64,000 nt of DNA. Origin: Panopea generosa (Eukaryota > Mollusca > Bivalvia > Adapedonta > Hiatellidae). Shown in pieces: positions 1 to 64,000 of this stretch (its first letter is position 1; each line of letters opens with the position of its first letter). The stretch is from contig CM055895.1 of assembly GCA_029582155.1 (NCBI GenBank), positions 14,498,787 through 14,562,786 on the forward strand, in the 5' to 3' direction. The translations under genes and the position numbers were made by a program. The notes beneath the pieces are model-generated. The model did no database searches. It saw only the letters and a program-made list of their open reading frames with translations, and was not told where the DNA came from.

Positions 1-2078
1 TACATCAGCATATATCCTGGTGGTATCACTAGTCTCAATATTATGACAGAGTTATAGAACCTGCCCAATTTACATCAATATATCCTGGTGGTACACTATT
101 GTCAATATCAATGACAGAGTTATTATAGAACCTGTGCAGTTTACATCAGCATATATCCTGGCGGTATCACTGGTCTCAATAACATGACAAAGTTATAGAA
201 CCTGTGCAGTTTACATCAGCATATATCCTGGTGGTATCACTAGTCTCAATAACATGACAGAGTTATAAAACCTGTAAGGTTTACATCAGCATATCCTAGT
301 GGTATCACTAGTATCAATAACATGACAGAGTTATAGAACGTGTGCAGTTTACATCAGCATATATCCTGGTGGTATCACTAGTCTCAATAACATGACAGAG
401 TTATAGAACCTGTGAAGTTTACATCAGCATATCCTAGTGGTATTACTAGTCTCAATATCATGACAGAGTTATAGAACCTGTGAAGTTTACATCAGCATAT
501 CCTAGTGGTATCACTAGTCTCAATAACATGACAGAGTCATAGAACGTGTGCAGTTTACATCAGCATATATCCTGGTGGTATCACTAGTCTCAATATCATG
601 ACAGAGTTATAGAACCTGTGAAGTTTACATCAGCATATCCTAGTGGTATCACTAGTTTCAATATCATGACAGAGTTATAGAACCTGTGAGGTTTACATCA
701 GCATATCCTAGTGGTATCACTAGTCTCAATAACATGAGAGTTATAGAACCTGTGCAGTTTACATCAGCATATCCTAGTGGTATCACTAGTCTCAATATCA
801 TGACAGTGTTATAGAACCTGTGAGGTTTATATCAGCATATCCTAGTGGTATCACTAGTCTCAATAACATGACAGAGTTATAGAACGTGTCAATTTACATC
901 AGCATATCCTGGCGGTATCACTAGACTCAGTAACATGACAGAGTTATAGAACGTGTGTAGTTTACATCAGCATATATCCTGGTGGTATCACTAGTCTCAA
1001 TAACATGACAGAGTTATAGAACCTGTGTAGTTTACATCAGCATATATCCTGGTGGTATCACTAGTCTAAATATCATGACAGAGTTATAGAACCTGTGTAG
1101 TTTACATCAGCATATATCCTGGTGGTATCACTAGTCTCAATAACATGACAGAGTTATAGAACCTGTGTAGTTTACATCAGCATATATTCTGGTGGTATCA
1201 CTAGTCTCAATATCATGACAGAGTTATAGAACTTGTGTAGTTTAATTCAGCATATATCCTGGTGGTATCACTAGTCTCAATAACATGACAGAGTTATAGA
1301 ACCTGTGTAGTTTACATCAGTATATCTTGGTGGTATCACTAGTCTCAATATCATGACAGAGTTATAGAACCTGTACAGTTTACATCAGCATATCAAGGTG
1401 GTATCACTAGTCTCAATAACATGACACAGTTATAGAACCTGTGCAGTTTACATCAGGATAACCTGGTGGTAGTACTAGTCTCAATAACATGACAGAGTTA
1501 TAGAACCTGTGCAGTTTACATCAGCATATATCCTTATGGTATCACTAGTCTCAATAACATGACAGAGTTATAAAACCTGTACAGTTTACATCAGCATATA
1601 TTGGTGGTATCACTAGTCTGAATATCATGACAGAGTTATAAAACCTGTACAGTTTACATAAGCATATCAAGGTGGTATCACTAGTCTCAATAACATGACA
1701 AAGTTATAGAACCTGTGCAGTTTACATCAGCATATCCTGGTGGTATTACTAGTCTCAAAAACATGACAGAGTTATAGAACCTGTGCAGTTTACATCAGCA
1801 TATATTGGTGGTATTACTATTCTCAATATCATGACAGAGTTATAGAACCTGTACAGTTTACATCAGCATATCAAGGTGGTATTACTATTCTCAATATCAT
1901 GACCGAGTTATAGAACCTGTACAGTTTACATCAGCATATCAAGGTGGTATCACTAGTCTCAAAATCATGACAGAGTTATAGAACCTGTACAGTTTACATC
2001 AGCATATCGTTGTGGTATCACTAATCTGAATAATATGACAGAGTTATAGAACCTATACAGTTTACATCAGCATATCTT
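1..2078. repeat. 66-70 bp tandem satellite array (about 30 copies)
   Basis: Head-to-tail units of about 66-70 bp run from the first base of the window, so the array continues to the left. Each unit contains 'tttacatcagcatat', a 'ggtggtatcactagt' block and 'catgacagagttatagaac'. Unit length varies because the 'atatatcc'/'atatcc' segment gains or loses a few bases. Copies are similar but clearly diverged. No open reading frame of interest is seen. The right edge runs directly into a SINE-like element. Confidence 0.95.
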
Positions 2079-2235
2079 GGTAGTGCAGTGGATAGATTGT
2101 TGGCCACTCTTGCTAAATGTTGAAAGTATGATCCCCAGCTTGACCTACATGTATCTTTTAAAAAACTAAGTAATGGTTCTATCTGGTAAACAGCTTTGAG
2201 AGTTTTTTTTTGCAATCAGGCTAAAATAAATAAGT
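2070..2235 (+). mobile_element. tRNA-derived SINE relic, family G
   Basis: The element begins 'gtagtgcagtggatagattg', contains the B-box-like 'tatgatccccagc', and ends 'gcaatcaggctaaaataaat'. The same order of blocks is found at 16850-17020 on this strand and, inverted, at 22130, 24505, 29005 and 42085. It is degraded and internally shortened. Confidence 0.55.
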
Positions 2236-2624
2236 ATAACCCGAAGTAGAAAACTGTGTGCGTTTCTTTCCATTCAAATAAACATTTACTGAAAAATGAT
2301 TTTAGCACCTATTGGCTATTTATACAAAACAAACACGAATATGAGCATGAGTGTTTACATAATACAAGTAAAAGAGAAAAACGTTATAATTAGTTATTTG
2401 ACACTATAGATAAATATAGAAATAAAGTGAGACATTTACTAACTTCCTTAACTTACTTAATTATTAACTTATTTCTTTGCTTACTTGTTTGCTTACATTT
2501 TTTTATTTTACTTGCTTACTTAATCATTTACTTATTGAACTACTTGCTTACTTACAAATTTACTGATTTATTTAGTTTACTTATTTACAATGAATTTTCT
2601 TATTTATTTATAACATTAAGGTCT
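2236..2624. other. AT-rich spacer with degenerate TTAC(T) simple sequence
   Basis: No gene is visible. From about 2430 to 2610 the sequence is a degenerate run of ttactt/cttactta words. This produces a hydrophobic 75-residue open frame that is a by-product of the low complexity. Confidence 0.5.
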
Positions 2625-2825
2625 TACCTGTCAACGCTAGGGTCAGATGTTTGAGCCCTGCTCGCTCCAAAAATATAATGTGATAAAGTTTGCCAGTAAC
2701 TTGCGGATGGACGTTGGTTCTACTCAGATTCATTCTGAGATCCTCCTCCCCCAATAAAACTGGATATGCCACATAAAAAACTGAGATGTGTTGAAAATGA
2801 CGTTAAATCCCATTCAAAAAAAGTA
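2625..2825 (+). mobile_element. SINE-like interspersed repeat, family F
   Basis: Shared blocks in order are 'gtttgagccctgctcgctcc', 'gtttgccagtaacttgcgga', 'ggttctactcagattcattc', 'aactggatatgcc' and a terminal 'gttaaatcccattc'. Related copies lie at 11283-11480 (minus), 32985-33140 (plus) and 24195-24310 (plus, partial). The B-box-like 'gtttgagccc' suggests a tRNA-derived head. Confidence 0.6.
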
Positions 2826-3094
2826 TTAACAACATTACAAATCAAACCAGACATGGAATTGCCTCACAATACAGTAAAAATTATCCAATGTGTACTTTAG
2901 ATATCTAATTATATATATATAAGATGAGAAAATAAAGGTAAAAACACACACAGGGTGTTGACAAAAGCCTACTTTAAGCCTTTCATTTATGTATATTCAA
3001 AAAACAGCATAAGATATATATGATTTTAAGATATCAAATTTTATTGCAAGACTTCAACTTGCAATTGGTCAAAATACCACTCATGATGGTCTTA

Positions 3095-3585
3095 AATCGG
3101 GTTAAATCAGGATTTTTAATCATTTTAAAATTTGCTGAAAACATTTTTTTCCAATATAACTAACCCTCATTACCAAAAGGATATCTTTTTAAACACGCCA
3201 AAATAATAAACATGCATCTGGGCGACTAAAATAGATTTCCCACATAAAATTGCAACATACTTCAGGACGTATTGAATGAGTTGTGCTATTCATTTTGTTT
3301 TCAATTTGATCCATTTTACAGGTTTATCGTGGTAAAAATTGTTTCATCTTAGAAAAGAGTCTAAAGGACGATGCAAAGTTCATCAAGCAGTATATAAATG
3401 CTGTATATTTTAAGAATTGATTTCGTTTCAAGGTCATCACTCGGATTAAAAATTGATTTCATCACATTTTGGTGGATTGAACATATAAAACCATTCAGAC
3501 TTAATTTATAAATGATAACGAGAACCTTTTTATCCAGTTTAAGAATAATTTTATTTTTTAATTATCTGATCATGTAAAACTTTTT
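3095..3585 (+). repeat. about 500-bp interspersed repeat, family E, copy 1
   Basis: Blocks shared with 12836-13340, 14965-15440, 44898-45430 and inverted at 53385-53785 are 'tcaggatttttaatca', 'ccaatataac', 'aaacacgccaaaataat', 'gactaaaatagatttccc' and 'cacattttggtggatt'. No coding frame or terminal repeat was identified, so the class is unknown. It is probably a non-autonomous transposon. Confidence 0.65.
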
Positions 3586-4103
3586 CGTCAATCATACTTA
3601 TTTGTCTTATTCATTAATTTCTTTTCTTATTATTAAGTTTTAATTAATGCAGTAATAAAATTTACACAAATCCTGAGTATTCATCGCATTCATCCAATAT
3701 TACCTGCAATACCAGCTTGCTGAAACTTGTGTTTTCTAACGCCCTGGTTTGCATTTCACGAAAAAACTTGTAAACGTAAAGTAAGAAATTTTCATAATAT
3801 TTTGCATAGTCATCAGCATGAATCTAACATTGTATTTTCAGAAAACATATCATTTTCTGAATTACTCAACCCAAAGTTTGGTTCATGAGGAGCAATATTT
3901 AAAATTTTATGAGCAATATTTTCTTTACGTTTACAACCTATTTTTATCGTAAGTTGTTTTGTGAAATGCAACCCTGGATAAAGACGGGAACATTTTAAGC
4001 AATTAATTTGTACACTTGTAACTTTTGGACTACATGCCATCAATTTTTATAATTACTGATAAATAAATGTATATTATATAAATGATTCCATTAAGCATGT
4101 AAG
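3586..4103. other. AT-rich spacer, nothing recognised
   Basis: I read both strands and found no exon-like peptide. The 76-residue minus-strand frame at 3813-4043 matches nothing I recognise and has no splice context that would support it. Confidence 0.4.
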
Positions 4104-4200
4104 TGGAGCGTGTGGTCCGATGGTAGAACAATTGACCCAGAGTCGGGGGATCTCAGGTTAGATCCCATGCCACAACACAACCATATGTAGTAAGACACTT
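4104..4200 (+). mobile_element. tRNA-like SINE fragment
   Basis: 'gtggtccgatggtagaac' resembles an A box and 'ggttagatcccatgcc' resembles a B box about 30 bases later. It is followed by 'gtaagacacttt', similar to the body of the family C SINEs (63288, 23945). It is truncated. Confidence 0.45.
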
Positions 4201-4267
4201 TAGGAAAATTTTAAGTATGATAAGTCTATTTGGTGTAAAACTTGTTTAATAATTGATGTAAAACAAA

Positions 4268-4500
4268 AGTTGTCAGAAGACAACAAAGCTCGCCCCTGGG
4301 TGTCTAAGTCCAAAAAGGGCCATAACTGTGCCAAAATGCAATCCAGAGTTACCGTTCTTGTCTCTTTGTGTTCCATTGATGATGGTGAACACACGTGCGA
4401 AATTTTATTCACATCCAATGAGTGGTTGCATAGATATCTTAAACTTAAACACAAAAGTTTAAACCGTTTTGGTAGTGTACACATGTTTGAATAGTACAGA
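4268..4500 (+). mobile_element. interspersed repeat, family D, copy 1
   Basis: This copy is about 85-90% similar by eye to 18013-18230. It starts 'gttgtcagaagac' and contains 'aaaaagggccataactgtgc', 'catccaatgagtggttgc' and 'acaaaagttt'. The 'aaaagggccataact' core also occurs alone at about 10391 and 10703, and in my experience it is widespread in bivalve genomes. The open frames across it on both strands are not genes. Confidence 0.7.
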
Positions 4501-4910
4501 TAGAAAAATAGCAAAAAACTGCCCAAACTATGTAAATCAATGTTTCCATAGTTACCATAGAATTTAAACTAATAAGGGAAAATCAGCAAAATTTTGCAAA
4601 ATTACTGCAAATATATAGTGGCAGATGCTCTCATAGTTTTATCAAAATACAATGGTAAATAAAAAAGTTTTGGCAAAAGTCTACGAACTTTCTGATCCCC
4701 ACTCTTAGGAGTGAATCAGTTGAGGATATTTTGTATTACTTTATAAACACACATGATGAAAGTCTGGAGTAACAATCTCAAAGAGAGATTTGCCAATCAT
4801 TTGTATGAATTAATATCAATATTTTGTCTAAAATAATGCCAGGTTGAACAACAATGATTCATAAGTAGTAAAACTGATTTTAAGCAAATTCGTTTTTTGA
4901 AATAAAATAT

Positions 4911-4972
4911 CACTGAACCAGTCAGTATAGACACATTATGTCACTGAACCAGTCAGTACAGACACATCATGT
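4911..4972. repeat. 31-bp direct duplication at the distal NFU1 stop codon
   Basis: The 31-bp units 4911-4941 and 4942-4972 differ at only two positions. The second unit contains the antisense of the stop codon (4967-4969) and of the final Thr codon. The duplication therefore copied the very end of the coding sequence into the 3' UTR. Confidence 0.8.
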
Positions 4973-5056
4973 GTTGACTGGTTTGTTATACTCTTCCATG
5001 GACTTCTCCAACTTCTCAAACTCTGACTGGTTAATTTCATCCACTTCGTCTTCTAT
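4967..5056 (-). CDS. NFU1: NFU1 alternative last exon, distal copy (8b)
   Basis: It encodes [20 protein letters not shown] followed by EEYNKPVNT and TGA. The acceptor is TTTGTAG|ATA after a T/G-rich tract. It is 11 residues longer than exon 8a. The first AATAAA on this strand after the stop is at 4404-4409, inside a family D repeat, so the true polyadenylation site is uncertain. Use of 8b requires skipping 8a and the 3.2 kb satellite. Confidence 0.82.
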   Translation of the reverse strand: MEDEVDEINQSEFEKLEKSMEEYNKPVNT

Positions 5057-8000
5057 CTACAAACACAAAACACATACGAACATTGTAAGTACCAGTCTAA
5101 ATCAATGTGCTCACTTTTACAATTTAGCAAGGTTATCAGTAATTAAGAGAATAAATACATGTAAATTCATTTTTTAAAAGAAATAAAACATTTTTCAACA
5201 ATCAAATCAAGTTTTGTACGTATAGGTATACAAAATCACTGAGACAAATATTATGGTCTCCAGTTTATAAGAAATGGTAATAGAATGATAAATGCAGTGG
5301 TATGTAACATCATTTGTAACATAATGGCAGTATGATAAATGCAGTGGTTTGTTACATCATTTGTAACATAACGCAGTATGATAAATGCAGTGGTTTGTTA
5401 CATAATTTGTAACATAACAGCAGTATGATAAATGCAGTGGTATGTTACATCATTTGTAACATAACGCAGTATGTTAAATGCAGTGGTATGTTACATCATT
5501 TGTAACATAACGGCAGTATGATAAATGCAGTGGTATGTTACATCATTTGTAACCTAAAGGCAGTATGATTAATGCAGTGGTTTGTTACATCATTTGTAAC
5601 ATAACGGCAGTATGATAAATGCAGTGGTATGTTACATCATTTGTAACATAACAGCAGTATGATAAATGCAGTGGTATGTTACATCATTTGTAACATAATG
5701 GCAGTATGATAAATGCAGTGGTTTGTTACATCATTTGTAACATAATGCAGTATGATAAATGCAATGGTTTGTTACATCATTTGTAACATAACAGCAGTAT
5801 GATAAATGCAGTTGTATGTTTCATCATTTGTAACTTAACGGCAGTAGGATATATGCAGCGGTTTGTTACATCATTTGAACCATAATGGCAGTATGATAAA
5901 TGCAGTGGTTTATTACATCATTTGTAACATAACGCAGTATGATAAATGCAGTGGTTTGTTACATCATTTGTACCATTACGGCAGTAGGATAAATGCAGTG
6001 GTATGTTACATCATTTGTAACCTAACGGCAGTAGGATAAATGCAGTGGTATGTAACATCATTTGTAACATAACGCAGTATGATAAATGCAGTGGTATGTT
6101 ACATCATTTGTAACATAACGCAGTATGATAAATGCAGTGGTTTGTTACATCATTTGTACCATTACGGCAGTAGGATAAATGCAGTGGTATGTTACTTCAT
6201 TTGTAACCTAATGGCAGTAGGATTAATGCAGTTGTATGTAACATCATTTGTAACATAACCCAGTATGATAAATGCAGTGGTTTGTTACATCATTTGTACC
6301 ATTATGGCAGTAGGATAAATGCAGTGGTATGTTACTTCAATTGTAACCTAACAGCAGTAGGATAAATGCAGTGGCATGTAACATCATTTGTAACATAACG
6401 CAGTATGATTAATGCAGTGGTATGTTACATCATTTGTAACATAAAGCAGTATGATAAATGCAGTGGTATGTTACATCACTTGTAACATAACAGCAGTATG
6501 ATAAATGCAGTGGTTTGTTACATCATTTGAACCATAATGGCAGTATGATAAATGCAGTGGTATGTTACATCATTTGTAACATAACAGCAGTATGATAAAT
6601 GCAGTGGTATGTTACATCATTTGAACCATAATGGCAGTATGATAAATGCAGTGGTATGTTACATCATTTGTAACATAACAGCAGTATGATAAATGCAGTG
6701 GTATGTTACATCATTTGAACCATAACAGCAGTATGATAAATGCATTGGTATGTTACATCATTTGAACCATAACAGCAGTATGATAAATGCAGTGGTATGT
6801 TACATCATTTGAACCATAACAGCAGTAGGATAAATGCAGTGGTATGTTACATCATTTGAACCATAACAGCAGTATGATAAATGTAGTGGTGTGTTACATC
6901 ATTTGAACCATAACAGCAGTATGATAAATGCAGTGGTTTGTTACATCATTTGAACCATAACAGCAGTATGATAAATGCAGTGGTATGTTACATCATTTGT
7001 AACATAACAGCAGTATGATAAATGCAGTGGTATGTTACATCATTTGAACCATAACAGCAGTTTGATAAATGCAGTGGTATGTTACATCATTTGAACCATA
7101 ACAGCAGTATGATAAATACAGTGGTATGTTTCATCATTTGAACCATAATGGCAGTATGATAAATGCAGTGGTATGTTACATCATTTGTAGCATAACAGCA
7201 GTATGGTAAATGCAGTTGTATGTTACATCATTTGAACCATAACAGCAGTATGATAAATGCAGTGGTTTGTTACATCATTTGAACCATAACAGCAGTATGA
7301 TAAATGCAGTGGTATGTTACATAATTTGTAACATAACAGCAGTATGATAAATGCAGTGGTATGTTACATCATTTGAACCATAACAGCAGTTTGATAAATG
7401 CAGTGGTATGTTACATCATTTGAACCATAACAGCAGTATGATAAATGCAGTGGTTTGTTACATCATTTGAACCATAACAGCAGTATGATAAATGCAGTGG
7501 TATGTTACATAATTTGTAACATAACAGCAGTATGATAAATGCAGTGGTATGTTACATCATTTGAACCATAACAGCAGTTTGATAAATGCAGTGGTATGTT
7601 ACATCATTTGAACCATAACAGCAGTATGATAAATGCAGTGGTATGTTACATCATTTGTAACATAATGGCAGTATGATAAATGCAGTGGTATGTTACATCA
7701 TTTGAACCATAACAGCAGTATGATAAATGCAGTGGTATGTTACATCATTTGAACCATAACAGCAGTATGATAAATGCAGTTGTATGTTACATCATTTGAA
7801 CCATAACAGCAGTATGATAAATGCAGTGGTTTGTTACATCATTTGAACCATAACAGCAGTATGATAAATGCAGTGGTATGTTACATAATTTGTAACATAA
7901 CAGCAGTATGATAAATGCAGTGGTATGTTACATCATTTGAACCATAACAGCAGTTTGATAAATGCAGTGGTATGTTACATCATTTGAACCATAACAGCAG

Positions 8001-11000
8001 TATGATAAATGCAGTGGTATGTTACATCATTTGTAACATAATGGCAGTAGGATAAATGCAGTGGTATGTTACATCATTTGTAACATAACAGCAGTATGAT
8101 AAATGCAGTGGTATGTTACATCATTTGAACCATAACAGCAGTATGATAAATGCAGTGGTATGTTACATCATTTGTAACATAATGGTAGTATGATAAATGC
8201 AGTAGTATGTTACATCATTTGTAACCTAACAGCAGTAGGATAAATGCAGCGGTTTGTTACATCATTTGTAACATAACGGCAGTATGATAAATGCAGCGGT
8301 ATGTTACATCATTTGTAACATAACGTCAGTATGATAAATGCAGAGGTATGTTACATCATTAGTAACATAACGGCAGTATGATAAATGCAGTGGTACGTTA
8401 CATCATTTGAACCATAACAGCAGTATGATAAATGCAGTGGTATGTTACATTATTTGAACCATACAGCAGGAGGATAAGTTACATCATTTGTAACATAACA
8501 GCATCTATCTTGCAACAACAGAAGATATTTGACAATGTTTACTGTGGTGAAAACACAATCTAAAAAAAAACAGAAAATGACAATTACAGGTGAGGTTACG
8601 AGGAAGTGTTTACAGGTTTCTCGCCCAGTCACTGCTCAAGTTTATCAAATTCATTTTTACTGACCTCGTCTACTTCGTCCTCTATCTACACATTGCAGAA
8701 AAAAAGAGAAATGAACACTATTAATAGAACATACAATTATATAAAATTCTATAGTTAATATACAATACACATATGCATGTGTGATGTAACTACTATTAAT
8801 TACTTGTTTTTGTTTGAATATTTATTGTCATTTTTATACCATCAAGGGTTAACTGATGGTCAGTTTACCTAATCTCTTTTTCCTAGGATCCTGGAAGGCT
8901 AACCAGTGTTCAAGCACAACCATCTCATCTTTCCCACTTGAAAAAGTGGCGAGAGACGATGTTCAAGATTCATATATCGATCATCATGGAAACTGTAGAT
9001 GAGCGTGGATTCAAACTCATGACCCCTGTATTGAAGTCAGCCCACCACCAATTGAGCTAAAATGGTTGGCTCAAACGCAATGTATTTAGGGGGATGAATA
9101 TCTGAATTTGCATTGTAGATCATATCATGATCACATCGTCTTGAAACTTGACACATGTCCAAGAAAAATGACTTAATATCGTATTTAGAGACTACAATTT
9201 ACATTAAATGTTAACAGAGTGGAGTTTTCACAGTTTTTTCTATTTTGTTTTAGAAATTCATGTCTCCAAACATGAAATAGAAACAATGACATGTAACAAG
9301 AGGCATTGAAAGTCATCACGCTTGATTTTTGGAAGACAGGGATATAAATCTATCTAAATAAGAGTAAAAGTAAATGTTACTGCACTTGTCCCAATTACAT
9401 AATGTCATTCCTGCTATAAAACAATCATGTTTTTTTCTTATTATTAATTATATTAGTAGAGAAGAACTCATAACCACGTTTTTGTGATTTAATTGATTTT
9501 TTTTTGTTTCTTGTTTGTCTTTTGTTTTTGTTTTTTAATGTTTACAAAGGAGTTTTTTCTGTTTTTACTCTTTTGTTTTTAATAAATCACATCTTCAAAC
9601 ATCAAATGGATATACTGACATGTAACAAGAGGTCAACACGCTGAATATTTAGAAGATTGGGGTATAAATTTATTAAATATATCATGGCTATATATACGGA
9701 CAAACCCCATATTGCCAGATGGATATATATTCAAACATGCCAAAATAATGTATTGAAAAAGGTGTTTCCTAACTTGGGCTACACGCTTAGGTTATATATT
9801 TCTTATTTTTTTAATGGCCTGGTTATCCATAATATCAACATTGAATTCACTGTTTTATAACCAAATAAATGTAATGCTCTAAGGTTTGTTCACTTCATTA
9901 AAAGTAAAAATGAAGTAGCATAGGGGTGACATTTTATTGCATTTTTTTAGCATTTTCATTTTTTCGATTTCTCAGAAAAAAGTGTAGGTACATGCCTTCA
10001 ATGCCTATAAGAAGCTACACCACCGTTAACCAACTTTTCTGAGTATTAAAGCACCTATAATGCCATCTAAAGTCAAACCCGAGTTATCCAACATTTCCCC
10101 TTGTTTCCTCTTAATGGTTGTGAAAAAGTTTCATTTATGTATAACAAGTATAATTGATTTAAGTTAGTTGAAAACTGGGCAAGCTCAAAATTGCTGAGTA
10201 AAGATAAAGCAAGTAATTACTGCTTCTCATGCAACCAATTCATAATTGAGTACTGATATACCTGTCGTACCTGTTTAGAATAAATGAAGCCAATAAAATA
10301 TTTAAAACCATTCTCAAGTAACAAAAACGGAATGTAGTTACTGAGATATGAGCTTCCTAAAACATTTTACCAAACTGTCTAAATATAATAAAAAGGGCCA
10401 TAACTCTGCCTAAAATTAAAATGGACTTATCCTAAAAGTTTCTAAGGGTCCCTTGTATGGTAATAAAGGCACAATATCTAAATGTTTGTTGAGGCAATAC
10501 TATGATGTTGCTGAAGAACTATAACCAAATTATCTTAGTGCAAAAATGAAATAAATGAGCCTAAATCAAACAGGAGTTATCCCAATTTTTCCCTACAGTC
10601 ATTTCAGTGGTAATGAACAAATACATGCTGTCTCAGTGGTGTATGACTGGTAGTTACTGAGAGAGGAGCATGTTATGAAACTTGAACCAAATTTCCTAAG
10701 CAGAAAAAGGGCCATATATTTTCTAAAAAATCAAACTACTTGCAGGGATGGATGTGCCTTTAAGTTAGTAATGGTTAACCTTCATGGATTCAAGGAAAGA
10801 GTGGTTAGGTTAGTCTAGGATAGTCTGTTAGCTCTCAATGGCAGATTCAAAAGTAACAAAACGTTTGTTATCACCAATTTACAATTTAATTTTACCGAGT
10901 TATCTTAAAGGGAAGTACATTTACTCTTAGTGATGTTTACATTTAGTTCAAAGGTCATTTCATGTTTCTGTCCATGTATAAAGCAATTTATTTATGAATT

Positions 11001-12281
11001 ATTCCTCAGGAAACTTTACTTCAAGTTAACGAAGGGACACAAATCAATATTACTTATTTAAATAAGAAAACTGAGTTATATCCCTTCTATCATAATTGCC
11101 TTCATATCTCCATTTTTTTCAGCTATTGTCATCTTGGATTCCAGAGACTACCAACAACAAGAAGAAGACATTAAGTGCAACATTCTTATAAAGTTTTATG
11201 ACAGACAGTCAGACGGACAACTAAATGAACAACACATTATGATTAGCTCTGGAGCTAAAAACTAGTACTTTTTTCTTTCTTTTTTTGAATGGGGTTTTAA
11301 GCCATTTTCAACGCATTTAAGGTTATATATGGCATATCCAGTTTTACTGATAAAGGAAGACCTCAGACTGTGTAGAACCATCATCCTTCCGCAAGTATAA
11401 CTGGCAAACTTTCGAACATAAAGATTTTGGAGTGAACGGGGGACTCAAACCTACAACCTTAGCCGTGAGAGGTAATGAAGTTTCAGCTAGTAGTACCTGG
11501 ATATTAAAGTCACCATATGGTTATATGTTCATAGGTCACGTGTAAAGATAGATTTGATGTATGAACATGGATTTCATTTGTATTCATGATTGATTAAAAA
11601 CTGATGTGTATTTCTTTAACAAAAAAGTTGGGCCCGATTAGCTCAGTCTATAACACATCTGACTATCAATCCAATGGTCATGAATTCAAATCCCCGCCCA
11701 GCAACAGTCTCCATGATGAATGATATATGACATCGTGTCCCATTATCATGCATCTCTCACCGCTGATTCAAGTGGAAAGGTTATCAGTTACTTTGGAGAT
11801 GGGGTGTGATCGAATACTGGTAAACCTTTCACGATCCCAGGAAGGTTTATAGGTTAACTGGTCATCTTTTAGCCCTCGATGGCATAAAAATGATGCTAAA
11901 TATTCAATCAATCAATTAATCTTTAATAAAAATCCATTAACGTTTTAGTAAAAAAAATTCTTATTTCCTCTGCAAGTGAATACAACTAGTGTGATCTTCA
12001 AGCCATTTCAACTAGTTTATATCCATGATCTGAGCACTCTGTGTTCATGTGTATGAAAACAGGTGTGTACATGTAAAACTCACCTGTATGACCTCCGTGA
12101 CCTCTGGAATATAGAACTGTAACATATTTTGTACACCATTCTTTAAAGTGACTGTGGAACTGGGACAACCGGTACAGGACCCCTGCATCTTTAACTTGAC
12201 CACTCCATCGTCATAACCCTGAATGTATAAAGATAAAATATAATATAGGTAATACATGTAAAACAAAACACATTATTAGAT

Positions 12282-12377
<96 letters not shown>

Positions 12378-15300
12378 GGGAGGGAGGGAGGGAGGGAGGG
12401 AGGGAGGGAGGGAGGGGTGAAACTTAATATAAGCATTTAATGGAAAAGAATACATAGTGTATGTACACTTAACCAATTTTCTAATTGGTAGCCTGAATTT
12501 TTAAGAAAACATTTTCTGGAAATTGTTAGAATACTTATATAAATTTTATTGTTTTAAATACTGTACTTAATGAGGAAGGCATCACGAAAATTTTATGAAA
12601 ATCATTCTTACGATTATTCAGTTTTATAAGTTTGTAACATCAACACCAAATAAATTGAAATTACTGATTAAATTCCATAGAAAACTCGTATATCTAATGC
12701 ATATCTTAATGCAAACTCTGTATTCCTGTGGCCAATATTCTGCATATTTCAAAATATAAAAATAAAAACTTTAGAAAGTCAAAGATCATGGTGATAATGT
12801 ATCAGAATTGAAATATAGACTTTATAATGTTTTTTAAGGGAATATATCAGGATTTTTCAAATGTTAAAATTTGCTGAAACATTTTATTCCAATGTAACAT
12901 GCCTAGATATAATACTACCCCTGTATTGCCATAAGGATATCTATTTAAACATGCCAAAATAAAATACTGAAAAGGAATTTCCTTACTTGGGACTACGTGC
13001 CTATGTTAGACTAAAATTTATTTCTCGTTTAAATTGCAATATATTTTATGACATATAAATTAAGTCATGTGATTTCATTTTGATTTCAATTTGATCTGTT
13101 ATACAGGTTTACATGCAGTAATGATTACTTTTATCTAAGAAAGAGTCAGGATGATGACATAAAGGTCATCAAACAGTACTGTCTATTTTGAGAATGGGGA
13201 TTTCATTTTAAGTTTACTACTCCAATTAAAATATCAATTTTGTTACATTTTGGTGGAAATGACATTCAGATTTTATCTATTTTATTATCCATTTTAGAAA
13301 TTATATTTTTAAGAAATTTATAGCGTTTTTTCTGATATACTTCCTTTAAAAGTGTCCTTTCATTTTTATAACACTAATCACACTGCTGGATAATGCACTT
13401 GTAACTTATTTCATAAAGTTTTGACAGAGCACGCAAGTATATTATAATGAAGCTTAATTATAACCTGTGTTAAATGAAAAAATGGATGATGGCCTACAGA
13501 CAATGACATTTTTGTTTGAATATTTAGGGTTATTTTTAAAGGGCTAACAGACGATTGGTTAGCGTAACCACTCTTTCCTGGGTTCCCTGAAGGTTAACCA
13601 GTACCCAAGTTACCCTAGATATATTCACCATAAATAAAATATCTGCTCCTTCCTCCTGAACGGTGGGTCGTATATGTGTGTCAAGTTACTCTAGATATAT
13701 TCACCATAAATAAGATATCTCCGCCATCCTCCTGAACAGTGGGTTGTATATGTGTGTCAAGTAACCCTAGATATATTCACCATAAATAAGATATCTCCGC
13801 CATCCTCCTGAACAGTGGATTGTATACATGTGTTAAGTAACTCTAGATATATATACCATGAATAAGATATCTCCGCTATCCTCCTGAACAGTGGGTCGTA
13901 CACGTGTGTCAAGTTACTCTGAATATACTCACCATAAATAAGATATATCCACCATCCTTAAGAACAGTGGGTCGTATACGTGTGTCAAGTAACTCTAGAT
14001 ATATTCATTATAAATAAGATATCTCTGCCATTCTCCTGAATAGAGGGTCGTATATGTGTGTCAAGTTACTCTGAATATACTCACCATAAATAAGATATAT
14101 CCACCATCCTCAAGAACAGTGGGTCATATACGTGTCAAATAACTCTAGATATATTCACTATAAATAAGATATCTCCGCCATTCACCTGAACAGTTGGTCA
14201 TACACGTGTGTCAAGTTACTCTGAATATACTCACCATAAATAAGATATATCCACCATCCTCAAGAACAGTGAGTCGTATACGTGTGTCAAGTAACTCTAG
14301 ATATATTCACTATAAATAAGATATCTACGCCATTCTCCTGAACAGTGGGTCGTACACGTGTGTCAAGTTACTCTGAATATACTCATCATAAATAAGATAT
14401 ATCCACCATCCTCAAGAACAGTGGGTCGTATATGTGTGTCAAGTAACTCTAGATATATTCACTATAAATAAGATATCTCCGCCATTCTCCTGAACAGTGG
14501 GTCGTACATGTGTGTCAAGTTACTCTGAATATACTCACCATAAATAAGATATATCCACAATCCTCAAGAACAGTGGGTCATATACGTGTGTCAAGTTACT
14601 CTAGATATACTCACCATAAATAAGATATCTCCGCCATCCTCTTGAACAGTGGGTCGTATACGTGTGTCAAGTAACTCTTTTATCATAGCAACTGTCTCAT
14701 CATCCTCCACATCTGGCACTGAAATGGTGTTGTGTGGATTTTTTTTAAGGTTTCAAATAGCAGAATAGCACTGATATTTAAACCATAACAGATTTAGAGA
14801 GACAGAGAGAAAGAGAGAGATAGAGAGAAGTGGGGCTGCCCCCACCCCCGATATTCAGGTTCAGCATATACTTTAGGGCCTGGAAGTGCATCCCCATACA
14901 CTCTCTCTCCTCAGGTTGTGCCCCCCTACCCAATAAATGGAACGCTCCTACAACCATGGTCATGGTGTTTTTTCTTTAAATTTTAAAATTGGCAAAATCA
15001 TTTTTTTCCAATACACCATCCTCAGATCTACTTACTGGGTCAAAACATGTAAAAAGTACTAGTTACATTAAAATATACCAAAAATAATATATTGAAAAGG
15101 GTCTCCTTAACTTGGCTTTTGTGCCGATAGGTTTGACTCAAATAATATTCCCACAAGCAATGCATTTTTGGGACGTATTAAATAAGTTGCTCGACTCCAG
15201 TTTGATCTGTCATACTGAACTTTATTCAACTTTAAACAATTCTAAATGACAAGAAAAATATTTGTCAAACATTGTTGCTATTTTTTAGAATTCGGATTCC

Positions 15301-18300
15301 ATTTAGATTCCACCACTTACATAAACATGATTTTTTTGTCACATTTTGATGGATTTGAAACTTAAAATCATTCATAATTAGTTGTAAGTCATAATTAAAT
15401 GCATTGTACCCATTTTACATTATTTTAAGTTTTAAACATTTGACATGATTTTTCCAAACCCGTCTTTAAGAACAAACTACTAAACAATGTTGTTATTGTA
15501 TGTCGTTTAGCATTGCTTTTAACACTTTTCTGTCATACCGCGACGTTGTCTTCTTGAGACAGTATTCTAAGAGCTCCCACACTGAAGTATCATGCCGCAG
15601 ACATTTGGTATAATACCCCACCCAGTCCTATTATACTGACACCAGGCCGACCTAGAACTCTCCTCCAAAATGTTAAGTGCCAAGCAAGGAAGGTTCTAGT
15701 ATCATATTTCAAGTCTTTACTACTAAACAAATAAATCTATCAAACTAGACTAAGACATGGTGCAATGTTATCTTTCAGGTATCCATGGTAACATACTTGT
15801 ATCAGGTGAGGGTTCATCATCTGTTAATACTGGCAAGCCAGTAGCAAAGAAATCCATCACAGTAGCAAATACGTCAGGTTTTATCACAGCCCATTCCATG
15901 TCATCATCTATCTGTAGTAGAGGTTACAATATCACTGTGATGAAGTTTAGTGTAACAGTGATCATCATCTGATACAGTAGCTTATATATCCAGCTAGATA
16001 CTAAATATCTATACAAAAAAACAACACCATAATCTGATAAGCTGCTGACAAATTCATCTGATACAGCTTTTGAAAAATTTCGGTTAGGTACCCTAGCGTT
16101 TATAAAATAGACAACATTATCGCATGAACAGTTGTTGACAAATTCAGTTAGATATTCTATTGTTTATGCAATAGAAAACATTATAATTATGATACATTTG
16201 CAAACAAATTCATCTTTATCGCATGATACAGTTGTTGACAAATTCAGTTAGATTCACTGTTGTTTATACAATATGAAACATCATAATTCAATTCAGTTTA
16301 TAACAAAATATGAACAAATCAATAACTACAATAAGATAATTACCAACCTTTGTAATAGTAATAAAATCTTGGCCAAAAAATACTGCCTTCACTCCATTAA
16401 TACGAAAAAGCTGTCTGAAAGTAAATTATCACAATTTTAAAAAATTAAACCATTACATGGATAATATATAGATTTATTTCTATTCTCTTAGCAATAGGAA
16501 GCAGTTTGGGTAACAGCTATATTCCCTGCCACTATAATTTCTGTATAACACGTGTTTTGAACATATCGCAACATTGCTCACATTTCTTGTGCTGTACTAG
16601 ATAGACAAAAGGACAGACCAACAGAAAGATACACGTTTGAGCTTTAACATTTAAATCGACCTTGTCTCCATCATACAACACTGGAAGTAGGGTTCTGCAT
16701 GCTGTCTCAATGATTTGAATATTTATATAAAATTCCTTATGGTGTTTAGAAGATATTGAGGGGACACAAGAGTATGACCATTTGATCTTAGACCTTCGTG
16801 TATATTTTTTATCACTATTTGGTGCAGAAGTGTAGTAAACTGTAGTTGATATAGTGTTAGCTACTCATGGCAGAGGTTGTCAGTTTGATCCCCAGCTGGA
16901 ATCAACGCCACTCAAAACACAACACTCAGTACTGGTTCTACCCAGGACGCAGACTCGAGAGCAGTTCATATTCATGTATACTCTTAGCTTTCTTCGCAAT
17001 CAAGCTAAAATAAATCTATGAATTAAATTTTTTATTAACTTTTTGAAAATAATCTGATCCCATCGTAGTAATGAAAATCTGGCAGATAGTGTATGTAATG
17101 TTAAAAATGTCAAATTCGGTTTTAAGGTAAAATGTCTCTTACACTAGTTACAATCATGCTGATATATTATTTTAACATAACAATTATTTCATTTAACTCT
17201 GATAATCCTAATAACAATTTAAATGAGACGATGTCAGCTTAACAAATTAATTTTTAAACTAATTAAGATGTTTCAATACTTTGCCAGTGGAGAACAGTAA
17301 GCAGCTTGTCCAGAAGGAAAATCTTTAGTTCCAGACTCCAAAACGGCAACACCAGGAAGAAATTTTAAACAGTTTGGGTTAGGAGTGTCTTGTGTCTGTA
17401 TGAACATGGACCGAACTGCAAAATATCACATAAAATATGAAACATAAATGAATTGATAATAAACTTTAGTAAATGTCTTAATATATTATCTGCATCTGCC
17501 CGAAACTCCTAGCCTCCTCGAAGAAATAATTCGAAGGTATAAGTCAGATTGATGGATTGATTAAATATTTAGCATCATTTTTATGCCATTGAAGGCTATC
17601 AGACGATCAGTTAACCTAACCACTGTTTCCTGAGATCCTGAAAGGTTAACCAGTACTCGAGCACACCCTATCTCCGCATGTAACTGATAACTTTCCCACT
17701 AGAGTCAGCATTGTGAGACAAACGATAATGAGATACAATGTCATATATCAATCATCACGGAGACAGTTGCCGGGTGGGGATTTGAACTCACAACCCCTGG
17801 ATTAATAGTCAGACACAAAACTGACAGAGCTTTTCGGGCCACGGAAAGAAAAACCAGGAACAACAATTTGACAAAACATTTAACTTTTAAAAGGTTAAAA
17901 ACATTTGCATCTATATAGAGGTATGTGGTGGGAGATCTGAAGAATAGCCATGATATAAAATTTCCCATAATAATCAGTTTAATGATTCCTGGAAGTACTA
18001 AAAGACAGAAACAAGAGTTGTCAGAAGACCTACAAAGCTTGCTTCTGGGTGTCTAAGTCAAAAAAGGGCCATAACTGTGCCAAAATGCAATCCAGAGTTA
18101 TGGTTCTTGTCTGTGTGTGTTCTATTGATAATGGTACACACACATGCAAAGTTTCATTCACATCCAATGAGTGGTTGCATAGATATGTTAAACTTAATCG
18201 CAAAAGTTTAACCTGGGTGTTTGCAGACAGTTGGCGTTGCCGGGGTCATGACAATAGCTCTCCTTGGACTTCGTCCCAGCGAGCTAAAAAGACAACATTT

Positions 18301-21300
18301 GTATATAAGTACTCACCATTTTGGTATCTGTAAGGCATGGCTTTAATTAGGAGTTTGTGTCTCCCATTACTGCGGTTGTCTATCACAGATGAAGACAACA
18401 ATCTACATGATGGACAAATTGTTGTAAGTCGGACAGCCAATACCTGATCTCTGAATGAAGATAAAAATATTTCTTGAAAATAACTTAATTCAAATAAATT
18501 GTGTGAGCACCACTAAGGACTTTTATAGAGAAGGAAAAGCAACTGATTGAGATGTTTTGAACTCTCCAATATTTACGCAAAATCTCGCTTCCATTCATCT
18601 CAGAAATACAAATTCAAATTATTTCTTTGTATAAGGGAATTCTCTACTAAACGAGACCATTCCCAACAAATTGTTCAAAAAGTACTTATGATTACAAAAT
18701 TTGTATACTGCAACTAAAACATCAAGGACAATACTTGAAATTTTACTTTGAACCGCTACATTTTAAAATCAATCTTGATTATTTTGTTTGTTAAAAACAT
18801 TTTAATGTAATTATTAAGCTACATACACCTTACATTTTATGGAACAGAAATCAGCTGCCTGTGAAACGTGAATGATTAATATGCCAAATTATTAGTTCTT
18901 CTCATACTATTTTATCAACATTTAGTAGAGAAATGCAGATTTTCTATCCTCCTTTATAAGTCCTTGCTTCAACTGTTAAAAATGACAATGGTCACCCATC
19001 AAAGTACTAACCCATACTTTGTTGCTTAACTTCCAATTAATACAGTTAGTGTAGTTCAACCATGTTGCTGTAAAAGCTAGCTCAACAGCAAGGCTATTGT
19101 AAGTGACCTATATGTATATTCATTACACACCTCCCCTCTATATCCTTTTATGGCTAACTTAGTTAAACTCCCTGTTCTGTAAGAATATATCACAAAAACT
19201 AGTTCCTTAATTACAACATCATAAAAAAGACAGGAAGGCAGTCAACCAACACATTTGATATAAATCAAAAACAATATAAAACATTATAAAAACAATATAA
19301 AACAAAAACACATAATGACATAGCATTAATTTTAATGAAACTAAGTTTTCGTGTCACCGCGTGACGAAATTTACCACTTCTCCCTAAAATTCAGACCCAG
19401 TTTGAGCCCTGGCTAAGCCCCAACTGCACATGCACAGCCTGTAGCTTCCTGCAGTACCTGGTCATATCTCGCCCCATCCCAAGGAAAAAGAGATTTTTGC
19501 AGATGCAGGCTTGAAAGGTAATGTTTGTCACCATTTAAAGCGATAGCGGTCAACCATCCAAGTACTAACACGTACTTTGTTGCTTAACTTTCAATACAGT
19601 CAGTGCACTATTACCATGTCACTGTAAAAGCTAGCTCAACAGCGAGACCGTTGTAAGCATCCAATGTGCATTCACTACATAATTATATACTAGTGCATAT
19701 CAAAGATTTTATTTATATTTTAGTTGATCGTCCTTAGGGGCTAGTCTCACCCCTATTACTGCAATTATACTGGTCATACCTAATACCGCGAGTCTAAATT
19801 TTTGTCAACCATGTAAAGAATGGCGTCAATAATAAACAGTAATAAAGTTATTAAATTATGCTGAGTAATAAACAGTTGCCGATATGAAATGCAAACAAAT
19901 GCTGGCGCTAACGGAAGTTGGAGCTTTGGGCATGTCTTCCCAGATTGTTATTATATGGGCATTCGCGGTAATAGGTATATCGTGGTATTAGGTATACAAG
20001 GGATAAATGAGACTAAATTTTAAGCAAATTGATAAATTCTAAAGCCTTTACATATCATACATGTTATCCTACTGCCGGTAGGTGAAATCTACCGCTTTTT
20101 TACCCCATCTACCGCTCTACCGTTTCAAGTAAAAAATCTACCGCTTTGAAATATCTGCAAAATATGCAAAGATCAGAAATTTGTCTCCAGCTGTGTTATA
20201 GTGGCTTGTCCATGTCACTATCTCCCTTGTCCTAATAAAACCATCAAAGCAATTATTGGATTAGTCGGCACCTAGCCTGATTAAATAAGGCGTGAATGGA
20301 CAGCATTTTTATTATTTTGATATCTGATCTGCTGTCCATAACTTCGGAGACGAAAAATAAAAAACTTTAAAAGGCTCCATAGAGTTGTGCAATATGTCAA
20401 CTAGTTGGCACCAAGCTGTGTTTTCCCTCTAATAGGCCAAATCAGCAGAGTAGCACTAGATCTTAAAATTGCAGATTCCTCTAATGTTTAAAAATATACA
20501 ATTTTGGTAAAATTCTGGGCTGCGTTCAGCACCATTAAACAGCAAACAGGTTTAATGCCTGGTTCCCTAAAATTAATGTGTACTGCTTGTTTATACGAGG
20601 TTGAGCCAGTATCCAGGAAAATATGTTAGCTAATGTCATCAAATGTTTAACTGAACTGAACGCAGCCCAGGTTCCCTGACCCACAAAGAAGTACTAACAT
20701 TATTATCTCCCCTTGATCAAAATGGCGCCAATTTTGAACATCCAAATATATTTCTGCAAAGAATTCAAGATAGATTGATTAATGTATAATGTCAGCGCTA
20801 GATTTTGATAATTTTATAAATATTTGATACAATAATTGGAACTAAATGTATGTAAATGTTTTTCTGTAAAAGTGCAAATATTAATCATATTTACATCGAC
20901 TATAGGTTGAAAATAGTGGGTGGGGTAAGGTATTTATTGTTAAGTTTCATAGTATCATTTTATAAATCAAGTCATATCATGATTCAGTTCAGCTCCTTGC
21001 TTATAAGTATCTAAATAGGATGCTAGGAGAAATCTAGATCAGAAGACTATTATAAACTTGAGTGTCGTCTGATGAGCTCCAAGCTCACCAGCGAATGAAA
21101 TTATAGAATAAAACATGAGTAGAAATAAGTTATTTTAGTTATTTTTATTGTTGTTTCTACGTCGACCACAAAAATATACTGACGTAAAAATATACTGATT
21201 TTTTTTCAAATCTACTGATTTTTAATCCCAAATCACCTGATTTGAAATCTCAGATTCAGCAAATCCATCACATGTATGACATATTCCCTAGCATCTACTA

Positions 21301-21619
21301 AACAAATATAATCTGGGTACTTTTGTAAGGCAACTTGGGCAAAAACCGTTTAACTTCTACACTTATCAGTCCCTAAATCCGTTGACTTCGCGAAAACTAG
21401 TGCCAGAGATCATGACAATTTTTACAGGTCACATTAGTCATAAATAAACAGCATCTAGTTACTGTTTTTCAATGGCTCAGAATAAAATCTTTAATCAACG
21501 AACACATATGGTGCAACTTAAGTGAACCATAATACAAACTTTAAGAAAATCACTTACGTTAAACGAAAATTCGATTTAAATGACATTGACAGTCGACGCA
21601 ATACCATATTTGACGCCAT
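4967..21619 (-). CDS. NFU1: NFU1 iron-sulfur cluster scaffold, mitochondrial (full gene, 8 coding exons with an alternative last exon)
   Basis: NFU1 receives or assembles a 4Fe-4S cluster in the mitochondrial matrix and hands it to targets such as lipoyl synthase (family knowledge). Coding exons read 21558-21619, 18317-18450, 17280-17415, 16348-16414, 15797-15911, 14615-14718, 12084-12218, then either 4967-5056 (280 residues in total) or 8629-8685 (269 residues). Lengths and phases all agree and every intron is GT-AG. Residues 1-20 are Arg/Lys-rich without acidic residues, as in a mitochondrial presequence. The Nfu N domain starts at [12 protein letters not shown] (69-80). The NifU-like domain carries [10 protein letters not shown] (192-201) and the cluster-ligating CTGC (Cys221, Cys224), followed by [10 protein letters not shown]. 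Human NFU1 is 254 residues. The start ATG at 21617-21619 is the first in the presequence frame, and exon 1 joins exon 2 in phase only if the acceptor is the CAG at 18451-18453. Introns are heavily invaded by repeats. Confidence 0.95.
5283..8507. repeat. 47-bp tandem satellite (about 68 copies) between the two NFU1 last exons
   Basis: The unit consists of 'gcagtatgataaatgcag', 'tggtatgttacatca' and 'tttgtaacataaca'. It contains the short inverted repeat TGTTACA/TGTAACA around a 5-nt loop. A second variant, 'tttgaaccataaca', replaces one arm and predominates between about 6530 and 8160. Blocks marked by 'cagtttgat' recur at about 7057, 7389, 7574 and 7941, which indicates local multi-unit copying. 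Confidence 0.95.
8629..8685 (-). CDS. NFU1: NFU1 alternative last exon, proximal copy (8a)
   Basis: It encodes [18 protein letters not shown] then TGA. The acceptor TGTGTAG|ATA is preceded by a strong T-rich tract (about 8690-8720). The peptide is homologous to exon 8b (IEDEVDE and EF-K-E shared) and resembles the acidic, coiled C-terminal tail of insect NFU proteins. I see no AATAAA on this strand before the 47-bp satellite begins. An internal GAG|GTCAGT within the exon could act as a cryptic donor. Confidence 0.8.
   Translation of the reverse strand: MEDEVDEVSKNEFDKLEQ
8812..9075 (-). mobile_element. tRNA-derived SINE, family A
   Basis: This is the inverted copy of the element at 59723-60017. 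The tRNA-like head is at the right end (B-box complement 'ttcaaactcatgacc', A-box region 'aattgagctaa'). The body has 'tcatcttt', 'cactggtt'-type blocks and a terminal 'gaatatttattgtcat'. It lies in NFU1 intron 7. Confidence 0.75.
9076..11282. other. NFU1 intron 7, mixed old repeats
   Basis: No exon is seen. Two related segments (9230-9365 and 9545-9670) share 'gacatgtaacaagagg' and 'agggatataaat'-like ends. 9655-9800 is a partial family E repeat. The 'aaaagggccataact' core of family D recurs at about 10391 and 10703 with diverged flanks. Confidence 0.5.
11283..11480 (-). mobile_element. SINE-like repeat, family F, inverted copy
   Basis: On the minus strand the blocks are 'aggtttgagtcccccgttca', 'gtttgccagttatacttgcg', 'ggttctacacagtctgagg' and 'aactggatatgcc'. 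They occur in the same order as the plus-strand copy at 2625. Confidence 0.65.
11630..11923 (+). mobile_element. tRNA-derived SINE, family A
   Basis: The head 'gggcccgattagctcagt' and the B-box-like 'gaattcaaatcccc' are followed by 'cagctgattcaagtgg'-like, 'gagatggggtgtg' and 'ccctcgatggcataaaaat' blocks and the tail 'caatcaatcaatt'. It is collinear with 59723-60017. It is diverged in the head and not expected to fold as a working tRNA. Confidence 0.85.
12084..12218 (-). CDS. NFU1: NFU1 coding exon 7 (CxxC cluster-binding exon)
   Basis: Residues 207-251 are [18 protein letters not shown], then [20 protein letters not shown] and EVTEVIQ. The CTGC motif supplies the two thiolates that, in an NFU1 dimer, hold the 4Fe-4S cluster. 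The acceptor is ATTCAG|G and the donor is CAG|GTGAGT, a near-perfect 5' splice site. The exon ends in phase 0, so it can join either alternative last exon. Confidence 0.97.
12281..12416. repeat. (GA)n / (GGGA)n microsatellite
   Basis: This is a pure GA run with two GACA interruptions that passes into GGGA repeats. It lies in NFU1 intron 6, about 65 bp upstream of exon 7 in transcript order, so the transcript carries a (CU)n/(CCCU)n polypyrimidine stretch near the acceptor. Serine- and leucine-rich frames across it are artefacts. Confidence 0.97.
12836..13340 (+). repeat. interspersed repeat, family E, copy 2
   Basis: The blocks 'aagggaatatatcaggattt', 'aacatgccaaaataaaatac', 'aatttccttacttgggacta' and 'acattttggtggaaatga' align with the copies at 3095, 14965 and 44898. 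It is in NFU1 intron 6. Confidence 0.75.
13517..13611 (-). mobile_element. SINE family A tail fragment
   Basis: 'gtttgaatatttagggtta' through 'aaggttaaccagtaccc' matches the 3' half of the family A SINE. It is cut off abruptly where the exon-6-derived array begins, so the array boundary lies inside the SINE. Confidence 0.7.
13612..14677 (-). repeat. exon-derived minisatellite: about 13 truncated copies of NFU1 exon 6 (76-bp unit)
   Basis: Each 76-bp unit holds the last 64 nt of NFU1 exon 6 (codons for [13 protein letters not shown] and ILFM), the 5' splice site region and 6-8 nt of intron. Copies start near 13615, 13691, 13767 and so on every 76 bp, up to the genuine exon at 14615-14718. Several copies keep GTGAGT at the donor (about 13928, 14080, 14230 and 14531), some have GTGAAT, and one has lost the GT. 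Two variants alternate over much of the array, giving a 152-bp dimer. One carries Gln-to-Leu and Asp-to-Tyr changes in the encoded peptide. No copy includes the exon's acceptor or its first 40 nt. Confidence 0.93.
14615..14718 (-). CDS. NFU1: NFU1 coding exon 6 (start of NifU-like domain)
   Basis: Residues 173-206 run from [16 protein letters not shown] to the invariant [10 protein letters not shown] and ILFM. The acceptor is TTTCAG|TG and the donor is ATG|GTGAGT. The last 64 nt of this exon, plus 12 nt of intron, form the founder unit of the tandem array immediately downstream. Reading past the donor hits an in-frame TGA after eight further codons, so failure to splice here would remove the cluster-binding cysteines. 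Confidence 0.95.
14790..14960. other. intron 5 segment with short GA-rich run, no gene
   Basis: An 'agagagacagagagaaagag' run at about 14795-14830 is followed by a GC-richer stretch to 14960. The 61-residue minus-strand frame here has a low-complexity end and is not supported as a gene. Confidence 0.4.
14965..15440 (+). repeat. interspersed repeat, family E, copy 3
   Basis: Shared blocks are 'ttttttccaatacaccat', 'aaatataccaaaaataatat', 'ctccttaacttgg' and 'cacattttgatggatt'. It lies in NFU1 intron 5 and is more diverged than copies 1, 2 and 4. Confidence 0.6.
15535..15690 (-). mobile_element. SINE family B, partial inverted copy
   Basis: On the minus strand it reads 'gaggagagttctaggtcgg', 'gactgggtggggtattatac', 'gcggcatgatac' and 'agaatactgtctcaag', the same order as the body of the complete element at 60890-61202. 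The tRNA-like head is absent. Confidence 0.85.
15797..15911 (-). CDS. NFU1: NFU1 coding exon 5
   Basis: Residues 134-171 include [20 protein letters not shown], matching the family WxxLKPDIYATIMDF stretch. They end in an acidic, Ser/Pro-rich interdomain linker (TDDEPSPDT). The acceptor is CTACAG|A and the donor is ACAA|GTATGT. Confidence 0.95.
16020..16310. repeat. short local duplication in NFU1 intron 4
   Basis: A segment beginning 'atcgcatgaacagttgttga' at 16119 and its copy beginning 'atcgcatgatacagttgttg' at about 16220 share 'acaaattcagttagat' and the following AT-rich part. A third, weaker version lies at about 16030-16080. The period is about 101 bp. Confidence 0.7.
16348..16414 (-). 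CDS. NFU1: NFU1 coding exon 4
   Basis: Residues 112-133, [17 protein letters not shown] followed by ITITK, correspond to the conserved LFRIxGVKxVFFGxDFITVTK segment of the Nfu N domain. The acceptor is TTTCAG|A and the donor is AAG|GTTGGT. Confidence 0.95.
16850..17020 (+). mobile_element. SINE relic, family G
   Basis: 'tttgatccccagctgg' (B-box-like), 'cagtactggttctacccagg' and the ending 'gcaatcaagctaaaataaat' match the element at 2070 and the inverted copies listed there. It lies in NFU1 intron 3. Confidence 0.6.
17280..17415 (-). CDS. NFU1: NFU1 coding exon 3 (Nfu N domain start)
   Basis: Residues 67-110 contain [19 protein letters not shown], the hallmark opening of the Nfu N-terminal domain, then [14 protein letters not shown]. 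The acceptor is TTTTGCAG|TT. The donor AA|GTATTG is weak at its +4 to +6 positions, but it is the only one that joins in phase to the next exon. Confidence 0.95.
17550..17840 (-). mobile_element. tRNA-derived SINE, family A, full-length inverted copy
   Basis: The head is at the right end, where 'gagcttttcgggcc' complements the GGGCCCG start. The B-box complement is 'tttgaactcacaacc', the body has 'aaaggttaaccagtactcg', and the tail is 'gattgattaaatatttagca'. It is collinear with 59723-60017 and lies in NFU1 intron 2. Confidence 0.85.
18013..18230 (+). mobile_element. interspersed repeat, family D, copy 2
   Basis: It starts 'gagttgtcagaagacc' and contains 'aaaaagggccataactgtgc' and 'catccaatgagtggttgc'. 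It is collinear with 4268-4500 and ends about 90 bp from NFU1 exon 2 (intron 2 side). Confidence 0.75.
18317..18450 (-). CDS. NFU1: NFU1 coding exon 2
   Basis: Residues 22-65 start [15 protein letters not shown] and end AMPYRYQN. This is the poorly conserved linker between the presequence and the Nfu N domain. The acceptor is CATTCAG|A and the donor is AATG|GTGAGT, with phase 2 in and phase 1 out. The nearer GATCAG at 18444 would break the frame. Confidence 0.88.
18985..19130 (-). repeat. 5S-rRNA-like repeat, copy 1 (5S pseudogene or SINE3-type head)
   Basis: On the minus strand 18990-19034 reads 'ggaagttaagcaac' and then 'ggttagtactttgatgggtg', ending acc. This follows the 5S rRNA internal promoter: A-block AAGTTAAGCAAC, then the C-block GGTTAGTACTTGGATGGGTG. 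The 5' part (upstream on the minus strand, 19040-19130) does not match 5S but is shared with copy 2. I infer a 5S-derived element, not a functional 5S gene, because the intervening 'gtcgggc' core is lost. Confidence 0.65.
19543..19680 (-). repeat. 5S-rRNA-like repeat, copy 2
   Basis: It has the same organisation as copy 1, about 558 bp away. The minus strand has 'aaagttaagcaac' and 'gttagtacttggatggttga', preceded by the shared 'gttgagctagcttttacag'. The C-block is closer to true 5S than in copy 1 at 'ttggatgg' but is mutated at the last bases. The two copies share flanking sequence on one side only. Confidence 0.65.
20060..20150. repeat. small cluster of 'ctaccgct' words
   Basis: The word 'ctaccgct' occurs three times, with a related 'ctaccgtt' and 'gccggtagg', in about 80 bases of NFU1 intron 1. 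This is CpG-containing in an AT-rich setting. Its function is unknown. Confidence 0.4.
20515..20670. mobile_element. MITE with perfect 15-bp terminal inverted repeats
   Basis: CTGGGCTGCGTTCAG at 20515-20529 is exactly inverted at 20656-20670. The element is 156 bp and has no coding capacity. The GGGCTGCGTTCA terminus resembles ends common in animal DNA transposons. I do not assign a superfamily because no clear target-site duplication is visible. Confidence 0.8.
21558..21619 (-). CDS. NFU1: NFU1 coding exon 1 (mitochondrial presequence)
   Basis: This exon encodes [20 protein letters not shown] and two bases of codon 21. The donor is AC|GTAAGT. It contains four basic and no acidic residues, which fits a matrix-targeting peptide. 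The sequence upstream (21620-21800), with 'gttgttgttgtt' antisense and no repeats, is presumably 5' UTR and promoter. Confidence 0.85.
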
Positions 21620-21930
21620 TTTGTTTATTTTTGTAGTTGTTGTTGTTGTTGTTCCAGTTTATTTGACGGGATCTGAAAACTGTTCGTAAAATAATATTAC
21701 GGAACACAATACGTGATACCCAATCAATCAATTTGTGACATCATGTGACTTATTCTAGTAGGTTATATCGCTTGTTTTGAGAATTAAAACCATACCAAAA
21801 CGAACATGCAGGCGTTGTTATTGGACTTTCATATATTAGTATTTAATCTGTAAATAAATCTGTTATTCCAAAACTAACGACGTGTATGTAAACCGAGCAA
21901 GTATACATGGATTTTGTCTGTTAACAATGA

Positions 21931-22110
21931 TTGAATATTGATTGATTGAATATTTAGCGTCAATGTTATGCCACCGAGGGCTTACAAACGATCAGTTAAT
22001 CTAACCACTGTTTCCTGGGATCATGAAAGGTTAACCAGTACTCGAGCACACCCCATCTCCGCAAGCAGATGATAACTTCCCCACTTGGGCCTGGCGTCTG
22101 TATACAAATT
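21931..22110 (-). mobile_element. SINE family A, partial inverted copy
   Basis: It runs from 'gattgattgaatatttagcg' to 'ccccacttgggcc' and keeps the body block 'gaaaggttaaccagtactcg'. The tRNA-like head is missing. It lies just 5' of NFU1. Confidence 0.75.
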
Positions 22111-22129
22111 ATTATGTTTTAGCTCGAAC

Positions 22130-22280
22130 TTGAAGTAAGCTCACAGCTTACCGTTCTCGAGTCCTTTTCCTGTGTACTTCCTGTATGCTGAGCGGTGTGT
22201 TTGAAATACCACCAGGTCGAGCTGGTGATCGAACCCGCAACTTCTGGTGTTAGCGGCCATTCCTCTATCCATCCGGATCG
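22130..22280 (-). mobile_element. SINE family G, inverted copy
   Basis: 'ggtgatcgaacccgcaac' is the complement of a B box. It is followed by 'gttagcggcc' and 'tctatccatcc', the complement of the A-box region. The order matches 29005-29190. Confidence 0.65.
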
Positions 22281-22284
22281 TCGA

Positions 22285-23043
22285 GGATATACGCTTGTAT
22301 GGTCTTACCAGTCGTGAGCGAATTGAGCGTTTTAGTTACAATTAATTACGTTGCATGCCAAACGTTGTAATATTCAATATTTTTCATTAATTGATAGTAT
22401 ACTTTTATTCAATATTCAAACATTTCTATTTTATATTGTTACACTTTTATTCTATAGCTCCTGTATTTGTATTTATTTTTCTTTTATTTATATTGCGTAT
22501 TGTGTCATTTGTATTCATATTTCTCATTTGTATTTAATATTTTTTTTATTTATATTGCATATTGTTTCATTTTTATTTTATAACTGTTGATTTGTATTGT
22601 ATAATTATATTCTATATTTATATTGCATCTCTTACACAAGTATTGTAAATTCACTTCATGTAGGTCATTACAAACGTTGCAATATTCGATATGTTCCGTA
22701 CTATTTTGATGATTTAGTCGTAACAGTCTTGCACAACTATCAGCCAATACATTAACCATTTTACTGCTACATTTCGTGCTTGCCAAATGTTCTGGGTAAC
22801 TGTTAATATCAGTATTTTTAGTGGGTGTTATTGCGCAGTATAGGCGTTCCCACATCCGTATAACTGAAGACGCACGAATCCGGGACCAGATGTGTACTAC
22901 TGGGTAATATTACTGGGTAATATACACTTTCAAGTAAATGTTTTCCGAGATTTTTTTCTAAGATTAACCACGAATGGCCGAATATATAGATTGGTATACT
23001 GAACGTGATTATATCATATAACTTTTTAAAAAACATTTACAGG
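22285..23043. other. AT-rich spacer, nothing recognised
   Basis: 22380-22620 has degenerate TTTATTTATATTG-type words. The open frames on both strands (for example 22550-22855, minus) show no recognisable domain or splice logic. Confidence 0.4.
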
Positions 23044-23045
23044 TA

Positions 23046-23222
23046 CAGTCAAACCTGTCTTAAGCAGCCAGTCAAGTGAAGGGACCAAAGTGACTTTTAA
23101 AACAGATTGTTACTTAGTATATGTTAATTCGCTCTAAAATCATAAAAAGGGGAAATAGCAAATGTGACTGCTTAGCGCAAGTGGCTGCCTAATAGAGATG
23201 ACCGCTTAAACAGGTTTGACTG
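23046..23222. mobile_element. pogo/Tc1-like MITE with TA target-site duplication
   Basis: The left end is CAGTCAAACCTGTCTTAAGC. The right end read inverted is CAGTCAAACCTGTTTAAGCG, giving an imperfect inverted repeat of about 25 bp. TA flanks both ends (23044-23045 and 23223-23224). CAGTCAAACC termini with a TA duplication are typical of pogo/Tigger-type mariner elements (family knowledge). The element is 177 bp and non-coding. Confidence 0.85.
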
Positions 23223-23224
23223 TA

Positions 23225-23944
23225 TATGTAAAAATGTATATAATTAGCAAAGCGGTAAATGTAGTTCATGTTGCCGATACTGGTGTATCAAAGTTGAACA
23301 TAATAGTCTGATATTAAAGGTTCTGCTCAGAGGATATTTTTCAATTAAGGGAAGTGTAGTTATTTCCCTTAAGGTAGCACTTAGCGAACACTGTTGTATG
23401 ATTTCTGACTTGTCGGCTTACGAAAATCTGAGTATTCGCCGCAAAATGCATAAAATTATTTAGTTTTTTTAGCAGTTTTCTCCCATTACTACGACTCTTG
23501 TCTCAATTTACCATTTATTTTTCAGTTGTCCCGCACAGTGCCCACTATTAAAGCATCGTCAAAGCTGTCTCAATATGGAATCGATTTCTCCCTTGGAACT
23601 ACTTATTAATCACAGGGTTAGATAAAATAAAACGAAATATGACCTTTCAGATTTTTCATCAAACTGACTGAAATGTCAATTAACTCTATTATAGGAAAGA
23701 AAATTAAAAAAAAGCGTCAACCTGCCGTGAGTGAATCAATCGACCTGAAAACAGGACAAAATGCTCTGCCTTATTTGTTTGTAAGCAGCAATACAATGTC
23801 GCTGGATGATTATCCGAATTTAGAATCCACTGAAGCTAATGCCTTTTCTGAAACACGGTTTTGTGTCCATTCATAGACAGGGATCCTTATCCAAACCAAG
23901 ACAGCTTAACTATCACCGCTATGTCACGGATTCGAGTCATGTGC
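23225..23944. other. spacer, nothing recognised
   Basis: An open frame on the plus strand (23673-23876, 67 residues, Lys-rich start) has a conventional ATG but no homology that I recognise, and it ends without a donor-like extension. I leave it unannotated as a gene. Confidence 0.35.
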
Positions 23945-24150
23945 CAGTTTAAATTTATTTATTTTACTTCGATTGTGAAACAAATTATTACAACTTATAC
24001 AAATCACGCTCGAAGTCTCCCTGGGTAGGCCAAGTACTAAGCATATGCGGAAAAAGTGTCTTGCTCAAGGACGCCACATATGGCCGTGGCGGAGGATCGA
24101 ACCCAAGATCCTCCGATCCCGGGTTCGATACTCTACCTAAGAACCATGCG
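23945..24150 (-). mobile_element. tRNA-derived SINE, family C, inverted copy
   Basis: The minus strand has a B box in 'gggttcgatcc', the body 'gtccttgagcaagacacttt' (one difference) and a 3' 'gtaaaataaataaattt'. It is collinear with 63288-63490. Confidence 0.8.
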
Positions 24151-24194
24151 CTCAACATATACTCTATCTAAATACTTTATGTGAGAAAGTATGA

Positions 24195-24310
24195 CAATTA
24201 CTTGTGATTGGGGTTTACTCAGATTCAGTGTGTGATCTTTCTCCACCAATAAAATGGCTTCTATGTATATGGAGAGAGCATGGAAGGTGTCAAAAATGGC
24301 GTTAAACCAC
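24195..24310 (+). mobile_element. SINE-like family F fragment
   Basis: 'actcagattcagtgtgtgat', 'ccaataaaatgg' and 'aaaatggcgttaaacc' match the 3' part of the element at 2625-2825. Confidence 0.5.
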
Positions 24311-24504
24311 ACTACCTTTCATCTCTATAGATACGTTTGTTATCTGATATACGTCTGGCTGATCAGTCATTACGCTGTATCGTATTACGGAATTACTATA
24401 GAAATTGGCTTGAAAGTTTATATATGGCCATGTCAAGGCTATTTATTGGTCGGAGATTGCTTTTGATACTGTCGATTTACTTTATTTTATTTTAGATCGA
24501 TTTC

Positions 24505-24598
24505 GAATAAAGTTCAGACCTTATATGAACCGCTCTTGAGTCATCTCCCTTGGCAGAAGCAGAACTTAGTGTTGTTTTATGAGAGACAGCTGGTTGAG

Positions 24599-24650
<52 letters not shown>

Positions 24651-24725
24651 TGGGAGGGGGGGGGGGGCGAACCGAAACATGTGGCATGAGTGGCCAATTA
24701 TACACTACACCACCACCCGCTTAAA
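24505..24725 (-). mobile_element. SINE family G copy interrupted by (GT)n and a G run
   Basis: The family G blocks 'cttatatgaaccgctct' and 'gttttatgagagacagctgg' are followed, where the B box should be, by (GT)25 at 24599-24648 and a G run (about 24654-24667). The element then resumes with 'caccacccgctta'. The microsatellite has replaced or expanded inside the SINE. Confidence 0.7.
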
Positions 24726-24943
24726 TATTGAAAACATTTATAAATCTAAGTGTTTCGTCTGAGCCATTAATAGTCAGGCTGCTGACCCTATATCCAGGTT
24801 AAATTACCTTTCTTTACGTTGACCAAGATGACAAGCATATATGTTAAGAAGACAAGGGTTAGCTGTCCACCACGTCATCGCCATAATTTTACTTGTAATT
24901 TCTGACCAATGCAAAGAAAAGTAATTAGAATAGACTACATATT

Positions 24944-26735
24944 TATTTATGACCAAATTTACATTTACAAGTTGAGTCCAAATACAACACGCTACTTTAT
25001 GACCAAGCTCACATTTGCAAGTTGAGTCCAAATATTACACACTACTTTATGACCAAGCTCACATTTGCAAGTTGAGTCCAAATACTACACACTACTTTAT
25101 GACAGAGCTCACATTTGCAAATTGAGTCCAAATACTGTACACCACTTTATGACCAAGCTCACATTTGCAAGTTGAGTCCAAATACTACACACTACTTTAT
25201 GACAGAGCTCACATTTGCAAATTGAGTCCAAATACTGCACACCACTTTATGACCAAGCTTACATTTGCAAGTTCGAGTCCAAATATTACACACTAATTCA
25301 TGGCCGAGCTCACAGTTGTATACTGAGTTCAAAGACTACACAATAATTTATGACCGGGTCCACAGTTGTATACTGAGTACAAAGACTACACAATAATTTA
25401 TGACCGGGTCCACAGTTGTATACTGAGTACAAAGACTACACAATAATTTATGACAGAGTCAACAGTTGCATACTGTGTCGAAAGACTACACAGTAATTTA
25501 TGACCGGGTCCACAGTTGCATACTGAGTACAAAGACTACATTATAATCTATGACCGAGTCCGATGTTGCATACTGAGTACAAAGACTACATACTAATCTA
25601 TGACCGAGTTCGCAGTTGTATACTGAGTACAAAGACTACATAATAATCTATGACCGAATCCACAGTTGTATACTGAGTACAAAGACTACATACTAATCTA
25701 TGACAGGGTCCGCAGTTACATACTGAGTACAAAGATTACATTCTTATCTATGACAGGGCTCGCAGTTACATACTGAGTACACAGACTACATAATAATCTA
25801 TGACCGAGTCCACAGTTGTATACTGAGTACAAAGACTACACAATAACTTATGACCGGGTCCACAGTTGTATACTGAGTACAAAGACTACATACTAATCTA
25901 TGACAGGGTTCGCAGTTACATACTGAGTTCAAAGACTACTTAATAATCTATGACCGAGTCCACAGTTGTATACTGAGTACAAAGACTACATACTAATCTA
26001 TGACAGGGTTCGCAGTTACATACTGAGTACAAAGACTACATAATAATCTATGACCGAGTCCACAGTTGTATACTGAGTACAAAGACTACATACTAATCTA
26101 TGACAGGGTCCGCAGTTACATACTGAGAACAAAGACTACATAATAATCTATGACCGAGTCCACAGTTGTATACTGAGTACAAAGACTACATACTAATCTA
26201 TGACAGGGTCCGCAGTTACATACTGAGTACAAATACTACACAATAATTTATGACCGAGTCCACAGTTGTATACTGAGTACAAAGACTACATACTAATCTA
26301 TGACAAGGTCCGCAGTTACATACTGAGTACAAAGACTACACAATAATTTATGACCGAGTCCGCAGTTTCATACTGAGTACAAAGACTACACAACAATTCA
26401 CGACTAAGTCCACAATTGCATGGTAAGTGCAAAGACTACATAATAATCTTTGACCGAATCTGCAGTTACATACTAAGTACAAAAACTACATTATAATCTA
26501 TGATTACACAACAATTCATGACCAAGTCCACAATTGCATGGTAAGTGCAAAGACTACACAGTACTTTATGACCGAGTCCACAGTTGCATACCGAGTACAA
26601 ACCCTAAACATAAATATATGATCGAGCCCATTGTTACTGGCTGAGGGCAAAGAATACACATTAATTTATGACCGAGTCCACAGTTGCATACTGAGTACAA
26701 AGATTACACAATAAATTAATGACTGAGTCATTTGA
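24944..26735. repeat. 50-bp tandem satellite (about 35 copies) in two subfamilies
   Basis: Subfamily 1 (24944-25300) has 'ctcacatttgcaagttgagt' and 'ccaaatactacac'. Subfamily 2 (25300-26735) has 'gtccacagttgtatactgag' and 'tacaaagactaca'. Both keep 'tatgacc' at the same place and the same 50-bp period, so they are one diverged satellite. Between about 25700 and 26340 two variants ('ccgagtccacagttgta' and 'cagggtccgcagttaca') alternate strictly, forming a 100-bp dimer. Confidence 0.93.
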
Positions 26736-26739
26736 AAAT

Positions 26740-27400
26740 ATGTTTAAAATTGGCGGTGTATTTCATATGTATTCGAATGAGCTATGCATATACACATAAA
26801 ATAACTCGCCAATGTTAACATATTTACAAATGAAGCAATTTGATAAAGACGAGCAAACGAATAGCGAGAGAATCAGTATTTGGCTAAAACAGGAGCATAT
26901 GACAGTGGAGTAGAAGACGGTTAGAGTATATCCTACATATATGCTGAAGTCTGATCAGTGATTGATTTATACACAAGCACCGCTTTTAGAATTTAACTCT
27001 TTCAGGAAAAAATGTTTTATCTATTTAAAAATTCAAACTCGAATAAAACCTGTGGTATAAATCATTTTATTTATTTCCTATTTTTTCTTATCTTTACCGT
27101 ACACGTGTTTAAATAGATAAACTATCCGAGAGGTTATACAACTTATAACATGCTCAATTAAAATTCGTACTCAAAAAACAATTTCCAGGAGTCGTATATA
27201 TATAACTTAAATTAAAGCACAAACGCTTGACTCTGAATCGAAATTGAAATTACTAATCAAGATTTGAGATAGGAAGTTACATTTATTTTGTTTACGCCAT
27301 TGTGTTATAAAGAATCCATCTTTAGTTGAGCATGCACTCTTTGAGTTGAGCACGAAGCAAACTTGTTTATTGTATAACCTCGGACTCGGATAATAAGTGA
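26740..27400. other. AT-rich spacer, nothing recognised
   Basis: No exon, repeat family or structured element was identified on either strand. Confidence 0.35.
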
Positions 27401-27404
27401 AATA

Positions 27405-27647
27405 GGGGTCGATTTCACTAAACGTCACAGGTTGAGATTTTCCTCAACTCAAAATCCTCAATTTCTCAATATCATTACTCAAACGCATAACACATTAAAT
27501 GACAACACATAATTAAAGTCGGGGCACATCTTCACTCATTGATAAAGAATAAGATGCAAATTGATAAATATTATAAATGAAGTTATATTACTTTAAAGTT
27601 TTGAGTTGGGGAAAATCTCATGTTAAGATGTTTAGTGAAACTGTGGC
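27405..27647. mobile_element. MITE with about 42-bp imperfect terminal inverted repeats
   Basis: The left arm, 'tttcactaaacgtcacaggt' then 'tgagattttcctcaactcaa', is matched by the inverted right arm, 'tttcactaaacatcttaaca' then 'tgagattttccccaactcaa'. The interior is about 150 bp, AT-rich and non-coding. Superfamily not assigned. Confidence 0.8.
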
Positions 27648-27751
27648 ATACTAATATTCTATCTGAAAATGTCAAGATTATTTTTAGTTGTTGATTGACC
27701 GTGAATTAATTACACAGACGTGTAGGTAATTGTCGGCAGCACAACACGGAT

Positions 27752-28060
27752 TATCACTAATCATTCGAGGGTAGATCAATAAATCCATTAAATTTATATT
27801 ATCACTAAATATTCGAGGGTAGATCAATAAATTCATTAACGTTATATCACCACTAAATACTCGAGGGTAGATCAATAAATTCATTATTTTTATATCATCA
27901 CTAGATATTCGAAGGTAGGTCAATAGATCAATTGACTTTATATCATCACTAAATATTTGAGGGTAGATCATAAATTTATTAACTTTATATTATCACTAAA
28001 TATTCGAGGATAGATCAATTAATGCATAAACTTTGTATCATCACTAAATATTCGAGGGTA
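27752..28060. repeat. 48-bp tandem repeat (6-7 copies)
   Basis: Units contain 'atcactaaatattcgagggt' and 'agatcaataaattcatta'. The 48-bp length is a multiple of three, so the minus strand stays open with a 16-residue periodic peptide (IYPR-FSDDI). I treat this as a consequence of the period and not as a gene. Confidence 0.9.
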
Positions 28061-28083
28061 GATTGTGAGACATAGTTTTAATT

Positions 28084-28252
28084 GGGCCCGACTAGCGGGT
28101 CTCGCTATCAATCTAGGAGTCGTGAGTTAAAATCTTTGCCCGGCTGCAATCTCAGTCACAACTGATATATGACGTCATTCAATCGTCTCTTACAGCTGAT
28201 TCAAGTGGGAATTTTAGCCCTCGATGACATTAAATGACGTCAATATTTAAAC
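28084..28252 (+). mobile_element. SINE family A, internally deleted copy
   Basis: It begins 'gggcccgactagcgggtctc', keeps 'acagctgattcaagtggga', then jumps to 'agccctcgatgacatt'. It lacks about 120 bp of the body compared with 59723-60017. Confidence 0.75.
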
Positions 28253-28621
28253 TAACTGCTTTTTAAGGAAACTTCGTTAAAAATTCTTATTCCCCTTTAT
28301 CTGTCACATCGAATGACAACAGAAAAACGCTTTTTATAGCATTCAATTTTCTAATAAAACGTATTTTATTACCAATATACAAGTATTCAAATATACATAT
28401 AATCACACATATATGAAGTACAATCAGACAATCGTTTATGTGTTATAATAGTATTGTATGGTCTGGAGTATCAGCTAGTTTGCACACTAGTAAATGCATT
28501 CAGCTAATAGTCTATCATATCGCGTGAATGTAGTTTTTGGAACGTTACATCATACTTCTAGTCCTATTCACGAGACAATACAACAGTTTGCTACCCTATA
28601 CAATAAAGTACACAAATGCCC

Positions 28622-28622
<1 letters not shown>

Positions 28623-28690
<68 letters not shown>
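28623..28690. repeat. (TA)n(GA)n compound microsatellite
   Basis: About eight TA units run directly into about 27 AG units. Confidence 0.97.
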
Positions 28691-28691
<1 letters not shown>

Positions 28692-29004
28692 CCACAGTTT
28701 TTAATAAATGACGTTCCATTCCATAACTGTTTTATTTCTTATTTGGTTTCATCCATTCATCCACGTATATAAGCTCCCAGTTACTATATAATGGTATATA
28801 TCCGTGCAGTGGATCGTCCAACCCGCCGCGACAATATTCCTTCCGAAGCCAACTATGGGCGATGTTTTCTAAGAGATAAAACATGCTGCAGTAAAAACAA
28901 AGTTTGTATTTAATGAAAAATAACGTTATTCGGTAGTAGCTCACTTTTGAATTGTTTGACTTTTCGATATGGTGTTCTTTTATTTTTAATTTTATACTAA
29001 TTTA

Positions 29005-29190
29005 TTTAAGCTCGATTGCGATGAAAGCTCAGAGCTTATATGAACCACTCTCCAGTCCACTTCCTAGATAGAACCAGTACTGAGTATTGTTTTATGAGAG
29101 GAATCGTGTCGAGTGGGGGATCGAATCCGCAACCTCTCGCGTGAGCAGTCAACACTCTATCCATAACACTACCCCCCGCTTTCAATACAT
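29005..29190 (-). mobile_element. SINE family G, inverted copy
   Basis: This is the best-preserved copy. The minus strand has the A-box region 'ggatagagtgttgactgctc', B box 'ggattcgatcccccac', then 'cataaaacaatactcagtac' and 'tggttctatctaggaagtgg'. Confidence 0.75.
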
Positions 29191-30009
29191 TTCGATTAGG
29201 ATTTTATCAATTATATCTGATACAAGAACGCAACAAAATATGAAAATATCAGACTCGGTTTAACCGGGGCTGTTCATGAGGGTTAAGAAACACAAAACAC
29301 CCCCAACGCCTCTCGTACCGGCTTAGGTGGTATACTATAATATATCCCCGGACACCGCGATTCCATGGAAACAGAAATAACAACATCGAGTCAAATTAAA
29401 GTGCAGTTTACGGCTGCCACACAGGATATAAGATTGTCAATATCACAGGGGTTAGTGACAGCATATATTTTATAATTATATATTGTATAGTCTTTATTAT
29501 ACTATATGTAGGGATATACATGTATAATAGCCCCTGTGGTCAACACTATCTGATAAAAGGATCCATTGACGGCACAGAATGCAACCAAAAGAATAAAAAG
29601 GTAAAATTGTAGAACTACATAAAACTGAAATTTATTATAATGAAATGCATTGAAAATTGTTGATAAAATAATGACTGTTAATCGCTCATGTTATAAAACA
29701 TTCAATTATTTCTTATATCAATTTCCTTTAATTTTCTACACTTAAAAAAGTTAATATATTGATGCATATTTTTAATTCCGTGATGCTAGTATACACGGCA
29801 ATATTGAAAATTACAATTCACTAGACATGTGTGGGATATATATTGCAATTCATCTCAAGATAGAACATATGAAATAGCCAATCTGCGAGGATAACGTGCA
29901 GACTCTTCACGTACTTTTTAATTTCTCAAACAAATAGTAAACGTCCATACAAATGTTGTTTCCACCAGGCCAATATAGACGTATTTTATGACATTGATAT
30001 GACTGAATA
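29191..30009. other. spacer with a small inverted repeat
   Basis: 29250-29420 is less AT-rich than its surroundings and non-repetitive. No coding frame is convincing. CACAGGGG at about 29449 and its inverse CCCCTGTG at about 29532 flank an AT-rich core, possibly a very short MITE. Confidence 0.35.
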
Positions 30010-30023
30010 AAGTTACGGCTTTT

Positions 30024-31510
30024 GAAAGTGTGTAAAAATCAGCTGATATAAAGCCACGCCTTTTGATAGGGTGTAAGAATCGGTTGATATAAAGTCACGC
30101 CTTGTGGCAGGGTGTAAGAGCCTGTTGATATAAAATCACGCCTTGTGATAGGGCGTAAGAATCGGTTGATATAAAGTCTTGCCTTTTGATAAGGCGTAAG
30201 AATCGTTTGATGTAAAGTCACACCTTGTGATAGGGCGTAAGAGTCGGTTGATATAAAGTCACGCCTTGTGATAGGGCATAAGAATCGGCTGATATAAAAT
30301 CACGCCTTTTGATAGGTCGTAAGAGTCTGTTGATATAAAGTCACGCCTTTTGATTGGGCGTAAGAATCGGTTGATATAAAGTCACGCCATGTGATAGGGC
30401 GTAAGAATCGGTTGATATAAAGTCACGCCTTTTGATAGGGCATAAGAGTCTGTTGATATAAAGTCACGCCTTTTGATAGGGCGTAAGCGTCTGTTGATAT
30501 AAAGTCACTCCTTTTGATAGGGCGAAAGAATCGGCTGATATAAAGTCACGCCTTTTGATAGGGCGTAAGAGTCTGTTGATATAAAGTCACGCCTTGTGAT
30601 AGGGCGTAAGAGTCGGTTGATATAAAATCACGCCTTGTGATAAGGCGTATGAGTCTGTTGATATAAAGTCACGCCTTTTGATAAGGTGTAAGAATCGGTT
30701 TATATAAAGTCACGCTTTTTGATACGGCGTAAGAGTCTGTTGATATAAAGTCACGCCTTTTGATAGGGCGTAAGAGTCTGTTGATATAAAGTCACGTCTT
30801 TTGATAAGGCGTAAGAATCGGTTGATATAATGTTACACATTTTGATAGGGTGTAAGAATCGGTTAATATAAAGTCATGCTTTTTGATAGGGTGTAAGAAT
30901 CGATTACTATAAAGCCCGTGACGCCTTTTGATAGAGTGTAAGAATCGGTTAATATAAAGTCCGTGACGCCTCTTAATAGGGTGTATGAATCGCTTGGTAT
31001 AAAGCCACGGCGTTTGATAGGGTGTAAGAATCGGTATATTAAAAGTCCTTTTGATAGGACGTAAGAGTCTGTTGATGTAAAGTCCGTGTCGTCTTTGAAT
31101 AGGGTGTTCGAATCGGTTGGTATAAAGTCCTTTGATAGGGTGTAAGAATCGGTTGATATAAAGTCACGCGTATGAATTGGCTGATATAAAGTCACGCCTT
31201 TTGATAGGGTGTATGAATCGGTTTATTTTAAGTCCTTTTGATAGAGCATAAGAATCGGTTGATGTAAAGTCCGTGTCGTCTTTGGATAGGGTGTACGAAT
31301 CGGTTGATATAAAGTCCTTTGATAGGGTGTAAGAATCGGTTGATATAAAATCCGTGACGCCTCTGAATATGGTGTAAGAATCGGTTGATATAAAATCCGT
31401 GACGCCTCTGAATAGGGTGTAAGTATCGGTTGATATAAAGTCCGTGACGCCTCTGGATAGGCAGTAAGAATTGGTTGATATAAAGTCACGCCTTTTGATA
31501 GGGGTTAAGA
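30024..31510. repeat. 41-bp tandem satellite (about 36 copies)
   Basis: The unit contains 'ttgatataaagtcacgcctt' and 'ttgatagggcgtaagaatc'. The first two thirds are homogeneous. After about 30890 the units diverge and lengthen ('gtccgtgacgcctctgaata'). Minus-strand frames with repeated YQPILTPY peptides are products of the repeat. Confidence 0.93.
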
Positions 31511-31612
31511 TATTTTAAAATCAAGTTCTATTAATAACCCGTTCCACGCAGCGCATAACGCCTTACATCCTCCGTCTGGATGGGTGATTATGTAGTTTCA
31601 TTTTAATCATAT

Positions 31613-31618
31613 TTTATT
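31613..31618 (-). terminator. candidate polyadenylation signal AATAAA for the noggin-like gene
   Basis: AATAAA on the minus strand lies 234 nt after the stop codon at 31852. It is the first such hexamer I found downstream. The actual cleavage site was not determined. Confidence 0.45.
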
Positions 31619-31851
31619 GCATTTATAATGCAGCAATGGGGTTTGGCCACAAGTTTTCACAACATTATTGTGATTATGTAGTACTTTACCTTGATGAACT
31701 TTTGATTAACAATAGTTATTAACGCCAATACACTTTTCTATTCCGATGCTATAAACTTTCCGTTTTTTTATGCTAAATTAATAACAACTTTAATGATATT
31801 GCTTTCTGATGATTTTCTCAATTATTCAAAAAGGTCATTCTGATGCAATCC

Positions 31852-32577
31852 TTAACACGTGCATATGCACTTTTCTGTCACCTGGTATTTGATTTTCTTC
31901 CATCTACAATCTATTTTTCTTTTGTTATTTTTTCCTCGTTCTTTACCACAATTCCCCTTTTTCTTGCTACTTTTATACCGTTTGCATTGCCATCTAAGCA
32001 CAAGTATTGTTTTAGAGTCGTCTGGAACGCAGGCCATCCCTGGCGGCCACGAACACGACCCTCCAGATACGCAAACTCCACTTCTAATGTACCGTGGCCA
32101 AAACAAAACTCCTTGGTCGTCCCACACGTACTCGGTCTGACATGACGACAACTGTAGCATGAACGACCTTACAGACGACAGTGTGCGGTTATCAAACGAG
32201 GCTGCGGCAGTGCTAGTTCTGAGGAGTTCGTTTAGCCTGTTTATGTCGCTTGCAGTATTTGAACTGTGCGTGATTGGCGGGAGACTAACCACGTGATCTG
32301 TGACGTCATTGGAAGGTTCGGGTTCTTCAATTGACATCCATTCTGGGTCGAACGCGTTGCCAAGAATACGAAACAATTTCTTAGTTTTGAGGTTATTGTC
32401 TTTAGGTAGATAATGATCCATTGCATGTATCCGAGAAATGGAAAACGAACTGTCCCGAAGAATTGTCGTTTTATTGGTGACTCCGATTGTTCCGCTGAGA
32501 CCGGCGGACGAGATTGCGCGACAACCAAAAACATAAATCAGGAACAAGAACCGCACCACAGATCCGGTATGGTAGGC
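31852..32577 (-). CDS. nog: Noggin-like secreted BMP antagonist, 3' exon (start codon in an upstream exon)
   Basis: Noggin binds BMP ligands outside the cell as a cystine-knot dimer and blocks receptor binding (family knowledge). The exon gives 241 residues. Residues 10-19 (FLFLIYVFGC) look like a signal-peptide core. Residues 68-83 (LFRILGNAFDPEWMSI) match the family LLxxxLGxxFDPxFM region. Residues 146-241 are the cysteine-rich domain, with WDDQGVLFWPRY, GVCVSGGSCSWPPGM, VLRWQC and a C-terminal KCICTC. There are N-glycosylation sequons at NKT (35) and NRT (130). The domain has 10 cysteines against 9 in vertebrate noggin, and a Lys/Arg-rich insertion at 199-224. An in-frame TAG directly precedes GCC at 32577 within a TTTATTTTAG acceptor, so the ATG must come from an upstream exon, which I did not find. 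Vertebrate noggin is intronless. A divergent noggin paralogue is also possible. Confidence 0.88.
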   Translation of the reverse strand, partial: AYHTGSVVRFLFLIYVFGCRAISSAGLSGTIGVTNKTTILRDSSFSISRIHAMDHYLPKDNNLKTKKLFRILGNAFDPEWMSIEEPEPSNDVTDHVVSLPPITHSSNTASDINRLNELLRTSTAAASFDNRTLSSVRSFMLQLSSCQTEYVWDDQGVLFWPRYIRSGVCVSGGSCSWPPGMACVPDDSKTILVLRWQCKRYKSSKKKGNCGKERGKNNKRKIDCRWKKIKYQVTEKCICTC

Positions 32578-32984
32578 CTAAAATAAAGAATAAACAACAT
32601 TCATATAGAATGCTACACAATCAAATACAAATTTAGAGGGAAGCATCAATTTGAATAGAGATAAGGTCTACTTTTTTATTTAGATATATACAAACAAGAC
32701 ATTCGTTCATTGATAATAAAGTTGCGCACGATCCAGCAGATTGTGACAATTTCCAGTTGTAAAATAACAATGTTTTAAATGCTCGATGAAGTATAAGTGT
32801 TCCTGTTGTTTGTTTTTTTTATTAAATATGACCAATTTTTAACCCGCTAAAAGATTGACAAAGCATCTGTTTAACACTTCGTGCCGATAATCGTAGTTTG
32901 TGGACAGCTATTAACACGGCTAACCTAGCCATGAAATTTGCCTTACGTCAATAAATTACTTCCGAAGCCGGTTTTATCAAATGG

Positions 32985-33140
32985 CTCAGTAAATTTGAAC
33001 CCTCATATGCAGAAGTTATTTGCGGACGGATGGTGGTTCCATTTATACTTAATCTTATGTCTTCATCCACAAATATAACTGGATATACCATACAAAACCT
33101 GTTGTGTGTTAGAAATGGCATTCAATCCCTTATATGATTA
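32985..33140 (+). mobile_element. SINE-like family F copy
   Basis: 'agttatttgcggacggatgg', 'aactggatatacc' and 'gaaatggcattcaatccctt' match the element at 2625-2825. Confidence 0.6.
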
Positions 33141-33291
33141 ATGCTTTAATACAACAATTGACATCTATGACATCATTCAAATATTGTGATGCACCATGTT
33201 AAATATTATGTAATGTTTTTATTACATGTCATTTTAAATGTCATAAGGTTTCTTAATTCTTATCATGACATAATTAAATTTCATATCCTAT

Positions 33292-36060
33292 CATAGTTAT
33301 ATGATGTCATACTTGCCATGGTTATATAATGTCATACTTGTCATAGTTATATAATGTCATACTTGTCATAGTTAAATAATGTCATATTTATCATAGTTAT
33401 ATAATGTCATACTTGTTAAAGTTATCATATAATGTCATATTAATCATAGTTATATAATGGCATACGTGTTATCGTTATATTATGTCATATTTTTCATAAT
33501 TATATAATGTCATACGTGTCATAGTAATATAATGTCATACTTGTCATGATCATATATTGTCATTCGTGTCATTGTAATGTATTATGATACTTGTCATAGT
33601 TATAAGATATCATACATGTCATAGTTATTTAATGTCATACTTGTCATATTTCTTTAATGTCATACTTGTCACAGTTAAATATTGTCAAACATGTCATAGC
33701 TATCTAATGTCACAGTTATATAATGGCATTATAGTCATATTTATTAAATGGCATACTTGTCATAGTTATTTTATGCCAGACTTGTCAAAGTTATATAATG
33801 CCATACTAGTCATAGTTATATAATGTCATACTTGTCATAGTTATTTAATGTCATACATGTCATATTTGTATAATGTCATACTTGTCACATTTATATAATG
33901 GCATACATGTCATAGTTATACAATGTCTTACTAGTCACAAATATATAATGTCATACTAGCCATATTTATATCATGTCATACTTGTCATATTTATAAATTA
34001 TAATGTCATACTTGTCATAGTTATACAATATCATACTTGTCACAGTTATTTAATGCCATACTTGTCATGGTAATATAATGCAATATGGGTCATATTTATA
34101 TAATGTCATATTCGTCACATTTATATAATGTCATACATGTCATAGTTATATAATGTCATACTAGTCACTGATATATAATGTCATACTAGCCATATTTATA
34201 TAATGTTATACTTGTCATATTTATATAATGTCATACTTGTCATAGTTATATAATGTCATTCTTGTCATAGTTATATAATGTCATACTTGTCATAGTTATA
34301 TTATGTCAAACTTGTCATAGTTATACAATATCATACTTGTCATAGTTATTTAATGCCATACTTGTCATGGTAATATAATGCAATATAGTCATAGTAAAAT
34401 AATGTCATACTTGTCACAGTTACGTATTGAATTACTTGTCATAGTTATTTTATGCCAGGGTTTTCATAGTAATATAATGTGATTCGTGTCATAGTCATAT
34501 AATATCATAATTGTCATAGTTCTATAATGTGATACTTGTCATAGTTATATAATTTTATACATGTCATTGTTATATAATACCATACTTGTAATAGTTATAC
34601 AATGCCATACTTGTCATAGTTATGTAATACCATACATGTCACAGTTGTATAATGTCATACTTTTCACAGTTATATAATGTCATACTTGTCACAGTTATAT
34701 AATGTCAAAATTGTCATATCTATATAATATCATACTTGTCATTGTTATATACTGTCAAAATTGTCATAGTTATATAATGTCATACTTGTCATATTTATAT
34801 ACTGTCATACTTGTCTTAGTATATAATGTCATACTTGTCTTAGTATATAATGTCATACGTGTCATAGTTATATAATGCCATAATTGTCATAGTTATATAA
34901 TGTCATACGTGTCATAGTAATATAAGTTCATACTTGTCATAGTTATATAATGTCATACTTGTCATAGTTGTACCATGTCATACGTGTCATAGTTATATAA
35001 GTTCATACTTGTCATAGTTATATAAGTTCATACTTGTCATAGTTATAAAATGGCAAACTTTTCATAGTTATTTAATGCCATGCTTATCAAAGTTATATAA
35101 TTCCATACATGTCATAGTTATAAAATGCCATACTTGTCATAGTTATTTAATGACATAGATGTCATAGTTATATAATTTCATACTTGTCATAGTTATATAA
35201 TATCATACATGTCATAGTTATGTAATGTCATACTTGGCATAGTTATTTAATGCCATACTTGTCACAGTTATATAATTTCATAAATGTCATAGTTATATAA
35301 TGCCATACTTGTCATAGTTATATAAATAAATGCATGTCATAGTTATATAATTTCATACTTGTTTAAGTTATAGAATGGCATACATATCATAGTTATATGA
35401 TATCATACTTGTCATAGCTATATAATGTCATACTTGTCAAAGTTATATAATGCCATACGTTTCATAGTTATATAATGTAATACTTGTCACAGGTATATAA
35501 TGTGATACTTGTCATAGTTATAAAATGCCATACGTGTCATAGTTATATAATGTGATACTTGTCATAGTTATATAATGTCATACATGTCATAGTTATATAA
35601 TGCCATCAATGTCATATTTATATAATGTCATACTTGTCATAGTTATATAATGTCATACTTGTCATAGTTATATAATGTCATAGTTATCATAGTTTTATAA
35701 TGTCATAATTGTTAAAGTTATATAATGCCATACGTGTCATAGTTATATAATGCCATACATGTCATAGTTATATAATGCTTTATATGTCAAAGTCATATTA
35801 TGCCATACGTGTCATAGTCATATAATGTCACAATTGTCATAGTTATATAATGTCATACGTGTTATAGTTATATATTGTGATATTTGTCATAGGTATATAT
35901 TGTGATACTTGTCATAGTTATATAATGTCATACATGTCATAGTTATATAATGTCATACTTGTCATAGTTATATAATGTCATACTTGTTATAGTCATAATT
36001 ATAATGTCATACGTGTCATAGTTATATGATATCATGCATGTAATTGTCATATTATGTCTC
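33292..36060. repeat. 25-bp AT-rich tandem satellite (about 110 copies)
   Basis: The unit is 'gtcatagttatataatgtca' plus 'tactt'. Most copies differ from the consensus at a few positions and there is no strong higher-order order. Short inverted words (atgtca/tgacat-like) recur in every unit. It lies about 700 bp upstream of the noggin-like exon, in that gene's intron or 5' flank. Confidence 0.95.
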
Positions 36061-36309
36061 ACAACCGTAGTAATTCATCGTTCATGTTACACGAGTATGT
36101 ATACTGTATGTCATACTTTTTGTTCTCTCACTATATATCATTATACGTGTATAAATATTTGAAACAAATGCAAATAAAGAACATGGCACTACACAGTCGG
36201 TACCTGTATTGTGAAAACAGTGGTTTCCCACAATATTATCTCATTGTTCAAATGATGCTTATTTTTATATTTTTTATATGAGGGTGTTGCACATTTCTTG
36301 ACATCAGTA

Positions 36310-39300
36310 TTTCAGTTATATAACGGCGGTTAACAAATGTCAGCATCGTTCCCACGATAATCTACAGTTATGTAACGGCGGTTAACACACGTAAGCATCG
36401 TTCCAAGAATCCGCTACAGCTATGTAACGGCTGTTAACACACGTAAGCATCATTCCCAGGATTCTCTACAGTTATATAAAGGCGGTTAACACACGTAAGC
36501 ATCGTTCGCAGGATCCTCTACAGTTAAGTAACGGCGGATGACACTCGTAAGCATCGTTCGCAGGATCCTCTACAGTTAAGTAACGGCGGATAACACTCGT
36601 AAGCATCGTTCGCAGGATCATGTACAGTTACGTAACGGCGGTTAACACACGTAAGCATCGTTCGCAGGATCCTCTACAGTTATATAAAGGCTATTGACAC
36701 ACGTAAACATCGTTCGCAGTATACTCTGTAGTTATATAACGGCGGTTGACACACGTATGCATCGTTCCCAGGATCCTCTACTTCTATATAACAGCGGTTG
36801 ACACACGTAAGCATCGTTAGCAGGATCGTCTACAGTTATATAACGGCGGTTGACACACGTAGACATCGTTTGCAAGATCCTCTGCAGTTATATAACGGCG
36901 GTTGACACACGTAAACATCGTTTGCAAGATCCTCTGCAGTTATATAACGGCGGTTGACACACGTAAACATCGTTTGCAAGTTCCTCTGCAGTTATATAAC
37001 GGCGGTTGACACACGTAAACATCGTTTGCAAGATCCTCTGCAGTTATGTAACGGCGGTTGACACACGTAAACATCGTTTGCAAGATCCTCTGCAGTTATG
37101 TAACGGCGGTTGACACACGTAAGCATCGTTCGCAGGATCCTCTGCAGTTATGTAACGGCGGTTGACACACGTAAGCATTGTTCCCAGGATCCTCTAAAGT
37201 TATATAACGACGGTACACACACGTAAGCATAGTTCCCAGGATCCTCTACAGTTATATAACGGCGGTTAACACACGTAAGCATCGTTCCTAGGATCCTCTA
37301 CAGTTACGTAACGGCGGTTAACACACGTAAGCATCGTTCCTAGGATCTTCTACAGCTATGTAACGGCGGTTAACACACTTGGCATCGTTCTCAGGATCCT
37401 TTACAGTTATATAACGGCGATTAACACATGTAAGCATCGTTCGCAGGATCCTCTACAGTTACGTCACGGCGGTTAACACATGTTAACTTCGTTCCCAGAA
37501 TCCTTTACAGTTACGTAACGGCGGTTAACACACATAAGCATCGTTCCCATGATCCTCTACAGTTATATAACGACGGTTAACACACGTAAGCACCGTTCCC
37601 AGGATCCTCTACAGTTATATAACGACGGTTTACACACGTACGTATCGTTCCCAGGATCCACTACATTTACATTACGCCGGTTAACAGACGTAAGCACTGT
37701 TCCAAGCATCCTCTGCAGTGATATAATGAACAAGCAAGTATCGTTCCCAGGATCCTTTACAGTTACGTAATGGCGGTTAACACACGAAAGCACCGTTCGC
37801 AGGATCCTTTACAGGATCCTCTACAGTTACGTAACGGCGGTTAACACACGTAAGCATCGTTCCCAGGATCCTTTACAGGATCCTCTACAGTTACGTAACG
37901 GCGGTTAACAAACGTAAGCATCGTTCCCAGGATCCTTTACAGTTACGTAACGGCGATTAACACACGTTTGCATCGTACCCAGGAACCTTTACAGGATCCT
38001 CTACAGTTACGTAACGGCGGTTAACACACGTAAGCATCGATCCCAGGATCCTTTACAGGATCCTCTACAGTTACGTAACGGCGGTTAACACACGAAAGCA
38101 CCGTTCGCAGGATCCTTTACAGGATCCTCTACAGTTACGTAACGGCGGTTAACACACGTAAGCATCGTTCCCAGGATCCTTTACAGGATCCTGTACAGTT
38201 ACGTAACGGCGGTTAACAAACGTAAGCATCGTTCCCAGGATCCTTTACAGTTACGTAACGGCGGTTAACACACGAAAGCACCGTTCGCAGGATCCTTTAC
38301 AGGATCCTCTACAGTTACGTAACGGCGGTTAACACACGTAAGCATCGTTCCCAGGATCCTTTACAGGATCCTCTACAGTTACGTAACGGCGGTTAACAAA
38401 CGTAAGCATCGTTCCCAGGATCCTTTACAGTTATGTAACGGCGATTAACACACGTTTGCATCGTACCCAGGAACCTTTACAGGATCCTCTACATTTACGT
38501 AACGGCGGTTAACACACGTAAGCATCGTTCTCAGGATCCTTTACAGGATCCTCTACAGTTATGTAACGTCGGTTAACACACGTAAGCATCGTTCCCAGGA
38601 TCCTTTACAGGATCCTCTACAGTTACGTAACGGCGGTTAACACACGTAAGCATCGTTCCCAGGATCCTTTACAGGATCCTCTACAGTTATGTAACGTCGG
38701 TTAACACACGTAAGCATCGATCCCAGGATCCTTTACAGGATCCTCTACAGTTACGTAACGGCGGTTAACACACGTAAGCATCGTTCTCAGGATCCTTTAT
38801 AGTTACGTAACGGCGGTTAACACACGTAAGCATCGTTCTCAGGATCCTTTACAGGATCATCTACAGTTACGTAACGTCGGTTAACAAACGTAAGCATCGT
38901 TCTCAGGATCCTTTACAGGATCCTCTACAGTTATGTAACGGCGGTTAACACACGTAAGCATCGTTCTCAGGATCCTTTACAGTTACGTAACGGCGGTTAA
39001 CACACGTAAGCATCGATCTCAGGATCCTTTACAGGATCCTCTACAGTTATGTAACGGCGGTTAACAAACGTAAGCATCGTTCTCAGGATCCTTTACAGGA
39101 TCCTCTACAGTTATGTAACGGCGGTTAACACACGTAAGCATCGTTCTCAGGATCCTTTACAGGATCCTCTACAGTTATGTAACGGCGGTTAACACACGTA
39201 AGCATCGTTCTCAGGATCCTTTACAGGATCCTCTACAGTTATGTAACGGCGGTTAACACACGTAAGCATCGTTCTCAGGATCCTTTACAGGATCCTCTAC

Positions 39301-41122
39301 AGTTATGTAACGGCGGTTAACACACGTAAGCATCGTTCTCAGGATCCTTTACAGGATCCTCTAGTTATGTAACGGCGGTTAACACACGTAAGCATCGTTC
39401 TCAGGATCCTTTACAGGATCCTCTACAGTTATGTAACGGCGGTTAACACACGTAAGCATCGTTCTCAGGATCCTTTACAGGATCCTCTACAGTTATGTAA
39501 CGGCGGTTAACACACGTAAGCATCGTTCTCAGGATCCTTTACAGGATCATCTACAGTTACGTAACGGCGGTTAACACACGTAAGCATCGTTCTCAGGATC
39601 CTTTACAGGATCATCTACAGTTACGTAACGGCGGTTAACACACGTAAGCATCGATCTCAGGATCCTTTACAGTTATAAAACGGCGGTTAACACACGTTCC
39701 CAGGATCCTCTACGGTTACGCAGCGGCGGTTAACACACATAAGCATCGTTCCCAGGATCCTCTACTTAACGCAACGGCGGTTAACACACATAAGCATCGT
39801 TCCCAGGATCATCTACAGTTATATAACGGCGCTTACACACGTAAGCATCGTTCGCAGGATCATCTACAGTTATATAACGGCGGTTAACACACGTAAGCAC
39901 CGTTCGCATGATTTTCTACAATTGTAACAATAACGGCGGTTAACATACGTAAGCATTGTTCACAGGATCCTCTACAGTTACGTAACAGCGACTAACAAAC
40001 ATAAGCATGGCTCCCAGGATCCTTTACAGTTACGTAACAGCGGTTAACACACGTAAGCATCGTTCGCAGGATCCTTTACAATTATATAACGGCGGTTAAC
40101 ACACGTAAGCATCGTTCGCAGGATTTTTACAGTTATATAACGGCGGTTAACACACGTAAGCACCGTTCGCAGGATATTTTACAGTTATATAACGGCGGTT
40201 AACACACGTTAACATCGTTCCCAAGATCCTTTACAGCTACGTAACGACGGTTAAAACACGTAGGCATCGTTCGCAGGATCCTCCACAGTTATATAACGAC
40301 GGTACACACACGTAAGCATCGTTCCCAGGATCCTCTACAGTTATATAACGGCGGTTAACGCACGTAAGCATCGTTCAAATGATCCTCTACAATTGTTATA
40401 TAACGGCGGTTAACACACGTAATCAATGTTCCCAGGATCCTCTACATTTACATAACGGCGTTTAACACTCGTAAGCACCGTTCCAAGGATCTTCTACAGT
40501 TACGTAACGGCGGTTAACACACGTAAGCATCGTTCGCAGGATCCTTTACAGTTACATAAGGGCGGTTGACACACGTAAGCATCGTTCCCAGGATCCTCTA
40601 CAGCTATGTAACGGCGGTTAACACACGAAAGCACTGTTCGCAGGATCCTCTATAGTTACATAACGGTATTAATCACATGTAAGCACCGTTCCCTGAATCG
40701 TCTACAGTTACATAACGGCGGTTAACACACGTAAGCATCGTTCGCAGGATCTTCTACAGTTACGTTACCGCGGTTAACACACGTAAGCATCGTTCCCAGG
40801 ATCGTCTACAGTTACGTTACGGCGGTAAACACACGTAAGCATCGTTCGCAGGATCCTCTATATTGATATAACGGCGGTAAACACACGTAAGCATCGTTCG
40901 CAGGATCCTCAACATTTATATAAGGGCGGTTAACACACGTAAGCATCGTTCGCAGGCTCCTCTACATTTATATAACGGCGGTTGACACACGTAAGCATCA
41001 TTCGCAGGATCTTTTACATTGATATAACGGCGGTAAACACACGTAAGCATCGTTTGCAGGATCCTCTACTGTTACGTAACGGCGGTTAACACACGTAAGC
41101 ATCGTTCGCAGTATCCTAGTTC
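36310..41122. repeat. 52/65-bp CpG-rich satellite with BamHI sites (about 85 copies)
   Basis: The basic 52-bp unit contains 'cagttacgtaacggcggtta', 'acacacgtaagcatcgttc' and 'ccaggatcctcta'. From about 37800 to 39660 most units are about 65 bp because 'aggatcctttac' is duplicated before 'aggatcctctac'. Every unit carries up to three palindromes (GTTACGTAAC, GTTAAC, AGGATCCT) and four to six CpGs, in contrast with the AT-rich, CpG-poor surroundings. Units at 39080-39540 are nearly identical, so the array is most recently homogenised there and older at its edges. Confidence 0.96.
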
Positions 41123-41424
41123 TAGCCGGGTTAGCAGTACCAGACACGCGTCATATCTTTATCTTTGCATGTTTTTCATAAATTCATTGCCGTTATACAA
41201 GGTTCGTGACCAATCATCACCTATTGGTGGAGATTCAAGTTAATGGCCCTAGGTTGACAGTCAGACAAGTTGCCGTTCAAGCAAGCCGTGCCTGGCGGTA
41301 TCTTATCCGTATGCTAGTATTTAAATATTTGTAGTGGAAGTACATTGAAAAAGCCTTCAAAATAATACATTTTTGTAATTGTTTTGAGAACTGATTATCA
41401 AAAATAAATATTTTACTAGTTTTT
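41123..41424. other. unique spacer, nothing recognised
   Basis: This is a short non-repetitive stretch between the 52-bp satellite and the AAC-rich microsatellite. No exon is seen. Confidence 0.35.
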
Positions 41425-41459
41425 GTGATAATAATACTAACAAAAATAAGAGATTACTA

Positions 41460-41607
41460 CAAAAATCAACACTACAACAACAACAACAACAGCAAAAACA
41501 ACATCAATAACAACAACAATTACAACAACATCAACATCTATAACAACAATAACAACAACAACAGCAACAACAACAACAACAACAATAATATTAATAATAA
41601 CATCAAT

Positions 41608-41641
<34 letters not shown>

Positions 41642-42000
41642 CCAATTATAATAATAACAACAATAACAACAATAATAACATCACTAACAACAACAACAAC
41701 GATAATAAAATCAATAACAACAATAACAACAATAACAATAATTATCTTACAACAACATCAACATCTATAACAACAATAACAACAACAACAACAACAACAA
41801 CAACAATAATATTAATAATAACATCAATAACAACAACAACAACAATAACAATAATAATAACATCAATAAAACAACAACAACAACAACAACAACAACACCA
41901 ATTATAATAATAACAACAATAATAACATCACTAACAACAACAACAACGATAATAAAATCAATAACAACAATAACAACAATAACAACAATAACAATAATTA
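41460..42000. repeat. (AAC/AAT)n compound microsatellite with a 231-bp internal duplication
   Basis: Nearly all codons in one plus-strand frame read AAC or AAT, so the 160-residue Asn-rich open frame is a microsatellite artefact. The marker 'acaacaacatcaacatctat' appears at 41522 and again at about 41753, followed by the same order of interruptions. A block of about 231 bp was therefore duplicated in tandem. Confidence 0.95.
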
Positions 42001-42084
42001 TCTTCAATTAAAACGTGTCATGTGTATAAAAGGAAACACGATAATATTGAAACTGATTTGACTGGTGTTTTTTATACTATTAAT

Positions 42085-42250
42085 TTTAGCCCAATTACCA
42101 AGTAAGCTCATGTGCACGGTTCTGTGGTCCTTTTCCTGGGTAGAACCAGTAGTAAGTGTTGTTTTTAAAAGACATTGGTCGAGCCGGAGATCGAACACCG
42201 ACCTCTTCCGTGAGCGACCAACACTATATCCACTGCACTATCATCTGGCC
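42085..42250 (-). mobile_element. SINE family G, inverted copy
   Basis: 'gagatcgaacaccgacctct' (B-box complement), 'tatatccactgcacta' (A-box side) and 'gggtagaaccagtagtaagt' match 29005-29190. Confidence 0.65.
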
Positions 42251-42489
42251 ATTTTCCCACATCTTTGAACATATACCCATATAGGGATATTAATCTCAGA
42301 GTATATCTTAAACTTCATATCTATGACATAACTATATAACGGTAGTTATAAAACTAGCGACGCAATGTTAGTTTTTGAAAATACGATTAAAAAGTCTTTA
42401 ATTTGATATTTCCTCAGATGTTTTCGAATAAAAGTAAATTATACTTCTGCAAATTACAAAGTGTGTGTGGAGGGGATGAGATTTCTTTA

Positions 42490-42625
42490 GTTTTAACTTA
42501 TTTATTTTAATTCTAATGTGAAACAATTTACTACAGTATTGCAAAAGATACAAGTCACGCTTGAAGTATTCCTTAATAGAACCTTGCGAGAAAAGTGCCT
42601 TGCTAGAGAACACAGATATAGATTC
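42490..42625 (-). mobile_element. SINE family C, partial inverted copy
   Basis: 'taacttatttattttaattc', 'gtgaaacaatttac' and 'aaagtgccttgctagag' match the 3' half of the element at 63288-63490. The tRNA-like head is missing. Confidence 0.6.
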
Positions 42626-42939
42626 TTTGCAACCATTTGGCGCAGTTATGCCCTTTCCCAGAATAAATAAAAATTGAGGGATAACATATTAATCGCAGTA
42701 TTTAATTTCATACTTGAATCATAAAAATATACTTAAAACCAGGGTTAAGTGAAAATCCATGAAAATTGTGATGTAACCCCTCAAAATACGACTATAATGT
42801 GTAGACACCTACACGCTAGGTCAAATATAAAGTATACAATGTTGGCTATGTGGATTACAATTCATCGAATAGTAGCACACTAGCAAATCTTTGATTTAAT
42901 TTATTCACATTATGACTATTGCTTTTAAGTAAACTTAAA

Positions 42940-43640
42940 CGAACGAATAGCATGTGACAGGAAAGAAGCAAATCATTGATTTCATTATTTCACATTTTTT
43001 AAATCACTAGTATTTCTTTTAACCTAAACGCACGAATATCATGTGACAGAATAGGAGCGAATCATTGATTTCATTATTTCACATTTTTTAAATAGTTCTT
43101 TTAACCTAATCTCACGAATATCATGTGACGGGAAAGGAGCGAATCATAAATTTCATTATATCACATTTTTTAAATATTTTTTAACCTTAACGCACGAATA
43201 TCATGTGACAGGAAAGGAGCAAATCATTGATTTCATTATTTTAATTTTTTAAAATATTTCTTTTAACCTAAACGCACGAATATCATGTGACAGGAAAGAA
43301 ACAAATCATTGATTTCATTATTTCACATTTTTTAAAAGTTCTTTTAACCTAATCGCACGAATATCATGTGACGGGAAAGGAGCGAATCATTAATATCATT
43401 ATATCACATTTTTAAAATATTTTTTTAACCTAAACGCACGAATATCATGTGTTAGGAAAGGAGCAATGATTGATTGATTCAATTATTTCACATTTTTTAG
43501 ATATTTCTTTTAGCCTAACCGCACAAATAGTATGTGATGGTGAAAGAGCAAATAATTTATTTCATTTATGCACACTATAAATACTGCTGTTAACCTCAAC
43601 GCACGAATGTCGTGAGACGGGAAATGAGCAAATGGCTGTT
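42940..43640. repeat. about 82-bp tandem repeat (8 copies)
   Basis: Units contain 'cgcacgaatatcatgtgaca', 'ggaaaggagcaaatcattga' and 'tttcattatttcacattttt'. The outer copies are the most diverged. Confidence 0.92.
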
Positions 43641-43644
43641 TCAC

Positions 43645-44680
43645 TAATTCATACTTTACCTAAATGACAGTTGCTATCTCAATATACCGGGTAACATATT
43701 AGTCCACAGAATTTAATGAATGAATAATTAATCAACGGAATTTTACGGCACGTCGACTCATAAACGGGCAATGATGTGCTAGCAAAGTTTAATACACGTG
43801 ATGATGCCAGTAATACATTAAATAAATATCAGTTTAAACATATTTTATTACTTATGTTACAGAAAATTAACATCACATGATAATACATATTTATATATAA
43901 TAAATATGGATAAAAATACATCTAAATGTAACTTACAAACGTCAACATGTTATAGCCACTCCGAGATAAAACCACCACCGTTCAAAACAACTTGTACACT
44001 GTTTCTAAAACGTCAGTAAATGATGCTCACACGTAAAACCGAACAGCGTTCGGACTGTTGAATCAAATTAATTCTCAGTTCTTAAGAAGTCGTAAATGAA
44101 CGTTCGTTTACTCTTTATTGCATCATAGCAAGTAAGTAAACAGACGCATGCTGGTGCGCGCATGGCGTTGTTCCATAAAAATATAACAGAATGAGATTTT
44201 GCCAAACTATTAACATGGCAGAGCGCAAAATGCTAGACAATGTTAGACACCGGAAGCTTCTGCGAACTTTCTCAAACAATTGGGAATAGTGTTAGGTTTC
44301 GTGTTCTGCTGAATTAAGCATGAAACAAGAGAAATGATTATTGCTCTGTTCGTTTGATAAGGGAATTGCACTTTCTTTTTCACATTTTATTTAATTTATA
44401 AAAATATCAGTTTTGTTTTAATACCTGTGTGAGGGTGGTGGTGTTTTGTGGGAGTGTGTATATGGGGAAGGGGTCATACCAGTCATAGGTCCATGAGAAA
44501 CTTGGGTTAAAAAACAAGACATACTAATACACAATCTGTAATATTTCATTCTTTACGTATTATTGTTCAGCAATATAATTCACGCTGACTTTCGTCAGGG
44601 AAAATAGAAAAAATAAGCTATGCCTTCGTTTAAGTTTCAGAAGGAACTACTCGTGATAATTGCACCATATCAAAACGTTA
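43645..44680. other. non-repetitive spacer, nothing recognised
   Basis: I see no convincing exon on either strand and no repeat family match. 43960-44300 is somewhat less AT-rich and contains 'gcatgctggtgcgcgcatgg'. Confidence 0.35.
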
Positions 44681-44685
44681 AATAC

Positions 44686-44730
44686 AGTGTTGTTGTTGTT
44701 GTTGTTGTTGCTGTTGTTACTGTTGTTGCT

Positions 44731-44761
<31 letters not shown>

Positions 44762-44800
44762 TTGTTGTTGCTGCTGCTGCTGTTGCTGTTGTTGTTGTTT
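44686..44800. repeat. (GTT)n/(GCT)n trinucleotide microsatellite
   Basis: GTT units are mixed with GCT and ACT. The Leu-rich and Val-rich frames here are artefacts. Confidence 0.97.
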
Positions 44801-44897
44801 TACAAAATTAAGTCAATTAGCCTAGATCTGCGACATGAATATAAGTGAACAAATTACCCAATTATGGCAATGATCGGCACGAGATCATCGTCGATTT

Positions 44898-45430
44898 TAA
44901 AGGGAATTTATCAGGATTTTTCAAAATATTTAATTTGGCTATAAACGTTGTTTCCCAATATGTCATGCCTCTGTATACACAATGACCCCGTATATCCAAA
45001 TGAATATCCATTTAAACATGCCAAACTAAGATATTTCCTAACTTGGGCTACGCATCTAGGTTAGACTAAAATAGATTTCCCGCTTAAGATTGCAACATAT
45101 TTTGTGACGTATTAAATGATCACGTGATTTCATTTGGATTTTAATTTAATCCGTTCTACAGAGTCTCACGTAATAAAATGGTTTCATCTTAGAAAAGGTC
45201 CGAATGACCACGTGAATGTCGTCAAGCAGTAGTTAAGTGTTGCCTATTTTTAGAATAAGAATTTCGTTTGAAGTTTACCACTCTAATTTTAATATAATTG
45301 ATTTTGTCACGTTTTGGTGGATTTGATATACCAAACAATTCGGATTTTATCTATTAATGAAAATTAAATGCTTTTTTATCAATTTTAAAATAATTTTATT
45401 TTTTAAGACATTTATAGCATTTTTTCCGGA
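44898..45430 (+). repeat. interspersed repeat, family E, copy 4
   Basis: 'agggaatttatcaggatttt', 'taaacatgccaaactaagat', 'tcctaacttgggctacgc', 'gattttaatttaatccg' and 'cacgttttggtggatttga' are collinear with 12836-13340. Confidence 0.75.
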
Positions 45431-45439
45431 TATGTGACC

Positions 45440-47454
45440 GGCAATTCTACTGGACGTGACATTTTATCTTTCCGTCAATTTACGTTAAAATTATACATAA
45501 TAATCATTTCTATGAAAATAAGGAACAACTCACTGACATACAGGAACAAGAAACTTTATTTTGTATCGGATAATATGTAATAGAAGCAAAATATATAAAG
45601 ATATTTGCCCAGAAAACAGGTTTCAAAGCAAAATATTAAAACAAACACCTGGAAAAGGAATTAAGAATGCTTTACCAGTAAACACATTTATATACTTATA
45701 CAACTTGAGTTTTTTTTACATGTAGTTAAGCCAATAATTAGAGATGTTGGCGGCGTAAACAAACACCTGTGGCAGGAAAATGTATTGCTTTTAAATTATG
45801 CACATGCAAATATTAAAATTTATGTTTCACATTAAAGTACGACATGAATGATTAAATACATGGACTTGCACAGGTGTGTGACGCAGCGTGCAGGACGCAT
45901 CGTTGCCACATAGTTGTCACAAATGCAGGATGATATAATACACGAGCTGCACATTATACACATATACAACAGACACATACCAGCACATATGATACACAAC
46001 TACCATAACAGAGAGATGAATCATTGTCAGACATTTATATATAAATAGAATTAGACATTATGGGGCAAAGCTTAGCGCAACATTCAAAGGTGTTGGCTCG
46101 TCAAAATGAAAGTTACTAGATTTATTTATTTTTTATTTCAGTTAAAAACATATTTATTATCATCAAAGATGAAATTTATCGCAAAAAAAACATGTTGCCG
46201 TGCTCGTATTTGTACTATTTCATTTTTAAGATGATGTCTACATCAAAATCTAATAGTTTGTAAAATTTGATAAAAATGAGCTTATTAAGATATCATTCTA
46301 TTATACATATGAAACTGAACTTAAAATGAGCATAAGAATATAACTATTTTCGCGTTAGACAAATATTATCGACTAGACCCCACCCAATATATATTTTTTA
46401 TAGTTTTTAACCAAAACTAAGGATAATTAGATTTTTTTATGTTCTAATGCCCTTTGGTCCAATGTTAGCACTTTCAGAATTTATAAAGAAAATTAAAAAC
46501 GTTTTGTATAATTACCTTAAACAGAGCATATATTGGTGTTATTTTAAAAATATTTATACACATATATTTGCCAACACCAGAAAATAATTAAAGCTATGCT
46601 TTAGTTTGAAATTAGCCTAATACATACTAGCATATACTGGTACAACAGAAAATTAACCCGTCTACAGTTACCAATTGTTGGTAAATTGAAAAAAAAATCG
46701 AAAGAACAATTTGCTATAAAAATGCACACGTTTTTGGCTTAAATCGCTCAATATATCCACATTAGTGAGACTGCAACACAGATAATGGCTTCTTAATATA
46801 AGTATAACTTAAATTTAAAAAGATATAAGATTAGCAAACATGAAAATCTAAAAACTTCCTATTCAACATCCTTAAAGAGCCATTTAAAATCTAGGACATA
46901 CAACGTACATGTATACAAAGTCTAGTTTGATACAGTGAGACATTTCTGAAGGCATAGAACCACCAATGGAAAGAGAACGTGCTTTCGTGGGGTAGTCGCA
47001 TAATGGCGGTTATAAACAATTCTGTTTTTTTCTTCTTTAAAAGTGCATTTTCCTTATCTTAATGCTCATTTTTTTATTTGAATGGCATTATTGATGTATT
47101 TTGAACATTTTGAAAGCATTGTTATGTCTGCATTGTGAGGGGGGTGGGGGGGGGGGGGGGGGGGGGGAGGGGGGTTATGGCGAGCCATTCATCGCAATAA
47201 ATCCAGTTCAGTTCGATTCGATACCCTTCATTCACTCAATTTACATAATGCATGAAATCATGAGGCAAGTCGAACACATGTGCGACCAGTAATCAGGCTA
47301 AACAAATTTGGAGTATGGCCCATTCACTATAACGATGAATCAAGATTATCTATTTCTTGCGAGGAATTCATGCAAAAAGGCCATATGCCCACCAGCATAT
47401 AAACATATACGCATACATACGTGTAATACAAACAAGAAATCAATGGTACACATT
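45440..47454. other. AT-rich spacer with a long G run
   Basis: No exon was identified in about 2 kb. 47139-47176 is an almost uninterrupted G tract that could form a G-quadruplex or be a sequencing-sensitive site. The Gly-rich frame across it is an artefact. Confidence 0.4.
47139..47176 (+). repeat. poly-G tract
   Basis: About 35 of 38 bases are G, broken by single T and A bases, in otherwise AT-rich DNA. Confidence 0.95.
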
Positions 47455-48470
47455 TATCATGAATAAACTGAAATCGATTTCTTTAACAAAACAAATGTTA
47501 ATTTAAGACAGCCGGAACACATTTACCATGAATAAACTGAAATTCATACCTCTAACAAATCAAATGTTAATTTAAGACAGCCGGAACACATTTACCATGA
47601 ATAAACTGAAACACATACCTCTAACAAAACAAATGTTGATTTAAGACAGCCGAAACACATTTATCATGATAAACTGAAATTCATTTCTTAACAAAACAAA
47701 TGTTAATTTAAGACAGCCTGAACACATTTATTATGAATAAACTAAAATTCAAATGTCTAACGAAACAAATGTTAATTTAAGACAGCCTGAACACATTTAT
47801 TATGAATAAACTAAAATTCAAATGTCTAACGAAACAAATGTTAATTTAAGACAGCCTGAACACATTTATTATGAATTAAACTAAAATTCAAATGTCTAAC
47901 GAAACAAATATTAATTTAAGACAGCCTGAACACATTTATCATAAATAAACTATGATTCAAACCTCTAACAAAACAAATGTTGATTTAAGACAGCCGAAAC
48001 ACATTTATCATGAATAAACCAAAATCCAAACCTTTGACAAAACAAATGTTGATTTAAGACAGCCTGAACACATTTATCATAAATAAACTATAATTCAAAC
48101 CTCTAACAAAACAAATGTTGATTTAAGACAGCCTGAACACATTTATCATAAATAAACTATAATTCAAACCTCTAACAAAACAAATGTTGATTTAAGACAG
48201 CCTGAACACATTTATCGCGAATAAACTAAAATTCAAACATTTAACAAAACAACTGTTGATTTAAGAAAGCCTGAACACATTTATCGCGAATAAACTAAAA
48301 TTCAAACATTTAATAAAACAAATGTTAATATAAGACAGCCTTAACACCTTTATCGCGAATAACCTAGAATTCAAACCTTTAACAAATCAAATGTTGATTT
48401 TAGACAGCCAGAACATATTGATCATGAATACATTAAAATTCAAATATAAAACAAAACAAATGTATTATAT
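47455..48470. repeat. 69-bp tandem satellite (about 15 copies)
   Basis: The unit contains 'acacatttatcatgaataaa', 'ctctaacaaaacaaatgtt' and 'aatttaagacagcc'. Neighbouring copies at 47700-47900 are nearly identical. Confidence 0.93.
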
Positions 48471-49289
48471 ACACTTGTAAAAGATTCTTGTGAAAGACAA
48501 AAACGGGTAACTACATGTATAACTAATTTATGTTTGATATTTGTTTATAACTTTTGTAAATATATATGAATAGACGTATAATTGTTGACCTATTGTCACT
48601 GTTTATCAACTCCAATCATTTTAACATATTAGCATTTTCCCAAAAGTATTTATTAATAAATTACTTTCTAATGTTTCTTTATAATTATTTTATAGTGGAT
48701 ATTCTAACAAAAACTGAAATTCATCTTCCAGTGCATTACATATTTTACCTTTCCTTTCTTGGTTCTTGGGAAGGCATTTGAGTCATCTGTCAGCTTCTAC
48801 TTCTTACCTATAAGCAGAAACTTGTAAGCGTGTAAGTGCAAATATAAATGTTGATATTTTTACTATGTCTAAATAGTGTTAAAATCTAAAATCTGCAAAT
48901 AAATGGTAAGATTTAGCCCTAGTTAAATTTTGAAATCTACTATTCCAATTCTGAATAAATGTATCACACAATCTGCGTTTAAACGGTTCGAAAAAAATAA
49001 TATAATTTCCAACACCTTGGAACAACTTTTCATAATTAGACTAATGTTTTTAACATATTTTGCTGATTTTGCTCAAAATTCTTATCGGGCCTTTTTACTA
49101 AATCATTTATAGTCGTCTTAAAAAAATGTTAACATATTTAGCTTCTCTACATTTTAATATGTTGAACTAATATTATATTCCACTAATCTTTCTCATAGCT
49201 ACCAAAGGAGTGCGATGTAATTCAACATAAATACATTTTTTTCAGTTTGTATTCTTGCACCAAAAAGCTGTTTGCAAATATTGTAAGTG
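48471..49289. other. AT-rich spacer, nothing recognised
   Basis: Several AT-rich open frames exist on the plus strand (48566-48781, 48930-49112), but none shows conserved motifs or splice logic. Confidence 0.35.
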
Positions 49290-49478
49290 AATTCACTCAA
49301 GTTTATTACTTGTATTATACTCCCAAAGTATCACTTCCATAACTTAATATTGGTGTAATAAGTTTATTACTTGTATTAAACTCCAAAAGTATCACTTTCA
49401 TAACTTGATATTGGTGTAATAAGTTTTATACTTGTATTATACTCCCAAAGTATCACTTCCATAACTTAATATTGGTGC
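49290..49478. repeat. about 60-70 bp direct repeat, three copies
   Basis: 'gtttattacttgtattatac', 'tcccaaagtatcacttccat' and 'aacttaatattggtg' recur three times, the middle copy with a few changes. Confidence 0.9.
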
Positions 49479-49926
49479 GTAAGCACAAATAGTGCGAGCA
49501 GTGTCCGAGGAGTTCCGAATGCGATTTGTCATGATAAAATGACGTTGTTTAGCTCACGATGTGCCGTCAAAGGAGAAGGATCTTACATTCGTGCTCAGTT
49601 AGTTTTAAATATTATTTATTAAACTGGTTGGTAAACATGATAGTACCCTTCTCTCCCTAGATAATCACATACCTCGCATAAGTCATATTTGCGAACTCGT
49701 TGCAATAATTCAATTATAGACGAAAACTCATTTAAGATTCTCTGTATCTTAACCCCCTCGAGCAAAATTAATATTTTTTGTTGTATCTATCATTTGTTTG
49801 TGATTTTTTTTGCTAATTTTGATCATTTGACACCAGCATAAAATATCAAAAACACATTTCAATGGTATTAAACTACCGGTAGAATCAGATTGATTTGACT
49901 GAAGTCATTGTCGTTGGCAAATTTGA

Positions 49927-50886
49927 ATGGAGTACAACATATTCACCACGTTGGACGGAGTACAACACATTCAACACGATCGATGGAATACAACACATTC
50001 ATCACGGTGGATGGAGTACAACACATTCAACACGATGGATGGAATACAACATATTCACCACGTTGAATGGAGTACAACATATTCACCACGATGGATGGAG
50101 TACAATATATTCACCAAGTCGGACGGAGTACAACACATTCAATATGAAGGATGGAGTACAATACATTCATCACGGTTGATGGAGTACAACACATTCGTCA
50201 CGGTGGATGGATTACAACACATTCATCACGGTGGATGGAGTACAACATATTCACCACGATGAATGGAGCACAACATATACACCAAGTCGGACGGAGTACA
50301 ACACATTCAATATGAAGGATGGAGTACAACACATTCATCACGGTGGATGGAGTACAACACATTCATCACGGTGGATGGAGTACAACACATTCATCACGGT
50401 GGATGGAGTACAACACATTCAACACGATGGATTGAGTACAACATATTCACCAAGTAGGACGGAGTACAACATATTCACCAAGTCGGACGGAGTACAACAC
50501 ATTCATCACGGTGGATGGAGTACAACACATTCATCACGGTGGATGGAGTACAACACATTCAATATGAAGGATGGAGTACAACATATTCACCACGTTGGAC
50601 GGAGTACAACACATTCATCACGGTGGACAGAGTACAACACATTCAGCACGATGGATGGAGTACAACATATTCACCACGTTGGACGGGGTACAACACATTC
50701 GTCACGGTAGATGGAGTACAACACATTCACCACGTTTGACGGAGTACAACATATTCACCACGGTGGACGGAGTACAACACATTCGTCACGGTGGATGGAG
50801 TACAACACATTCAACACGAAGGATGGAGTACTACACATTCACCACGATGGATGGAGTACAACACATTCACCACGACGGATGCAGTA

Positions 50887-50940
<54 letters not shown>

Positions 50941-52810
50941 CGACGGATGGAATACTACACACCACGACGGACGGAGTACTACACACCACGACGGATGGAA
51001 TAGTATACACCATGACGGATGGAGTTCTTACACTCACCACGGTGGATGGAGTACTACACACTCACCATGGCGGATGGAGTACTACAAACTCACCACACTC
51101 ACCACGGTGGATGGAATACTACACACTCACCACGACGGATAGAGTACTACACACTAACTACGGCAGATGGAGTACTTCACACTCACCAAGACGGATAGAG
51201 TATTACACACCACGACGGATGGAGTACAACACACTCACCACGACGGATGCAGAACTACACCCACACACCACGACGGATTGAGTACTGAACACACACACAC
51301 ACACCACAGTGGATGGGGTACTAAACACTCGCTATGGCTGATGGAGTACTGCTCACACACCACGTCAGATGAAGTACATCACACTCACAACGGTGGATGG
51401 AAAACTACACACTAACCACGGCGGTTGGAGTACTACAAACTCACCACACTCACCACGGCAGATGGAGTACTACACACTCACCACGGTGGATGGAGTACTT
51501 CACACTCACCACAGTGGATGGAGTACCACACACTCACCACGGCAGATGGAGTACTTCACACTCATCACGGTGGATGAAATACTGAGCACACACCACGGCG
51601 AATAGGGTACTTTAGACTACCACGGCGGATTGAGTACTACACACTCACCATGGCGGACGGATTACTTCACACACACCATACCGGACGGAGTACTACACAC
51701 TCACCACGGTGGATGGAGTACTACACACGAACACCACGGTGGATGGAGTACTTAACACTGACCACGGTGGATATAGAACTACACACTCACCACGGCGGAT
51801 GGAGTACTTCATAGTCACCACAGGGGATGGAGTACTATACACACACCACGACGGATGGAGTATTTCTAATTCACCACGGTGGATGGAGTACTACACACTC
51901 ACCACGGTGGATATAGTACTACACACTCACAACGGTAGATGGAGTACTACACATCACGACGGATAGAGTACTACACACTCACGACGGTGGATGGATTACT
52001 ACACACCACGACGGATGGAGTACTACACACTCACCACGGTGGATGGAGTACTTCACACTCAACAAGACGGATAGAGTACTACACACCACGACGGATGGAG
52101 TACAACACACTCACCACGACTAATTGAGTACTGCACACACACCACAGTGTATGAAGTACTAAAAACTCGCCATGGCTGATGGAGTACTGCACAGCCAAGG
52201 GCGGATCCAGCGGGGAGGGGGGGAGGGGTCCGAATTTTCAAGATATAGACCTGTAGTTGGATGGAGTACAACACATTTACCACGGTAGATGGAGTACAAC
52301 ACACACAATACCGGACGGAGTACTACACACTCACCACGGCGAACGGAGAACTATACACAAACCACGGCGGACAGAACACTACACACTCACCACGGCGGAC
52401 GGAGTACTACACACACACCACGGCGGACGAAGTACTACACACAAACCACAATGAACGATGAACTACACACTCACCATGGTGGATGGAGTACAACACATTC
52501 ACCACGACGGATGGAGTACAACACATTCACCATGGCGGAAGGAGTACAACACACTCAACACGACGGATGGAGTACTACACACCCACCACGACGGATAGAG
52601 TACTTCATACTCATCACAACGGATGGAGTACTACACATCACAACAGATGGAATACTTCACACCACAACATATGTAGTAAACACACCACAACGGATGGAGT
52701 AGTACACAACACGATGAATGGAGTACTTCACACTCGCCGCAGTGGATGGAGTGCTACACACTCACCACGGTGGATGGAATACTTCACACTCACCATTGGA
52801 GTACAATACA
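49927..52810 (+). repeat. 28-bp tandem satellite (about 100 copies), open in all plus-strand frames
   Basis: The unit is 'ggatggagtacaacacattc' plus 'atcacggt'. After about 50820 the dominant variant becomes 'gagtactacacactcaccac'. A pure (CA)n run sits at 50888-50938. Because 28 is not a multiple of three, the same 28-residue, 84-bp peptide cycle appears in each frame. This gives long frames such as 50571-51281 and 50207-50710. I do not call these genes. Confidence 0.94.
52192..52259. other. unrelated about 65-bp insert inside the 28-bp array
   Basis: 'aagggcggatccagcgggg', a G-rich run and 'gatatagacctgtagttgg' interrupt the repeat pattern, which resumes at once afterwards. The GGGCGGATCCAG start resembles the terminus of some DNA transposons. 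It may be a small transposon remnant or excision scar. Confidence 0.5.
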
Positions 52811-53373
<563 letters not shown>

Positions 53374-53384
53374 ATATCATTAAT

Positions 53385-53785
53385 AAAATCCTATTGGTTT
53401 GCTATGTCATATCCACCAAAATGTGATAAAATCGATATTGAAATGGTGGTGGTAAACTTTAAATGAAATTCCCCTTTCTTAAAAAAGACAACACAAATAC
53501 AACTTGATGACCTTCGCATCGTCATTCGGTTACTAGTGTAATTAAATCATATCGAAATGAAATCATGGACTCATTTGAAACACAATATATATTGCGGGGG
53601 AAAAAACCCAGGCGCGTAACCCAAGTTAGGAAATCGTTTTTTCAATATATCAGTAAAGAATGTTTAAATTGATATCCCTTTTGCAATACGGGATCAGTGA
53701 GTATATATATGGATGAAAAACAACTGTTTTAGCCAATTTTAAAAATTAAAAAAATCCTGATGTTCTCCCTTTAACCTATTTTATC
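53385..53785 (-). repeat. interspersed repeat, family E, copy 5 (inverted)
   Basis: 'ccaccaaaatgtgataaaat', 'cgtaacccaagttaggaaat' and 'aaaaatcctgatgttctccc' are the complements of the family E blocks. It abuts the (TCTA)n tract. Confidence 0.75.
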
Positions 53786-53998
53786 CACCATGATGTTCGT
53801 ATGTTAACCCCGATAATGCTGTCTATGATATAGATCTACATTTTTATATTTTGATACCCGACGTGCTGTCTAGATAGATGCAAATTAAAAATGTCATCAA
53901 AATTTATTTAAAAACATGCAAAGTGTCACACAATGCAACACGGGGAGGTAAACGGCACGCCCCAGTTCACGATCCACCCTTACACTAACTAGAGCCAG

Positions 53999-54007
53999 CG
54001 ACGTCAC
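53999..54007 (+). promoter_or_regulatory. CRE-like site upstream of a candidate first exon
   Basis: CGACGTCAC differs from the CREB/ATF palindrome TGACGTCA at one position. It lies about 310 bp before the ATG at 54313. This is only a motif match. Confidence 0.25.
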
Positions 54008-54312
54008 AGTTTACTTGCTGGGACAAGATCGATTTTGTGTATTGGGTATTTTACAGTCGGCTATCGATCACTCCAAAATCTCTCGTTCTACATCTAGTTG
54101 TGGATAATAAATCGCCCGTTATTATAGTGCCAAGAGATTTACATCTTTATTGGAATATACACATACCTGACAAGGGTCAAAGGCCGCTCAGGTGTGCGTT
54201 GATGAAACTGACCAGTGACAATAGCGTACATACGTGTTTTGTGTAGTGTTGATAGATGATATGTGATTGTGTACAAGCAGGAATCGGATAATATACATGT
54301 ATACTAAAGAAT

Positions 54313-54357
54313 ATGGCTGACGCAAAGACAAAGGGCGGAGGGGAGCAGAACCTTACG
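54313..54357 (+). CDS. possible first coding exon of an unidentified gene
   Basis: ATG opens MADAKTKGGGEQNLT, an MAD-type hydrophilic N terminus with unusually GC-rich codons for this region. It is followed at once by a donor-like ACG|GTAATT. Reading through instead gives only 30 codons before TAG. The 400 bp upstream is repeat-free and contains a CRE-like site, as expected for a promoter. I could not find a continuing exon downstream; any next exon is beyond the window or too short to recognise. Product unknown. Confidence 0.4.
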
Positions 54358-54968
54358 GTAATTATGAGGGAAAAAACACTTACTTTACCTGTTTATTTTA
54401 TGTAGAGTTTCATGTATGAATACTATAGACGACATTTGATCTGTTATTTGACACGGCTCCATTTCTACAAAGAAAACACGGAAAACGCAAAGCATTGAAA
54501 CTTAATTATGGAATTGTGTATGAAACCATGACTTATGATAGACGTCCTTCTCTAATATTATCACCAAAGTGGCTTAATTAGCCCACCAGGAGACTTTGTA
54601 CAGTCAAGGATATACATTACATTTATTCCGTGATTCGGTGTAATTTAAACATTTTTCAATATCATTTCACTAAAATTATAAAGTCACTCTTAATATCCGG
54701 GTAGAGGTGTTTCTTTTAAAACTGGTCATTGTTATCACTGGTTTTAACCAAAACTATTAAAATAAAACAAGAAATAATTTAAATTTGATTTATTAATTGA
54801 AACATTTTCATTTCTTGTTAATTTCAGTGACATATTTCACACATTTTTACTTTAAAAACGAGATCCTTTCATTGTATTTGATTTTAACAAGGATTTTTTT
54901 TTTATATTTTTTATTTAATTAGTATTTTGTTTAATTTTCTTGATACCAAGTGTAATGGGTAGTAGCTT

Positions 54969-55196
54969 AGGCCATCCTTAAAGAAATATTTGTTTGCTGT
55001 ACTCAGACCCAGTATTTTTCATGTGGGGTAGGTATGTAGCTAATTTTTGTGTTTGCCAAATTTTGATTTTGCAGCCATTTTAAAGAAAAATGGACAGAAA
55101 TCATAAAAAATTTTTAAATGGTTTGAAAGTCAATTAAAAAGTTTGGGTAGCTGCAATTTGAAGAACGACAAACAATAATTTTTAAGGATGGCCTTA
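54969..55196. mobile_element. MITE with GGCCATCCTTAAA inverted ends and TTA duplication
   Basis: The left end GGCCATCCTTAAA and right end TTTAAGGATGGCC are exact inverses, and the similarity continues with 'tatttgtttg'/'tattgtttgtc'. The direct trinucleotide TTA flanks both ends, which fits the TWA target preference of PIF/Harbinger elements (family knowledge). The interior is AT-rich and non-coding. Confidence 0.8.
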
Positions 55197-55639
55197 GAGA
55201 AATGATGGTGAATTGTTAGTATAAAATAGGTGAATTGTCACCAGACCTTATTATATTATAAACCAAAACTGAATTAAGGCAGCCATAGTTATTAATAACA
55301 GCTATCATTTTCTAGTACATTAAATAAAAGAAAGGCCATTACACAATTATTATTAATTAATTGCTAATGTTACAGTACAAATTTATATTGACCAATATAT
55401 CTAAAAAGAAGTATTAACAGTTTGGTAAATTTCACATTATAAGAAGTTAGCTAAGTGAGTAATTATTATCATTTCTGTAGACAATAGGGGGGTGGGGGGG
55501 GGGAGCCTGAACCGATATAGTCGTTACAAGTGTATGTCCCCCTGCCCCAACCTACAAGTATTAAAGATTTAAAAAAAAGAAGGCACAATGGCATTAATTT
55601 GCTTCCCACCATTTGAAATTCTGAACCCAGCTAGTTTAG
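55197..55639. other. AT-rich spacer with a G run
   Basis: Nothing gene-like is visible. 55489-55503 is a G-rich run. Confidence 0.35.
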
Positions 55640-56980
55640 GCCCATCACATTGTGGTGATCTTGTGTCCTCCTCATTGGGGTTATCTTGTGTCCTCCTCAT
55701 TGTGGTGATCTTGTGTCCTCCTCATTGTGGTGATCTTGTGTCCTCCTCATTGTGATTATCTTGGGTACTCCTCATTGGGGTTTTCTTGGGTCCTCCTCAT
55801 TAGGTTGATCTTGGATCCTCATCATTGGGGTTATCTTAGGTTCTCCTCATTTGAGTGATCTAGGGTCCTCCTCATTGGGTTTATCTTGAGTTCTTCTCAT
55901 TTGGGTGACCTTCTGTCCTTTTCATTGGGGTTATCTTGGGTCCTTCTCATTGGGGTTATCTTTGGTCATCCTCATTGGGGTGATCTTTTGTCCTCCTCAT
56001 TAGAGTTATCTTTGGTCCTCCTCATTGGGGTTATCTTTTGTCCTCCTCATTGGGGTTATCTTTGGTCCTCCTCATTGGGGTTATCTTTTGTCCTCCTCAT
56101 TGGGGTTATCTTTGGTCCTCCTCATTTGGGTTATCTTGGGGTCTTCCTCATTGGGGTTATCTTTGGTCCTCTTCGTCAGGGGTTATCTAGGGTTCTCATC
56201 ATTGGGGTTATCTTGGGTCCTCCTCATTGGGGTTTTCTTGGGTCCTCCTCATTAGGTTGATTTGGATCCTCATCATTGGGGTTATCTTAGGTTCTCCTCA
56301 TTTGAGTGATCTAGGGTCCTCCTCATTGGGTTTATCTTGAGTTCTTCTCATTTGGGTGACCTTCTGTCCTTTTCATTGGGGTTATCTTGGGTCCTTCTCA
56401 TTGGGGTTATCTTTGGTCATCCTCATTGGGGTGATCTTTTGTCCTCCTCATTAGAGTTATCTTTGGTCCTCCTCATTGGGGTTATCTTTTGTCCTCCTCA
56501 TTGGGGTTATCTTTTGTCCTCCTCATTGGGGTTATCTTTTGTCCTCCTCATTGGGGTTATCTTTGGTCCTCCTCATTTGGGTTATCTTGGGGTCTTCCTC
56601 ATTGGGGTTATCTTTGGTCCTCTTCGTCAGGGGTTATCTAGGGTTCTCATCATTGGGGTTATCTTGGGTCCTCCTCATTGGGGTGATCTAAGATCCTCCT
56701 CATTGGGGTTATCTTTGAACCTCCTCATTGAGTTATCTTGGGTCCTCCTCATTGGGTTGTTTTTGGGTCCTCTTCATTGGGGTTATCTTTGGTTCTCCTC
56801 ATTGGGATTATCTTTGGTTCTTCTCATTGGGTTTATCTTGGGTCCTCCTCATTGAGTGATTTTGGGTCATCCTCAATGGGGTTATCTTCGGTCCTTTTCA
56901 TTGGGGTTATCTTAGGTTCTCCTGATTGAGTTATCTTGGGACTGTATCATTGAGGTTGTCATGGGTCCTCCTTATTGCCA
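55640..56980 (+). repeat. 25-26 bp tandem satellite with a 451-bp internal duplication
   Basis: The unit is 'cctcctcattggggttatct' plus 'ttggt'. The order of variant units from about 55760 to 56200 is repeated 451 bp later with very few changes; the frames starting at 55886 and 56337 encode nearly the same peptide. The hydrophobic repeated frames (SSSLGLSLVLLIGVI) are by-products of the repeat. Confidence 0.94.
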
Positions 56981-57309
56981 TGCGCACGTGTGTGCATGTA
57001 TTATGTATGCATAAATAAAGTTTGATTAATATTTGAATGATATTTAATGAAACAAAAAAGAAAAGCGGAAATAAAATTGAAAATACTGTTTCACTAAAAA
57101 CTACATTGAGCAGGTTATAACAAATAACATGATTAGCAGTGCTCCAGATAAGCACTATTTCAGCATTGAACTTTCTGATTAAAGCATTGAAATTTGAATT
57201 AAGGAGTAAAATAAGCATTAGTAATTCTCAATTTCAGTCTAACTGTTGATAAGTTTGTTTTCTATAGCAATTTGAAAGGAATGTTAATTTTTACCTTTAC
57301 TTTACTTTT

Positions 57310-58045
57310 AACTGAGATGGCAAGGTCCCACATCTCTACCAACTGAGATAGCAAGGCCCCCATATCTTTACCAACTGAGATAGCAAGGCCCCCATATCTT
57401 TATCAACTGAGCTGGCAGGGTCCCACATCTTTACCAAATGTGACAGCAGGGCCCCACATCTTTACCAACTGTGACAGCAGGGCCCCACATATTTACCAAA
57501 TGTGACAGCATGGCCCCACATCTTTACCAAATGTGACAGCAAGGCCCCACATCTTTACCAAATGTGACAGCAGGGCCCCACATCTTTACCAAATGTGACA
57601 GCAGGACCCCACATCTTAACCAACTGTGATAGCAAGGCCCCACATCTTTACCAACTGAGATAGCAAGGCCCTACATCTTTACAAACTGAAAAGCAAGGCC
57701 CCACACCTTAACCAACTGAGATAGCTGAGCCCCACATCTTTACTGAGACAGCAAGACCCTACATGTTTACCAACTGAGATAGCAGGGCCCAAAATCTTAA
57801 CCAACTGAGATAGCAGTGCCCCACATCTTTACCAACTGAGATAGCAGTGCCCCACATCTTTACCAACTGAGATAGCAGTGCCCCACATCTTTACCAACTG
57901 AGATAGCAGTGCCCCACATCTTAACCAACTGTGATAGCCAGGCCCCACATCTTAACCAACTGAGATAGCAAGGCCCACATCTTTACCAACTGAGATGGCA
58001 AGGTCCACATCTTTACCAACTGAGATGGCTGAGCCCCACGTCTTT
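57310..58045. repeat. 31-bp tandem satellite (about 24 copies)
   Basis: The unit contains 'accaactgagatagcaaggc' and 'cccacatcttt'. A run of variant units ('aaatgtgacagcagg') occupies 57430-57610 and another ('gatagcagtgcc') 57800-57920. Confidence 0.94.
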
Positions 58046-59722
58046 ACTAACAGATAAATTCTTGAATAATAGTTCTAATATAACATTCGTGAATTAACTT
58101 TGTAAGTGAATTATACTGAGTAGGTTTGACCCATCTTATATTTTTATCATAAAGTTATACTGTGGATTTTTTTTTATTCAGATAAGACTGAATCCTCAAT
58201 TTATTCAAATATAACACATTCTCTCTTTCAAAGAGATAATAGAAGAATTGATAAATTTACATAAAAGTGAATAAAACTTCTAACGAAATAAACATTAAAG
58301 CATTTGAATATAAACACAACATTACTGTGACTAGTCAGAGGATCCTGTATGTATCTTAATAGGAATTTAATGTACGGCCTGTCATGAATGAAAGTGAATA
58401 CCAGTCTGAATGAAGAAAACACATTAGTTGTCAAGTAGAAAGGTTATTATGAAAGTGTCGCACATGACAGCTAGGATTATCTCTCAATCATATAATCTTC
58501 TGTGACGTCCCTTTGAAGTAATACTTGCATTAGGAAATAACATTGATTTCTTTGTCAGGAGTATAACAACTAAACAATAGGGTCCGATTTTGCTTTGTTG
58601 GCAGAATAATTAACACAGATTTGTATTATATTAGTTTGTAATATATATATATATATATGTTATATATATATGACATAGCTGGTAATTTCAGTGAGAAAAT
58701 GATTGTAAAAATGTGAGACGTGTTCCTAAAAATATATTTTAGTTGTTACTGGTAGAAATTGGCAGAATTTGATTTCGAATGTCCAGGCTTCAGCATGTTT
58801 AACCAACATTTTCTTAGAGTTTACTTATGTACTTAAAAACATGAATAAATTTTGACTTGTTTATTATTTTTTGTTTAATAAAATGACAATAAAGCCTAAC
58901 CTGCATATCGTAGCCTGTCTACATACCTTGACTGTGACTCCCGCTGCATTTGGTGTCAATTTCTGTGGGACACACTACACTATTTAATGCACATGATAAT
59001 CTTTTTGCACATTTTTAAAAAGTTTCAATGTTTGTCTTATTTTTAAAAAATACTTAGATAAAAAACAATGAAGTTTATTTAAGAATGTCAATATTTCGGT
59101 CGAAAATTCAGCCCGTATGATTTTCCTTGGGTACAATCGGGTGCTCAAGACAGGGGTTAGCATAGCCTTGCGTAAACGCTTTCCATGTATTATTAAACAT
59201 TGAAGCCTAAACAAGCATTATGATAGCATACATATATGTAAACCATGTTAAATTCTGCTGCAGGAAATACCTGCTGGAATGGGACTGAGTGTGAGTGCCT
59301 TCGCTTTTTGTTAAGATAATCAATTGGAATACCTCTATAATGTTCGTAGATTTGAACTGCATTTGGGACTGCATATTATACCTGGCATTCAATGTAAGAT
59401 TGACACGGAGCTGGCAACCAGGAATCTATTTACCCCGTAACAAAATAAACAAAATGGTAGTCAAATGCAGGAGTGTTCACTTTCTCCGAAACGGAAGTAG
59501 AGTGAACCAGTCCTTGGAGTTTGAATAAAGCCATGTGCAGTTTTTGTACTGGAACCAGTCTAAAATCATGATCACTTGAATGCTTTTCTTAGATTTAATA
59601 CTTTGATGAATCAGGAGCCTGATTTTAATAACATATTGTCCCCCATTATCAAACCCCTTTATCCCTATAACCATTGACAAGTAGAATTATAATCCCGTCG
59701 TCGCATCCTCCCTGGATTTGCT
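58046..59722. other. AT-rich spacer, nothing recognised
   Basis: A short alternating AT tract lies at 58638-58672. No exon-like peptide was found. The 77-residue plus-strand frame at 59295-59528 has no recognisable domain. Confidence 0.4.
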
Positions 59723-60017
59723 GGGCCCGATTAGCTCAGTCGGTAACCCGTTTGACTGTCAAGCCAGAGGACGTGAGTTCGAATTCCCACCTGGCAATAA
59801 CCTCAGTGATGATTGATATACAACATTGTGTTTAATTATCATTTATCTCTAACAGCTGATTCAAGTGGGAAAGTTTTCAGTTACTTGTTGAGATGGGGTG
59901 TGTAAATGTATTAGTTAACCTTTCAGGATCCCAGGAAACAGCCATTAGGTTAACTGATCGTCTGTAAGTCCTCGATGGCATAAAAATAACACTAAATATC
60001 CAGTCAAACAATCAATG
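59723..60017 (+). mobile_element. tRNA-derived SINE, family A, best-preserved copy
   Basis: The head 'gggcccgattagctcagtcg' contains the A box, and 'gtgagttcgaattcccacc' contains the B box 42 bases later. The body has 'acagctgattcaagtgggaa', 'gttgagatggggtgtg', 'caggatcccaggaaac' and 'agtcctcgatggcataaaaa'. It ends with 'caatcaat'. About 295 bp. The A and B boxes suggest transcription by RNA polymerase III when it was active. Confidence 0.88.
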
Positions 60018-60889
60018 AACCTCCCAGGATATTGCCAGTATAATGGGACACAGTGAGAACGTTGGAACCTATTACTTCACTACTCTTGCATGGTAGCCGC
60101 CCAATAAAGTACCATACATGTGATGTAAAGATTGCTGAAAGATACAATAGACACTGTACATAAATAATAGTTTACAAAACAAGTTCAAATCCAATTTTAA
60201 ATTAGACAGAAAATATTTGGATGGATTTCAAGTGCATTTAAAAATACTGCAATAGCTGCAGCTAGTGCATCAGTTTTGTTGTTGTACAAAATAAAAGAGA
60301 GCATTCCAATAGTCCAGGGGTCAGTCAGTTTGCAAGTTTGAATCCTATTTGCTAATCACTTTCAATTTCATTGTAAGTTAAACATCTGCATAACTCTGGA
60401 CCAGATGAGACTATTTATCTTTATTCTCCGAGCATGTTAATTAATCATGATTATTATAAAATAGGTAAAATCTATAGGGTGTCATTGCCAAGAGCATTAA
60501 GACATTTGTCATTTAGTAAAGCAATCATTACATGCGGAAGATTGAGACGTTCGCTTGTTAAGTGGCTCAGTGTACCAGACTACTTCAGAACAAACAGGAT
60601 AAAGTACCGGTATGCGTCAAAAACGAAATTACCAGCACGTTTAAAGGAAAGAAATTTGAAAACAAATTTTTTTTTTTTTTTTTAAACATCCCAACAGTAA
60701 AATTTCAGTATCGCAATTTTCATAGTAACTATTTTGATACAGTGTAGTTTTTACTTGAAAAAAAGAAAAGTTCACCACCCATAGTTACAGTAGTTACTTC
60801 CCTTTCCTTTGATATCAAAATCGCAAAAATATGTTGATTGGTTCAGGATAAGTTGTGTTTCCAAGATTTGGAAACTCCACCTGAAATAA
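60018..60889. other. spacer, nothing recognised
   Basis: A (T)18 run lies at about 60667-60683. The frames at 60434-60685 and 60562-60747 end in it or cross it and lack support. Confidence 0.4.
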
Positions 60890-61202
60890 GACCGCGGCTT
60901 GGTCTATTGGTAGAGTGTCCGCCTCGCATGTGGAAGGTCGTGGGTTCAATCCCCAGCCGGGTCATACCCAAGACTTTAAAAATGGTACTAGAAGCTTCCT
61001 CGCTTGACGCTCAGCATTTAGAGGAGAGTTCTAGGTCTGGTCGGCCCGGTGTCAGTATAATGTGACTGGGTGGGGTATCATACCATGTGTCTGTGGCATG
61101 ATACACCAGTGTGACAGCGCTTAGAATACTGTCTCAAGTAGACACCATCACGATATGACTGAAAAATTGTTGAAAGCGACTCTAAACACCATACAACAAC
61201 AA
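60890..61202 (+). mobile_element. tRNA-derived SINE, family B, complete copy
   Basis: The A box is in 'cttggtctattggtagagtg' and there is a perfect B box in 'gggttcaatccccagccggg'. The acceptor-stem halves GACC and GGTC can pair, so the tRNA head is only lightly degraded. The body is 'gaggagagttctaggtctgg', 'tgactgggtggggtatcata', 'ctgtggcatgatac' and 'agaatactgtctcaag', with a simple tail (acaacaacaaca). The body recurs inverted at 15535-15690. Confidence 0.9.
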
Positions 61203-62576
61203 CATCCACCTAAAATTTAGACAAATGCTTGTACACGCCTATCTATGTTAATATGTCTCTTGGATCAAGGTTTTTCAATCTGTTAATCTTTTGAATTTTT
61301 TTCGAAATTCATGTTACCATATTGTGAGCTTACTGTGCTGGTGCCTTCGGTGCTCACTGCCTTTGCTATTATATTAATCAATTTAAAATAAGGCTGAACA
61401 GTCCCACTGTTACTGTGTGTTCTCTCCTTTATCTATAAAAATGACTATGTTACCTAAAACAAAGCATAACGTTGTGCTAATGAATTGTATAATGACATTT
61501 CAATCCAAGGTAGCCTGTGTGGTTCCAGCTAAGAATAGAATCACTGTCGATCTCTGCAGAGGGGTAGGAATCCTCCAAATGGGTGTCATGTTCATTTTAT
61601 CATTTTTTGTCATGTTCACTATTGTGGTTAAATTATCAATCCCTGTGTGGTTCCAGGGAGCCATATGAGTATGGCAAGATTAGGATCACTGTGGCTCATT
61701 GGTGTCATAGGAAACGACAATTTGAGTAAGACGATAGAATTTGCTGAAACTCTGCAGTTCTGCAGGTATCAAGGTTTTAGGTTCATTCTGCATATTTATT
61801 TGTTGGTGTATTTTTTTTAATCTGTATGTTAATTTGTTGTTTTTTTGCACATGTAGAGTGAACCTGGAATCTTCCTTCCTGTTGGCGTCGAATAACCTGG
61901 TGTAATGTGTTGGTACGCCGTAAAACTTCATTCATTCATTCATCCATTCATTCATCCATTCATTCATTCAATCCAAGGCAATATTTTTATAAAAAATAAT
62001 AGAATATTGATAATTTTTTAATTAGTAAGGGATGTGAATATTCCAATGAATATTATCATTTTCAGTTATTTACTTGCATTCCTTCTGTTGCTCTTACACA
62101 GGGACATACTTTATTATAACAATATTATGAAAATTCTTGACATGTGGCCATACAACTCTTGGGGTTACCATTGCAAATATTGTTTTAATTCATCCCAGAT
62201 TAATTGACTAGTTTATCTGTACGTAGACGTCAACACGAGCCAATTAATCATTGAGAATTGGCTTGGTCAGTCGGGTATTTGTTAAATTTAGTCCTAATCA
62301 TTGCCGATCCTTTTAGGAAGAACTGACTGTTATGTTCTTGCATTTTGTTATCAGCCAATGATATTTGTTATGTTTCTGATAACCAGTACCTTCCTTATAA
62401 GGCAAAACATGTTAATCTTTTTTGTTCATAACAATTATCATAATCATTTTGGTTAAGAAACAGCAATTTTTGTTGGCACTTTTAAAGAAAGACAAGAAGG
62501 CATTTATAAAAGACCCTGTAATAATATGTTGGCATTGTGAAGTGTTACAATTTAAAGTAAACATGTTATTATCCTC
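61203..62576. other. spacer with a short ATTC/ATCC microsatellite
   Basis: 61927-61975 is a short (ATTC)n tract with ATCC interruptions. No exon was identified. Confidence 0.4.
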
Positions 62577-63170
62577 ACCTGCTATCCAGGTCAATGATCA
62601 GTGTATATTCAAGGCTTGCTGTCCAGGTCAATGATCAGTGTATATTCAAGGCTTGCTGTCCAGGTAAATGATCAGTGTATATTCAAGGCTTGCTGTCCAG
62701 GTCAATGATCAGTGTATATTCAAGGCTTGCTGTCCAGGTCAATGATCAGTGTATATTCAAGGCTTGCTGTCCAGGTAAATGATCAGTGTATATTCCAGGC
62801 TAGCTGTCGAGGTCAATGATCAGTGTAGATTCAAGGCTTGCTGTCCAGGTCAATGATCAGTGTATATTCCAGGCTAGCTGTCCAGGTCAATGATCAGTGT
62901 ATATTCCAGGCTAGCTGTCGAGGTCAATGATCAGTGTATATTCCAGGCTAGCTGTCGAGGTCAATGATCAGTGTAGATTCAAGGCTTGCTGTCCAGGTCA
63001 ATGATCAGTGTACTGTCCAGGTCAATGATCAGTGTAGATTCAAGGCTTGCTGTCCGGGTCAATGATCAGTGTAGATTCAAGGCTTGCTGTCCAGGTCAAT
63101 GAACAATATAGATTCAAGACTTGCTGTCCAGGTCAATGATCAGTGTAGATTCAAGGTTTGATGTCAAGGT
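62577..63170. repeat. 37-bp tandem satellite (about 16 copies)
   Basis: The unit contains 'gctgtccaggtcaatgatca' and 'gtgtatattcaaggctt'. It includes the palindrome TGATCA. Two variants ('ttgctgtccagg' and 'tagctgtcgagg') alternate in blocks, and one short copy is seen at about 63011. Confidence 0.94.
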
Positions 63171-63287
63171 CAATGTTAGCATTGGAAATCAATGATAAAT
63201 TCAGATCAGTCTGCTCAAGAGTTATAGAGTACTACATTGTTTGGCTCTCAGTGACTGTCAACTATTTAATAAAACTACTTTTAAATG

Positions 63288-63490
63288 ACAATAAAGTGGT
63301 CAAGTGGTAGAGCACTGAACCCATGATCAGAGGGTTGTGGGTTCGATCCTCTGCCACGCTATGTGTGGTGTCCTTGAGCAAGACACTTTTCCGCATATGC
63401 TTAATACTGGTTCTTACCAGGAAGTCATCGAACGTGATTTGCCTAAGTTGTAAGAACTTGTTTCACAACTGAAGTAAAATAAATAAATTT
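63288..63490 (+). mobile_element. tRNA-derived SINE, family C, complete copy
   Basis: The A box is in 'tggtcaagtggtagagcact' and the B box in 'gtgggttcgatcctctgcc'. The body is 'gtccttgagcaagacacttt', a SINE core widespread in invertebrates, and the tail is 'taaaataaataaattta'. Inverted relatives are at 23945-24150 and 42490-42625. Confidence 0.85.
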
Positions 63491-64000
63491 AAACAATTAA
63501 ACATAAACAAGTGGTTTGACAAAAAGTCATTTTCAACAATCTTTTCATGTTATAATGCCAGATCATAAAAATAAAAATGTTATCATGTGCAATCATACAT
63601 TTAATATAGACTATAATTATCTTCCATGTTTATATTGCTAGTATCTGTACCTGTGAAATATTTCAGTGAAAATAAAAAATACGAACTCATATTCAAATAA
63701 AATTGTTTAAAATTGAACATGTAGATATTTTGCCAGGCTTTATGCCAAATGCGTAGCCCTGCTTATGTCGTTGTGATCGAGCTTGGCAGTGGGGATCACT
63801 GCCAAAATGTTCTAGTGACAGTGACTACTTTTTATTCCTCGAATTTCATTTTTTTTCATGAATTTTAGCAGAATCAAATCAGACAGTAAATATATATTGT
63901 AGACATTGTTTTTAAGATACATCACTCTTAAAAAAATGTTGCATAAAATAAACAAAACACGACGAAGATATCAATTAAATTACGAAGGTGTATTAATATT
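63491..64000. other. AT-rich spacer, nothing recognised
   Basis: No coding or repeat signal that I can support up to the end of the window. Confidence 0.35.

Follow-up and report, generated by a model that had tools for sequence, protein, structure and literature searches.

Why does the end of a conserved coding exon, 5′ splice site included, recur about thirteen times in the intron that follows it, and does the cell make any use of the copies? The question arises at the NFU1 gene of the geoduck Panopea generosa, within a 64,000-nucleotide stretch of contig CM055895.1 (assembly GCA_029582155.1; hereafter the window). An original prediction, made from the letters of the DNA, had seen here a minisatellite built from exon and splice site, and had suggested that it might tune NFU1 output, act as a U1 snRNP sink, or be neutral. 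Our analysis favours the last of these. We consider it probable (about 0.85) that the array is a neutral, mirage-type minisatellite, a by-product of minisatellite growth, and that splicing proceeds at the true donor.

The NFU1 gene and its array-bearing exon

The gene lies on the minus strand, and its six coding exons, located by reading frame, motif and splice site, have AG/GT borders (Table 1); the count is of coding exons found, and exons further upstream would fall outside it. Joined, the six give a single open frame to the final stop and a protein of 202 aa, which matches the Pfam families Nfu_N (5.7e-32) and NifU (2e-28) as well as the human NFU1 structures 2ltm (2.5e-40) and 2m5o (1.3e-37). 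These matches bear out the earlier identification of the gene, whereas the exon formerly labelled ‘exon 6’ is the fourth of the six found. The first codon of this exon is split with the preceding exon. At its other end, the alignment with 2m5o runs without a gap across the join that the first donor makes with the next exon; thus, on the evidence of the protein, splicing uses the first donor. None of the copies is needed to complete the protein, and the intron in which the copies lie is about 2.4 kb long (14614–12219).

Table 1. Features of the NFU1 locus, in positions of the window (a slash within a motif marks the splice junction)
Feature	Position	Strand	Remark
Coding exon 1 found	17415–17280	minus	
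Coding exon 2 found	16414–16348	minus	
Coding exon 3 found	15911–15797	minus	
Array-bearing exon, fourth of six found	14718–14615	minus	104 nt, 35 residues, donor ATG/GTGAGT
Founder unit, copy 1	14676–14601	minus	62 nt of exon end + 14 nt of intron
In-frame TGA past the true donor	14593–14591	minus	precedes all four intact decoys
Copies 2–14	14600–13615	minus	twelve of 76 bp, one of 74 bp
Decoy donor, copy 2	14541–14533	minus	exon would end at 14539 and measure 180 nt
Decoy donor, copy 6	14237–14229	minus	last base 14235; exon 484 nt
Decoy donor, copy 8	14087–14079	minus	last base 14085; exon 634 nt
Decoy donor, copy 10	13935–13927	minus	last base 13933; exon 786 nt
Partial unit GGTAACTTG, far array end	13614–13606	minus	9 nt
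3′ part of SINE-like repeat	13604–13512	minus	starts two bases beyond array end
Exon after the array	12218–12084	minus	GSCTGC (CxxC) motif
Last coding exon found	8685–8629	minus	

Anatomy of the array

Tandem Repeats Finder places the array at 13606–14678, with a period of 76, 14.1 copies and 83% matches, and reports a period of 152 as well. The repeat unit consists of the last 62 nt of the exon and the first 14 nt of the intron, although an AG at both ends also allows a division into 64 and 12, and the 13 further, intronic copies follow directly after the exon. The predicted composition of the unit, exon end plus 5′ splice site in about 13 copies adjoining the exon, is therefore confirmed, with either division. 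Its first 64 nt (the 62 exon nt plus GT) find 60 matching positions within the intronic array, whereas 500 mononucleotide shuffles reached no more than 34 and the rest of the window no more than 33; the likeness of array to exon is thus beyond chance. Without the GT, the count is 58 of the 62 exon nt; the opening 42 nt of the exon have no repeat in the array (best match 20/42). The units stand head to tail, are of minisatellite size, span the exon–intron boundary and adjoin the authentic exon, and the proposed origin, duplication in place of half an exon with its 5′ splice site, holds. A coding (exonic) minisatellite it is not, since 76 is not a multiple of three, stops occur in the copies, and a TGA is reached after seven codons.

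The copies fall into types. Copies 2, 4, 6, 8 and 10 (type B) alternate with copies 3, 5, 7 and 9 (type A) in a 152-bp higher-order repeat, and copies 11–14 belong to neither type, copy 13 being the closest to the exon (5 differences). The mean difference is 4.5% within type B, 6.8% within type A and 18.7% between the two, and 9–11% from the exon. The alternation, together with the low divergence within types, points to amplification and homogenisation by 152-bp dimers. The homogenised copies are the inner ones, 2–10; the exon copy and copies 11–14 stand apart. In a single DNA search of the whole genome, which skips very common words, a 301-bp query from the far end returned 6 matches, all inside the NFU1 array.

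Decoy donors and the fate of the copies

The motif ATG/GTGAGT is intact in four of the 13 intronic copies (2, 6, 8 and 10), in keeping with the earlier statement that several retain GTGAGT. A GT at the donor place is kept in 11 of 13, having been lost in copies 4 and 9; the place reads ATAGTGAAT in copies 3, 5 and 7, ATGGTATAT in copy 11 and ATGGTGAAT in copies 12–14. Past the true donor the reading frame continues as VSISRVT before it meets a TGA: the stop had been foreseen, and it comes after seven sense codons, not eight. It likewise holds that use of a decoy would bring a stop before the CxxC exon.

Against the sequence that we take to be the 5′ end of U1, the true donor and each of the four intact decoys form a duplex of −11.8 kcal/mol. 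The weaker copies give −5.6 (12–14), −5.1 (11) and −2.1 kcal/mol (3, 5 and 7), and four other NFU1 donors −4.5, −8.1, −4.0 and −12.7 kcal/mol. Because the pairing of the intact decoys equals that of the true donor, and copies 12–14 are no weaker than two donors of NFU1 itself, the decoys cannot be dismissed as too weak.

How the copies have changed bears on whether any part of them is preserved. Their exon part carries 33 distinct changes, 24 missense, 7 silent and 2 to stop, where random change would give about 68–73% missense, 23–29% silent and 4% stop; in 7 of the 13 copies TAA replaces TTA. The donor 9-mer is retained in 4/13 copies, against a mean of 4.64 (sd 3.34) over all 76 nine-mers of the unit. 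These figures point to neutrality: neither coding sequence nor donor appears to be specially retained, and the copies seem to drift like non-coding DNA, with the proviso that kinship among the copies weakens both tests.

Boundary arrays at other geoduck genes

Arrays over splice sites were sought at 140 further geoduck exons. The Ras-family sample (PF00071) comprised 110 of 150 scored hits, namely the best 30 plus 80 more, the latter all without in-frame stops and taken mostly in list order; of the 40 left out, 30 have in-frame stops and 10 do not. The chaperonin sample (PF00118) comprised 30 of 47 exon hits. The flanking sequence taken was 1500 bp for one half of the exons (70) and 250 bp for the remaining 70. 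Arrays of more than four copies lie over splice sites at three of the 110 Ras-family exons (loci L030, L033 and L141), two at 5′ sites and one at a 3′ site, and at none of the 30 chaperonin exons examined. The combined figure, NFU1 apart, is 3/140 (2.1%, 95% limits 0.4–6.1%), in a sample where the Ras exons are paralogues and array thresholds varied between subsets.

Each of the three has its own form. At L141 with L147 (G000:C11:57437558–57439025, gene on the minus strand) a 63-bp unit holds 60 nt of exon and AACAAG/GT; there are 17 donor sites including the true one, the 11-mer ACAAGGTAATG being unchanged in 13, and at least 16 further copies, 95–97% alike and each with AACAAG/GTAAT, in an array that runs to the end of the sequence examined. 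As a case of decoy donors this locus is cleaner than NFU1. At L030 (912–1509), whose exon is presumably Rho/Rac-like, the repeated element is a 50-bp unit that contains the 5′ splice site GCCGGACAG/GTAGGT; many copies are decayed, and the eleven sites including the true one show 0 to 6 mismatches in 25. The L033 array (1044–1559) has a 107-bp unit, present in 4.8 copies that are 98% alike; each unit joins the 3′ splice site TTTCTATTTTCAG/CTCACC to 26 nt of exon, so that four near-identical decoy acceptors, pyrimidine tract included, precede the true one. Six near misses (L048, L052, L053, L055, L060 and L071) were inspected by eye and left out of the count; L071 is ambiguous, its array beginning 4 bp beyond the match. 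Also uncounted is L021, where a 21-bp repeat over the match end has only 2.0 copies.

The share of sequence covered by arrays was followed outwards from the edges of the domain matches, which are not necessarily exon edges. Across the 70 loci with 1500-bp flanks, it is 0.35% inside the exon matches, 2.9% in the first 25 bp outside, 4.3–4.6% at 25–250 bp, 7.5% at 250–500 bp and 10.7–11.4% at 500–1500 bp. For the 40 Ras loci whose flanks were 250 bp, the corresponding shares are 1.1% inside, 1.3–1.5% to 100 bp and 3.3% at 100–250 bp; the 30 chaperonin loci have no array sequence either inside or outside the matches. An enrichment of arrays at exon edges is accordingly rejected, 3 of the 280 match edges of all sets lying in an array as against about 11% of bases at 500–1500 bp.

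Discussion

The NFU1 array is of the mirage kind known from amphioxus; what is new is that mirages also occur in a bivalve, with about 2% of the exons sampled bearing one. The name was given to tandem repeats over exon–intron boundaries of the amphioxus Adh3 gene (Canestro et al. 2002, as related in parts of PMC3087553 and PMC3902484). Their units measure 10–72 bp, and AG/GT signals persist in many copies, not in all (PMC3087553, in part). As far as the same excerpts go, splicing in amphioxus is seemingly undisturbed by the leftover decoy signals, and somatic instability is reported for the Adh3 mirages. The resemblance to NFU1 lies in boundary repeats with partly kept signals, in a different gene and a different phylum.

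The amphioxus globins, in the sections of PMC3087553 available, supply closer likenesses. In BflGb9 it is an exon's 3′ boundary that is duplicated, as in the NFU1 array, and BflGb6 repeats an intron end with an exon start, as L033 does; furthermore, inner copies are homogenised and boundary copies are not, which is again the state of affairs at NFU1. The globin units are larger, at 150–160 bp, with 6 and 3 units in two BflGb6 haplotypes, whereas NFU1 has 76-bp units, 13 further copies and a dimer pattern. The lancelet PGBD5 repeats, in the accessible text of PMC3902484, also include splice sites and are said to leave splicing undisturbed; unlike the NFU1 array they are of 60 and 108 bp, the 108-bp one being a triplication. 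Troponin C mirages in lancelet are mentioned there too.

Genes within human segmental duplications carry variable repeats of minisatellite size, some of them at exon–intron boundaries as in NFU1, and so offer a kindred case outside lancelets (PMC2812944, excerpts). These differ in belonging to recent paralogues, in having units of about 30 bp and a mean of 4 copies, and in often altering protein or splicing. Since the human boundary repeats are linked to altered splicing, such repeats are not necessarily silent. The available portions of a report on earthworm intronic minisatellites and exon duplication (PMC12783039) mention no array across a splice site, and searches of open-licence papers brought up no ‘mirage’ array outside amphioxus.

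In the tandem-duplication model of intron gain, an AGGT inside an exon is duplicated and a new intron results. The NFU1 array instead multiplies the boundary of an existing intron: its site is ATG/GTGAGT, not a duplicated AGGT, and the protein is complete without the copies. What the two have in common is that splice signals are copied by tandem duplication within a gene. Intron gain by tandem genomic duplication is the topic of PMC4974935 and PMC3443670.

Could the decoys be put to use? Splicing at one of them, copy 2 being the likeliest, would retain the TGA and expose the transcript to degradation, so that array length would set NFU1 output. Four decoys do have the true donor's sequence and lie beyond the in-frame TGA, which stands 52 nt before the copy-2 junction with a further exon junction downstream, and the human boundary repeats cited above were accompanied by changed splicing (PMC2812944, excerpts). 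Having raised this possibility, we would note that the decoys are retained no better than the rest of the unit, that type A copies are without a strong donor, that similar arrays sit at other genes, and that amphioxus mirages are reported, in the excerpts of PMC3087553 and PMC3902484, as not disturbing splicing. We therefore regard such unproductive splicing as quite unlikely. The wider conjecture, that some decoys are used and that copy number is a heritable dial on the share of early-stop NFU1, likewise at other geoduck mirage genes, is decidedly improbable; if true, an unstable minisatellite would set iron–sulphur cluster assembly heritably. Tuning of NFU1 output thus appears to find no support in the sequence, given a retention of 4/13 against 4.64, changes resembling random ones and similar arrays elsewhere. 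Much the same would apply to a U1 snRNP sink, or a guard against premature 3′ end formation within the intron, which is barely credible here. Five identical strong U1 sites, including the true one, do lie within about 0.7 kb; however, donor retention does not exceed the unit average, the intron is only about 2.4 kb long, and a role for U1 would not explain the class, given that the L033 array repeats a 3′ splice site.

It is also very improbable that the array is a starting point for a new exon or intron, along the lines of the amphioxus globin scheme, in which the gain of an acceptor turns a copy into an exon. That route is proposed in the available part of PMC3087553, a paper on human paralogues reports that repeats at such boundaries may give rise to novel introns (PMC2812944, in part), and each type B copy closes with a TTCAG that lies 14 nt beyond the donor position. 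By eye, however, a good pyrimidine tract is absent before this AG; moreover, a 62-nt exon would shift the frame, and coding constraint is not seen in the copies. An assembly artefact deserves mention because tandem arrays are often mis-sized, and one amphioxus globin mirage was apparently mis-assembled in the draft genome (PMC3087553, in part). Here it can scarcely be entertained: any two of copies 2–14 show between 2 and 17 differences over 76 positions and hence are not a single stretch duplicated in error, and the array of about 1 kb compares with a subread N50 of 26.5 kb (PMC10729735, in part). The reading that fits best is thus the neutral one, on the strength of donor retention, the pattern of changes, the arrays at other genes and the amphioxus reports.

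The main argument for regarding the neutral array as a tolerated by-product is the scarcity of arrays near exons. This scarcity is as expected if most arrays that touch splice sites are harmful and removed, the mirages being those that leave the outermost true site working. With bivalve mirages at 3/140 sampled exons, such structures may emerge wherever minisatellites abound. They can mislead gene models; they are also natural experiments on how the spliceosome chooses among similar sites, as at L141, L033 and NFU1.

Origin of the array and its surroundings

We propose that tandem duplication of a stretch across the exon–intron boundary came first, and that amplification then carried the repeat into the intron. 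The founder copy would have remained the working exon end, leaving the intronic copies free to drift and to be homogenised mutually as 152-bp dimers. Of all the donors, the true one is nearest to the acceptor-bearing exon body and is presumably the one used; use of a decoy would extend the exon to 180–786 nt with an early stop. The setting is rich in such material. For the Panopea generosa assembly, a tandem-repeat share of 23.58% and a GC content of 34.33% are given (PMC10729735, in part); the window has 35.3% GC, and about 25 of its 64 kb lie in arrays by a hand-merged list.

The first duplication may have had its ends in two short matching stretches, 76 bp apart and one of them possibly borne by a SINE; such an event would yield the unit observed. 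Besides the SINE-like repeat next to the array (Table 1), the window holds six other copies, partial or longer, five of which cover the site that adjoins the array end. The majority form of these five, by eye, is AGTTACTTG, identical with the nine letters that open the unit in the exon; it is exact in only one SINE copy, and the array end itself reads GGTAACTTG. A SINE-seeded origin is offered as a lead only. The six copies are at about 8.9, 10.8, 11.8, 17.6, 22.0 and 59.9 kb, some with what looks by eye like a tRNA-like head.

Other features of the window were noted in passing. A 47-bp minisatellite of 68 copies (5285–8477) starts about 150 bp past the NFU1 stop, perhaps in the 3′ UTR. Eight further open frames were compared with Pfam, six of them without a match at E 0.1; one gave a weak match to GNT-I (0.076), and one encodes Noggin (1.9e-33; 31855–32577, minus strand), lying between minisatellites at 30007–31510 and 33291–36058.
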